DNA of 44,087 nucleotides, taken from assembly GCA_022844405.1 (NCBI GenBank), contig JALHLV010000033.1, positions 1 to 44,087 on the forward strand, in the 5' to 3' direction. Shown here one piece after another: positions 1 to 44,087 of this stretch. The notes under the pieces are model-generated. The model ran no database searches. It worked only from the letters and a program-made list of their open reading frames with translations, and was not told where the DNA came from. The position numbers and the translations under genes were made by a program. The stretch is from Sphingomonadales bacterium. Lineage in GTDB: Bacteria > Pseudomonadota > Alphaproteobacteria > SMXS01. How positions within the stretch are numbered: position 1 is the stretch's first letter; each line of letters opens with the position of its first letter.

Positions 1-2450
1 CCCAGCCCGCGCCGCCATCCACGGCCACCGCCGCGCCGCCGCCGACTCGCGCGGCCCCACCGCCGCGCAAGATCACCGAGCGCAACATCACCTCGCGCTG
101 GATGGTCTGGGTGGGCGGCATCGCCCTGGCGCTGGGCGGCGTGTTCATGGTCCGCTACTCCATCGAGCAGGGCTATCTGGGCCCGGCGGTGCGCGTCGCG
201 CTGGGCATCCTGGCCGGCCTCGCCATGCTGGGCGCGGGCGAGTTCGCGCGCCGCCATCCGGGCCGAATTCCGGTCCAGGCCGATTACATCCCGGCGGTGG
301 TGACCGGCGCCGGCTTCCTCACCCTGTTCGCCAGCGTCTATTCGGCCTACGGGCTCTACGACCTGATTCCGTCCGTCGCCGCCTTCGTGCTGCTGGCCAT
401 GGTGGCGCTGGGCGCCATCGCCGTCTCGCTGGTGCATGGCCAGACCATGGCGCTGTTCGGGCTGATCGGCGCCATGATCGTGCCGGCGCTGGTGTCGACC
501 GGCGAGCCGCTGCCGACGCCGCTGTTCGGCTACCTGGCGGTGGTGGCCGCCGCGCTGGGCGCGATCTCGCGGCTGCGCCACTGGTGGGTCGTCGCCGGCG
601 CGACCATGGCCACGGCGTCGCTGTGGGTGCTGCTGTGGCTCGCCAGCGAGCCGACGGCGCCGCAGCCCGCCGCGCTCAGCGCCTTCGTGGTGTTCCTCGC
701 CGCGCTGCCGCTGTGGATCACCGCGGGCGCCACCGACCGCGCGCGCCAGCCCAGTGCGCTGCAACTGACCCACCCCGAATATCTGGTGTGGGCGAGCGGC
801 GCGGTGGTGGCGCTCCTGGCCTTCGCGCTGGTGCGAAGCGACCTTTACGGCCTGCTGTCGGTCTCGGCGCTGTTCGGCGTCGCCATCGTCTTCCTGGCCG
901 GCGCATGGCGGGTACCCGCCTGGCACGGCCTGCCGGTCGCGGCGGCGGCGGCGGTGCTGGCGACGCTGGCCACCTGGCACGTCCCGGCGCTGTTCGATCC
1001 CTATGCGGGCCAGGACGCCTACCGGACCGTCCTCAACCCGGTGCGCCAGCCCGCGTTCGAAACCTTCAACGGCGTCGCCGGCGGCTTCGCGCTGCTGTTC
1101 GGCGTGACCGGCTTCCTGGCGCTGCGGCTGCGGCGCGCCGCCGGATTCTGGTCGGGCCTGTCGGCGGCGGTGCCGGTGCTGATCCTGTTCATCTCCTACT
1201 GGCGCTGGACCGAGTTCCGCTCCGATCCGGGCTGGGCCGCCGTCGGCCTGGCGCTCGCCGGCCTCGCCACCTTCGCCGCCGAGCGCCGTCACCTGACGCC
1301 GGCGGCGCTGGGCGCCTACGCCACCGGCGCGGTCGCGGCGCTCAGCCTGGCGCTGGCCATGGTGCTGCGCGAGGCGTGGCTGACGGCGGCGCTGTCGCTG
1401 CAACTGCCGGCCATCGCCTGGATCTCGCTGCGGCTCGATCTGCCGTTCCTGCGCCGGGTGGCGCTGGTGGTGGCGGCGGTGGTGCTGGGGCGGCTGCTGC
1501 TCAACCCGGCGCTGCTCGATTATCCGCTGGGAGGCTGGCCGATCCTCAACTGGGTGCTGTACGGCTACGGCATCCCGGCGGTCGCCTTCTGGTACGCGGC
1601 GCGCCGCTTCATGCCGCAGCGCGACGGCATCACCGTCAAGGTGCTGGAGGCCGGCGCCATCGCCTTCCTGACCCTGCTGGTCACCTTCCAGATCCGGCAC
1701 CTGTTCGCCGGCAGCCTGGGCGCGCCCTACACGGACCTTGCCGAGACCAGCGTCCAGACCGCCGCCTGGCTGGGCATCGGCTACGGCCTCTATGTCCGGC
1801 GCAATCTGGGCGACCGCAAGGTGCTCGACGTGGCCGCCATGGTGCTGCGCGCCATCGGCCTGCTGCACCTGGTGTTCGTGCAGGTGCTGTTCCAGAACCC
1901 GCTGTGGTGGCATGTGGACGTGGGCGCGCTGCCCGTGTTCAACACGCTGGCGCTGGCCTATCTGCTGCCCGCCATCTTCGCCGCGCTCTATGCGTGGTCG
2001 GCGTCGGCGCGCGGCGACAGGATCACCTTCTACGTCTCGGCCGTCGCGGCGCTGGCGCTGACCGTGCTGTGGCTGAGCCTGGAGGTGCGCCACGCCTTCC
2101 ACGGCCGCTATCTCGACGGCGACACGGTCACCAACGCCGAGCAGTACACCTACAGCGCCGTCTGGCTGCTGTTCGGCGCCGCGCTGTTCGCCGCCGGCCT
2201 GAAGCTGAACAACAAGCCGCTGCGGATCGCCGCCCTCGCCATCTTCGCGCTCACCGTCGCCAAGGCGTTCCTGTTCGACATGTCGAACATGACCGGCCTG
2301 TTCCGGGCGCTGTCGTTCCTGGGTCTGGGCGCGGCGCTGCTGGGCGTCGGGTATCTGTACCAGCGCTTCGTGCTGCAGCCGGAAGACGAGGAGCCGGAAG
2401 CAACTCCCGCTGAACCGCCGCCGCCGGCCCAGTCACCACCCGTTCCATAA
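1..2450 (+). CDS. DUF2339 family multi-pass membrane protein (5' end cut by window edge)
   Basis: The reading frame is open from the first bases of the window, so the first in-frame ATG (102) is not the true start. The visible N-terminal part is a proline/alanine-rich, probably cytoplasmic stretch followed by ERNITSRWMVWVGGIALALG, which fits the start of the DUF2339 membrane domain. The rest is almost entirely hydrophobic segments separated by short loops (more than 15 likely helices), ending in a charged Glu/Pro-rich tail. DUF2339 proteins are large inner-membrane proteins of unknown function. The family assignment is by overall pattern; no catalytic motif is visible. The gene is followed by a hairpin repeat and a convergent crotonase gene. 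Confidence 0.85.
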   Translation, partial: QPAPPSTATAAPPPTRAAPPPRKITERNITSRWMVWVGGIALALGGVFMVRYSIEQGYLGPAVRVALGILAGLAMLGAGEFARRHPGRIPVQADYIPAVVTGAGFLTLFASVYSAYGLYDLIPSVAAFVLLAMVALGAIAVSLVHGQTMALFGLIGAMIVPALVSTGEPLPTPLFGYLAVVAAALGAISRLRHWWVVAGATMATASLWVLLWLASEPTAPQPAALSAFVVFLAALPLWITAGATDRARQPSALQLTHPEYLVWASGAVVALLAFALVRSDLYGLLSVSALFGVAIVFLAGAWRVPAWHGLPVAAAAAVLATLATWHVPALFDPYAGQDAYRTVLNPVRQPAFETFNGVAGGFALLFGVTGFLALRLRRAAGFWSGLSAAVPVLILFISYWRWTEFRSDPGWAAVGLALAGLATFAAERRHLTPAALGAYATGAVAALSLALAMVLREAWLTAALSLQLPAIAWISLRLDLPFLRRVALVVAAVVLGRLLLNPALLDYPLGGWPILNWVLYGYGIPAVAFWYAARRFMPQRDGITVKVLEAGAIAFLTLLVTFQIRHLFAGSLGAPYTDLAETSVQTAAWLGIGYGLYVRRNLGDRKVLDVAAMVLRAIGLLHLVFVQVLFQNPLWWHVDVGALPVFNTLALAYLLPAIFAALYAWSASARGDRITFYVSAVAALALTVLWLSLEVRHAFHGRYLDGDTVTNAEQYTYSAVWLLFGAALFAAGLKLNNKPLRIAALAIFALTVAKAFLFDMSNMTGLFRALSFLGLGAALLGVGYLYQRFVLQPEDEEPEATPAEPPPPAQSPPVP

Positions 2451-2457
2451 CATTTCA

Positions 2458-2548
2458 TGTCATCCCCGCCTTGCGCGGGGACCCATGTCGATGCCGGATA
2501 CGGCGTGGCCTGCACATAGATGGGTCCCCGCGCAAGGCGGGGATGACA
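2458..2548. repeat. Inverted repeat pair, perfect 29-bp arms
   Basis: The left arm (2458-2486) is the exact reverse complement of the right arm (2520-2548), with a 33-bp spacer. Each arm is itself hairpin-prone, with core CCCCGCCTTGCGCGGGG. It sits between convergent genes and could end transcription from both sides. A related but diverged pair lies at 10937-11073, so this is a dispersed intergenic repeat family. No coding capacity. Confidence 0.9.
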
Positions 2549-2575
2549 ATATTTGGGGAAAGGCCGGCGCCCTGA

Positions 2576-3352
2576 TCAGCGCCCCGTGAACACCGGCTTG
2601 CGCTTCTCGACGAAGGCGCGCATGGCCTCCTTCGAGTCCTCGCTCTTGCCGAGCTGGCCGGTCATGCTCTGCTCGAAGCGGTAACCGTCGCGCAGGCTGA
2701 GCTCCTCGATCTGGTTGAGCGCGTGCTTGGCGAGGCGGCTGGCGATCGGGCTCTTCGAGGCGATCTCGCGCGCCAGGCCCATGGCCACGTCCATCAAATT
2801 CTCCGGCGCGGTGCACTCCTCGACGACGCCGAGCCGGTAGAGCTCGGGGCCGTAGACGCGCAGGCCGGTCAGCATCATCCGGCGCAGCCGCGAATGGCCG
2901 AACAGGCGCTGGGCATGGCGGCCGCCGCCGAGCAGGCCCACATCGATCTCCGGCAGGCCGAGGCAGCCCTTCTCCGACGCGACCAGGATGTCGCAGGACG
3001 CGGCGATGGCGAGGCCGCCGCCCAGCGCCGGGCCGTTGATCGCGGCGATCACCGGCTTCTGGCATTCCATGATGCAGTGATAGGCCTCGCGGGCGCGCCG
3101 GCTGCCCTGCCAGTGGTCGCCCGGCTTGCGCTCGACGCCCGCGCGCGACTTGATGTCGGCGCCGGCGCAGAACACCTTGCCCGCGCCGGTCAGCACGGCG
3201 ACCCGCACCTCATCGCGGTCGCTGATGGTGTCGAACGTCCACATCAGCTCGTCCAGCACCTGCATGCTGTGCGCGTTGACAGGCGGGTTGTCGATGGTGA
3301 CCAGCGCGACGTGGCCGTCGACGAGTTCGGTCTTGATGAGCTGCGGTTCCAT
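2576..3352 (-). CDS. Enoyl-CoA hydratase/isomerase (crotonase) family protein
   Basis: 258 aa, the usual crotonase length. Start ATG at 3352 follows a good GGGGAGAG ribosome binding site. Crotonase landmarks are present: the oxyanion-hole region FCAGADIKS (about 61-69), NGPALGGGLAIAASCDI (106-122) and GLPEIDVGLLGGG (132-144). By comparison with the rat enoyl-CoA hydratase pattern as I remember it, the glutamate of the LPEI segment is kept (E135) while the other catalytic glutamate position, after GGG, is alanine (A115). The protein may therefore be an isomerase, hydrolase or another CoA-ester lyase instead of a classical hydratase. It acts in the cytoplasm on acyl-CoA; the substrate cannot be told. 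It is divergent from the aldolase gene at 3454. Confidence 0.88.
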   Translation of the reverse strand: MEPQLIKTELVDGHVALVTIDNPPVNAHSMQVLDELMWTFDTISDRDEVRVAVLTGAGKVFCAGADIKSRAGVERKPGDHWQGSRRAREAYHCIMECQKPVIAAINGPALGGGLAIAASCDILVASEKGCLGLPEIDVGLLGGGRHAQRLFGHSRLRRMMLTGLRVYGPELYRLGVVEECTAPENLMDVAMGLAREIASKSPIASRLAKHALNQIEELSLRDGYRFEQSMTGQLGKSEDSKEAMRAFVEKRKPVFTGR

Positions 3353-3453
3353 GATCTCTCCCCGAGGTTGCGGCGCTTCATCCCGGCATCGGACCTTGCG
3401 CCTTCATGCATGATTGGTACGTTAGCGGCCCGGCTCTGGAACGAGAAGAGGTC

Positions 3454-4488
3454 ATGAGCATCAAGACGCGCAGCTTTCTCAGCGACAACAGCGCCGGCAT
3501 CTCGCCCGAAATCCTGGCCGCGATCGGCCGCGCGAACGACGGCGCGGCGCCCGGTTACGGCGCCGATCCGCTGACCGTGGCGCTGGGCGAGCGGTTCTCC
3601 CAACTGTTCGAGACACGGGTCGAGGTATTCCTGGTGGCGACCGGCACGGCGGCCAACGCCCTGTCGCTGGCGGCCTGCTGCCCGCCATGGGGCGCCGTGC
3701 TGTGCCACGAGCACGCCCATGTCATCCGCGACGAGTGCGGCGCGCCCGAGTTCTACACGGCCGGCGCCAAGTTGTTCGGCGTTGCCAGCGAGCACGGCCT
3801 GCTGACCCTCGACACGCTGGAGAAGGCCTACCGCAACTTCCGGCTGAACGACCAGCACCAGACCCAGCCCGCCGCGCTCAGCCTGTCGCAGGCGACCGAG
3901 GCAGGCACCGTCTATTCCGTCCGGGACGTGACCAACATTTCGGCCTGGGCGCGCGAGCGGAAGATGCGCGTGCACATGGACGGCGCCCGCTTCGGTAACG
4001 CGGTCGTCAGCCTCGAGTGCACGCCGGCCGAGATCACCTGGAAGACGGGCGTCGACATCCTGTCGTTCGGCGCCACCAAGAACGGCGCGCTCGCCGCCGA
4101 GGCGGTGATCGTGTTCGACCCGGCGCTGGCCAAGGACATGGCTTATCGCCGCAAGCGCGCCGGGCAGTTGCTGTCGAAATCGCGGTTCTTCTCGGCCCAG
4201 TTCCACGCCTATCTGGACGGCGATTTGTGGCTGCGGAACGTCGCCCGCTCCAACCGCATGGCCTCGAATTTGGCCGACGCCTTCGACGCGCTGGGCTTCG
4301 ACCTCGCTCACCCCGTCCACGCCAACGAGCTGTTCGTGCGCATGCCCGACGAGGTGGCCACGCGGCTGCGCGACGCCGGCTTCCTGTTTCTCGACTGGCC
4401 GACCGCGGGACCCGGCGGAAGAAGGCTGGTGACCAGCCCCGCGACCTCGGAAGACGACGTGGAAGCCCTGATCGAGCTGGCCGCCTAA
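3454..4488 (+). CDS. ltaE: Low-specificity L-threonine aldolase family PLP enzyme
   Basis: 344 aa from ATG 3454, which has AGAGG just upstream; an in-frame ATG at 3406 lies further up but lacks a binding site and would add residues absent from the family. The fold-type I PLP pattern is clear: GYGADPL near residue 34, CHEHAHV (84-90), HMDGARF (174-180) and the Schiff-base lysine in SFGATKNG (K209). This family cleaves threonine or allo-threonine to glycine and acetaldehyde, in the cytoplasm. The gene is single, divergent from the crotonase gene, and runs into an inverted repeat at 4491-4572. A related beta-eliminating lyase activity is possible, but the motif order is that of threonine aldolase. 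Confidence 0.9.
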   Translation: MSIKTRSFLSDNSAGISPEILAAIGRANDGAAPGYGADPLTVALGERFSQLFETRVEVFLVATGTAANALSLAACCPPWGAVLCHEHAHVIRDECGAPEFYTAGAKLFGVASEHGLLTLDTLEKAYRNFRLNDQHQTQPAALSLSQATEAGTVYSVRDVTNISAWARERKMRVHMDGARFGNAVVSLECTPAEITWKTGVDILSFGATKNGALAAEAVIVFDPALAKDMAYRRKRAGQLLSKSRFFSAQFHAYLDGDLWLRNVARSNRMASNLADAFDALGFDLAHPVHANELFVRMPDEVATRLRDAGFLFLDWPTAGPGGRRLVTSPATSEDDVEALIELAA

Positions 4489-4490
4489 AG

Positions 4491-4572
4491 CGCTAATACA
4501 GGGACACAATACCTATTCGGCGGCGACCAAGCGGCGGCGCACCGAAATACATATTGTGTCCCTGTATTAGCG
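4491..4572. repeat. REP-like inverted pair, perfect 21-bp arms
   Basis: Arm 4491-4511 is the exact reverse complement of 4552-4572; the shared core reads TAATACAGGGACACAAT. The 40-bp spacer continues the hairpin imperfectly (TATTCGG facing CCGAAATA). It lies between convergent genes, and the stop codon of the flavoprotein gene on the minus strand (4567-4569) is inside the right arm. Related TAATACGGGGACAT copies occur in tandem at 43930-43960. Repeats of this style are associated with RAYT transposases, one of which is in this window at 40303-40965. Confidence 0.85.
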
Positions 4573-4977
4573 GATGACGCCGTAGACCTTTTCCGGATGG
4601 ATGCGGAGGATGACGCGGTCCTGCGTGTCCAGCCAGCCCTGCAGATCCTCGGGCTCGGTCCAGCCTGAATCCGCGATGTTGGCGAACACCAGCTTCGTCA
4701 TGGCGACGAGGTCGTCCTTCTCCACCGTCGCCCGGCCTTCGACCGTCACGAAGTTGAACGGCTCCCTGTTGGTGCAGCAGCACACGGCCACGCGCGGGTC
4801 GCGCTCCAGCGACTTGCGCTTGAAGGTGGTGCCCGGCGTGCTGATCACCAGCGTGTCGCCGTCGCGGGCATAGGCCACGAAGGTGCTCGACGGCGTGCCG
4901 CTCCCGCGCAGCGTGCTGATCACGGCCCAGCGATGGTCGGTGATGAACTGGTCGAACTTCGGATCGGTGCCGATCAT
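4567..4977 (-). CDS. PPOX-class (pyridoxamine 5'-phosphate oxidase fold) flavin/F420-binding protein
   Basis: 136 aa from ATG 4977, preceded by GGGGAAG; an upstream in-frame ATG at 5016 has no such site. The sequence has the split-barrel pattern of small PPOX proteins: WAVISTLR near the N-terminus, VISTPGTTFKRKSLERDPRVAV in the middle (positions about 46-67) and FVTVEGRATV, ending in IHPEKVYG. Proteins of this type bind FMN or F420 and reduce small ketones or heterocycles; the cofactor and substrate are not determined by what is visible. The stop codon lies inside the inverted repeat 4491-4572. Confidence 0.8.
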   Translation of the reverse strand: MIGTDPKFDQFITDHRWAVISTLRGSGTPSSTFVAYARDGDTLVISTPGTTFKRKSLERDPRVAVCCCTNREPFNFVTVEGRATVEKDDLVAMTKLVFANIADSGWTEPEDLQGWLDTQDRVILRIHPEKVYGVIR

Positions 4978-5083
4978 TGCTGCTTCCCCGGTTGCGTACC
5001 GGCGCAGACTAGCCATTCAAGCATGCTGGAAAAAGTGAAAGTTCCGCGCCTCTCCCGCCGCTGAAAAAGATCGAAAAAATTTA

Positions 5084-5111
5084 TTGTCTCGATCCGGCGG
5101 CGAGTCATACT
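5084..5111 (+). promoter_or_regulatory. Candidate promoter of the P450 operon
   Basis: TTGTCT at 5084-5089 and CATACT at 5106-5111 are separated by 16 bp, in an AT-richer patch of an otherwise GC-rich gap, 53 bp before the P450 start. The match to a housekeeping sigma consensus is moderate. Confidence 0.4.
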
Positions 5112-5164
5112 GGACCGGCTGCCGCGACGGGGAAATCGCGGCATGACCAACCGGAGAACCGCCC

Positions 5165-6454
5165 ATGAGCACCGCCGCCAAGACGCCGTCGAGCGTCGCC
5201 GACATCAACCTGTTCGATCCGGCCGTGCTGATCGACCCGTGGGATGCCTACCAGCGGCTGCGCGACGAATCCCCGGTGCACTTCATGCCGGCCGGCAACA
5301 TCCATGTGATCACGCGCTACGACCTGCTGATGCAGGTGCTGCGCGACACGGACACCTATTCGAGCAATTTCGGACCGTTCCTCAACGCCACGAGGCAGCA
5401 CTGGCTGGAAAACGCGCCCGCGCCGGTGCGCGACAAGTTCCTCGCAATCGCCAGCCAGATGTTCCCGCCGGTCGATACCCTGCTGACCGCCGATCCTCCG
5501 ACCCACAAGAAGTACCGCTCGCAGGTCGACCGGGTGTTCACCGCCGGCAACGTCCGCAAGATGGAGCCCTACATCCAGCAGATCATCGACGAGACCATCG
5601 ACGGCTTCGTCGACCAGGGCGAAGTGGACTTCATGGAGGCCTTCGCCCTGCCGGTGCCGCTGCGCATCATCGCCGACCGGCTGGGCGTGGCGCCGGAGGA
5701 CCGGCCGTTCTTCTACGAGGGCGCGACCGTGGCCGCATCCGGCCTGCGCCTGACCATGCATTCCGACGACGAGCTGCTGCGCCGGGCGCAGGTGATGGTC
5801 GACCTGCAGAACTACATGGTCGGGCTGGTCGAGGCCCGCCGCAAGGATCCGCGCGACGACATGTGCACCATCCTGGGCGAGGTGCGGCTGGAGGACGAGG
5901 ACCGTCCGCTCAATCCCGCCGAGCTGTGGAGCATCCTCAACCAGTTCCTGGTCGCCGGCCACGAGACCACCACCAGCACCTTCGGCTGGGGCATGCTGCT
6001 GCTGTGCGAGAACCCGGAGATCCAGGAACAGCTCGTCGGCGACCCGAAGGCCGTGCGCACCTTCTGCGAGGAAGCGCTGCGCCTCGAGGCGCCGGTGCAG
6101 GGCCTGCCCCGCGTGGTGACGAAGGACACCGAACTCGGCGGCTATCCGCTCAAGGCGGGTTCCATGCTGATGCTGCGCTACGGCGCGGCCAACCGGGACG
6201 AGCGCCACTTCGAGTGCCCGGTGCAGGTGGACATCCACCGCAAGAACGCCGGCTCGCAACTGGCCTTCGGCTCAGGCATCCACCACTGCGTCGGCGCGCC
6301 GCTGGCCCGCCAGGAGCTGAACCTGGGCTTCCCCGCGCTGGTTTCCCGGATGAAGAACTTCCGCCTGGCGCCCGGCCATCCGGAGCCCAAGGCCGAGCCC
6401 AGCGTCATTCTGCGCAGCCTGCCGGAGCTGTATGTGCGGTTCGACAGGCGCTGA
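5165..6454 (+). CDS. Cytochrome P450 (bacterial soluble type)
   Basis: 429 aa with all P450 hallmarks: the I-helix oxygen-binding motif AGHETT (264-269), the K-helix ExxR as E303-A-L-R306, and the heme loop FGSGIHHCVG (368-377) with C375 as the heme ligand. There is no N-terminal membrane anchor, so it is a soluble class I enzyme that needs separate ferredoxin and reductase partners, which are not in the window. The start ATG 5165 has GGAG about 10 bp upstream. An SRPBCC protein starts 4 bp after the stop, so the two are probably co-translated. The substrate is unknown; length and motifs fit the bacterial CYPs that hydroxylate terpenoid, steroid or fatty substrates. Confidence 0.95.
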   Translation: MSTAAKTPSSVADINLFDPAVLIDPWDAYQRLRDESPVHFMPAGNIHVITRYDLLMQVLRDTDTYSSNFGPFLNATRQHWLENAPAPVRDKFLAIASQMFPPVDTLLTADPPTHKKYRSQVDRVFTAGNVRKMEPYIQQIIDETIDGFVDQGEVDFMEAFALPVPLRIIADRLGVAPEDRPFFYEGATVAASGLRLTMHSDDELLRRAQVMVDLQNYMVGLVEARRKDPRDDMCTILGEVRLEDEDRPLNPAELWSILNQFLVAGHETTTSTFGWGMLLLCENPEIQEQLVGDPKAVRTFCEEALRLEAPVQGLPRVVTKDTELGGYPLKAGSMLMLRYGAANRDERHFECPVQVDIHRKNAGSQLAFGSGIHHCVGAPLARQELNLGFPALVSRMKNFRLAPGHPEPKAEPSVILRSLPELYVRFDRR

Positions 6455-6458
6455 CCCC

Positions 6459-6890
6459 ATGGGATATGCGATCGGCACCATGGCGATGAACGTGCCGGCG
6501 GCGAAAGCGTGGGCGGCGATCGGCGACTTCGGCGGGCTGCTGACCTGGATGCCGCCGCTGGAAGGCTCGACCCTGTCGACCACGGGCAGCGGCGTCGGCA
6601 TGGTCCGCACCCTGTCGCTGCCGGGCCTGGGCGCGGGCGACGAGCGGCTCGACGCCAACAACCACGCCAACATGATCCAGGTGCTGTCGATCACCACCGG
6701 CGGTCCGTTCGGCGCCAGCCGCTACCAGGCGCGGCTGTCGGTGCGGCCCGAGGGCGCGAATGCCTGCACCTGTTTCTGGGAAGGCTTCTTCGATGCGCCC
6801 GCCGGCGTCGACGAGGGCGAAATCCGCACACAATTGGAAGGCGCCTACGCCTTCATGCTGGGCGGCCTGAAGGCGCACCTGGCCGGGTAG
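6459..6890 (+). CDS. SRPBCC family protein (polyketide cyclase/START-like fold)
   Basis: 143 aa. The pattern is that of the helix-grip fold: MAMNVPAAKAWAAIGDFGGL near the start, then a hydrophobic beta sheet and a long C-terminal helix ending in a leucine-rich LGGLKAHLAG. Such proteins bind hydrophobic ligands and some act as aromatase/cyclases. The start ATG at 6459 lies 4 bp after the P450 stop, so the protein may bind or process the P450 substrate or product. A later start at 6480 is possible. No residue that would prove catalysis is visible. Confidence 0.75.
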   Translation: MGYAIGTMAMNVPAAKAWAAIGDFGGLLTWMPPLEGSTLSTTGSGVGMVRTLSLPGLGAGDERLDANNHANMIQVLSITTGGPFGASRYQARLSVRPEGANACTCFWEGFFDAPAGVDEGEIRTQLEGAYAFMLGGLKAHLAG

Positions 6891-6903
6891 CCGCTTCGCG
6901 GCG

Positions 6904-7045
6904 CGCCCTCATCCGGCCGCCCTGCGGGCGTCCACCTTCTCCCCGGGCGGGGAGAAGGAAGGTTGACGACGTCATCGATGGAAGCGTCCCCTCGCCCCAC
7001 CGGGGAGAGGGTCAGGGTGAGGGGGACGCGCCAGCGGCGCGCCTA
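6904..7045. repeat. Dispersed intergenic repeat (CCTCATCC...GGTGAGGGGGAC type)
   Basis: An imperfect inverted repeat fills the gap between convergent genes: CCTCATCC-GGCCGCC-...-CCTTCTCCCC on the left and GGGGAGAGGGTCAGGGTGAGGGGGAC on the right half. The same arrangement occurs at 15562-15694, and a half copy lies at about 43902-43929. It has no coding role and may act as a bidirectional terminator. Confidence 0.75.
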
Positions 7046-7049
7046 CCCG

Positions 7050-7592
7050 CTATTCCGGCATCAGCCGCCAGCCGCTTATGCCGGTGAGGAACGCGTCGCT
7101 GCGCAGTTCCACCGACTTGCAGATCGACTTGGCCGGGTCCTTGGGATCGTTCACCCGGGCGTATTTGAATTTGTCGATCGGGCACAGATTGCGCTGGAAG
7201 ACACCGACGAACTCCATGCGCTTGCGGTTGTAGGACTGCGCCAGCTTCATGAAGTCGGCGGGATAGTCCATGCCGATCATCACCCGGCCGCACGAGCCGA
7301 TGTCCCGGGGAAAAAGGTCGAAATACAGATTGTTGTTGCGCTGCTCGATCAACGCGATGCCCTGGACGCGGACCTGCTGGCCCTCGAACTTGTCCGGCGC
7401 GCACACCAGGTCGCTCAGCGACACCAGCGGCACGTTGGGAAACGGCGATTTGCCATCGTCGACGGCGGCGGGCGCGCGCGCATAGTCCGATTTCTCCATG
7501 GCCTTGAGGTCGTCCTTGACCGCCTTGCCCATGCAGCCCGACAGCAGCGCCGCGCCGGCGATCAGCGCCAGCAACCCCCGGCATTTCATCAT
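7050..7592 (-). CDS. Predicted lipoprotein of unknown function
   Basis: 180 aa. The N-terminus is a signal peptide with a lipobox LLSGC ending at C20, so it should be lipidated and anchored on the periplasmic side. The mature part contains a segment resembling a small beta-barrel (FEGQQVRVQGIALIEQRNN, about 78-96) and several cysteines. No family with known function is recognised. Its ATG overlaps the stop of the upstream NUDIX gene by 4 bp (ATGA), so the two are translationally coupled. Confidence 0.7.
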   Translation of the reverse strand: MMKCRGLLALIAGAALLSGCMGKAVKDDLKAMEKSDYARAPAAVDDGKSPFPNVPLVSLSDLVCAPDKFEGQQVRVQGIALIEQRNNNLYFDLFPRDIGSCGRVMIGMDYPADFMKLAQSYNRKRMEFVGVFQRNLCPIDKFKYARVNDPKDPAKSICKSVELRSDAFLTGISGWRLMPE

Positions 7593-8164
7593 CGCGGCCC
7601 GCCCCTCAGCCAGTAGAGGGCGATCAGCGTCTTCGAATCCTGGAACCGGCCTTGGTCGAGCCAGGCGAACGCCTCGTCATGGGTCAGTTCCACCAGCCTG
7701 ATGTCTTCGTCGCCGTCGCCCGGCGCCTCACCCGGATCGCCGTCCACGTCGACCAGATAGAGATGCATGCGCTCGTCGGTATAGCCGGGCGAAACGAAGA
7801 AGCTGGTGACCGGCGTCACGCCGACGGCCTCATAGCCGGTTTCCTCGCGCAGTTCCCGCACCATGGCCTCCTCGGCGCTCTCGCCGGGGTCGAGTTTGCC
7901 GGCGCAGATCTCCACGATCCAGCCGTCCGACTTGCCGTGGGCAGCCAGCCGGAACTGCTCGACGAAGATCAGCGTGCCGCGCGACCGGTGCCTGACCAGG
8001 CCCACGGCCGCGTCCTGCCGGCGCACGACGTCGCGGGTCACGGGCTTGCTCATGGCGCCGGAGAAGGTCTCGAAGCGGTAGGTGATCTCGTCGACCTTCA
8101 GCCAGCCGTCGGCGACGCGGCGGCAGCTTTCGACATCGACCTTGCTGGGGCGGATATTGGTCAT
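7589..8164 (-). CDS. NUDIX hydrolase, ADP-ribose pyrophosphatase-like
   Basis: 191 aa. A complete Nudix box is present at 89-111: G-x5-E-x7-R-E-L-R-E-E-T-G-Y, with the metal-binding glutamates E104, E107 and E108. Downstream, SPGYTDERMHLYLV resembles the region found in ADP-ribose/sugar-nucleotide pyrophosphatases. It would hydrolyse a nucleoside-diphosphate linked compound in the cytoplasm, with Mg or Mn. The start at 8164 has no clear ribosome binding site. It is the first gene of a pair with the lipoprotein at 7050-7592. Confidence 0.88.
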   Translation of the reverse strand: MTNIRPSKVDVESCRRVADGWLKVDEITYRFETFSGAMSKPVTRDVVRRQDAAVGLVRHRSRGTLIFVEQFRLAAHGKSDGWIVEICAGKLDPGESAEEAMVRELREETGYEAVGVTPVTSFFVSPGYTDERMHLYLVDVDGDPGEAPGDGDEDIRLVELTHDEAFAWLDQGRFQDSKTLIALYWLRGGPR

Positions 8165-8230
8165 GGGAAGGATTTAACACAGGTCCAACGCTGCACCACA
8201 CGCTAAACCCGAGAACCTGCTTCTACGTGA

Positions 8231-8416
8231 TCACGCCGTGGGCGGGGTCGGCTCCGAAGGGACCGCCCCCATGCTTTGTCCCACCCTCTTGATCGAGACC
8301 GCACCGTCAGGCAGCAATTGCATCTCCACCTGATCGCCGGGCCGAACACCGAGACGATCACGAACCTCCTTCGGGAGGGTCACCCGGCCTCGCGTCGTCA
8401 ATCTTGCGTGCGGCAC
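8231..8416 (-). CDS. Orphan AbrB/MazE-type (SpoVT-AbrB fold) DNA-binding protein
   Basis: 61 aa starting at GTG 8416 after GGGAGAAG. The swapped-hairpin signature is clear: ARLTTRGRVTLPKEVRDRLG followed by VRPGDQVEM. These proteins are usually the antitoxin and autorepressor of a toxin-antitoxin pair, or small global regulators. No PIN or MazF toxin gene lies on either side: downstream is the NUDIX operon and upstream the aldo/keto reductase gene. The C-terminal tail is short and proline-rich, with no obvious toxin-binding helix. Confidence 0.75.
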   Translation of the reverse strand: MPHARLTTRGRVTLPKEVRDRLGVRPGDQVEMQLLPDGAVSIKRVGQSMGAVPSEPTPPTA

Positions 8417-8453
8417 TATGCTTCTCCCGATCGATCGGACTGCCGGCAGGATA

Positions 8454-9563
8454 CTACTGCTTCTGCTGCTGCGCGGCCTTGTACTTCTCGATGTTGCTGA
8501 TGGTTTCGCGGAAATTGTCGTGCGCCTGCTCCTTGTGGGGGCGGCGGCGCAGCGACTTGTCGGTGATCTCGGGCGCCACATAGCCGTCGTCGTCATGGCT
8601 GATGTTGGAGCCCGGCGGCACGATGGCGTCGATGGCGTCGAGCGTTTCGTCCGACAGGGCCACGTCGGCGCCCGCCAGCAGGCCCTCGAGCTGGTCGAAG
8701 GTGCGCGGGCCGATGATCGCCGAGGTCACCGCGGGATGCGCCGTGGTGAAGGCGAGCGCCATGTGCATCAGCGACATGCCGGCATCCCCCGCGACCACCA
8801 CCAGCTTCTCGATCAGGTCGAGCTTGCGCTGGTTGTCGGCGCGATTCATGTCATAGAGGTGCGGCTGCAGGTTCTGGCGCTGGGTGTCGTTGGGCGTGGC
8901 GCCGCGCCGCCACTTGCCGGTCAGCCAGCCCTGCGACAGCGGCGACCAGACGATGGCGCTCATGCCATAGCGCTGGATGGTCGGCAGCACGTCGGCCTCG
9001 ATGCGGCGGGCGAAGATCGAATAGGGCGGCTGCTCGGTGCGGAACCGCTCGCGGCCGCGGTTCTCCGAAACCCAGTGGGATTCGACGATTTGCTCGGCCG
9101 GAAAGGTCGATGAGCCGATATAGCGCACCTTGCCCTGACGGATCAGGTCGGACAGCGCGCCCAGCGTCTCGTCGATGTCGGTGGCGCTGTCGGGCCGGTG
9201 CACCTGGTACAGGTCGATATAGTCGGTGCCCAGGCGGCGCAGGCTGTCCTCGGCCGCCTTCATGATCCAGCGGCGCGAATTGCCCTTCATGTTCGGGTTG
9301 GCGCCGCCCATGGGCAGACTGAACTTGGTAGCGACGATGACGTCGTCGCGCTTGCCGCCCAGCGCCTTGCCCAGGATGGTCTCGGACTCGCCGTGGGAAT
9401 AGACGTCCGAGGTGTCGAAATAGTTGATGCCGGCGTCGAGCGCGCGGTCGACCATGCGGCTGCACTCGGCCTGGTCGCTGTTGCCGAAATAGCCGAACAT
9501 GCCGGCGCCGAAGCAGAACTTGCTCACATGCATGCCGGTGCGGCCCAGAACCCGCATTTCCAT
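8454..9563 (-). CDS. Aldo/keto reductase
   Basis: 369 aa from ATG 9563, which follows GGGGAGAG at good spacing; an in-frame ATG at 9584 lacks one. The AKR catalytic tetrad can be placed: D50 and Y55 in FDTSDVY, K80 in ATKFSLP and H122 in YQVHRPD. The barrel ends with a C-terminal NADPH-binding region (IIGPRTFDQLEG) and a Lys/Gln-rich tail. It is probably an NADPH-dependent reductase of carbonyl compounds of the oxidoreductase/Kv-beta-like branch. Not obviously in an operon; the AbrB-type gene follows on the same strand. Confidence 0.92.
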   Translation of the reverse strand: MEMRVLGRTGMHVSKFCFGAGMFGYFGNSDQAECSRMVDRALDAGINYFDTSDVYSHGESETILGKALGGKRDDVIVATKFSLPMGGANPNMKGNSRRWIMKAAEDSLRRLGTDYIDLYQVHRPDSATDIDETLGALSDLIRQGKVRYIGSSTFPAEQIVESHWVSENRGRERFRTEQPPYSIFARRIEADVLPTIQRYGMSAIVWSPLSQGWLTGKWRRGATPNDTQRQNLQPHLYDMNRADNQRKLDLIEKLVVVAGDAGMSLMHMALAFTTAHPAVTSAIIGPRTFDQLEGLLAGADVALSDETLDAIDAIVPPGSNISHDDDGYVAPEITDKSLRRRPHKEQAHDNFRETISNIEKYKAAQQQKQ

Positions 9564-9657
9564 CGCGTCTCTCCCCTTGGTCATTCACGCGTGATTGTGG
9601 GCGCGGATTAGAGCAGTTCGCGCAGCGGCCCGCAATGGGCCGTCACCGAGTTGACGC

Positions 9658-9686
9658 TTGCCAACTGTCAGGCCCCGGTCTCTAAT
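9658..9686 (+). promoter_or_regulatory. Candidate promoter of the SPFH/NfeD operon
   Basis: TTGCCA at 9658-9663 and TCTAAT at 9681-9686 with a 17-bp spacer, 35 bp before the SPFH start. A moderate consensus match only. Confidence 0.35.
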
Positions 9687-9721
9687 TCTGGCGCGCCGCC
9701 GCGCGAGGGGGACCGGATTTC

Positions 9722-10588
9722 ATGGACGCACAGATTGCCGCGATCGTTCTCGTCGTTCTGCTGGTCATATTGTCGTTCATGACTATCAAGATCGTCCCGC
9801 AGAGCGAGAAATACGTGGTCGAGCGGCTGGGCAAGCTGCACGCCATCCTGGGACCCGGCCTCAACGTCATCGTGCCGTTCATCGATTCGGTGAAGCACAA
9901 GATTTCGATCCTGGAGCGCCAGCTTCCCAGCATCGAGCAGGATGCGATCAGCAAGGACAACGTCCTGATCAAGGCGTCGATCGTGGTGTTCTACCGGATC
10001 GTCTCGCCCGAGAACACGGTGTACCGGATCAGCAACATCGACGCCGCGGTCGCCACCACCGTGGCCGGCATCGTCCGCTCCGAGCTGGGCAAGATCGACC
10101 TGGACGAGATGCAGTCCAACCGCGCCCCGCTCAACGCCTCCATCAAGGCGCAGCTCGGCGACGCCACCGACGACTGGGGCATCGAGGTGACCCGGGCCGA
10201 GGTGCTGGACATCAACCTGGACAGCCAGACCCTCGACGCCATGCTGCAGCAGCTCAACGCCGAGCGCGCCCGGCGCGCCGCCGTCGCCAAGGCCGAGGGC
10301 GAGAAGCGCGCCATGGAGCTGAAGGCCGAGGGCGAGCTGTTCACCGCCCAGAAGGTCGCCGAGGCCAAGCGCATCCAGGCCGACGCCGATGCCTACGCCA
10401 CCAACACCGTCGCCGCCGCCATCCGCGAAAGCGGCATGGAGGCGATCCAGTTCGAGATCGCCAAGCGGCAGATCGAGGCGATGGGCCATATCGCCAGCGG
10501 CAACAACAGCCGCACCATCATCCTGCCCACCGACATCGCCGATGCCTTCACCGCGGCGGCGAAGATGTTCGCCAAGAAGCCGTCATGA
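9722..10588 (+). CDS. SPFH/Band 7 (stomatin-like, QmcA type) membrane protein
   Basis: 288 aa. One N-terminal membrane helix (about 4-20) is followed by the SPFH domain (KIVPQSEKYVVERLGK, then GPGLNVIVPFIDSV), and then a long charged coiled-coil region rich in Ala/Glu/Lys (about 170-235). Such proteins oligomerise on the membrane and scaffold proteases or microdomains. The NfeD gene overlaps its stop by ATGA; the SPFH-NfeD pairing is a widespread conserved arrangement and supports the call. The start ATG 9722 has a GAGGGGGA site about 10 bp upstream. Confidence 0.93.
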   Translation: MDAQIAAIVLVVLLVILSFMTIKIVPQSEKYVVERLGKLHAILGPGLNVIVPFIDSVKHKISILERQLPSIEQDAISKDNVLIKASIVVFYRIVSPENTVYRISNIDAAVATTVAGIVRSELGKIDLDEMQSNRAPLNASIKAQLGDATDDWGIEVTRAEVLDINLDSQTLDAMLQQLNAERARRAAVAKAEGEKRAMELKAEGELFTAQKVAEAKRIQADADAYATNTVAAAIRESGMEAIQFEIAKRQIEAMGHIASGNNSRTIILPTDIADAFTAAAKMFAKKPS

Positions 10589-10914
10589 TGGACGGCATCC
10601 TCACCCGCGACTTCTTCATGCACCCGGCGGCGTGGCTGGCCATCGCCTTCGCCTTCGGCGTCATCGAGCTGGTCCTGCCGGGCTACCTGTTCCTCGGCTT
10701 CGCGACCGGCGCCGTCGTCGTCTCGGCCATGCTGTTCCTGGGCCTGGAAGGATGGTTCACCGGCGTCGCCGGCCTCGCCTATCTGGTGGCGTTCTATGCC
10801 GCCATCAGCCTGGCGAGCTGGTTCGTGCTGCGCAGGTTGCTGAAGGCCGGCCCCAATGCGCGCAAGGTCGACCGGGACATCAACGAGGACCCCTACAAGG
10901 GCGCGAAGGACTGA
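10585..10914 (+). CDS. NfeD family membrane protein
   Basis: 109 aa, short form of NfeD. Two or three hydrophobic segments lie between residues 12 and 75 and are followed by a short charged cytoplasmic tail (DRDINEDPYKGAKD). The start ATG 10585 overlaps the SPFH stop by 4 bp; a second ATG directly follows. The short form lacks the serine-protease domain and the long OB-fold of larger NfeD proteins. It probably acts with the SPFH partner in membrane organisation. Confidence 0.85.
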   Translation: MMDGILTRDFFMHPAAWLAIAFAFGVIELVLPGYLFLGFATGAVVVSAMLFLGLEGWFTGVAGLAYLVAFYAAISLASWFVLRRLLKAGPNARKVDRDINEDPYKGAKD

Positions 10915-10936
10915 TTTTCCCGCCCTGTACCCTCGT

Positions 10937-11073
10937 CGTCATTCCCGCGCACGCGGGAACCCAGACGGGGCAAGGGCGGCGGCCGTCGTGCGCTTCATTC
11001 ACGAAAAACCTCTTCGAGACCAAACCCTTGGTGCTCTATGAAGAGCTGGGTCCCCACGTGCGCGGGGATGACG
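10937..11073. repeat. Inverted repeat pair, 28-bp arms with 3 mismatches
   Basis: The left arm 10937-10964 and the right arm 11046-11073 are inverted copies matching at 25 of 28 positions, with an 81-bp spacer. The core (CCCGCGCACGCGGGAACCCAG) is related to the repeat at 2458-2548. The element fills the gap between the convergent nfeD and hydrolase genes, 8 bp from the hydrolase stop. Confidence 0.8.
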
Positions 11074-11080
11074 ATATTGA

Positions 11081-11962
11081 TTAGGTGGCGAAAAACTCCC
11101 CGATCGCCCTCGCCGTCTCCTCGGGCGCTTCCTCGGGGCAGAAATGGCCGCCGGGGACGCCGTGGCCGCGCACATCCTTGGCCCAGCGCTTCCAGGTGCC
11201 GACCATGCGGTCCTCGTCCCACTTGCCGTCGCGGTCGCCCCACAGGATCAGCGCCGGGCAGCCGATCTTGTCGCCCGCCTTCCGGTTCGCCTCGTCGATG
11301 TCGCAGTCGACGGTCGGGCCCGCCCGGTAGCAATCGCAGGTCGCGCGGATGGTCTCCGGGTCGGAGAAACAGCGGATGTATTCGGCCATGGCCGCCGGAT
11401 CGAACCGGGCGTTCTGGCCCGCCCAGGTTTCCATGGAGTGGCGCAGGTAATACTCCGGGTCGCTTCCGATCAGCTTCTCCGGCAGCGGTGCCGGACTGGC
11501 GAGGAAGAACCAGTGATACATGCCCACGGCCACCTTCCGGTTCTTGCCCGCCGCCTCGTACTGCTCGATGGTCGGCACCACGTCGAGGATGCACAGCTTC
11601 TCGACCCGGTCGGGATGATCGAACGCCATGCGGTAGGACACCCGCGCGCCCCGGTCATGGCCGGCGACGCACCAGCGCTCGAAGCCCAGCGAGCGCATCA
11701 CCTGCACGTTGTCCATGGCCATGGTACGCTTGGCGTAGGTCATCTCGCCCGAAGGCGGCTTGGAGCTGTCGCCATAGCCGCGCAGGTCGGGTACCACGAC
11801 AGTGAATTTCTCCGCCAGCACGGGCGCGACCAGGTGCCACATCACATGGGTCTGTGGATAGCCATGCAGCAGCAGCACCGGCGGACCGGAGCCGCCGACG
11901 ACCAGGTTGATCTCGGCGCCGTCGGTGGCGACGCGCTGCTTCTCGAAGCCCGGGAAGAACAT
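11081..11962 (-). CDS. Alpha/beta hydrolase with a fluoroacetate/haloacetate dehalogenase active site
   Basis: 293 aa alpha/beta hydrolase. The nucleophile elbow is GHDRGAR with D103; R104 and R107 are the carboxylate-binding arginines, D127 (LDVVP) the acid, H273 (GGHF) the base, and H150-W151 plus Y212 the halide-pocket residues. Spacing agrees with fluoroacetate dehalogenase as I remember it (D110, R111, R114, D134, H155, W156, W185, Y219, H280), with W180 at the remaining position. It should hydrolyse 2-haloacids, possibly including fluoroacetate; an epoxide hydrolase would lack the paired arginines. Its ATG overlaps the stop of the upstream VOC gene by ATGA. Confidence 0.85.
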   Translation of the reverse strand: MFFPGFEKQRVATDGAEINLVVGGSGPPVLLLHGYPQTHVMWHLVAPVLAEKFTVVVPDLRGYGDSSKPPSGEMTYAKRTMAMDNVQVMRSLGFERWCVAGHDRGARVSYRMAFDHPDRVEKLCILDVVPTIEQYEAAGKNRKVAVGMYHWFFLASPAPLPEKLIGSDPEYYLRHSMETWAGQNARFDPAAMAEYIRCFSDPETIRATCDCYRAGPTVDCDIDEANRKAGDKIGCPALILWGDRDGKWDEDRMVGTWKRWAKDVRGHGVPGGHFCPEEAPEETARAIGEFFAT

Positions 11963-12438
11963 CAGACGTTCAGGTAGAACGCGTGGTTCGGGTCCAGGAT
12001 CTCCTGGAGTTCGATGACGTTGCCTTCCGGATCGCGGCCATAGGTGGCGCGGATGGCGCCGTGGCCCAGTTCCTCGCGGGTGGGCGGCGGGCAGTTGAAG
12101 GTCATGCCCAGCGTCTTCATGCGCTCGTATTCATAGTCGATGTCGGTGACGTCGACGCAGAAATGGGTGTAGCCGTGATCGCTCACCGGCCGCCTGGGAT
12201 CGACCGGCTTACCCACGGGCGTCTTGTACTCGAAGATCTCGATGTGGGTGTTGCCCGCCTTCATCATCACCTGCCGGCACGACGAATCCTTCAGCCCGAC
12301 GATTGTGTCGATGCGGGTGGAACCGACTTCCCAACCCATCTTTGCCACCACTTCGAAGCCGAAACCTTCCTGGTAGAACTTCACGAGACGGTCGATGTCG
12401 CTGGTGGCCAGCGCCACATGGTGAATGCCGCGAATCAT
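11962..12438 (-). CDS. VOC (glyoxalase/bleomycin resistance fold) family protein
   Basis: 158 aa from ATG 12438, preceded by GGGGAG; the frame is open further upstream, but that extension is proline/serine-rich and unlike the family. Two beta-alpha-beta-beta-beta units are visible, beginning GIHHVALATSDIDRLVKFYQ and GYTHFCVDVTDIDYEYERMK, with candidate metal ligands H7 (approximate), E in HIEIFEY and E in GNVIELQE. It is probably a metal-dependent lyase, isomerase or dioxygenase; the substrate is unknown. It is translationally coupled to the dehalogenase-like hydrolase and so may act in the same pathway. Confidence 0.85.
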   Translation of the reverse strand: MIRGIHHVALATSDIDRLVKFYQEGFGFEVVAKMGWEVGSTRIDTIVGLKDSSCRQVMMKAGNTHIEIFEYKTPVGKPVDPRRPVSDHGYTHFCVDVTDIDYEYERMKTLGMTFNCPPPTREELGHGAIRATYGRDPEGNVIELQEILDPNHAFYLNV

Positions 12439-12570
12439 TTTCTGCTCCCCTGACGGAAATCCGGTGGCGCAGTGTTGGACGGTCATGCCTGTTGGGTCAA
12501 GCGGCGGCGCACTTGAAACATCCCGCTCTTCAACCAATCTGGACGCCATGCATGAAGGAGGTGTAGCGCG

Positions 12571-12819
12571 ACGACCATAACAATTCAGCTCTTGGACGAG
12601 GCTCTCGTGATACGCCTCCGAGCGCGTGCGGAATTGCACGAGAGGTCCATCGAGGAAGAAATTCCCTTCATTCTTCGGGACGTGCTGTGGACAGAGGCAG
12701 ATCCTCCCGAGAACCTGTACGAGGCAATCCGACGGATTGTCGCGCCCTACGGCGGCATAGATTTGCCCGACATTCCCCGCGAAGCCATGCGCGATCCGCC
12801 GGATTTTTCGGAAGACTGA
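12571..12819 (+). CDS. FitA-like ribbon-helix-helix antitoxin, orphan, no normal start codon
   Basis: The frame encodes TTITIQLLDEALVIRLRARA and then HERSIEEEIPFILRDVL, the RHH pattern of FitA antitoxins, and ends in a FitA-like tail (APYGGIDLPDIPREAMRDPP) that normally binds the FitB PIN toxin. Where the family starts with Met-x-x-Ile-Thr-Ile, this frame has ACG at 12571, 9 bp after a perfect GGAGG (12557-12561). The first conventional start is TTG 12592, which would remove the DNA-binding beta strand. No FitB gene follows: the next gene is convergent, 4 bp away. It is either a decaying antitoxin or one using a rare start. Confidence 0.6.
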   Translation, partial: TTITIQLLDEALVIRLRARAELHERSIEEEIPFILRDVLWTEADPPENLYEAIRRIVAPYGGIDLPDIPREAMRDPPDFSED

Positions 12820-12823
12820 CCCA

Positions 12824-14197
12824 TTAAACCGGCAGCTTCCGCTTTCGCACGTTGCCCATGATCACCCAGACCGCGAAGCCCTTGATGACGATCGCGACGA
12901 GGAACATCACCGTATAGGACGTCGCCTCGGCCAGCGCGCCGCCCAGGATCGGGCCGGCGGCGAACATGGCCGACGCGACCATGCTGGCGAGCGCGATCAT
13001 CATCGGCTGGTCGTCGCGCGAGCCGTATTCCAGCAGCAAATTCTGCCCGGCGATCTGCAAGCCGCCGATGCCGACGCCCAGGCCGCTGAACACGATGGCC
13101 AGCCAGAACAGGCTGGTCGGCGCGATCAGCAGCACCACCAGGAAGACGCCCCAGATGGCGATGGACCCGGCGAAGGTCCACGAATTGCCGAAGCGGTCGC
13201 CGAGCATGCCCCAGATCGGCGCCACGAAGGTCGGGATCAGCATGAACGAGATCGTCAGCACGCCGAGGCCGTAACCGCCCAGCACCTCGCCCGACGCGGC
13301 CATCTCGTGCTTGACGTGCAGGATGTAGAACGGCGCGGCGGCGATGGCGAGCGAGGCCAGCGTGCTGCCGACCAGGTAGCGCTGGAAGCCCGGCGTGCGC
13401 GCCTGGCGCGGCAGGTCCTTCAGCCGTTCCATCAGCGGCGCCGGCGCCTGGACGTTCGGCGGCTCGGGCTCGCGGATCTGCTTCAGCCCCAGCAGGCCGA
13501 TGGCGGTGAGGACGAAGGCCAGGAAGAAAGTGCTGGCATAGCCGTTCCCCAGCAGATTGTGCTCGATGAAGTAGCCGCCGCCCATATAGGCCACCGCCGC
13601 CGCGACGATGCCGGCGAAGAAATTGCGGAAGCCCATCAGCCGCCCGCGCACGGCGACCGGGATCAGCTTCGACACGGTGAACTGGAACGCCACCGACTGC
13701 ATGCCGTTGAACGTGCCGAACAGCAGCAGGCACAGGCCGATGGTCCACAGCGCGAAGTTTTCGCTGGGCACGAAGCTGGGCACCGTGACGCCGAACAGCG
13801 ACAGCCCCGTCACGCCGAAACCGGCGATGGCGATGCCCAGGACGGCGACGCGCATGGCGCCGCCGACCCACATGAAGATCGGCACCACCTTCTTGCGATG
13901 GGAGATCATGTTGCCGCCCGGCAGCGACGCCAGCGTCGCGCCGATGTGCTGCGCGGCCAGCACCAGGCCGACGGCGGTGGGCGAGTTCGACAGCACGTAG
14001 AGATAAGCCGGCAGGAAGGTGGGCGCCTGCAGCAGCCGGAACCCGGTCATGCCGAACACGCCGTGGAGCAGCAGCGCGATATAGTTGCGCTTCAGGTGCC
14101 GGTTGACCTCGACGTTGAAGGCTTCCTCGGCGGCACGCTGAAGGTCGGCATCGTTCGTACCGGCCTGCACCTGCGCCTCGCCCCGTGACTCGAGCAC
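12824..14197 (-). CDS. MFS transporter
   Basis: 457 aa with about twelve hydrophobic helices split by a central charged loop (around REPEPPNVQAPAPLMERLKD). An N-terminal soluble stretch of some 35 residues precedes the first helix. The first cytoplasmic loop carries the positively charged HRKKVVPIF, a weak form of motif A. It is an inner-membrane secondary transporter; the substrate cannot be told. The start is a GTG at 14197 and the N-terminus is uncertain. Divergent from the Bcr/CflA gene with a 92-bp shared promoter region. Confidence 0.85.
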   Translation of the reverse strand: MLESRGEAQVQAGTNDADLQRAAEEAFNVEVNRHLKRNYIALLLHGVFGMTGFRLLQAPTFLPAYLYVLSNSPTAVGLVLAAQHIGATLASLPGGNMISHRKKVVPIFMWVGGAMRVAVLGIAIAGFGVTGLSLFGVTVPSFVPSENFALWTIGLCLLLFGTFNGMQSVAFQFTVSKLIPVAVRGRLMGFRNFFAGIVAAAVAYMGGGYFIEHNLLGNGYASTFFLAFVLTAIGLLGLKQIREPEPPNVQAPAPLMERLKDLPRQARTPGFQRYLVGSTLASLAIAAAPFYILHVKHEMAASGEVLGGYGLGVLTISFMLIPTFVAPIWGMLGDRFGNSWTFAGSIAIWGVFLVVLLIAPTSLFWLAIVFSGLGVGIGGLQIAGQNLLLEYGSRDDQPMMIALASMVASAMFAAGPILGGALAEATSYTVMFLVAIVIKGFAVWVIMGNVRKRKLPV

Positions 14198-14289
14198 CCG
14201 CGAAATTCCCGAACTGCGTCCGCCTTCGTTATATCCAGCGGCTTATGGATCGCTTACTTATCGCACAAACCGTTCACGAGTAAGCCCGA

Positions 14290-15516
14290 ATGTCCTCCGA
14301 TACCGTCACGGCAGCCCGGCGGCCCACGCCGGGCGTAAGGTTGACGTTGATGCTCGGGTCGCTGACCGCGTTCGGCCCCATGGCGATCGACATGTACCTG
14401 CCCGCCATGCCGGCGATCGCCGCCGACCTGCACACCGATCCGGCCAGCGCCCAGCAGACCATGTCGGTGTTCCTGATCGGCATGGCGCTGGGACAGCTGC
14501 TCTACGGACCCATCTCCGACCGCATCGGGCGCCGGCCGCCACTGATGGTGGGCATCGCCGTGTTCATCGTCATGAGCGTCGGCTGCGCCTTCGCCCAGAC
14601 CATCGGCTCGCTGATCGTGCTGCGCTTCCTGCAGGCGCTGGGCGCGTGCGTCGGCCAGGTGCTGGCGCGCGCCGTCGTCACCGACGTCTATGACCGGCGC
14701 GAGGCGCCGCGGATGTTCTCGCTGCTGATGCTGGTGATGGGCCTGGCGCCGATCCTGGCGCCGATCGGCGGCGGCTGGGTGCTGGCGGCCGCCAGTTGGG
14801 AGGCCATCTTCCTGGCGCTCGCCGTATTCGGGGTGCTCGTCGGCGGGCTCGTGTTCTTTCGCTTGCCCGAGTCCCGCTCCGAGCAGGTGGCCGCGCACGC
14901 CAGGACCGAGTCGCCGTTCCAGGGCATCACGGCGGTCGCCCGCAACCGGCACATCGTCGGCTATGCCATCGCCGGCGGCATGGGCACGGCGTCCATGTTC
15001 ACCTACATCACCTGCGTGCCGGACCTGCTCATCGAGAGTTACGGGATTTCGCCGGAGCATTTCGGCTGGTTCTTCGGCCTGAACGCCGCCGGCCTGATCG
15101 CCGGGTCGCAGATCAACCGCCACCTGCTCAAGCGCCATTCCAGCCACGAGCTGCTGAAGATCGCGCTGGCCATCGGCCTGGCGCTGACGCTGATCCTGCT
15201 GGCGGCGGCGCTGACCGGGATCGGCGGACTGCCCGGCCTGCTCGTCCCGCTGTTCCTGGTGATCACCTGCATGGGCTTCGTGCTGCCCAATGGCGGCGCC
15301 TCGGCCATGGTGATCGACCTGAGGCGCGCCGGCAGCACCTCGGCCTTCACCGGCAGCATGTCCTTCGCGCTGGGCGCCGGCGGCTCGGCGCTGGCCGGCC
15401 TGCTCTACGACGGCTCGCCGATGCCCATGGCCATGGTGATGACGGCCGCGCTCGCCATCGGCGTGCTGGTGCTGAAATTCGTGGTCGGCAAGCCGCCGCC
15501 GCTGCTGGCCGACTAG
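14290..15516 (+). CDS. Bcr/CflA-type multidrug efflux MFS transporter
   Basis: 408 aa, twelve predicted helices. The N-terminus has the DHA1/Bcr signature GPMAIDMYLPAMP (29-41), with the conserved Asp in helix 1, followed by MFS motif A GPISDRIGRRPP (73-84). Members of this family export bicyclomycin, chloramphenicol, sulfonamides or small metabolites by proton antiport. The length is typical. Divergent from the MFS gene at 12824; 3' flank is a dispersed repeat. Confidence 0.92.
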   Translation: MSSDTVTAARRPTPGVRLTLMLGSLTAFGPMAIDMYLPAMPAIAADLHTDPASAQQTMSVFLIGMALGQLLYGPISDRIGRRPPLMVGIAVFIVMSVGCAFAQTIGSLIVLRFLQALGACVGQVLARAVVTDVYDRREAPRMFSLLMLVMGLAPILAPIGGGWVLAAASWEAIFLALAVFGVLVGGLVFFRLPESRSEQVAAHARTESPFQGITAVARNRHIVGYAIAGGMGTASMFTYITCVPDLLIESYGISPEHFGWFFGLNAAGLIAGSQINRHLLKRHSSHELLKIALAIGLALTLILLAAALTGIGGLPGLLVPLFLVITCMGFVLPNGGASAMVIDLRRAGSTSAFTGSMSFALGAGGSALAGLLYDGSPMPMAMVMTAALAIGVLVLKFVVGKPPPLLAD

Positions 15517-15527
15517 GGCCAGGCCGA

Positions 15528-16061
15528 TCAGGTTGAATTGACTTGGCCAGCGTGCCGCTGGCGCGGCGTCCCCTCATCCGCCGCTTCGCGGCACCTTCTC
15601 CCCCCCGGGGAGAAGGGTTTATGCCGAGCGCTACCCAAATCCACTCGCCCCAAGGGGAGAGGATGGCCGCGCAGCGGCCAGGTGAGGGGGACCGCGAAGC
15701 GGTTCGCGGCGGGGCAGCCTTCCGGACCGTCAGCGCGGCCGTGGAAGATCGACGCGATCTGCCTTTTGGTGGCCCACCAGTAGTGCCGCCACAGTGAGTG
15801 GTCGACGAAGATGATAGTATCGGCTCTGTCGAACCGCTTCTCGATTTCCTCCCACGGACCAAATCCGTCGATGATCCAGGTTTCCCGTGTGAGCAATGAA
15901 CTGTGGATAGCTTCGAACTCAGCCTTCGAGACCGGTTGCCAACCCGGGCGCCATTGCAATACGTCCGCAGCGAAGTGCGGCAACTCTCGGGCCTTGCTCA
16001 GCCGTCGACATAGGGTCGACTTTCCGCCGCCAGCATTTCCGATCACCGCTATCCGGGTCAT
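15528..16061 (-). pseudogene. FlaR-like P-loop kinase gene, 3' part replaced by a repeat element
   Basis: The N-terminal 110 or so residues are a clear P-loop kinase of the adenylate-kinase/topology-modulation type: Walker A GNAGGGKST (8-16), DVLQWRPGW, WIIDGFGPW and DTIIFVDHSLWRHYWWATKR. After GPEGCP the family pattern stops. The remaining residues, starting near ANRFAVPLTWP, are encoded by the inverted repeat at 15562-15694 and give an unrelated Arg/Gly/Pro-rich tail. The usual C-terminal region with the lid and last helices is missing, so the product is probably inactive or altered. Start ATG 16061. Confidence 0.7.
15562..15694. repeat. Dispersed intergenic repeat (second full copy)
   Basis: Imperfect inverted repeat: GCGTCCCCTCATCCGCCGC and CACCTTCTCCCC on the left (15566-15605), GGGGAGAGGATGGCCGCGC and AGGTGAGGGGGACCGCG on the right (15654-15694). 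Same family as 6904-7045. It overlaps the 3' end of the P-loop kinase frame and appears to have truncated it. Confidence 0.8.
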
Positions 16062-16070
16062 CGTCGGAGG

Positions 16071-16604
16071 CTAACCGCGGCCCCACGATGGCGGACGGAC
16101 CGGATCGGTCTTGCCGTCCCAGGTCTCCGACGCCTTCTTGATGACGTCGAACATCTCGATGTGCAGCGGGTCGGTCGGCATCAGCTGGATCATCACCCCG
16201 GGCGCGTCGAGCAGGTCGATATAGGCGTGCGAGTTGATGTAGCGGTGGCCGACCACGTAGTTGACGCCGTCTTCCTTGAGCGACTTCAGCTTGCCGTCGA
16301 CGTCGTCGCACCACACGGCGAGATGCTGCAGGCCGCCTTCCGGGTTCTGCTTCAGAAAGTCGCCGTAGATGGTCGGGCCGCAATCGTCATAGGGTGCGAT
16401 CAGCTCGATCTGCTGGTCGCCCGAATAGGCGAAGGCGGCCTGGATGTGGCAATCCATGCGCTCGCCGTAATGCTCGGCGGCCAGCTTGATGTCCTCGATC
16501 AGGTAGAACGGCCCGACGCCGCGCGCCAGCCAGTGCGCGATGCCCTTTTTCATGTCGGGTACCACGTAACCCTGTTGCACCACAGGTCCGAACAGCTTGC
16601 TCAT
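16071..16604 (-). CDS. VOC family protein (copy A, downstream of the RND operon)
   Basis: 177 aa from ATG 16604, preceded by GGGGAGAG. Landmarks are QQGYVVPDMKKGIAHWLA, GDQQIELIAPYDD, GLQHLAVWCDDVDGKLK and PGVMIQLM. It aligns without gaps over most of its length with the VOC protein at 20946-21497, well over half identical by eye, so the two are paralogues. The candidate metal ligands are the His of IAHW or LQHL and the Glu of IELIAP. It lies last in a minus-strand row VOC, adaptor, RND pump, VOC. Substrate unknown. Confidence 0.85.
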   Translation of the reverse strand: MSKLFGPVVQQGYVVPDMKKGIAHWLARGVGPFYLIEDIKLAAEHYGERMDCHIQAAFAYSGDQQIELIAPYDDCGPTIYGDFLKQNPEGGLQHLAVWCDDVDGKLKSLKEDGVNYVVGHRYINSHAYIDLLDAPGVMIQLMPTDPLHIEMFDVIKKASETWDGKTDPVRPPSWGRG

Positions 16605-16673
16605 GTCACTCTCCCCGTTTTGACGTGCGCCCAAGCCAACCACGTTCAGCCCGCCCGGTCCAGCGCCCGTAAC

Positions 16674-19600
16674 CTAAGCCTGCCGCTGCATGGCCTCGAG
16701 CTGGCGGGCGACGGCGTGGGGCGAGCGGGTATAGGGCGCCAGCAGCCGGTAGAACACCGGCACCACGACCAGGGTCAGCACCGTCGCCACCAGCACGCCC
16801 GAGCAGATGACGATGCCCAGGGTCACGCGGCTTTCCGCGCCCGCGCCGCTCGCCACCGCCAGCGGCACGGCGCCGATGGCGGTCGCCAGGCTGGTCATGA
16901 TGATCGGCCGCAGCCGGATGCGGCAGGATTCCATGATCGCCTCGTCGACGGTGCGGCCTTCGTCGCGGAGCTGGTTGGCGAATTCCACGATCAGGATGCC
17001 GTTCTTGGCCGAGATGCCGACCAGGATGATGATGCCCACCTGGCTGTAAATGTTGAGCGTGCTGCCGAAGATCCACAGGCCGGTCACCGCGCCCAGGATG
17101 GCGAGCGGCACCGAGAGCATGATCACGAAGGGGTGGATGAAGCTCTCGAACTGGGCGGCCAGCACCAGGAACACCACCAGCAGCGCGATGAAGAAGGTGA
17201 AGATCACCGCGCCCGAGGATTGCTTGAACTCAAGCGACTCGCCCTTGTAGCCGATGCGCGCCGTGGCCGGCAGCTCGGTCCTGGCGGTGTCCTCCAGGAA
17301 GCTCAGCGCGTCGCCCAGCGGATAGCCCTGCGCCAGTCCCGCCGAGATGGTGATGGCGCGCATACGGTTGTAGCGGTTCAGCTCCTTGGCATCGGCCCGT
17401 TCCTCCAGCCGCACCAGGTTGGACAGCGGGATGAGCGCACCCGTGGTCCGCGAGCGCGCATAGATGTTCGACAGGTCGGTCGGGCTCTCACGGTCCGAGC
17501 GCTGCGCCTGGATGATGACGTAGTATTCCTCGCCCTCGCGGGCGAAGGTGTTGACCTTGCGCGAGCCGATCATGCTCTCGAGCGTCGCGCCCACCTCCTC
17601 GGACGGCACGCCCAGATCGGCCGCGCGGTCGCGGTCGAGCAGCACCTCCATCTGCGGCCGCGTCTCCTTGTAGTCGACGTCGACGCCGATCAGGTTCGGA
17701 TTGGCCCGCGCCTTTTCCATCATGACGTCGCGGTAGCGGGCCAGCTCTTCGAAGGTGCTGGCGCCGATGACGAACTGCACCTGCTGGCCGCGCGCGTTGC
17801 TGATGCCCTGGCGCATCACCAGGAACAGCTGGATGCCCGGCATGGTGGCGGCGAACTCGCCGCGGATGTCGTTCATCACCGCGAAGGTATCGCGCTCGCG
17901 GTCCTTCCAGTCGGCGAGCACCATCATGCCCGATGCGGTGTCGAAGGCCGTCAGGCCGCCATAGGACGGCGCGCGCAGCATGACGCGCTTGGCCTCGCCG
18001 CGCTCCACATAGGGCAGCAGCTTGGCCTCGATCTTCTCCATCTGGGCCTTGGTGTAGTCGAAGCCCGCGCCCTGCGGCCCCTGGAACGTCAGGTAGAACG
18101 CGCCGCGGTCCTCGGGCGGCACCAGCTCTTCCTTGAGCTGGCTGCCGATCAGCGCGATCAGGGCGAACACGGCGACGACCACGCCGCCGACGACCAGCGG
18201 CAGCTTCACGGCGCGTCCGAGGAACGCCGTGTAGCGGTCGGACAGCAGGCCCATCCTGTCGTCGACGAAGGCCTGCAGCCTGCCCTTGCGCTCGCCCATC
18301 GGCTTCAGCAGCTTGGAGGCGAGCATGACGCTGAACGACAGCGCGACCAGCGCCGAGAAGCCCACGGCGGACGCCACCGCCACGCCCAACTCGGCGAACA
18401 GGCGGCCCACATTGCCTTCCAGAAAGATGATCGGCACGAACACGGAAACCAGCACCGCCGTCGTCGCCAGCACGGCGAAGCCCACCTGCCGCGCGCCCTT
18501 GTAGGCGGCCACCAGCGGCGTTTCGCCCTTCTGGACGCGGCGGTAGATGTTCTCCAGCACGACGATGGCATCATCGACGACAAGGCCGATGGCGAGCACC
18601 AGCGCCAGCAGGGTCAGCAGGTTGATCGAGTAGCCGAACGCATAGAGCACGCTGAAACTGGCGATCAGGCTCACCGGCACGGTCACCGTCGGGATGATCG
18701 TCGCGCGGATGCTGCCGAGGAACAGGTAGATGACGCCGACCACCAGCAGCACGGCGATGCCCAGCGTCACATAGACCTCGTGGATCGCCTCCTTGATGAA
18801 CACCGAGCCGTCATAGGTGTAGTGCAGCGAGGTGCCGGCCGGCAGCGTCGGCTTGATCTGCTGGATCATGGCGTTCGCCGCCTCCGCCACCTCCAGCGTG
18901 TTGGCCCGCGACTGGCGGACGACGCCCAGGCCGATCTGGGTCTCGCCATTGCCCTTGAAGAAGATGCGCGGCTCCTCCGAGCTCAGCTCGATCCGCGCCA
19001 CCTCGCCCAGGCGGACCAGGTGGCCGTCCGCGGTCTTGGAGATCACCAGCTTGGCGAAGTCGGTCTCGGTGCTGTAGGAGCGCGCCAGCCGCAGCGTGTA
19101 GTCGCGGTCGGTGGATTCGAGCGCGCCGGCCGGCAGCTCCAGGTTCTGGGTGCGCAGCGCCTTCTCGATGTCGGCCGCGGTGAGCTGGCGGGCGGCCAGC
19201 GCCACCCGGTCGACCCAGATTCGCATGGCATAGCGCTGCTCGCCGCCGATGATCACCCGCGCCACGCCGTCCACCGACGACAACTGGTCGACGATGTAGC
19301 GGTCGGCATAGTCGGACATCTCGGTGACGCCCATGACCGAGCTGGACAGATTGTACCAGACGATCGGGTCCTCGTCGGAGTCGACCTTGAATATCTCGGG
19401 CGCATCGACCTCGTCGGGCAGTTCCTCGATAATGCGCGAGACCCGGTCGCGCACATCGTTGGCGGCGGCGTCCACGTCGCGGTCCAGGTTGAACTCCATG
19501 ACCACGCTCGACAAGCCGTCGTTGCTCTTCGACGAAATCCAGCGCACCCCCTCGATGCCGGCGACCTGGTCCTCGATCAGCTTGGTGACGCGCGCCTCGA

Positions 19601-19775
19601 CGGTCGCGGCCGACGCGCCCTTGTAGGTGGTGTTGACCGACACCACCGGCGGATCGATGTCGGGGAACTCGCGCACCGGCAGGCGCTGGATGGCGACCAG
19701 GCCGAACGACAGCAGCAGCAGGCTGAGCACGGTCGCGAAGACCGGCCGCTTGACCGATATGTCGGACAGCATCAT
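16674..19775 (-). CDS. RND efflux transporter inner-membrane pump (HAE type)
   Basis: 1033 aa, normal RND length. Helix 1 follows the N-terminal ISVKRPVFA motif. The proton-relay aspartates are D401 and D402 in VVDDAIVVLENI (helix 4), and the matching lysine is in SAKNGILIVEFANQLRDEG (helix 10). This VDDAIV form is typical of hydrophobic/amphiphilic drug exporters (HAE), not of heavy-metal pumps. Two large periplasmic loops are present. The start overlaps none but lies 3 bp after the adaptor stop, so they form an operon. The outer-membrane channel is not encoded here, so a TolC from elsewhere is needed. Confidence 0.95.
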   Translation of the reverse strand: MMLSDISVKRPVFATVLSLLLLSFGLVAIQRLPVREFPDIDPPVVSVNTTYKGASAATVEARVTKLIEDQVAGIEGVRWISSKSNDGLSSVVMEFNLDRDVDAAANDVRDRVSRIIEELPDEVDAPEIFKVDSDEDPIVWYNLSSSVMGVTEMSDYADRYIVDQLSSVDGVARVIIGGEQRYAMRIWVDRVALAARQLTAADIEKALRTQNLELPAGALESTDRDYTLRLARSYSTETDFAKLVISKTADGHLVRLGEVARIELSSEEPRIFFKGNGETQIGLGVVRQSRANTLEVAEAANAMIQQIKPTLPAGTSLHYTYDGSVFIKEAIHEVYVTLGIAVLLVVGVIYLFLGSIRATIIPTVTVPVSLIASFSVLYAFGYSINLLTLLALVLAIGLVVDDAIVVLENIYRRVQKGETPLVAAYKGARQVGFAVLATTAVLVSVFVPIIFLEGNVGRLFAELGVAVASAVGFSALVALSFSVMLASKLLKPMGERKGRLQAFVDDRMGLLSDRYTAFLGRAVKLPLVVGGVVVAVFALIALIGSQLKEELVPPEDRGAFYLTFQGPQGAGFDYTKAQMEKIEAKLLPYVERGEAKRVMLRAPSYGGLTAFDTASGMMVLADWKDRERDTFAVMNDIRGEFAATMPGIQLFLVMRQGISNARGQQVQFVIGASTFEELARYRDVMMEKARANPNLIGVDVDYKETRPQMEVLLDRDRAADLGVPSEEVGATLESMIGSRKVNTFAREGEEYYVIIQAQRSDRESPTDLSNIYARSRTTGALIPLSNLVRLEERADAKELNRYNRMRAITISAGLAQGYPLGDALSFLEDTARTELPATARIGYKGESLEFKQSSGAVIFTFFIALLVVFLVLAAQFESFIHPFVIMLSVPLAILGAVTGLWIFGSTLNIYSQVGIIILVGISAKNGILIVEFANQLRDEGRTVDEAIMESCRIRLRPIIMTSLATAIGAVPLAVASGAGAESRVTLGIVICSGVLVATVLTLVVVPVFYRLLAPYTRSPHAVARQLEAMQRQA

Positions 19776-19778
19776 GGC

Positions 19779-20864
19779 TCAGGCGCCTCCGCTTTCACCA
19801 TCCGGCAGCGTGTGCTCGCCGACGCTCTGGACGGTCGCGCCCGGCACCATGCGGCCGACACCCTCGACCACCACCCTCTCGCCCTGTCTCAGGCCGGTCA
19901 GCACTTCGGCCGCGCCGGGGCGGCGGCGGCCGATGGTCACCTCGCGCTGGACGACCGCGCCGCTCTTCTCGATCACCCAGACGAACTGGCGCCTGTCGCG
20001 CGGCACCAGCGCCCCCTCGGGCAGCAGCAGCACCGTGCTGCGCGCCCGGATCACCTCGACGGTCGCCAGCATGCCGGGACGCAGCGCGCCGTCGGGATTG
20101 GGGATCAGCGCGCGCACGGAAATGGCGCGGGAAATCGGATCGACGCGGGCGTCGATGGTCTCGACGATGCCCCTGAAGGCGCGGCCGGGGTACGCGGCGC
20201 TGCGCGCGTCCACGTCCTGGCCCGGCGAAACCGCGCCCAGAAATGTCTCCGGCACCGAGAAATCGAGCTTCACCGGGTCGATGTCGTCGAGCGTCGCCAC
20301 CACGGTCCCCGGCGTCACCAGCGTGCCGGGGCTGACCTGGCGGAAGCCGAGTACGCCGGCGAACGGCGCCCGCAGCACCCGATCGGACATGCGCGCCTCC
20401 ACCGCCCGGGCGCGCGCCTTGGCGCTGTCGACGGCGCGCGACTGGTCGTCGAGTCGGGCCTTGGTGGCATAACCCTTGCCCGCCAGTTCCTGCACGCGCT
20501 CGAGCTGCTGCTCGGCCTCGCGCTGGGTGGCCCGCGCCTCGGCCAGCATGGCGCCTTCCTCGTCGTTGGTGAACTCGATCAGCACCTGGCCCTGGCTCGC
20601 CGCCTGGCCGTCCTCGAAATGCACGCGGGCGACCTTTTCGGTCACCTTGGCCGAAAGCGTCACGGATTCATTGGCGTGCAGCGTGCCGATCGCCTCGAGC
20701 CGCTCGACGAACTCGCCGGGCCGGATCGTGTAGGAGACCACGGGCACCGGCTGGGGCGCGGGCATCTTCTGCGACGCGGAATCGCAGGCGCCCGACATCA
20801 GGCACACGCCCACCAGCAACCAGCTGCCTCTCACCACGTCCCCCACCGGCCGCGACGGCCGCAT
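19779..20864 (-). CDS. RND efflux periplasmic adaptor (HlyD/AcrA family)
   Basis: 361 aa. An N-terminal signal with a weak lipobox (MSGAC, C27) suggests a lipidated, inner-membrane anchored protein. Then come the lipoyl half-motifs (LEAIGTLHANESVTLSAKV and VLRAPFAGVLGFRQVSPGTL), a helical hairpin in between (about 100-160, rich in Ala/Arg/Glu/Gln), a beta barrel and a membrane-proximal domain (RPGMLATVEV, then VVVEGVGRMVPG). It links the RND pump encoded 3 bp downstream to an outer-membrane channel. Confidence 0.93.
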   Translation of the reverse strand: MRPSRPVGDVVRGSWLLVGVCLMSGACDSASQKMPAPQPVPVVSYTIRPGEFVERLEAIGTLHANESVTLSAKVTEKVARVHFEDGQAASQGQVLIEFTNDEEGAMLAEARATQREAEQQLERVQELAGKGYATKARLDDQSRAVDSAKARARAVEARMSDRVLRAPFAGVLGFRQVSPGTLVTPGTVVATLDDIDPVKLDFSVPETFLGAVSPGQDVDARSAAYPGRAFRGIVETIDARVDPISRAISVRALIPNPDGALRPGMLATVEVIRARSTVLLLPEGALVPRDRRQFVWVIEKSGAVVQREVTIGRRRPGAAEVLTGLRQGERVVVEGVGRMVPGATVQSVGEHTLPDGESGGA

Positions 20865-20945
20865 TCACCGAACGGGCAATTACCTGCGCCCGTGCATAAT
20901 TAAGTCCATAAGGATTGCCGGTTGCAAGGAATTGGTGAAACCTTG

Positions 20946-21497
20946 TCAGAGAGCGTCCACGTCGACCGGATGGGTCCAGTCCATCATCCGGATCGGTTTG
21001 GTCTTGCCATCCCACTTCGCGGATTCCGCCACGCCCACATTGTAGAGGTCGAGATAGCGCTGGATGGTCGGCATGAGCTGGATCATCACGCCGGGCGAGC
21101 CGGCCACGTCCAGATAGGCGTGCGAGCCCGGATAGCGCTGGGCGAGCACGAAGTCGACCCCGGCGGCCTCCAGCTCGGCCAGCTTGGCGTCGACATCGTC
21201 GCACCAGGCCGCCAGATGCTGCATGCCGCCTTCCGGATTGTCCCTGAGGAAATCGCTGTAGATGTTCGGGCCCGAGCCCTTGAGCGGCGCGATCAGCTCG
21301 ATCTGCTGGTCGCCCGAGCAGGCGAAGGCGGCAGTGATATGGCAGGTTGTGGGCTTGCCGTAATGCAGCCCATCGATGCTGACCGCCGGGATCACGTACC
21401 AGGGACCGACGCCGCGCGCCAGCCAGTGTGCCATGCCGGCCTGCAGGTCGGGCACGATGTAACCCTGCTGGATCATGGGTCCGTAGATCTTGCTCAT
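20946..21497 (-). CDS. VOC family protein (copy B, upstream of the RND operon)
   Basis: 183 aa. Same landmarks as copy A: QQGYIVPDLQAGMAHWLARG, GDQQIELIAPLKG, GMQHLAAWCDDVDAKL and PGVMIQLMP. Start ATG 21497, preceded by GGAGAA. It lies 81 bp upstream of the adaptor gene on the same strand. The pair of paralogues on either side of an efflux operon suggests a link between the VOC activity and the exported compound, or an ancestral duplication. No assigned function for this subgroup is known to me. Confidence 0.85.
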   Translation of the reverse strand: MSKIYGPMIQQGYIVPDLQAGMAHWLARGVGPWYVIPAVSIDGLHYGKPTTCHITAAFACSGDQQIELIAPLKGSGPNIYSDFLRDNPEGGMQHLAAWCDDVDAKLAELEAAGVDFVLAQRYPGSHAYLDVAGSPGVMIQLMPTIQRYLDLYNVGVAESAKWDGKTKPIRMMDWTHPVDVDAL

Positions 21498-21559
21498 GGC
21501 GGTTCTCCGTTTTTCCCCGCCCTCACCCTAATCCCGCCAACGACAAACTGGCAAGATTG

Positions 21560-22144
21560 TCAGGGAACGATCCAGCTTGCCGACAGGCGCCCTGTGCCGT
21601 CCCAGTCGAAGCGCGCGGAGATGTTGCCGCCCTGCTCCAGGCGCAGCCATTCGAGCCGGGTGACGGTGACGAGAATGACCAGGAAGTTCGGGTAGCCCGC
21701 GTCCACGTCGGTCACGTCCGGAATGCCGGAGCCGGGCTTGCCGCGCCGCGCGCCGGGACCGGGCATGCTCTGATAGGGGCGCTTGCCGAAATCCGGCAAC
21801 GCTCCCCAATACGCCTGCGCCACGCCGTCCTGGTGGTGGAGCGCCGCCTCGCCCCAGAGGCGCAGCTGGACGCCGCGGGCCGGATCGTAGAACACCGCGC
21901 ACGCCCGTGAACCGGCAGCCAGCTGGCCGGCCTTGGCCGAGCGGGCGTCGGTGAACACGGCGATGGTGCGCGAGGCGGCGTCGGCCGCCCGCAGGACGAC
22001 GGTGCGCGCCTCGGCAGCGCCGCTCGCCAGCACTGGTGTGCGGAACGTCGAGTTTCGATCCGCCGGCGCCGCTTCCAGCAGGCGCCAGCACTCGGCGGCG
22101 AGGCTTTCCAGGTCCGGGTCCATGTGCGTCCGGTTGACGATCAT
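21560..22144 (-). CDS. Pyridoxamine 5'-phosphate oxidase-like FMN-binding protein
   Basis: 194 aa from ATG 22144 (ATG 22123 is also possible). The PNPOx-like FMN-binding half is visible: FRTPVLASG, ARTVVLRAADAASRTIAVFTD (a strand pair, about 46-66) and SRACAVFYDPARGVQLRLWG. The C-terminal part lacks the clear PLP-binding arginine motif of true PdxH, so the protein is more likely a flavin-binding relative than the vitamin B6 enzyme. Divergent from the HNH gene at 22171, 26 bp away. Confidence 0.75.
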   Translation of the reverse strand: MIVNRTHMDPDLESLAAECWRLLEAAPADRNSTFRTPVLASGAAEARTVVLRAADAASRTIAVFTDARSAKAGQLAAGSRACAVFYDPARGVQLRLWGEAALHHQDGVAQAYWGALPDFGKRPYQSMPGPGARRGKPGSGIPDVTDVDAGYPNFLVILVTVTRLEWLRLEQGGNISARFDWDGTGRLSASWIVP

Positions 22145-22170
22145 CGAGGGCACGACCCTAATGGAAGGTA

Positions 22171-22461
22171 ATGGAGACCGGAACCGACATCTGCGCGCTC
22201 TGCGACCGCCCGCTCGGCCACCGGCGCGAGCGCCATCACCTGGTGCCGCGGCTGAAGGGCGGCCGGGAAACCGTGCTGCTGCACCCGATCTGCCACCGCA
22301 AGATCCACAGCCTGTTCGGCGAGGCGCTGCTGGCCCGCTCCTACGCCTCCATCGACGCGCTGCGCGCGCATCCGGAAGTCGGCCGCTTCGTCGCCTGGCT
22401 CGCCGGCAAGCCGCCGGATTTCCACGTCTCGACCCGCGGCACGAAGAACCGGCACCGCTGA
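22171..22461 (+). CDS. Small HNH-like zinc-finger protein
   Basis: 96 aa. C8-x2-C11 (ICALC), H22-H23 (RHHLVPRLKGG) and H38...C41-H42-x3-H46 (HPICHRKIH) match the beta-beta-alpha-metal layout of HNH nucleases with an extra zinc knuckle. The central Asn of HNH is replaced (LLHPICH). It may be a nuclease or a DNA-binding relative. It stands alone, with no restriction or phage gene nearby. Start ATG 22171. Confidence 0.7.
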   Translation: METGTDICALCDRPLGHRRERHHLVPRLKGGRETVLLHPICHRKIHSLFGEALLARSYASIDALRAHPEVGRFVAWLAGKPPDFHVSTRGTKNRHR

Positions 22462-22590
22462 ACGGGCTCATGCGTTTCCTGCATCGCCGTCCCACTTTTC
22501 CGTCAGGTGTCCGGATGTTGCAGCGCCAACACGCCGCGCCATATATAGCCCGACCCGGGATAAGCATGTTCCGGCATGAGGTTCCAGGAA

Positions 22591-22665
22591 ATGACTAAGG
22601 CTTTCGGTCTGATCAACGCACTCGCACTGCTCGCGGGCGCGATATCGCTGGTCCTCTTCTACTAG
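22591..22665 (+). CDS. Possible 24-residue membrane peptide
   Basis: Frame from ATG 22591 (GAGG 8 bp upstream) encodes MTKAFGLINALALLAGAISL followed by VLFY and a stop: one hydrophobic helix after a short polar start. A start at ATG 22576 is also possible. No homology can be claimed. It lies in a 224-bp gap between the HNH and phzF-like genes. Confidence 0.3.
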   Translation: MTKAFGLINALALLAGAISLVLFY

Positions 22666-22685
22666 CGCCCGCCCGGCCCGTTCCG

Positions 22686-23480
22686 CTAGCGCGGCACCAC
22701 GATCGATCCCTCCAGATACAGAACGCAGCCGCCGGAAACCCGGACGGCATCGGCCAGCACCGTGCTGCGCAGCAGCCCGCCGCGCGCCGAGGCCTGCTGG
22801 CAGGTCAGCGTGTCCTTGCCCAGCCGGCCGGCCCAGTAAGGCGCCATCGCGCACTGCGCCGAGCCGGTGACCGGATCCTCGTCGATCCCGTGCGCCGGCG
22901 CGAAGAACCGCAGCACGAAATCGGTGCGGTCGCCCGGCGCCGTGGCGATGACGCAGGGCCTGTCCAGATCCCGCAGCGCCGCGATGTCGGGCGCCAGCGC
23001 CCGCACCGCCGCTTCACTGCCATAGACGGCGATGTAGTCGCGCTCGCCCGCCAGCCAGGCCCGCGGCTCGCCGCCCAGCGCGTCGCGCAATCCGGCCGGT
23101 GGCGCGATGGCGTGCGTATCCCAGCGCGGCAAGGTCATGGCGAAGCCGTCGCCGTCCCGCGTCACCCGCAGCGGCCCGCTCAGCGTGTGGAACGTCACCT
23201 CGTCGCGTCCGGCCTCCAGCAGGGTGAGGATGGTGAACGCGCTGGCCAGGGTCGCGTGGCCGCACAGCGGCACTTCGGTCGCCGGGGTGAACCAGCGCAG
23301 CCGGTAGTTGCCGCCGTCGCGGACGAAGAAGGCGGTCTCGGCCAGATTGTTCTCGGCCGCGATGGCCTGCAGGGTCGCGTCGGGCAGCCAGGCGTCGAGC
23401 GGGCAGACGGCCGCCGGATTGCCGCCGAACAGGGTCTCGGTGAACGCATCCACCTGGAAAATCGGAATCCTCATCATCAA
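22686..23480 (-). CDS. PhzF family isomerase
   Basis: 264 aa. N-terminus IPIFQVDAFTETLFGGNPAAV, the catalytic-type glutamate E48 in ENNLAETAFF, GHATLAS near 74-80 and the C-terminal DEDPVTGSAQCAM are all PhzF landmarks. Proteins of this family have a diaminopimelate-epimerase-like fold; PhzF itself isomerises DHHA in phenazine synthesis, but no other phenazine gene is here, so the substrate is open. Three ATGs lie in tandem at the start; the GGGGAG site fits any of them. A terminator of the preceding gene lies just upstream. Confidence 0.9.
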   Translation of the reverse strand: MMMRIPIFQVDAFTETLFGGNPAAVCPLDAWLPDATLQAIAAENNLAETAFFVRDGGNYRLRWFTPATEVPLCGHATLASAFTILTLLEAGRDEVTFHTLSGPLRVTRDGDGFAMTLPRWDTHAIAPPAGLRDALGGEPRAWLAGERDYIAVYGSEAAVRALAPDIAALRDLDRPCVIATAPGDRTDFVLRFFAPAHGIDEDPVTGSAQCAMAPYWAGRLGKDTLTCQQASARGGLLRSTVLADAVRVSGGCVLYLEGSIVVPR

Positions 23481-23486
23481 CTCCCC

Positions 23487-23558
23487 AAAAAACAGACGAG
23501 AGCCGCCCGCGTCCCCTCCATTGCCCCGAAGGGCGCTGGCGGATGGCGGACGGCTCTC
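23487..23558 (-). terminator. Rho-independent terminator of the aldo/keto reductase gene
   Basis: On the minus strand a stem of 13 bp with one mismatch (arms 23546-23558 and 23498-23510, GAGAGCCG core) is followed by GTCTG and a run of six T (23487-23492). A second perfect 8-bp hairpin (23567-23586, TCGCCCGG facing CCGGGCGA) lies between it and the stop codon. It separates this transcript from the PhzF gene. Confidence 0.75.
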
Positions 23559-23594
23559 TGAACTGGTCGCCCGGTGAGCCGGGCGATTATCCGA

Positions 23595-24575
23595 TCAGAA
23601 CGGCAGGCCGCCCATCGGCTTGGTCATGTCGTTCAGCGCCTTCACGTCTTCCGCCGAGAGCTTGGCGCCGGCGGCGGCGACGTTCTGTTCGATCTGCACG
23701 GGCTTGGTGGCGCCCGCCATCACCGAGGTGACGCCCGGCTGCGCCAGCAGCCACGCCACGGCGATTTCCAGCACGCTCAGGCCGCGCTCCTTGCCGAACG
23801 CCTCGATCTTCTCGACCAGATCGAAATTGCGGTCGTTCATCTCCAGGCCGCCCAGGCCGGCCATGTTGCTGCCCTCGCCGAAGCGGGTGCCCGCGGCCGG
23901 CTTCTCGCCGCGCTTGTACTTGCCGGTCAGCATGCCCGACGCCAACGGGAAGTAGGGCAGGAAGCCCACGCCCGCATATTTGGCGGCGGCGAGGCGCTCG
24001 TCCTCAACGTCGCGGCGCAGGATGTTGTAGAAGTTCTGCACCGAGACGAACTGCGGCACGCCCAGCTTCTGGGCGGTGCGCACGGCATCGACCAGCACGT
24101 GGCCCTTGAAGTTGCAGCAGCCGATGTAGCGGACCTTGCCCTGCTGCACCAGGTCGCCCAGCGCGCGGAGCGTTTCCTCCAGCGGCGTCGACGCATCGGG
24201 GAAATGCATCTGGTAGAGGTCGATGTAGTCCGTGCCCAGGCGCTTCAGGCTGGCCTCGACCGCGTTCATGATGTAGCGGCGCGAGCCGCCGTTCATGTAC
24301 GGACCCGCGCCCATCGGCATGCCGAACTTGCTGGCCAGCACGATGTCCTTGCGGCGGGGACCCAGCGCCTTGCCCAGGAACTCCTCGGACTTGCCCCACA
24401 GATGCGGATCGGTCGGATAGGCGTCGGCGGTGTCGAACATGCTGATGCCCTGCTCGAGCGCCTTGTCGACGACGGCCTGGGTCTCGGCCATGTCGGTGCG
24501 GCCGCCGAAATTGTTGGTGCCCAGGCTGATGGTCGAAATCTTCAGGCCGGAATTACCCAGATTGCGGTATTCCAT
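23595..24575 (-). CDS. Aldo/keto reductase, potassium-channel beta-subunit-like
   Basis: 326 aa from ATG 24575 after GGGGAGA; upstream codons in the open frame look non-coding. The AKR tetrad is D48, Y53 (MFDTADAY), K83 (ASKFGMP) and H124 (YQMHFPD). The C-terminal VMAGATKPVQIEQNVAA is the NADPH-binding region typical of this branch. It shares the general plan of the AKR at 8454-9563 but is not a close copy. Monocistronic, closed by a strong terminator. Confidence 0.93.
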   Translation of the reverse strand: MEYRNLGNSGLKISTISLGTNNFGGRTDMAETQAVVDKALEQGISMFDTADAYPTDPHLWGKSEEFLGKALGPRRKDIVLASKFGMPMGAGPYMNGGSRRYIMNAVEASLKRLGTDYIDLYQMHFPDASTPLEETLRALGDLVQQGKVRYIGCCNFKGHVLVDAVRTAQKLGVPQFVSVQNFYNILRRDVEDERLAAAKYAGVGFLPYFPLASGMLTGKYKRGEKPAAGTRFGEGSNMAGLGGLEMNDRNFDLVEKIEAFGKERGLSVLEIAVAWLLAQPGVTSVMAGATKPVQIEQNVAAAGAKLSAEDVKALNDMTKPMGGLPF

Positions 24576-24687
24576 TGTGCGGTCTCCCCTGTTTGCGAAA
24601 CGGTTGCGCGCACGATGCCATGCGCCCGGCGGGCTGTCCACCGGACAGCAAGCGCGGTGGCTTTGCCGCTTCCAGGAAGAAAGCGCC

Positions 24688-25023
24688 CTATTCCGCTGGC
24701 GCGCCGAACGGAACGGTCAGTTCAGCTCTCTTGCCGCCCTTGTCTCGAATCACGATCTCAACCTCATAGTCGAGCCGTGTCAGGAACCGCATCAGACTCT
24801 CTACGTCGTATTTGTCGAATGCGCCGCGAAGGAACTTCGACAAATCGGGCTGCCCTATACCGAGGCGGGTTGCCGCGGCCGTCTGAGTGATCTGCATTTC
24901 CGCGAGGCGGCGTTTAATCTGCCGGACCAGGAAAGCCTTGGCCATCAACTCGTCGGCGTCCGGCAGACCCAGATCGCGGAAGACATTGTCGCTGCCGACT
25001 TCGTGTTCGGGCAAATCAGGCAC
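24688..25023 (-). CDS. higA: HigA-like XRE-family antitoxin
   Basis: 111 aa, start GTG 25023, overlapping the toxin 3' end by 8 bp, with AGGAGA inside the toxin gene. The helix-turn-helix is ITQTAAATRLGIGQPDLSKF (about 45-64), the form found in antitoxins paired with RelE/HigB (Gp49-like) toxins. It binds the toxin and represses the operon. A 16-bp palindrome upstream of the toxin gene (25429-25444) is the obvious operator candidate. Confidence 0.85.
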   Translation of the reverse strand: MPDLPEHEVGSDNVFRDLGLPDADELMAKAFLVRQIKRRLAEMQITQTAAATRLGIGQPDLSKFLRGAFDKYDVESLMRFLTRLDYEVEIVIRDKGGKRAELTVPFGAPAE

Positions 25024-25393
25024 TGCGCGTCTCCTTGTGGCTCAACTCCCGGAAGAGCACTTCCGCGTCGGCGAGCCGCTTGCGTATCAACTCCATATCC
25101 CGTTTCGGCGTTGCGACGCCCGTTTTCGACTTCTTCTGAAAGACGTGCAGCACGAACACGTAACTCCGGAAGCGGACCGTGTATACGGCACGGTAGGTGT
25201 CGCCGTCATGATCGTCCATGATCTCGACAACGCCGGCTCCCTTGAAACCCTTGAGCGGCTTGGCCTTCTCGGGCAGTTCCCCGAGTTGCGCCACGTAAAG
25301 CCCATGGCCGATCACTATGCGGACGGGGGACGGAAACGACGTCAGGTCCCGCTTGCTGCTACCGACCCAGACAATCCTGGCAGGAACTTCCAA
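25016..25393 (-). CDS. higB: HigB/RelE-like toxin (phage Gp49-like family)
   Basis: 125 aa. ARIVWVGSSKRDLTSFP, then KPLKGFKGAGVVEIMDD, TYRAVYTVRFRSYVFVLHVF and QKKSKTG are the order of motifs in RelE-superfamily Gp49-like toxins, which cleave mRNA at the ribosome. The toxin-first order and overlap with a HigA-like gene support the call. A stop lies just upstream, and no ATG or GTG start is seen, so it starts at TTG 25393, without a clear binding site; low translation of the toxin may be intended. Confidence 0.82.
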   Translation of the reverse strand: MEVPARIVWVGSSKRDLTSFPSPVRIVIGHGLYVAQLGELPEKAKPLKGFKGAGVVEIMDDHDGDTYRAVYTVRFRSYVFVLHVFQKKSKTGVATPKRDMELIRKRLADAEVLFRELSHKETRSA

Positions 25394-25428
25394 GTGGGGT
25401 CACCGCAATCCGCGTTACGAAGCCAATT

Positions 25429-25444
25429 ATGGATATATATCCAT
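25429..25444. promoter_or_regulatory. 16-bp perfect palindrome, candidate HigA operator
   Basis: ATGGATATATATCCAT is its own reverse complement and lies 36 bp upstream of the toxin TTG, in the only AT-rich patch of the region. Position and symmetry are as expected for an autoregulatory operator overlapping the higBA promoter. Confidence 0.6.
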
Positions 25445-25488
25445 TCGGCGTCAACGCCGAACCCCGCGCTGACCGTTCCTGCGGCGCT

Positions 25489-26280
25489 TCAGCCCATGAT
25501 GTTGTAGCCGGCGTCCACGTAGATCGTGCCGCCGGTAACCCGCCGTGCCGCATCCGAGGCCAGAAAGGCCGTCACGGCGCCCACATCCTCGATACCGACC
25601 AGTTGCCTCTCGGGCGCGCGCGCGGCGGCCTGTTCCATCAACTCGTCGAAGCGGTCGATGCCCGATGCGGCCCTGGTGCGGATCGGCCCCGGCGAGATGG
25701 CGTGGACCCGTATACCCTTTGGCCCGAGTTCGGCGGCGAGGTAGCGAACCGTGCTTTCGAGCGCCGCCTTGACGGGTCCCATGACGTTGTAGTGCTCCAC
25801 CACCCGCTCGGCCCCGTGATAGGTCATGGTGAAAAGCACACCCCCATCGGCCATCAGCGGTTCGGCGAGGTGCGCCATGCGGATGAAGGTGTGGCACGAG
25901 ATGTCCATCGCCATGAGGAACCCGTCCCGCGAGCAGTCCGCCAGCCGTCCATGCAAATCCTCGCGCGGCGCGAAGGCCACCGAGTGCAGCAGGAAGTCCA
26001 GACGGCCCCACCGGCGGGAAATCTCGTCGAACACCGTGTCGATCGCGCCGTCGATGCGCAGGTCGCAGGGCAGGAATATCCCGGCATCCAGTTCGTCGCG
26101 CAGCGGTTCGACGAAGGGACGCGACGCCTCGTTCAGATAGGTCAGCGCCAGGTCGGCGCCCAGCGCACGAAACGCCCGGGCGCAGCCATAGGCGATCGAA
26201 CTGGCATTGGCGATTCCCACGACCAGGCCCTTTCGCCCGTCGAGCCGGAAGGCCAGGCCGCCCTCAGCGCTGGTAGACAT
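25489..26280 (-). CDS. fabI: FabI-type enoyl-[acyl-carrier-protein] reductase
   Basis: 263 aa from ATG 26280. The FabI pattern is complete: NAD-binding GIANASSIAYGCARAF (22-37), the VAFAPREDL segment, and the catalytic Y154 and Y164 with K171 (TYHGAERVVEHYNVMGPVK), the Tyr-x6-Lys spacing special to FabI. It reduces trans-2-enoyl-ACP or enoyl-CoA with NAD(P)H. Its start lies 17 bp inside the phaC gene end, so it is translationally coupled to the PHA synthase. It may be a dedicated second FabI tied to storage or redox balance and not the housekeeping one. Confidence 0.88.
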   Translation of the reverse strand: MSTSAEGGLAFRLDGRKGLVVGIANASSIAYGCARAFRALGADLALTYLNEASRPFVEPLRDELDAGIFLPCDLRIDGAIDTVFDEISRRWGRLDFLLHSVAFAPREDLHGRLADCSRDGFLMAMDISCHTFIRMAHLAEPLMADGGVLFTMTYHGAERVVEHYNVMGPVKAALESTVRYLAAELGPKGIRVHAISPGPIRTRAASGIDRFDELMEQAAARAPERQLVGIEDVGAVTAFLASDAARRVTGGTIYVDAGYNIMG

Positions 26281-28105
26281 AGGTCCCCGGCGCGGCTTCA
26301 CGAGGCGGCAGCCCCCTTTCGGACGCACCCATGCCCGGCGGGTCGGCCAGTTCCGCCGTGCCGCGCGCGACAAGCCAGGCATGCCATTCTTCCCACCACG
26401 ACCCTTCCCGCGCGGGTGCGGCGGACGCCCAGCTGTCCGGGTCGAGATAGGGCTGCCCCGGCAGGCGTTCCATGATCTGGAAGCGGCGATGCGGGTGGCC
26501 CGGCTCGCTTATGATTCCGGCATTGTGTCCGCCGCTGGTCAGAACGAAGGTCACCGGCGTGTCGACGAACAGGGTGATCTTGTAGACGGAACGCCAGGGC
26601 GCGATATGATCCTTGGTGGTCCCCACCGCGAACACCGGCGCGCGGATGTCACCCAGGTGAATGACCTGTCCATCGACGGCGTAGCGCCCGGACGAAAGAC
26701 GGTTCTCCAGGAACAGGCCGCGCAGATATTGGGCGTGCATCAGATAGGGCATCCGCGTCTGGTCGGCGTTCCAGGCCATGAGATCGTTGGGCACCTCGCG
26801 CTCGCCCAGCACATAGGTCTTGATGATCCGGGACCACACCAGTTCATTGGACCTTAGCGCCTGGAACGCGCCCGACATCTGGGACGCCTCCAGGTAACCC
26901 CGCTCCCACATCATGTCTTCCATCAGCGTGACCTGGGACTCGTCGATGAACAGCATCAGGTCGCCCGCTTCCGTGAAGTCGGTCTGGGCAGCCAGCAGGC
27001 TGACGCTGGCCAGGCGGTCGTCGCCGTCCCTCGCCATCGTCGCGGCGGCGATGGACAGGATCGTTCCCCCCAGGCAATAGCCGCAGGCATGGACGCGCCG
27101 GGCGGGCATGATCGCCGAGATCGCATCGAGCGCCGCCATCACACCGTCGCGGCGATAGTGGTCGATGGCGACGTCGCGGTCGGCCGCGGTCGGGTTCTTC
27201 CACGAGATCATGAACACGGTGTGGCCATGCTCGACCAGATAGCGCACCAGCGAATTCCGCTGCGACAGGTCGAGGATGTAGTATTTCATGATCCAGGCGG
27301 GAACGATCAGCACCGGCTCGGCCCGGACCCTCGGGGTCTGCGGCTCGTACTGAAGCAATTCCATCAGGTCGTTGCGGTAGACGACACGCCCGGGGGTGAC
27401 ACCGACGTTCTGGCCGACGCGGAACGATTCGGTCCCGGCCGGCGGGCGCTCGTTCAGCAGGCGGTCCAGATCGTCGAGCCAGTAGGAGAACCCGCGCGCC
27501 AGGTTCTCGCCCCGCTCGTCCATGGTGCGCTTCACGATTTCCGGATTCATCCACGGCACGTTGGTCGGCGACATCATGTCGAGCATCTGTCGGGTCAGGG
27601 ACCAGACCTGCCGGGCGTGCGGCCGCGTGGTCCCCCGTGCGCCGAATACGGCGTGTTCCCACCAGCCTTCGGCGAGGCGAAAGCCCTGCTCCATGACATT
27701 GAATGGAAAGCCTGCCCATTCGGCTGCCGCGAACCGTTGGTCGACGTCCTTCGCCGGCGCGACCGGGTCGGGCGCCCCGGCGACGGCCGCCTTGGCGGCG
27801 TAGGACGCCAGCTTCAGGGCGCCGCGCGCGGCATCGGACGCGAGCGCCGCCTGGCGCCCGGGCGCCACGGAAATGTGGAACGCCCAGTCGGCAAGCGCCG
27901 AGCCGACCGACCACGGCGAAAGCCCGCTTGCCGCGCGGCCGCGCATGGCCCGCAGCAGACGATCGAGCGCCTCCAGCCTGGTCCCATCCACATAGGGCTT
28001 CATCTCCGGGCGGGGATCGGCGTGAGGATGTACCGCCGGAACGGCGCTGGACGCTGGCGCGGGGGTCGCCGCTGGGACTTGGGGGACGTTGATGAGGGTG
28101 GTCAT
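26264..28105 (-). CDS. phaC: Class I poly(R)-hydroxyalkanoate synthase
   Basis: 613 aa, usual class I length. The lipase-like box is GYCLGG with the catalytic Cys344; the matching Asp499 (KDHIAPW) and His527 (GGHNAG) are present. N-terminal landmarks PFNVMEQGFRLAEGWW and NEIVKR-like DMMSPTNVPWMNPEI are typical of class I. The enzyme polymerises (R)-3-hydroxyacyl-CoA on granule surfaces. No phaA, phaB, phaZ, phasin or phaR is nearby; the coupled gene is fabI. Start ATG 28105. A 27-bp inverted repeat lies 131 bp upstream. Confidence 0.95.
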   Translation of the reverse strand: MTTLINVPQVPAATPAPASSAVPAVHPHADPRPEMKPYVDGTRLEALDRLLRAMRGRAASGLSPWSVGSALADWAFHISVAPGRQAALASDAARGALKLASYAAKAAVAGAPDPVAPAKDVDQRFAAAEWAGFPFNVMEQGFRLAEGWWEHAVFGARGTTRPHARQVWSLTRQMLDMMSPTNVPWMNPEIVKRTMDERGENLARGFSYWLDDLDRLLNERPPAGTESFRVGQNVGVTPGRVVYRNDLMELLQYEPQTPRVRAEPVLIVPAWIMKYYILDLSQRNSLVRYLVEHGHTVFMISWKNPTAADRDVAIDHYRRDGVMAALDAISAIMPARRVHACGYCLGGTILSIAAATMARDGDDRLASVSLLAAQTDFTEAGDLMLFIDESQVTLMEDMMWERGYLEASQMSGAFQALRSNELVWSRIIKTYVLGEREVPNDLMAWNADQTRMPYLMHAQYLRGLFLENRLSSGRYAVDGQVIHLGDIRAPVFAVGTTKDHIAPWRSVYKITLFVDTPVTFVLTSGGHNAGIISEPGHPHRRFQIMERLPGQPYLDPDSWASAAPAREGSWWEEWHAWLVARGTAELADPPGMGASERGLPPREAAPGTYVYQR

Positions 28106-28236
28106 GGGCTGCTCGTTCTCCGTGCATGGCCATTCCGCGACTGGCGCATCCTTGTCTTGCTTGCTTGTCTTGATTGCGGAACTGGAGATGGCGCCAGCGC
28201 AGTCCGGCCGAGGTGCACGAATGCTATGGAAGCGCT

Positions 28237-28263
28237 GTTACGATGGCGTGACGCGCTCGTAAC
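28237..28263. promoter_or_regulatory. Inverted repeat GTTACGA-N13-TCGTAAC in the phaC upstream region
   Basis: Seven-base arms are perfect, and the spacer holds a smaller repeat GCGTGACGC. It lies in the 295-bp gap between the divergent phaC and Rrf2 genes, 131 bp before the phaC start. The rest of the gap shows only a short GATGATTTCATC palindrome (about 28280) and the Rrf2 promoter. It could be an operator for phaC; the regulator is unknown. Confidence 0.4.
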
Positions 28264-28349
28264 GCCGTATGCGACGAGACGATGATTTCATCACGCGGCG
28301 AATAAAGGGGCGCTGCAGGACGCAACAAGCCGAATATGCAACGCAACCC

Positions 28350-28377
28350 TTGACGGCTGCGGTTTACAGCTTATTGT
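28350..28377 (+). promoter_or_regulatory. Candidate promoter of the Rrf2 gene
   Basis: TTGACG at 28350-28355 and TATTGT at 28372-28377 with a 16-bp spacer. The shared motif at 28376-28394 overlaps its -10 end and start site, as expected for autorepression. Confidence 0.5.
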
Positions 28378-28394
28378 CTAGTGATCCTATCGGA
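28376..28394 (+). promoter_or_regulatory. Candidate Rrf2 operator, copy 1 (rrf2)
   Basis: GTCTAGTGATCCTATCGGA, ending 6 bp before the Rrf2 ATG. The core TCCTATCGGA is nearly palindromic (TCC-N4-GGA). It matches copy 2 at 15 of 19 and copy 3 at 16 of 19 positions. Confidence 0.6.
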
Positions 28395-28400
28395 AAATAA

Positions 28401-28850
28401 ATGCTCTCGCAAAAAGCCAAATATGCCCTGAAGGCGCTGCTCGTCCTGTCCGAGCGGCCGCCCGACATTCCCGTCCAGGTCGTCGAGCTGGCGGAAGAGG
28501 GCAATATCCCGCGCAAATTCCTCGAACTGATCATGCTGGAGCTGAAGAAGCACGGCGTCGTCCACAGCCAGCGCGGCAAGCATGGCGGCTATATGCTGGC
28601 CCAGCAGCCGTCGGAAATCAGCTTCGGCCAGATCGTCCGCGCCATGGACGGCCCGCTCGCGCCGATCCCCTGCGCCAGCCTCACCGGCTACCGCAAATGC
28701 GCCGACTGCGTCAACGAGGGCACCTGCGCGGTCCGCATCATGATGCGCCGAGTCCGCGACGCCGCAGCCCAGATTCTCGATGGCACCTATCTGTCCGACA
28801 TGTCCTCGAAGGACGTGGAAGCCCTTGCAGATCAGCTACTTATGGCCTGA
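28401..28850 (+). CDS. Rrf2 family transcriptional regulator with Fe-S type cysteines
   Basis: 149 aa. The winged helix-turn-helix runs from MLSQKAKYALKALLVLSE through IPRKFLELIMLELKKHGVV to SQRGKHGGYMLA. The C-terminal half has C91, C100, C103 and C109, a spacing close to the cluster loop of IscR-like regulators, so it may bind an Fe-S cluster or sense thiol state. It sits directly upstream of sulfate uptake genes in the same direction, and the same near-palindrome stands before it, sbp and cysT. It is probably a repressor of sulfate assimilation, in the manner of CymR, instead of CysB; this is inference from context. Confidence 0.9.
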   Translation: MLSQKAKYALKALLVLSERPPDIPVQVVELAEEGNIPRKFLELIMLELKKHGVVHSQRGKHGGYMLAQQPSEISFGQIVRAMDGPLAPIPCASLTGYRKCADCVNEGTCAVRIMMRRVRDAAAQILDGTYLSDMSSKDVEALADQLLMA

Positions 28851-28869
28851 GCATTTTTTTGTTGAAATA

Positions 28870-28888
28870 GTCTAGTATTTCTATAGGA
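28870..28888 (+). promoter_or_regulatory. Candidate Rrf2 operator, copy 2 (sbp)
   Basis: GTCTAGTATTTCTATAGGA, 32 bp before the sbp ATG, in an AT-rich stretch (a run of seven T precedes it). It shares GTCTAGT-N4-CTAT-N-GGA with copy 1. Confidence 0.55.
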
Positions 28889-28920
28889 GTTGTCTATCTG
28901 GTTTGTCAGGGAGTAGCCCA

Positions 28921-29931
28921 ATGAGTATCCGCGCAACCGCCTTGGCCTTGGCCGTGGCCATCGGAACCGCCACGTCCCCGGCGCTGGCCAAGGACGTCAC
29001 CCTGCTCAACGTGTCGTATGACCCGACCCGCGAGTTCTACAAGGACTACAACGCCTCGTTCGCGAAAGTCTGGAAGGCCCAGACCGGTGGCACGGTCACC
29101 GTCGATCAGTCCCATGGTGGCTCGGGCAAGCAGGCCCGCGCCGTGATCGATGGCCTTGCCGCCGACGTGGTGACGCTGGCGCTCGAAGGAGACATCGATG
29201 AGATCGCCAAGGGCACCCGGAAGATTCCGGCCAACTGGGTGCAGGCGCTGCCGAACCATTCCAGCCCCTACATCTCGACCATCGTTTTCTTGGTCCGCAA
29301 GGGCAACCCCAAGAAGATCAAGGACTGGGACGACCTGATCAAGCCCAGGATCCAGGTCATCACGTCGAACCCGAAGACCTCGGGCGGCGCCCGCTGGAAC
29401 CTGCTGGCTGCCTATGCCTACGGGCAGAAGAAGTACGGCAGCGAAGCTGCGGCGAGGGATTTCGTCACCAAGCTCTACCGCAACGTGCCCGTGCTGGACA
29501 CCGGCGCCCGCGGCTCGACGACCACCTTCGTCCAGCGCGGCATCGGCGACGTGCTGCTGGCCTGGGAGAACGAGGCGTTCCTCGCGATCGAGGAACTGGG
29601 TCCGGACAAGTTCGAGATCGTCACGCCCAGCCTCAGCATCCTCGCCGAGCCCAGCGTGGCGGTCGTAGAGGGCAACGCCAAGAGCCGCGGCACTACCGCG
29701 GTCGCCAGGGCGTATCTCGAAAATCTCTACACCCCGGCGAGCCAGAAGCTGATCGCCCAGCACTTTTATCGCCCCGCCAGGCCCGAAACCGTCGATCCGG
29801 CGATGCTGAAGCGATTCGGCAAGCTGGAACTCGTCAACATCCGCGACCACTTCGGCGGATGGGCCAAGGCGCAGTCCAAATTCTTCGGCGACGGCGGCCT
29901 CTTCGACCAGATCTACAAGCCCGGCCGCTGA
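28921..29931 (+). CDS. sbp: Sulfate/thiosulfate ABC transporter substrate-binding protein
   Basis: 336 aa from ATG 28921, after GGGAG; an in-frame TTG at 28903 is less likely. The signal peptide (about 1-23, ending ALA) sends it to the periplasm. Sulfate-binding landmarks are [23 protein letters not shown] and [12 protein letters not shown]. It captures sulfate and delivers it to CysT/CysW. A 377-bp gap separates it from cysT, with its own operator copy, so the permease genes have a second promoter. Confidence 0.95.
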
Positions 29932-30308
29932 CATGATCCGGGGCGGCGGCTGTGCGCTCCGCTTCGGGGAGAACGGGCAACGACCGGCGCCGGCAAGGGG
30001 CGGCCCAACCATGCCGGATGGGCCGTCTCGCTTTCTCCCCTGATCGAGGAACCGCGGTGGTTCCGATTCGTTCGGGGATGTGGCAGGCTGGGCACCGGAG
30101 GAAGCTTGGCCAGCGCTTCCGACCCGCGCATGGGGCCGCCCGCACCATGCCGCGCGTTCCAACCGTGGGAGACAGGACGGATGGAAAATTCGTGATGCCG
30201 CCGCATTCACTCTGGTAATCCTATCGGACTTATAGTTTAAATTCGCCACCCGGGTTACCACACGGGTTTTCGTCCGCCCGATCACGCAGTCAGGAAATTC
30301 TCAGGCCC
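29932..30308. other. 377-bp gap between sbp and cysT
   Basis: No supported gene. It holds a hairpin GGCGGCCCA (29999-30007) facing TGGGCCGTC (30019-30027), with a pyrimidine-rich tail, possibly the sbp terminator, and the third operator copy (30210-30228) followed by an AT-rich patch (TTATAGTTTAAATTC) that may be the cysT promoter. Confidence 0.6.
30210..30228 (+). promoter_or_regulatory. Candidate Rrf2 operator, copy 3 (cysT)
   Basis: CTCTGGTAATCCTATCGGA; its last ten bases TCCTATCGGA are identical to copy 1. It lies 80 bp before the cysT ATG, beside an AT-rich patch. Confidence 0.6.
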
Positions 30309-31151
30309 ATGGCGTCCGCCGGTTCAAGGGGTAAACGACGGGTCATCCCAGGCTTCGGGATATCGCTCGGTTTCACCATCGTTTATCTCGGGCTCATCGT
30401 GCTGATTCCGCTCGCCGGACTGGTGCTGAGAAGCGCCGGGCTGGGCTGGAGCGAGCTCTACCGCATCGCCACCGACCTGCGCACCGTCAACGCCATCTGG
30501 CTGAGCGTGTGGACCGCGTTCATCGCCGCCACCATCAACGTGCCGTTCGGCGTGCTGGTCGCCTGGGTGATGGTGCGCTACCGGTTCCCCGGCCGGCGCA
30601 TCCTCGACGCCGCCGTCGATCTGCCCTTCGCGCTGCCGACCGCGGTGGCCGGCATCGCCCTGACGGCGCTCTATGCGCCGAACGGCTGGGTCGGCGCCTA
30701 TCTGGAGGAGTGGGGCATCAAGGCCGCCTACACGCCGCTCGGCATCGTCATCGCCCTGACCTTCATCGGCCTGCCCTTCGTGGTCCGCACCGTCCAGCCG
30801 CTGATGGAGGACATCGACAAAGAGGTCGAGGAAGCCGCCGCGACGCTCGGCGCGGGCCGTTTCCAGACCGTCCGCCGGGTGATCCTGCCGGCGATCCTGC
30901 CCGCCGTGATCACCGGTTTCGCGCTCGCCTTCGCGCGGGCGATCGGCGAGTACGGCTCGGTCGTGTTCATCGCCGGCAACATCCCCTACGTGTCGGAGAT
31001 CGCCCCGCTGCTGATCATCATCCGGCTGGAAGAGTACAACTATGCCGGCGCCACCACGGTGGCGACGCTGATGCTGCTGATCTCGTTCACCCTGCTGATC
31101 GTGATCAACGCCATCCAGGCCATGACACGGCGGAGATACGGCAGTGGCTAG
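30309..31151 (+). CDS. cysT: Sulfate ABC transporter permease CysT
   Basis: 280 aa, six membrane helices. The cytoplasmic coupling loop is present: [20 protein letters not shown] followed by [23 protein letters not shown] and [15 protein letters not shown] are CysT/CysW hallmarks. It forms the channel heterodimer with CysW. cysW starts at GTG 31144, 8 bp inside its end. Start ATG 30309. Confidence 0.94.
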
Positions 31152-32016
31152 CCTGTTCAGCCGCGCCCCCATCGGCCAGCGCAGTGCCGTCAACGAGGGC
31201 GCGCTCACCCGCATCGCGCTGGTGCTGACCGCCGTCGTCTTCCTGGCACTGTTCCTGATCATGCCGCTGGTGCTGGTGTTCGTCGAGGCGTTCCGCCAGG
31301 GTGCCGGCGCCTATCTCGAGGCGCTGAAGGAACCGGACGCGCTGTCGGCCATGCGGCTGACCGTGACCGTCGCGATCATCGCCGTGCCGCTCAACGTGGT
31401 GTTCGGCCTGGCCGCGTCCTGGGCCATCGCCAAGTTCGAGTTCCGCGGCAAGAACCTGCTGATCTCGCTGATCGACCTGCCGTTCTCGATCTCGCCGGTA
31501 ATCTCCGGCCTGGTCTGGGTGCTGCTGTTCGGCTCCCATTCGGTGCTGAGCCCATGGCTCCAGGCCCACGACATCCAGATCCTGTTCGCGCTGCCCGGCC
31601 TGGTGCTCGCCACCATGTTCGTCACCTTCCCCTTCGTCGCCCGCGAACTGATTCCGCTGATGCAGGAACAGGGCACCACCGACGAGGAGGCCTCGCTGAG
31701 CCTGGGCGCCAGCGGCCTGCAGACCTTCTGGCACGTCACCCTGCCCAACGTCCGCTGGGCGCTGGTCTACGGCGTGCTGCTGTGCACCGCGCGCGCCATC
31801 GGCGAGTTCGGCGCGGTTTCGGTCGTGTCGGGTCACATAAGGGGCAAGACCAACACCCTGCCGCTCCATGTGGAGATTCTCTACAATGAATACAGTTTCG
31901 TCGGCGCCTTCGCGGTCGCTTCCGTCCTCGCCCTCCTTGCTCTCGTCACACTCGGAATCAAGGCTGTCCTCGAGTGGCGTTACGGCAACCAGCTCGCCTC
32001 AGGCCACCGGCACTAG
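31144..32016 (+). CDS. cysW: Sulfate ABC transporter permease CysW
   Basis: 290 aa starting at GTG 31144, overlapping cysT by 8 bp. Six helices, the coupling loop [38 protein letters not shown] and [16 protein letters not shown]. The latter motif and [13 protein letters not shown] are characteristic of CysW. It pairs with CysT and CysA, and cysA follows 10 bp downstream. Confidence 0.94.
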
Positions 32017-32026
32017 GAGCTCCAGC

Positions 32027-33103
32027 GTGCGTATTTCGATCAGGAACGTGACCAAGCAGTTCGACCGGTTCCCGGCGCTGGGCGGCGTGTCGCTGGAAAT
32101 CGGCTCGGGCGAGCTGGTGGCGCTGCTGGGTCCGTCGGGTTCGGGCAAGACCACGCTGCTGCGCTCCATCGCCGGCCTGGAGCACCCGTCGTCGGGACAG
32201 ATCCTGTTCGACGGCGAGGATGTGTCCAACCTGTCGGTGGGCCAGCGCCGGATCGGCTTCGCGTTCCAGTCCTATGCCCTGTTCCGCCACATGACGGTGC
32301 TGAGCAACGTGTCGTTCGGCCTGAAGGTGCGGCCGCGCAAGACCCGGCCCAGCCGCGCCGAAATCCGCGCCCGCGCGCTCGAACTGCTCGATCTGGTGCA
32401 GCTCGGCGGTCTCGAGGGCCGGTTCCCGTCGCAGCTCTCCGGGGGCCAGCGGCAGCGCGTGGCGCTGGCCCGCGCGCTGGCCATCGAGCCGCGCGTGCTG
32501 CTGCTCGACGAGCCGTTCGGCGCCCTCGACGCCAAGGTCCGCAAGGAGCTGCGCCGCTGGCTGCGCCAGCTTCACGACCGGTTGGGGCTGACCACCATCT
32601 TCGTCACCCACGATCAGGAGGAAGCGCTGGAGCTGGCCGACCGCGTCGTGGTGATGAACAAGGGCGAGATCGAGCAGGCCGGCACGCCGGTCGAGGTCTA
32701 TGACGATCCCGCGACCGCCTTCGTCAGCGAGTTCCTCGGCACCGTGAACACCTTCCAGACGACGCTGAACGACGGCATCGCCGAGGTGCTGGGCACCGAG
32801 TTCCCGGTCGCCGACGCCGATCCGGGCGAAGGCCCGCAGCGCCGCCACGGCCCGGCCATTGCCTATGTCCGCACCCACGAGATCGAGCTGCTGTCGCGCG
32901 AGCGCGCCGAGGGCATCCCCGCCATCGTCCGCGCCGTGTTCCCGTTCGGCGGCGCCATCCGCGTCGAGCTGGCCGTCGAGGGCTACGACATGCCGATCCA
33001 GGTCGAGGTGCCGCGCGCCTTCTTCGAGGCCGGCGAGGTCCAGGTCAATTCGGGCCTGTTCATCCGCGCCACCAACGCCCGCGTATTCCCGCAATACAAC
33101 TAG
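32027..33103 (+). CDS. cysA: Sulfate/thiosulfate import ATP-binding protein CysA
   Basis: 358 aa from GTG 32027, preceded by AGGAG at 6 bp. Walker [10 protein letters not shown] (about 35-43), signature LSGGQRQR, Walker [10 protein letters not shown] and the H-loop FVTHDQEEA are intact. The C-terminal third (about 235-358) is the TOBE-type regulatory domain ([14 protein letters not shown]). It powers the CysTW channel. Last gene of the sulfate locus. Confidence 0.95.
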
Positions 33104-33166
33104 GCGGCGAGGCGTAGCCTTCGGCGCGAACGCTGCTATCATCCGCCCTGAACAGGGAGGATCAGC

Positions 33167-33925
33167 ATGTCACTCAAGGGACGGGTCGCCATCGTCACGG
33201 GCGGCAACCGGGGCATCGGCAAGGGGATCGCGCTGGGTCTGGCGCAGGACGGCGCCGATCTGGCCATCAACTACCGGGGCAACGAGGACGAGGCGCGCAA
33301 GACGCTGGACGAAGTCCGGGCGCTGGGCGTCCGCGCCGAGATCTACCAGGCCAGCGTCGACGACTACACCGCGGTGCGGGACATGGTGGCGAAGGTCGCC
33401 GCCGACTTCGGCCAGATCGACATCCTGGTCAACAACGCCGGCATCGCCAGCAAGGGCCGCTCGGTGGCCGACACCGACCCTGACGAGTTCGAGCGCGTAG
33501 TGCGCACCCACGCCTTCGGCACGTTCTACGCCACCCATGAGGTAATCCCGCACCTGCGCAAGCGGCCGCGCGGCGACATCATCATGGTGTCCTCTGCCGC
33601 GACGCGGCGCTGGATGGCCAACGGCGCGCCCTACAATGTCGGCAAGGCCAGCATCGAGGCCATCGCCTTCGGCGTCGCCAAGGAAGAGCGCGCCAACAAC
33701 ATCCGCGTCAACGTGGTCGCCCCCGGCGTGGTCGAGACCGACATGGGACGGCGCCTGTTGAAGGCCCGCGGCATCGCCGATCCGCGTGACGCCGACGCCG
33801 ACGCGCCGTTCGGGCGTGTGTGTCAGCCCGAGGACCTGTCGAATGTTGTGCGGTGGCTGGTGTCGGAGCAGAACAGCTACGTCACCGGCGAGCGGATTTA
33901 TGTGGATGGGTTGGCGGGGGTCTGA
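33167..33925 (+). CDS. SDR family oxidoreductase (FabG-like)
   Basis: 252 aa classical SDR: TGGNRGIGKG (11-20), NNAG (89-92), catalytic S143, Y156 and K160 (APYNVGK), then NVVAPGVVETDMG. It reduces or oxidises a carbonyl/alcohol with NAD(P)H. A very strong AGGGAGGA binding site precedes the ATG. It follows cysA by 63 bp on the same strand; no functional link to sulfate is obvious. The 3' end is followed by a palindrome and hicAB. Confidence 0.92.
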   Translation: MSLKGRVAIVTGGNRGIGKGIALGLAQDGADLAINYRGNEDEARKTLDEVRALGVRAEIYQASVDDYTAVRDMVAKVAADFGQIDILVNNAGIASKGRSVADTDPDEFERVVRTHAFGTFYATHEVIPHLRKRPRGDIIMVSSAATRRWMANGAPYNVGKASIEAIAFGVAKEERANNIRVNVVAPGVVETDMGRRLLKARGIADPRDADADAPFGRVCQPEDLSNVVRWLVSEQNSYVTGERIYVDGLAGV

Positions 33926-33940
33926 CTTGGCGGCATCATC

Positions 33941-33956
33941 CACACATATTTGTGTG
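33941..33956. promoter_or_regulatory. Palindrome upstream of hicA, candidate HicB operator
   Basis: CACACA-TATT-TGTGTG has perfect 6-bp arms and ends 11 bp before the hicA GTG, in the only AT-rich spot of the gap. HicB antitoxins with a DNA-binding domain repress their own operon by binding such palindromes. Confidence 0.55.
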
Positions 33957-33967
33957 ATATTGTCTCC

Positions 33968-34176
33968 GTGACCACCCGCGAATTCATCAAGCTGGTCCGC
34001 CAGTGCGGCAGAGCCGATGGGATCGACGTGGTCTATGAGCCCGGCAGGGGCAAGGGCAGCCATGGGCGACTGTTCTACGGAACCTGCCGAACCATCGTCG
34101 CCGAACATGGCGGCGATACCCGGTCGGCACCTTGCGGGCCATGCAGAAGCAGCTCGGGCTGAAAGACCGGTTCTGA
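33968..34176 (+). pseudogene. hicA: hicA toxin gene with a -1 frameshift
   Basis: From GTG 33968 the frame reads VTTREFIKLVRQCG and then the HicA core GRGKGSHGRLFYG with the catalytic-type His. After GGDTRS (about 34113-34127) the frame runs into a false tail and stops at 34162. One base added there restores the expected HicA end GTLRAMQKQLGLKDRF and a stop at 34174-34176, 20 bp before hicB. HicA is a small double-stranded RNA-binding mRNA interferase, so this copy is probably inactive unless ribosomes shift frame or the base is a sequencing error. Confidence 0.75.
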
Positions 34177-34196
34177 GAACGCGAAAGGACACCAGG

Positions 34197-34607
34197 ATGC
34201 GGTTTGCCTACCCGGTCGACTACACACCGCAGGACGGCGGATATCTGGTCACATTCCCTGACGTTCCGGAGGCGATCACCGATGGCCGGACCAGGGAGGA
34301 AGCCGCCGAGTGTGCGATCGACGGCCTCGTCACGGCGCTGAGCTTCTACGTCGATGCCGGCGAACCCTTGCCCGTTCCCGGCAAGGGCAAGACCTATGCC
34401 ATCGTTCCCGCCCTGCAGGCTGCAAAACTGGCGCTCTATCAGGCGATGAATTCCGGCAAGGTCACAACAGCGGAACTGGCCCGGCGGCTCGACGCCACCG
34501 ATACGGCCGCCCGGCGCCTGGTCGATCTAAGGCATCGCAGCCACATCGACCAGGTGATCCGGGCGCTCAACCTGCTGGGCAAGGAAGCGGTCCTGGAAGT
34601 GGCCTGA
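34197..34607 (+). CDS. hicB: HicB family antitoxin
   Basis: 136 aa from ATG 34197, with AAAGGAC upstream. The N-terminal half is the degenerate RNase H-like HicB fold (YPVDYTPQDGGYLVTFPDVP, then TREEAAECAIDGLVTAL), and the C-terminal part has a helix-turn-helix (KVTTAELARRLDATDTAARRL, about 83-103). It would bind HicA and the upstream palindrome. It is intact although its toxin partner is frameshifted. Confidence 0.88.
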   Translation: MRFAYPVDYTPQDGGYLVTFPDVPEAITDGRTREEAAECAIDGLVTALSFYVDAGEPLPVPGKGKTYAIVPALQAAKLALYQAMNSGKVTTAELARRLDATDTAARRLVDLRHRSHIDQVIRALNLLGKEAVLEVA

Positions 34608-34626
34608 AGCCAAGGCCACCCCGAAG

Positions 34627-35217
34627 CTACCGCTTCAGCGCTTCTTCGACGAAATCCAGCCGGTCCTGGCCCCAGAACATCTCGCCGTCGACGAAGAAGG
34701 TGGGCGCGCCGAACGCGCCACGGTCGGCGGCTTCCTGGACGTTGGCCTTCAGCTTTTCCTTGATGTCCTCGCGGGCGATACCGGCCTGGTAGGCGGCCAC
34801 GTCGAGACCGGCCTCTTCGAGCAGCGTCGGCCACACGTCGTCGGCGCCGATGTTTAAGCCTTTGATATGCATGGCCTCGAACATCGCCTTGGCATAGGCC
34901 GGGAATTCGCCGCGCTCCTGCGCCACGAGGGCGCCGCGCAGGGGCGGGACGATCTTCAGTTCCATCATGTGCGGGTTAGGGTTGAGCGGCACGCCGTAGC
35001 GGCGGGCGAAGCGCTGCAGGTCCATGCCGGAATACTTGCCCTTGTTGGGTACGGTCATCGGCGGCCGGTTGCCGGTGAGCTGGAACAGGCCCAGCGTCAG
35101 CAGGGGCCGCCAGACCACCGCGCAGCCGGTGCGCTCGACGATGCCGGGCATGCGCGTCCACGCCAGGTAGGTCGGCGGGCTCATGAAATCGAAGAAGAAT
35201 TCCAATGTCTTACCCAT
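34627..35217 (-). CDS. 2-hydroxychromene-2-carboxylate isomerase family (DsbA/kappa-GST fold)
   Basis: 196 aa. FFFDFMSPPTYLAWTRMP near the N-terminus holds the Ser that replaces the DsbA cysteines in this family, and GAFGAPTFFVDGEMFWGQDRL (171-191 approx.) is the cis-Pro and C-terminal motif. Such enzymes are glutathione-dependent isomerases from naphthalene-type degradation but are widely used for other substrates. The ATG overlaps the stop of the upstream SDR gene (ATGA). Confidence 0.88.
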   Translation of the reverse strand: MGKTLEFFFDFMSPPTYLAWTRMPGIVERTGCAVVWRPLLTLGLFQLTGNRPPMTVPNKGKYSGMDLQRFARRYGVPLNPNPHMMELKIVPPLRGALVAQERGEFPAYAKAMFEAMHIKGLNIGADDVWPTLLEEAGLDVAAYQAGIAREDIKEKLKANVQEAADRGAFGAPTFFVDGEMFWGQDRLDFVEEALKR

Positions 35218-35942
35218 CACCAGGGCTCCTTCCAGGGGCGCAGCTCGGTCTCGTGGGTCCAGGCGCTGCGGTGCTGCGAGTGGATGGCGTAATAGGTGTC
35301 GGCGATGGCCTCGGGCGCCAGCACGCCGTCGGCTGGGCGCTCCTCGAACACCTTGGGCATCATCTTGCGGATCAGCGGCGTGTCGATGGGACCGTCGATA
35401 ACCACATGAGCTACATGGATATTTTTGGGAAACAGCTCGCGCGCCATGGACTGGGCGAGCGCCCGCAGCGCGTGCTTGGAGCCGGAGAACGCCGCCAGAT
35501 TGGCCTTGCCCCTGAGCGCCGAGGTCGCGCCGGTGAAGATGATGGTGCCCTTCTCGCGCGGCTCCATCACTTTTGCCACCTCGCGGCCCATCAGGAACGC
35601 GCCGAAGGCATTGACCCGCCACACCTTTTCGTAGTCCGCCGCGGAGTGCTGGGCGATCGGCGAGTGGGTGCCGATGGCGGCGTTGTAGACCGCCACCTCG
35701 ATGGGGCCGACATCGCGCTCGATCCGGACGACCATGTCGACCATCTGGCCTTCGTCGGTCGAATCGACGCCAAATGCCATGGATTTGCCACCATTCGCCT
35801 CGATCTCGCCGACGAGTTGCCGCAACTTCTCCTCATTTCGACGCGCCACACAGGCCGTATAGCCCGCCCGTGCGAAGCGTTTGGCGATGGCGCCGCCGGT
35901 GGCGACGCCCGCGCCGACGACGAGCACGACCGGGCTCGTCAT
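35217..35942 (-). CDS. SDR family protein with Phe in place of the catalytic Tyr
   Basis: 241 aa from ATG 35942. The nucleotide site is GAGVATGGAIAKRFA and not the classical TGxxxGIG. Ser141 and Lys156 are present, but the catalytic tyrosine of Tyr-x3-Lys is Phe152 (AFSGSK). A related subgroup with the AHVVIDGPID-like segment is common in proteobacteria. It may have lost classical oxidoreductase activity or use another residue. Both ends overlap neighbours by ATGA, making a tight operon: NTF2-like, SDR, isomerase. Confidence 0.85.
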   Translation of the reverse strand: MTSPVVLVVGAGVATGGAIAKRFARAGYTACVARRNEEKLRQLVGEIEANGGKSMAFGVDSTDEGQMVDMVVRIERDVGPIEVAVYNAAIGTHSPIAQHSAADYEKVWRVNAFGAFLMGREVAKVMEPREKGTIIFTGATSALRGKANLAAFSGSKHALRALAQSMARELFPKNIHVAHVVIDGPIDTPLIRKMMPKVFEERPADGVLAPEAIADTYYAIHSQHRSAWTHETELRPWKEPW

Positions 35943-36367
35943 GACGGGATCCGATCGCCGTACAGCGCGAGCAGGCCGCGCGGGTCGCAGTAGTCGACCC
36001 ATTTGCGGATCTTGCCGCCCTTCAGGGTGAACACGCTGCACACCGGCAGCTTGAGCACTTCCTTGCCGTCCTTGTCGCGGTAGCTGTCGACGTGCTCGAG
36101 GAACACCAGGTCGTCGATGGCTTCCTGGGTGCCGAGCTTGGGGACGATCTTAACCACCGGCGCGTTGCCGCCGATGTCGCTGAACAGGATCTCCTTGACC
36201 TGCGCCTTGGTCATGGCCGGGAAGCCGGTCAGGCTGTAGCTGCCTTCCTCGGACAGATAGAGGTCGTAGCCGTCCCAGACATGCTGGCGGGTGCCGCCCT
36301 CGAACGCCTTGTAGAGCGCGATGATGATGCGAAGGTTGGTGAGGGCCTTGGGGTCCCTGGGTGGCAT
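35939..36367 (-). CDS. NTF2-like / SnoaL-fold protein
   Basis: 142 aa from ATG 36367, after CAGGAGA. Pattern of the cone-shaped NTF2 fold: an N-terminal helix (LTNLRIIIALYKAFEGG), a central WDGYDLYLSEEGSY and sheet strands ending KIRKWVDYCDPRGL. Members are hydrolases, isomerases or binding proteins. Possibly a limonene-epoxide-hydrolase-like or ketosteroid-isomerase-like enzyme. First gene of the three-gene operon. Confidence 0.75.
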   Translation of the reverse strand: MPPRDPKALTNLRIIIALYKAFEGGTRQHVWDGYDLYLSEEGSYSLTGFPAMTKAQVKEILFSDIGGNAPVVKIVPKLGTQEAIDDLVFLEHVDSYRDKDGKEVLKLPVCSVFTLKGGKIRKWVDYCDPRGLLALYGDRIPS

Positions 36368-36482
36368 GGCTGTCTCCTGCTGATTGCCGGCGGGCCTCTC
36401 CCCTTCCCGTCCGGCGCATGAGCGGGCATGATAGGAATTGTCTGGACCGCAAGTCCAGCGGGGCCGACGGAGGAGACGACGA

Positions 36483-36854
36483 ATGTCGCGACTGGCCATC
36501 TACTGCGCCCTGGCCATGCTGCTGCCCGCGACCGCCTGGGCGGGCAGCTACCGCGCCGGCCCGCTCGGCGCCTGGGACCAGAACGGCGAGTTTTCCTGCG
36601 AGGGCGGCGACGTGCTGCTGTTCCCCGGCGGCGACTTCGCCGTGGTGCCGCACCCGGACGACGACCAGACCTTCGCGCTGATCGACAGCCGCAGCGGCCG
36701 CGCCAAGGTGGGCGGCGGCACGGTGGGCGCCGACCTGGAGAAACTGAAGGCCGATCCCGCGATCTGCGCCGGCCCCGTCGACTGCGACGACTGGGACGCG
36801 GTCGGCAAGGCCATCCAGAAGTGCTGGCAGGACGACGCGCCGATCAACCAGTAA
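36483..36854 (+). CDS. Small secreted protein of unknown function
   Basis: 123 aa from ATG 36483, with a strong GGAGGAG site. The signal peptide [20 protein letters not shown] is followed by a mature domain with four cysteines (C37, C95, C100 and C112 approx.), likely disulfide-bonded in the periplasm. No family is recognised. Divergent from the NTF2-like operon. Confidence 0.7.
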
Positions 36855-36883
36855 GCGCGCGATGCCGCCCGCCCACTCAATGC

Positions 36884-36911
36884 TTGACTTGCCGGCGGCT
36901 GGCGGTATGGT
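36884..36911 (+). promoter_or_regulatory. Candidate rpmG promoter
   Basis: TTGACT at 36884-36889 and TATGGT at 36906-36911, 16 bp apart, 46 bp before the rpmG ATG: a good housekeeping promoter match. Confidence 0.55.
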
Positions 36912-36957
36912 CGCGCCCTTCAAATCGATGCGCGCCGCGCAACCAGGAGTCGTTACC

Positions 36958-37125
36958 ATGGCCAAGCCGACCACCATCAAGATCCGGCTGGAGAGCACCG
37001 CGGACACCGGCTACTTCTACGTCACCAAGAAGAATCCTCGGACCATGACCGAGAAGATGAAGGTGAAGAAGTATGACCCGGTCGTGCGCAAGCATGTCGA
37101 GTTCAAGGAAGGCAAGATCCGTTAA
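36958..37125 (+). CDS. rpmG: 50S ribosomal protein L33
   Basis: 55 aa, [20 protein letters not shown] and then [17 protein letters not shown]: a full L33. No CxxC pairs are present, so this is the zinc-independent form. A component of the large ribosomal subunit near the E site. Start ATG 36958 after CAGGAG. Confidence 0.97.
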
Positions 37126-37142
37126 TCCTGCCTGCCGCGCCC

Positions 37143-37161
37143 GCCGGGGCGTGACCCCGGC
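37143..37161 (+). terminator. Hairpin after rpmG (terminator or attenuator)
   Basis: GCCGGGG-CGTGA-CCCCGGC, a perfect 7-bp stem starting 17 bp after the rpmG stop, followed by CATTTCCC. The T run is short, so termination is probably partial and DUF3572 may be read through. Confidence 0.45.
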
Positions 37162-37173
37162 CATTTCCCTTCG

Positions 37174-37452
37174 ATGAACACCGACCGCGCCGAAACCATC
37201 GCGCTGCAGGCCCTCGCCTTCCTGGCGGCGGATGAGCAGGCGCTGGACGGCTTCGTGCAGTTGACCGGCCTCGGCATCGGCGAGTTGCGGTCGGCGGCGG
37301 CCAGTCCCGAGATCCTGGCCGGCGTGCTCGACTATCTGCTGCAGGACGAGGCCATGCTGCTGGCGTTCTGCGCGGCGGCGGAAATCCGCCCCGACGAACC
37401 CATCCGCGCCCGCGCCTACTTGCCGGGCGGCGACGTTCCCCACTATACCTGA
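37174..37452 (+). CDS. DUF3572 family protein
   Basis: 92 aa. The motifs ETIALQALAFLAADEQALDG and the central FVQLTGLG, then LRSAAASPEILAGVLDYLL and EAMLLAFC are the alphaproteobacterial DUF3572 pattern. Helical, soluble, function unknown. Start ATG 37174; the HAD gene follows 4 bp after the stop. Confidence 0.85.
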   Translation: MNTDRAETIALQALAFLAADEQALDGFVQLTGLGIGELRSAAASPEILAGVLDYLLQDEAMLLAFCAAAEIRPDEPIRARAYLPGGDVPHYT

Positions 37453-37456
37453 GCGC

Positions 37457-38122
37457 ATGATCGTTCATCCCGATGTGCTCCAACAGGCCGACCGGATCGC
37501 CATCGATCCGCGCCGGCCGCTGATCCTGTCCGACGCCGACGAGGTGATCGTGCAGTTCGCCAGCGTGCTGGAGGAATTCCTGCGCGAGAACGCGCTGTAC
37601 CTGGACCTGGCCAGCTTCGCCCTGACCGGCAACATCAGGCGCCTGTCCGACGACGTGGCGGTGACCGCCGAGGAGGTGACCGCGCTGATCGGCCAGTTCT
37701 TCGTCGAGAAGACCGAGCACCAGCCCGCCGTTCCCGGCGCGCCCGAGGCGCTGCGGGCGCTGTCGGAGAGGGCGCAGATCGTCATCGTCACCAACGTGCC
37801 GCTGCAGCAGCGCGAGGCGCGGGTGCGGTCGCTGGAAAAGCTGGGCATGGGCTATCCGCTGATCGCCAATATCGGCCTCAAGGGCGCGGTGGTGAAGCAC
37901 CTGGCCGACAAGGTCGAGGCGCCGGTGTATTTCATCGACGACATCCCGCCCAACATCGCCTCGGTCGCCAAGGCCTGCGAGCGGGTGCATTGCCTGCACT
38001 TCGTCCACGATGTGCGCCTGGGCAGCCTGCTGGGCCCGGCCGAGAACAGCCGGCACCGCGCCGACAACTGGCCCGACGCCGCCGCCTGGCTGTCGGCGCA
38101 CATGGACTCCCTGGGTTACTGA
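37457..38122 (+). CDS. HAD-superfamily hydrolase-like protein
   Basis: 221 aa. Motif I is LSDADEV (D26, D28), motif II is in IVIVTNVP (Thr), and motif IV is FIDDIPPN near 158-165. The HAD fold suggests a phosphatase acting on a small phosphorylated metabolite. Family-level function is unassigned. It sits between DUF3572 and a ROK kinase, each 3-4 bp apart, so all three are one operon. Confidence 0.8.
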   Translation: MIVHPDVLQQADRIAIDPRRPLILSDADEVIVQFASVLEEFLRENALYLDLASFALTGNIRRLSDDVAVTAEEVTALIGQFFVEKTEHQPAVPGAPEALRALSERAQIVIVTNVPLQQREARVRSLEKLGMGYPLIANIGLKGAVVKHLADKVEAPVYFIDDIPPNIASVAKACERVHCLHFVHDVRLGSLLGPAENSRHRADNWPDAAAWLSAHMDSLGY

Positions 38123-38125
38123 GCC

Positions 38126-39001
38126 ATGCGTATCGGCGTCGACCTCGGCGGCACCAAGATCGAGGCCGTCGTGCTGGACGGCGACACCGAACGCTTCCGC
38201 CGGCGCGTGCCGACGCCGTCCCACTACGACGACCGGCTGGCCGCCATCGCGGCGCTGGTCGCCGGGGCCGAGGCGGCGGTGGGGCGCGCCTGCACGGTGG
38301 GCGTCGGCACGCCCGGCTCGGTCTCGCCGCACAGCGGGCTGATGCAGAACGCCGAGAACCTGGAAGGCCGGCCGCTGCGCGAGGACCTGGCGGCGGCGCT
38401 GGGCCGCGAGATCCGCATGGCCAACGACGCCGACTGCCTCGCCCTGTCGGAAGCCAGCGACGGCGCGGGCGCCGGGCACGCGGTGGTGTTCGCCGCCATC
38501 CTCGGCACCGGCGTCGGCGCCGGCATCGTCGCGCACGGGAGGTTGCTGCACCGCGGGCCCAACGCCACCACCGGCGAATGGGGCCACAATCCGCTGCCCG
38601 CGCCCGAGGACCACGAACGGCCCGGCCCCGCCTGCTATTGCGGCAGGACGGGGTGCACCGAGACGTTCCTGAACGGCCGGGGCCTGGCGCTCGCCTACCG
38701 CGAGGCGACCGGCGAGGACGCCGCGCCGGAGGACATCGCGCCGGGCGATTCGCCGGGGAAGGCCGCCGCGCTCGACCGCTATGCCCTGTGGCTGGCCCGG
38801 TCGCTGGCGACGGTGATCAACATCCTCGACCCGGACGTGATCGTGCTCGGCGGCGGCCTGTCGAACGTGGGCCGGCTTTATGAGACCGTGCCGCCGCTGC
38901 TGCCGCGCTTCGTGTTCTCCGACGGGGTGACGACGCCGATCGTGAAGGCGAAGCACGGCGATTCCAGCGGGGTGAGGGGTGCGGCAAGATTGTGGGAGTA
39001 G
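38126..39001 (+). CDS. ROK family sugar kinase (fructokinase/Mak-like)
   Basis: 291 aa. ATP-binding VDLGGTKIEAVVLDG (5-19), catalytic D101 in NDADC, and the ROK zinc site H154 (GEWGHNPLP) with C170, C172 and C177 (CYCGRTGC). DVIVLGGGLSN is the C-terminal ATP segment. It phosphorylates a hexose (fructose or mannose most likely, by the NxLE-type ENLEG motif). Follows the HAD gene at 3 bp. Confidence 0.9.
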   Translation: MRIGVDLGGTKIEAVVLDGDTERFRRRVPTPSHYDDRLAAIAALVAGAEAAVGRACTVGVGTPGSVSPHSGLMQNAENLEGRPLREDLAAALGREIRMANDADCLALSEASDGAGAGHAVVFAAILGTGVGAGIVAHGRLLHRGPNATTGEWGHNPLPAPEDHERPGPACYCGRTGCTETFLNGRGLALAYREATGEDAAPEDIAPGDSPGKAAALDRYALWLARSLATVINILDPDVIVLGGGLSNVGRLYETVPPLLPRFVFSDGVTTPIVKAKHGDSSGVRGAARLWE

Positions 39002-39090
39002 TGCCAAGTCCTCGGTGATTTCGCGAGCGTAGCGACGCGATCCAGCCCAGCTGCCGCACACCATCACGGGCGCGCGGGTCCGCAGCCGAG

Positions 39091-39112
39091 TTAAGTGCAC
39101 TGTCACCGTAAT
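39091..39112 (+). repeat. REP-like terminal repeat, copy 1 (islet left edge)
   Basis: TTAAGTGCACTGTCACCGTA plus AT, 22 bp. An inverted copy (21 of 22) lies at 40247-40268, and a direct copy with two changes (TTAAGTACACTGTCACCGAA) at 40962-40983. The stop codon that closes the frame upstream of the islet gene (39109-39111) is inside this repeat. Confidence 0.85.
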
Positions 39113-39132
39113 CAAACGGCTCTGGCCAGCGG

Positions 39133-39612
39133 ATGGAGAATAGTACGATTATCGGCGATATACGTAATAAAGGGAATGCTTTCGATCCTATTATAATATT
39201 TTCGTGCAACGTTGGTCGTGTTGACGGATTTTTGTCCACGATATCGGAAGGAGCCCTAGGAGTGCCCGTAATGGGGCCAACTAGACAGGTTTGGGCGGGC
39301 CCCTCAACCAACGGGGGCCTAATCGCGGTGGTTTATGGTAAGACAAAGGACCCAGCCACAGGGAAAGTGGTTAGGGATCGTCAAGATCCAGGGGAGTTTG
39401 TTGTAGAGGGAGGCACTTATGGGGAGTATAATATCGACGTTCCAGCAGGAAAGATGCTTAATGGCTTTATTCAAAACGCGAATGGTCTAGTAAGCCCTAT
39501 TTTTATTGATAGGCCGTCATCGTTTCAGTTGGGGCTCAATGTGGACATGAGCTTGGGAGGCGGCGAAAGTAACCCGTTTAGTATTATGAGCCCTGATGGT
39601 AAGAACTGGTGA
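39133..39612 (+). CDS. Low-GC orphan; fragment resembling part of a polymorphic-toxin/cysteine-protease-like domain
   Basis: 159 aa, G+C near 40% in the lines counted, against about 70% outside. FSCNVGRVDGFLSTISEG and LGVPVMGPTRQVWAG recall the SC-x-TG and LGxPVxAPTxxxW segments near the active-site cysteine of toxin-associated protease-like domains. The upstream part that would hold the catalytic His is absent, and no secretion or Rhs body precedes it. There is no signal peptide. Either a broken C-terminal piece carried in, or an orphan domain. The next gene overlaps it. Function not assigned. Confidence 0.5.
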   Translation: MENSTIIGDIRNKGNAFDPIIIFSCNVGRVDGFLSTISEGALGVPVMGPTRQVWAGPSTNGGLIAVVYGKTKDPATGKVVRDRQDPGEFVVEGGTYGEYNIDVPAGKMLNGFIQNANGLVSPIFIDRPSSFQLGLNVDMSLGGGESNPFSIMSPDGKNW

Positions 39613-39617
39613 TATAT

Positions 39618-40007
39618 ATGCGTATTAATGCGAGGTCATTTGCACTGCGCGCGGCAATAGTATCGGTAATATTTGGATTGTCGCATCTATTGATGACAGG
39701 TGCGGGGGCAGACGCTTATAAGAACTTGCTTTCTACCGAAGAGGGGCTAATTCAATCAGCAGCCGAACTTGCCGCTCTTAAGCATGCGGCAGCTGAAGGC
39801 GATGTTAGTGCTATGTTCGGTTTGTCTGCGCACTATGATGCAACGAATGATTATGAAGAGTCACACCGTTGGCTGGAGATGGCCGGGGAGGCTCATGACT
39901 GCCATGCGATACGGCTGCTCATAGAAACATATGGAAAGGAGCCGTTTTTAAATAAAAGGCTATTGAATAGATGGTCCACTAGAGCGCGTGAATACAATTG
40001 TAAATAA
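39618..40007 (+). CDS. Secreted Sel1/TPR-like repeat protein
   Basis: 129 aa from ATG 39618; GTG 39609 (overlapping the previous stop) is an alternative but would spoil the signal peptide. Signal peptide MRINARSFALRAAIVSVIFG plus hydrophobic tail and AGA cleavage site. The mature part has a Sel1-like pair (AAEGDVSAMFGLSAHYDATN then DYEESHRWLEMAGEAHDCHA). Low GC like its partner. Periplasmic Sel1-repeat proteins include immunity proteins of secreted effectors; with the toxin-like gene upstream, immunity is a guess. Confidence 0.65.
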   Translation: MRINARSFALRAAIVSVIFGLSHLLMTGAGADAYKNLLSTEEGLIQSAAELAALKHAAAEGDVSAMFGLSAHYDATNDYEESHRWLEMAGEAHDCHAIRLLIETYGKEPFLNKRLLNRWSTRAREYNCK

Positions 40008-40302
40008 AAGCCAATAATAACAGGTATTACGGTGACCTGTCGTAATTGAGGTATGCCCATCCTACATGGGATACGAAGTCGGTTCAGTGGTGAATTGCTT
40101 CACGATGGGTTGCGGTTACACGTTTTCCCTTCCGAAAGCCTCATCTCGGACGCTTCCGCCCGTATCGTATCCATCCGCTGAAGGCCGTCCCCGGTGCCTC
40201 ACGGCGTAAGCGTGGTCTGACGGCTACGGCTGTGATGGGTTGTGGGATTACGGTGACAGTGCATTTAATTGACGGCCGCCGCTGATCCGGCGATAGTGGG
40301 GC
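40008..40302. other. Repeat-rich spacer between islet and transposase
   Basis: No gene. It holds a partial REP copy (ATTACGGTGAC at 40026-40036, directly after the Sel1-repeat gene), a second palindromic segment (CCCATCCTACATGGG at about 40058), and the inverted repeat at 40247-40268. The rest is a mixture of GC-rich pieces that look like decayed repeat DNA. Confidence 0.6.
40247..40268 (-). repeat. REP-like terminal repeat, copy 2
   Basis: Inverted copy of 39091-39112 (21 of 22), reading ATTACGGTGACAGTGCATTTAA. It lies 34 bp upstream of the transposase start. Confidence 0.85.
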
Positions 40303-40965
40303 ATGGCCCGTCTCGCCCGCGTCGTCATTCCCGGTCTGCCGCACCACGTCACCCAGCGTGGCAACGGGCGGGCGCGGACGTTTTTCCGCGACGCGGACTA
40401 CGTCCTCTACCGCGACCTGCTCGCGGCGTCGTGCCGCGCGGCCGGCGTCGAGGTCTGGAGCTGGGTGCTGATGCCGAACCATGTCCACCTGATCCTGGTG
40501 CCGGACGACGTGGACGGACTGCGGCGCGCGCTGGCGCCGGTGCATCGGCGCTATGCCGGAACGGTGCATGCGCGCGAGCAACGCACCGGCCACTTCTGGC
40601 AGGGGCGGTTCGGCGCCGCCGCCATGGACGAGGCGCATCTGGGCGCGGCGGTGCGCTACATCGCGCTTAATCCGGTGCGGGCGCGCCTTGTCGAACGGCC
40701 CGAGGACTGGCCGTGGAGCAGCGTCCACGCCCACCTGTCCGGCCGCGACGACGGGATCACCACGCTGGCGCCGGTGCTGCGGCGGTTCGCGCCGTTCGCG
40801 GCATTCATCGCCACCGAGGGCGACCCGGCGCTGACCGAGGGCCTGCGCCGGGCCGAGACCGTCGGCCGGCCGGTCGGCGACGAGGCGTTCATCACGGGCC
40901 TGGAAGAAGCGACGAACCGCCCGCTCAGGCCCGGCAGGCGGGGGCCGAAGCCGAAGGATAGTTAA
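40303..40965 (+). CDS. REP-associated tyrosine transposase (RAYT, Y1 family)
   Basis: 220 aa. GLPHHVTQRGNGRARTFFRD is the family N-terminus; the HUH motif is H60-V-H62 (MPNHVHLI) and the catalytic Tyr is Y119 (AAVRYIALNPVRARLV). The C-terminus ends RPLRPGRRGPKPK, typical of RAYTs. It nicks and joins single-stranded DNA at hairpins and is thought to spread REP sequences. Its stop codon lies within the right REP-like repeat. Full length and intact, so possibly active. Confidence 0.92.
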   Translation: MARLARVVIPGLPHHVTQRGNGRARTFFRDADYVLYRDLLAASCRAAGVEVWSWVLMPNHVHLILVPDDVDGLRRALAPVHRRYAGTVHAREQRTGHFWQGRFGAAAMDEAHLGAAVRYIALNPVRARLVERPEDWPWSSVHAHLSGRDDGITTLAPVLRRFAPFAAFIATEGDPALTEGLRRAETVGRPVGDEAFITGLEEATNRPLRPGRRGPKPKDS

Positions 40966-40983
40966 GTACACTGTCACCGAATT
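40962..40983 (+). repeat. REP-like terminal repeat, copy 3 (overlaps the RAYT stop)
   Basis: TTAAGTACACTGTCACCGAA plus TT, same orientation as copy 1. The RAYT stop TAA (40963-40965) is its second to fourth base. Confidence 0.85.
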
Positions 40984-41009
40984 ATGCACCGAATTAAGGA
41001 GGGGACGTC

Positions 41010-41732
41010 ATGCGGCTTTGTGTTCTGGGCGCGACCGGTAACAGCGGGCGTCGCATTGTGTCGGAAGCCCTCGCGCGCGGTCACGAGGTTACGGCGCTGG
41101 TCCGCAACCTGGGTGCATTGGCGCCCTCGCCACGGCTTGCCGTTCACCAGGTCGATTTTTCTGCCGCCGGCGCTCTCGAAAGCGCGTTGCAGTCTCATGA
41201 CGGCGTGATCAATGCGGCTGGCTATGTCGCTGACGGATCAAGGTTCACCGATCTGGTCGGCCGCATCATCGCCGCAACCAATTCGGCATTGGGACCTGGC
41301 GGGCGCTTCTGGCTGTTTGGCGGCGCGGCGCTTCTGAATGTGCCCGGCGCCCGCTTTACCGGCATTGACCTGCCCGGCGTGCCGAAAATGTACGAGGCGC
41401 ATCGCACCAACCACGACGCGGTCAAGGCAAGCCAACTCGACTGGTCGATGCTTTGTCCCGGTCCGATGATCGACGCGCCCGATGGCAAGGCGACATCCGG
41501 TCTTGTTCTGTCGGCGGAGGAGTGGCCCCTGCTGCGCCCGGCACTGACATACGCCCTGCCGCGGCTCGCCACATCACTGGCGTTCAAACGATCCATGCCG
41601 AGGCTGACGCTTTATTATGAGGACGCGGCGAAGGTCATTCTCGATCATCTGGAGAAAGACGGCCGCTTCGCGCGCAAGCGCGTGGGCGTGGCGCTGCCTG
41701 GCGGCGAGCGGCGACACAAGCCCGCACCTTGA
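41010..41732 (+). CDS. NAD(P)-binding atypical SDR protein
   Basis: 240 aa. GATGNSGRRIVSEALARGHE (8-27) is an atypical-SDR nucleotide motif, followed by LVRN, VDFSAAGALESALQSHDGVI and CPGPMI. These are often quinone/flavin-type NAD(P)H-binding oxidoreductases. Very good AAGGAGGGG site before ATG 41010. Base composition is slightly less GC-rich than its neighbours. It starts directly after the RAYT repeat. Confidence 0.85.
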   Translation: MRLCVLGATGNSGRRIVSEALARGHEVTALVRNLGALAPSPRLAVHQVDFSAAGALESALQSHDGVINAAGYVADGSRFTDLVGRIIAATNSALGPGGRFWLFGGAALLNVPGARFTGIDLPGVPKMYEAHRTNHDAVKASQLDWSMLCPGPMIDAPDGKATSGLVLSAEEWPLLRPALTYALPRLATSLAFKRSMPRLTLYYEDAAKVILDHLEKDGRFARKRVGVALPGGERRHKPAP

Positions 41733-41735
41733 TGC

Positions 41736-42143
41736 TTACCCGCCGAACGTCTTCACCGCGATCAGGGTGAGCAGCGCGATCTGCGCGCCGTAGAACATGA
41801 AGCGGAGATAGACCGCCGGGATGCTGGTGGAGGCCATGTGCACCGCCGACTGGAAGATGCGGGCATAGAGGATCCACATTGCGTAGCGGTCGGCCATGGC
41901 GCTGTTGCCGGCGAGGATGGCGACCAGCAGCACGGCACCGACGATGGGCAGGTTCTCGTAGCAGTTGGCGTGGGCGCGGGCGAGCCGGCGGGAGAAACCG
42001 CCGATGTCCTCGCCGGTGGGCGAGAACTCGTTGGCCGGCTTGACGCCGCGCATGACCAGGACGGTGCGCGTCATGGCGATGGCGACGCTGAGCAGCAGCG
42101 TCCACATGGCGAAGCCCAGCAGGGCCATCAGCGTCGGTGTCAT
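41736..42143 (-). CDS. MAPEG family membrane protein
   Basis: 135 aa, four hydrophobic helices. MALLGFAMWTLLLSVAIAMT, RAHANCYENLPIVGAVLLVA (with the ENLPIFG-like MAPEG signature) and WILYARIFQSAVHMAS fit the eicosanoid/glutathione-type MAPEG family of the inner membrane. Substrate unknown. GGGGGAGA precedes the ATG at 42143. Convergent with the SDR gene, 3 bp apart. Confidence 0.85.
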   Translation of the reverse strand: MTPTLMALLGFAMWTLLLSVAIAMTRTVLVMRGVKPANEFSPTGEDIGGFSRRLARAHANCYENLPIVGAVLLVAILAGNSAMADRYAMWILYARIFQSAVHMASTSIPAVYLRFMFYGAQIALLTLIAVKTFGG

Positions 42144-42253
42144 GAAGTCATCTCCCCCGATTGATTCCGGCGCAGCATAGCCGTGAACGCACCCCGCTTG
42201 GAACGGCGATACGCTCTGTTACACTCTGCCACCCGAAAAGGCAGGAGACCTTC

Positions 42254-42721
42254 ATGAGCGGACGGATCGCGGCGCGGCTTCAGGAACTGGGCATCGAACT
42301 GGCCGAGGCGCCCAAGCCCGTCGCCGCCTATGTGCCGTTCGTCGTCGCCGGCGGGCTGATCTTCGTGTCGGGCCAGGTCTCGGCGGTGCCGAGCGGCATG
42401 CGCTATGTGGGCAAGGTCGGCTTCGACCTGACCGTCGAGCAGGGCCACCAGGCGGCGCGGCTGTGCGGCCTCAACATCCTGGCCCAGCTCGGGGCGGCGC
42501 TCGACGGCGATCTGGACCGGATCACCCGGATCGTCAAGCTGACCGGCTTCGTCAACTGCGCCGACGGTTTCACCCAGCAGCCGCAGGTGGTGAACGGCGC
42601 GTCCGAGCTGATGGTCGACGTGTTCGGCGACGCCGGCCGCCACGCCCGCGCGGCGCTGGGCGCCAACGCGCTGCCGCTGGGCATGGCGGTCGAGGTGGAC
42701 GCGGTCGCGGCGTTCACGTGA
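42254..42721 (+). CDS. RidA (YjgF/YER057c/UK114) family protein
   Basis: 155 aa from ATG 42254, after AGGAGA. GLIFVSGQVSAVPSGMRYVG, EQGHQAARLCGLNILAQLGA, VVNGASELMVDVFGDAG and RAALGANALPLGMAVEVDAV are RidA landmarks in the YjgF-like LMA branch (longer N-terminus). It trimerises; members destroy reactive enamines or imines, or have no known activity. The next gene begins at the overlapping GTGA. Confidence 0.9.
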   Translation: MSGRIAARLQELGIELAEAPKPVAAYVPFVVAGGLIFVSGQVSAVPSGMRYVGKVGFDLTVEQGHQAARLCGLNILAQLGAALDGDLDRITRIVKLTGFVNCADGFTQQPQVVNGASELMVDVFGDAGRHARAALGANALPLGMAVEVDAVAAFT

Positions 42722-43881
42722 GCCTGCCCGTGAGCGCCGCCGTCACCGCTGCCGCGATCCCGTCGCTTTCCGCCGTCAAGGCGGCGGACTGGGACGCCTG
42801 CGCCAGGACGGAGAACCCGTTCGTCTGCCATGCCTTCCTGTCGTCGCTGGAGGAGAGCGGCTGCGTCGGCGCGGGCACCGGCTGGACGCCGACGCATATC
42901 ATTATCGAAAGAACAGGCGGCGGGCTCGCCGGCTGCGTGCCCATGTATCTGAAATCCCACTCCCAGGGTGAATATGTGTTCGACCATGGCTGGGCACATG
43001 CCTGGGAGCGCGCCGGCGGCGACTATTATCCCAAGCTGCAGGTGTCGGTGCCGTTCTCGCCGGTGACCGGACCGCGGCTGCTGGCGCCCGACGCGGGTAC
43101 GCGCGGCCTGCTGCTCAATGCCTGCGTCCAGGTCGCCGACAAGATGGGCGTGTCGTCGCTGCACGTCACCTTCCCCACCTTCGAGCAGTGGAGCGAGATG
43201 GGCGACGCCGGCCTGCTGCTGCGCAAGGACCAGCAGTTCATCTGGCGCAATGACGGCTACGCGACCTTCGACGATTTCCTCGCCGCGCTGAGCTCGCGCA
43301 AGCGCAAGAACATCCGCAAGGAGCGCGCCCAGGCGGTCTCGCCCGGCATCGACATCGAGGTGCTGACCGGCAACGATCTGCGCGAGGCGCACTGGGACGC
43401 GTTCTACCGGTTCTATGTGGACACCTCGTCGCGCAAATGGGGCCGGCCCTACCTGAACCGGAAGTTCTTCTCGCTGATCGGCGAGCGCATGCCGGAGAAG
43501 ATCGTGCTGGTGCTGTGCCGGCGTGCCGGCCGCTACATCGCCGGCGCCATCAACCTGCTGGGCTCGGACGCGCTGTTCGGTCGCAACTGGGGCTGCGTCG
43601 AGGACCATCCGTGCCTGCATTTCGAGGCGTGCTATTACCAGGCCATCGACTTCGCCATCTCGCGCGGCCTGTCGCGGGTCGAGGCCGGCGCCCAGGGCCA
43701 GCACAAGCTGGCGCGCGGCTACCTGCCGCAATTCACCTATTCCGCCCACTGGATCGCCGACCCGGGCTTCCGCCAGGCCGTCGCCCGCTTCCTCAAGGAG
43801 GAAGGCGCCTATGTGGAGCATGACCAGGAGGCGCTGGCGGCGCACGGGCCGTTCAGGCGGGTGAGCGGGGAGGAGGATTGA
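42718..43881 (+). CDS. FemAB-like / DUF482 GNAT-fold acyltransferase
   Basis: 387 aa from GTG 42718 (GTGA overlap with the ridA-like stop; GTG 42730 is possible). NPFVCHAFLSSLEESGCVG, CVPMYLKSHSQGEYVFDHGW, SSRKRKNIRKERAQ, FYRFYVDTSSRKWGRPYLNR and ARGYLPQFTYSAHWI are the pattern of the FemAB-like family (PF04339, peptidoglycan-biosynthesis-related annotation). It probably transfers an aminoacyl or acyl group; the substrate is unknown. Confidence 0.88.
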   Translation: MSLPVSAAVTAAAIPSLSAVKAADWDACARTENPFVCHAFLSSLEESGCVGAGTGWTPTHIIIERTGGGLAGCVPMYLKSHSQGEYVFDHGWAHAWERAGGDYYPKLQVSVPFSPVTGPRLLAPDAGTRGLLLNACVQVADKMGVSSLHVTFPTFEQWSEMGDAGLLLRKDQQFIWRNDGYATFDDFLAALSSRKRKNIRKERAQAVSPGIDIEVLTGNDLREAHWDAFYRFYVDTSSRKWGRPYLNRKFFSLIGERMPEKIVLVLCRRAGRYIAGAINLLGSDALFGRNWGCVEDHPCLHFEACYYQAIDFAISRGLSRVEAGAQGQHKLARGYLPQFTYSAHWIADPGFRQAVARFLKEEGAYVEHDQEALAAHGPFRRVSGEED

Positions 43882-44087
43882 GGGTGGAGCAACGGGACCA
43901 ACGCCCCTCACCCTGCCCTCTCCGAGGGTTTAATACGGGGACATTTTAATACGGGGACATAATCACTAGTGTCCGGAAAGCGCTGACGGGGTCGGCGATA
44001 GATCACTGATAGTATTATAGAATTTTATCTTTGTCTGTGTCACCGACTTGAACGGCGTCGCTTGCGGGGCGAGCATCCATGCCCTGG
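43882..44087. other. Non-coding tail with half repeat and tandem REP-like copies
   Basis: A half copy of the dispersed repeat family (about 43902-43929, CGCCCCTCACCCTGCCCTCTCC) is followed by two direct copies of TTAATACGGGGACAT. After that the last 120 bp are less GC-rich, with no supported gene; a mobile element or gene may start beyond the edge. Confidence 0.55.
43930..43960 (+). repeat. Tandem REP-like 15-mer TTAATACGGGGACAT
   Basis: Copies at 43930-43944 and 43946-43960 are identical, one base apart. They resemble the arms at 4491-4572 (TAATACAGGGACACAAT). They interrupt a half copy of the other dispersed repeat. Confidence 0.8.

Follow-up and report, generated by a model that had tools for sequence, protein, structure and literature searches.

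The window, a 44,087-nucleotide stretch from a Sphingomonadales bacterium, is one of the 41 contigs of a 3.78-Mb genome. It carries a gene for an Rrf2-type regulator followed, on the same strand, by the genes of a sulfate ABC transporter, with three candidate operators distributed among them. The features of the locus are as follows.

28350–28377, plus strand: candidate sigma-70-type promoter of rrf2, TTGACG-N16-TATTGT, from a consensus scan.
28377–28393: candidate operator 1, TCTAGTGATCCTATCGG, a dyad of 17 bp at the −10/start of rrf2 (scored 14.5 bits with a model from which the genus was withheld).
28401–28850, plus strand: rrf2, a 149-residue Rrf2 regulator with cysteines 91, 100, 103 and 109 (profile matches and predicted structure).
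28871–28887: candidate operator 2, the dyad TCTAGTATTTCTATAGG, between rrf2 and sbp (13.6 bits).
28921–29931, plus strand: sbp, sulfate ABC transporter substrate-binding protein (NCBIfam PRK10752, 454 bits against a cut-off of 288).
30220–30236: candidate operator 3, the dyad CCTATCGGACTTATAGT, before cysT (15.8 bits, the best match in the window).
30309–31151, plus strand: cysT, sulfate permease (TIGR02139, 403 bits against 246).
31144–32016, plus strand: cysW, sulfate permease (TIGR02140, 400 bits against 329).
32027–33103, plus strand: cysA, sulfate ABC transporter ATPase (TIGR00968, 373 bits against 343).

For rrf2, sbp, cysT, cysW and cysA alike, the product passes the curated cut-off of one or more models bearing its name or function; CysA falls under the cut-off of the narrower CysA model PRK10851 (402 versus 502 bits). 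The gap between sbp and cysT is only 377 bp here (29932–30308), and is 1.5–2 kb longer in congeners. That of congener G002 contains a Porin_O_P gene (L021, about 7000–8250, minus strand), and two distant loci that were tested likewise have porins of this type between rrf2 and sbp.

A preliminary description of this DNA had reported a 19-bp repeat at 28376–28394, 28870–28888 and 30210–30228. Read off the window sequence, all three copies stand at these positions, with copies 2 and 3 identical to copy 1 at 15 and 16 of 19 positions, respectively. The core assigned to them, TCCTATCGGA, matches only copies 1 and 3 exactly, and copy 2 reads TTCTATAGGA; with one mismatch permitted, TCCTATCGGA has no further match in the window, and a search for the 10-mer core ran at chance level there (2 seen, 1.85 expected). 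Copy 1 does overlap the rrf2 promoter, as had been proposed, starting on the last two bases of the match at 28350–28377, which is kept by eye in the aligned upstream regions of congeners G001, G003 and G004. The three repeats are real, and they look like operators.

We compared the locus with 80 named loci of relatives, the best 80 of at least 595 stretches, in which genes were called with a composition-weighted gene caller. Sulfate-transporter genes lie downstream of rrf2, on the same strand and within 6 kb, in at least 39 of these best 80 loci (hereafter linked), a lower bound because contig ends cut off some of the other 41. Of 289 genomes drawn from the class, 35, the window's own included, have an Rrf2 match at E 1e-30 or better. 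The tree of the rrf2 proteins, built on 149 columns, has poor resolution; linkage needs 14 changes on it versus 27.3 for shuffled labels; it is therefore clustered, yet has changed several times. One linked locus, L039 (CALQFM020000078.1), is titled Candidatus Kuenenia and has an rrf2 85% identical to that of the window; it probably comes from a bin that is contaminated or carries the wrong label.

Next, we trained a palindromic 17-bp model on 40 stretches of 70 bp each upstream of rrf2, with no member of the genus among them. The set comprised 38 linked loci (L039 being left out) together with L041, whose contig ends directly past rrf2, and L055, where cysTWA lies upstream of rrf2. The model reached a log-likelihood of 177.8 versus 34–50 for four shuffled sets, which were given fewer starts and rounds. 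Its consensus is roughly YCKAT.NANYYKATAGA, with TCTATC-N5-GATAGA as the clearest form, and the family can be summarised as TCTATY-N5-RATAGA-like. Credible sites in the training set begin about 17–46 bp upstream of the start codon.

Applied to the window, this model placed its top three matches at 30220, 28377 and 28871, the three candidate operators. The reading of the repeat as a TCC-N4-GGA palindrome was not borne out, and we rejected it, since the axis recovered from outside the genus is that of the different, 17-bp dyad. The description of sites before rrf2, sbp and cysT stands for all three regions, but the cysT site itself is 30220–30236, 10 bp to the right of the copy first described, whose register (30211) scores 8.8 versus 15.8 at 30220 by the model trained without the genus. 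Matches of at least 13.5 averaged 0.2 per window, with a maximum of 2, in 60 Markov-resampled windows, where a single match can equal the window sites (maximum 16.9; the best match averaged 11.5). Resampling the 150-bp upstream regions 2000 times reached the observed score in 0.1%, 0.6% and 0% of cases. A threshold of 11.5 bits defines a site in the genus and linkage counts below.

The motif was found conserved before the rrf2, sbp and cysT orthologues of the genus, where its loss would have spoken against the proposed regulon. In the window genome (G000) and four congeners with rrf2 (G001–G004), the best site lies at the equivalent position in all 15 regions (5 genomes by 3 genes) and reaches 11.5 bits in 12, operators 2 and 3 keeping their place in 5/5 genomes and operator 1 being conserved throughout, if weak in G002 (8.6 bits). 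The other two sites under the threshold precede sbp in G003 (11.0 bits) and cysT in G004 (10.8 bits). An apparent loss of the cysT copy in G001 was rejected, as the dyad register gives 16.3 bits there. In these five genomes, rrf2 is accompanied by a close CysT (86–100% identity). In the family members G005–G009, no rrf2 match was found at E 1e-20 and permeases reached at best 34–37% identity, with G006 being 84% complete.

Beyond the genus, a 13-site genus matrix gave a mean best score upstream of rrf2 of 6.35 in the 39 linked loci (1.35 shuffled) and of 0.69 in the 41 others (0.68 shuffled); L039, among the linked, shares the site of G003, whose sites are in the matrix. Sphingomonas-type and Hymenobacteraceae relatives among the best 80 are unlinked and have low scores. 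With the dyad model, sites occur before rrf2 in 26/38 linked versus 1/39 unlinked loci, but the linked loci there are the training set. Out of sample, in the region after the rrf2 stop (−20 to +220 of the rrf2 end), which the model had not seen, the pattern recurs, with a site in 23/38 linked versus 2/39 unlinked loci (Fisher p about 1e-7, L041 and L055 left out); the position of operator 2 is thus enriched in linked loci. The rrf2 coding sequence, as a control, has none in either class (0/38 and 0/39). A genomic control at −700 to −460 has 0/37 linked and 4/39 unlinked, so that isolated matches do arise by chance; unlinked loci hold 29 matches of at least 11.5 bits in 433 kb. For five linked Azospirillum loci, the dyad model found no credible site before rrf2; in one of the Azospirillum loci, L111, a site of 12 bits lies some 80 bp upstream of sbp. 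These computations directly show the dyads to be present and conserved, and to go with this Rrf2 clade and with sulfate genes.

Within the window genome, a degenerate genus pattern, partly built from the window sites, has four matches, three of them at this locus, and its reversed control has two. The fourth match, at C12:116088 with one mismatch, was rejected as a site because its surroundings read, by eye, as a TonB-receptor coding region. The genome has two CysD genes above the cut-off, on contigs C21 and C19 (L144, L145). No site of at least 11.5 bits was found within 13–18 kb around these, CysH, a NirA/sulfite-reductase-like gene or NirB, the highest score near assimilation genes, 11.2, lying some 5 kb from cysH. 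On that ground, we rejected a wider assimilation regulon for this genome. It had been suggested that sulfate import here is not governed by CysB alone, which can now be put more strongly: a CysB orthologue was not found in the genome, where E. coli CysB retrieved seven LysR-like matches, the best at 27% identity (E 7e-14).

The Rrf2 protein of 28401–28850 very probably acts locally, through the three dyads, to repress sulfate import and its own gene. Site conservation and the tie to sulfate-linked loci, both read from sequence, support the original proposal of Rrf2-controlled sulfate import; that this protein is the binder of the dyads, that it represses and that sulfur status is its signal, we infer. 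An Rrf2 dimer would bind the dyads at 28377–28393, 28871–28887 and 30220–30236. When sulfur is sufficient, bound Rrf2 would keep RNA polymerase off rrf2, sbp and cysTWA, and in shortage it would release the operators, with the signal perhaps arriving via a metal or Fe-S centre on the four conserved cysteines. Operator 1 abuts the TTGACG-N16-TATTGT match and would therefore cover the transcription start, so that the dimer would shut off the gene that encodes it. Within the cysT dyad stands TATAGT, which could be a −10. For sbp, the consensus scan returned no plus-strand promoter-like match. The operator–promoter layout at rrf2, and less so that at cysT, points to repression.

The same layout bears on whether Rrf2 might instead activate sbp and cysTWA, or do both. 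Its sites start about 50 bp (sbp) and 89 bp (cysT) before the start codons, which would suit an activator, and at sbp there is no promoter-like match to fix the relative place of the site; with the rrf2 dyad at the −10/start, however, and the possible −10 inside the cysT dyad, we consider activation unlikely.

Another regulator could also bind the dyads, above all a second Rrf2 protein of the same genome acting with CysK as CymR does in B. subtilis, with the local rrf2 merely one of its targets. This paralogue (L002:1492–2970, contig C5 of G000) has 150 residues, is without the four-cysteine region and is encoded directly upstream of cysK, the cysteine synthase scoring above its cut-off. The two may form a CymR/CysK-like pair, and CymR does work with CysK according to the excerpt of PMC9338935. 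Near the paralogue, however, there is no site (best 3.7 bits in 3.2 kb), the dyad marks loci in which a four-cysteine rrf2 stands beside sulfate genes, and rrf2 and cysT are jointly present or absent across the family, all of which makes control by the paralogue improbable. That the repeats are functionless chance or remnant similarity, as the chance-level frequency of the 10-mer core and the equally high single matches in resampled windows might suggest, is scarcely credible in view of the independent model, the genus conservation, the out-of-sample enrichment and the resampling.

The local repressor itself is a member of the Rrf2 superfamily (PF02082, 127.6 bits versus 30; TIGR00738, 116.8 versus 73.3). 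It scores under the equivalog cut-offs of CymR (NF047409, 75.9 versus 195 bits), IscR (TIGR02010, 64.8 versus 207.55), RirA (39.1 of 193), NsrR (44.2 of 182) and the SUF regulator (55.6 of 110.65). Its predicted structure (mean pLDDT 92.7) is closest in fold to CymR, then to RsrR, IscR and NsrR. The usual IscR-type spacing involves three cysteines; here, four are arranged as C-x8-C-x2-C-x5-C. They occur in all of the best 80 loci, in unlinked relatives just as in linked ones, so that their presence does not follow the sulfate role. Their conservation suggests that the protein may sense Fe-S clusters or hold a metal or Fe-S centre. The cluster-binding regulators IscR, RirA, NsrR and RsrR share the fold and have cysteines in the same region, but are tied to isc, iron or NO genes, whereas this rrf2 is tied to sulfate import. 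CymR, the cysteine-metabolism repressor of Bacillus and Staphylococcus, is the nearest solved structure by sequence and fold, and a role in sulfur supply, here a probable one, would be common to both. In the excerpt of PMC9338935, however, CymR holds no cluster and acts with CysK, in contrast to the four cysteines here and to an rrf2 that is not beside cysK.

Related suggestions are already known. Cthe_2524 of Clostridium thermocellum, an Rrf2 gene near the sulfate transporter Cthe_2531–2535, has been suggested as its negative regulator; this is a Firmicute, and in the excerpted text the suggestion draws on transcriptomes and on a motif said to resemble that of IscR (PMC3848806). The Rhodococcus protein IGTS8_peg394 (CymR/Rrf2) has likewise been proposed as a sulfur regulator, but is actinobacterial, CymR-annotated and proposed from proteomics, the excerpt giving no operator (PMC8557817). 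Among titles and abstract openings of the open-licence literature, no description was found of this operator, or of an Rrf2 protein with four cysteines that represses sulfate import in Alphaproteobacteria.

The repressor proposed here names a likely controller of sulfate uptake for bacteria in which CysB was not found, and its explicit 17-bp operator can be scanned in other genomes. It would also connect part of a large uncharacterised Rrf2 clade with a nutrient. Members of this unnamed four-cysteine clade come from Alphaproteobacteria and from records labelled Binatota and other phyla. More tentatively, the clade might be a sulfur-starvation repressor that reads Fe-S cluster status directly, as a stand-in for CysB. 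With sulfur plentiful, a cluster-loaded dimer would sit on the TCTATY-N5-RATAGA operators and shut sulfate import; with sulfur, and hence clusters, scarce, the dimer would let go. Should the cysteines indeed hold a cluster, the cell would gauge its sulfur supply by a product that is itself made from sulfur.

Scans of further genomes extended the list of candidate sites. The pattern TCKAYYNANNNRRTMGA, searched in 8 genomes, proved of little use, its matches being mostly of the form TCGA...TCGA. When 20 genomes were searched with the stricter TCTAYYNANNNRRTAGA, 11 had matches, for a total of 27 strand-hits versus 4 with the reversed control; the 27 reduce to 17 distinct sites. Six of the 17 fall in known rrf2 loci (L156, L178, L180, L181, L182 and L189, the last in the training set), and one (L176) precedes a detached sbp. 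This sbp belongs to Rhodospirillaceae R-7, whose rrf2 locus, L046, includes cysTWA but lacks an sbp within the stretch examined; the contigs of the two differ in length (858 kb and 708 kb). Six others look unrelated: L185 at a LysR gene, L183 near an Abi gene, L186 inside a predicted gene, L187 before MgtC, and L177 and L188. The last two (1501–1517 in the genome of L048) are similar hairpin-like repeats with common flanks that mimic the dyad, and are probably a repeat element. Two sites in the Binataceae genome of L080 lie at TauD genes (L175 and L184, 1501–1517 each), about 70 bp before one TauD-family ORF and about 300 bp from the start of the second. These dyads hint that organosulfur scavenging belongs to the regulon there, and a cluster-reading repressor would perhaps shut such TauD-type genes too. 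On the contig that carries L105, the L179 site precedes a PBP-like gene. Finally, in Dongia mobilis (the genome of L062), a perfect dyad at L171:1501–1517 stands 34 bp before a 194-residue ORF without a Pfam match, which by eye looks rhodanese-like.
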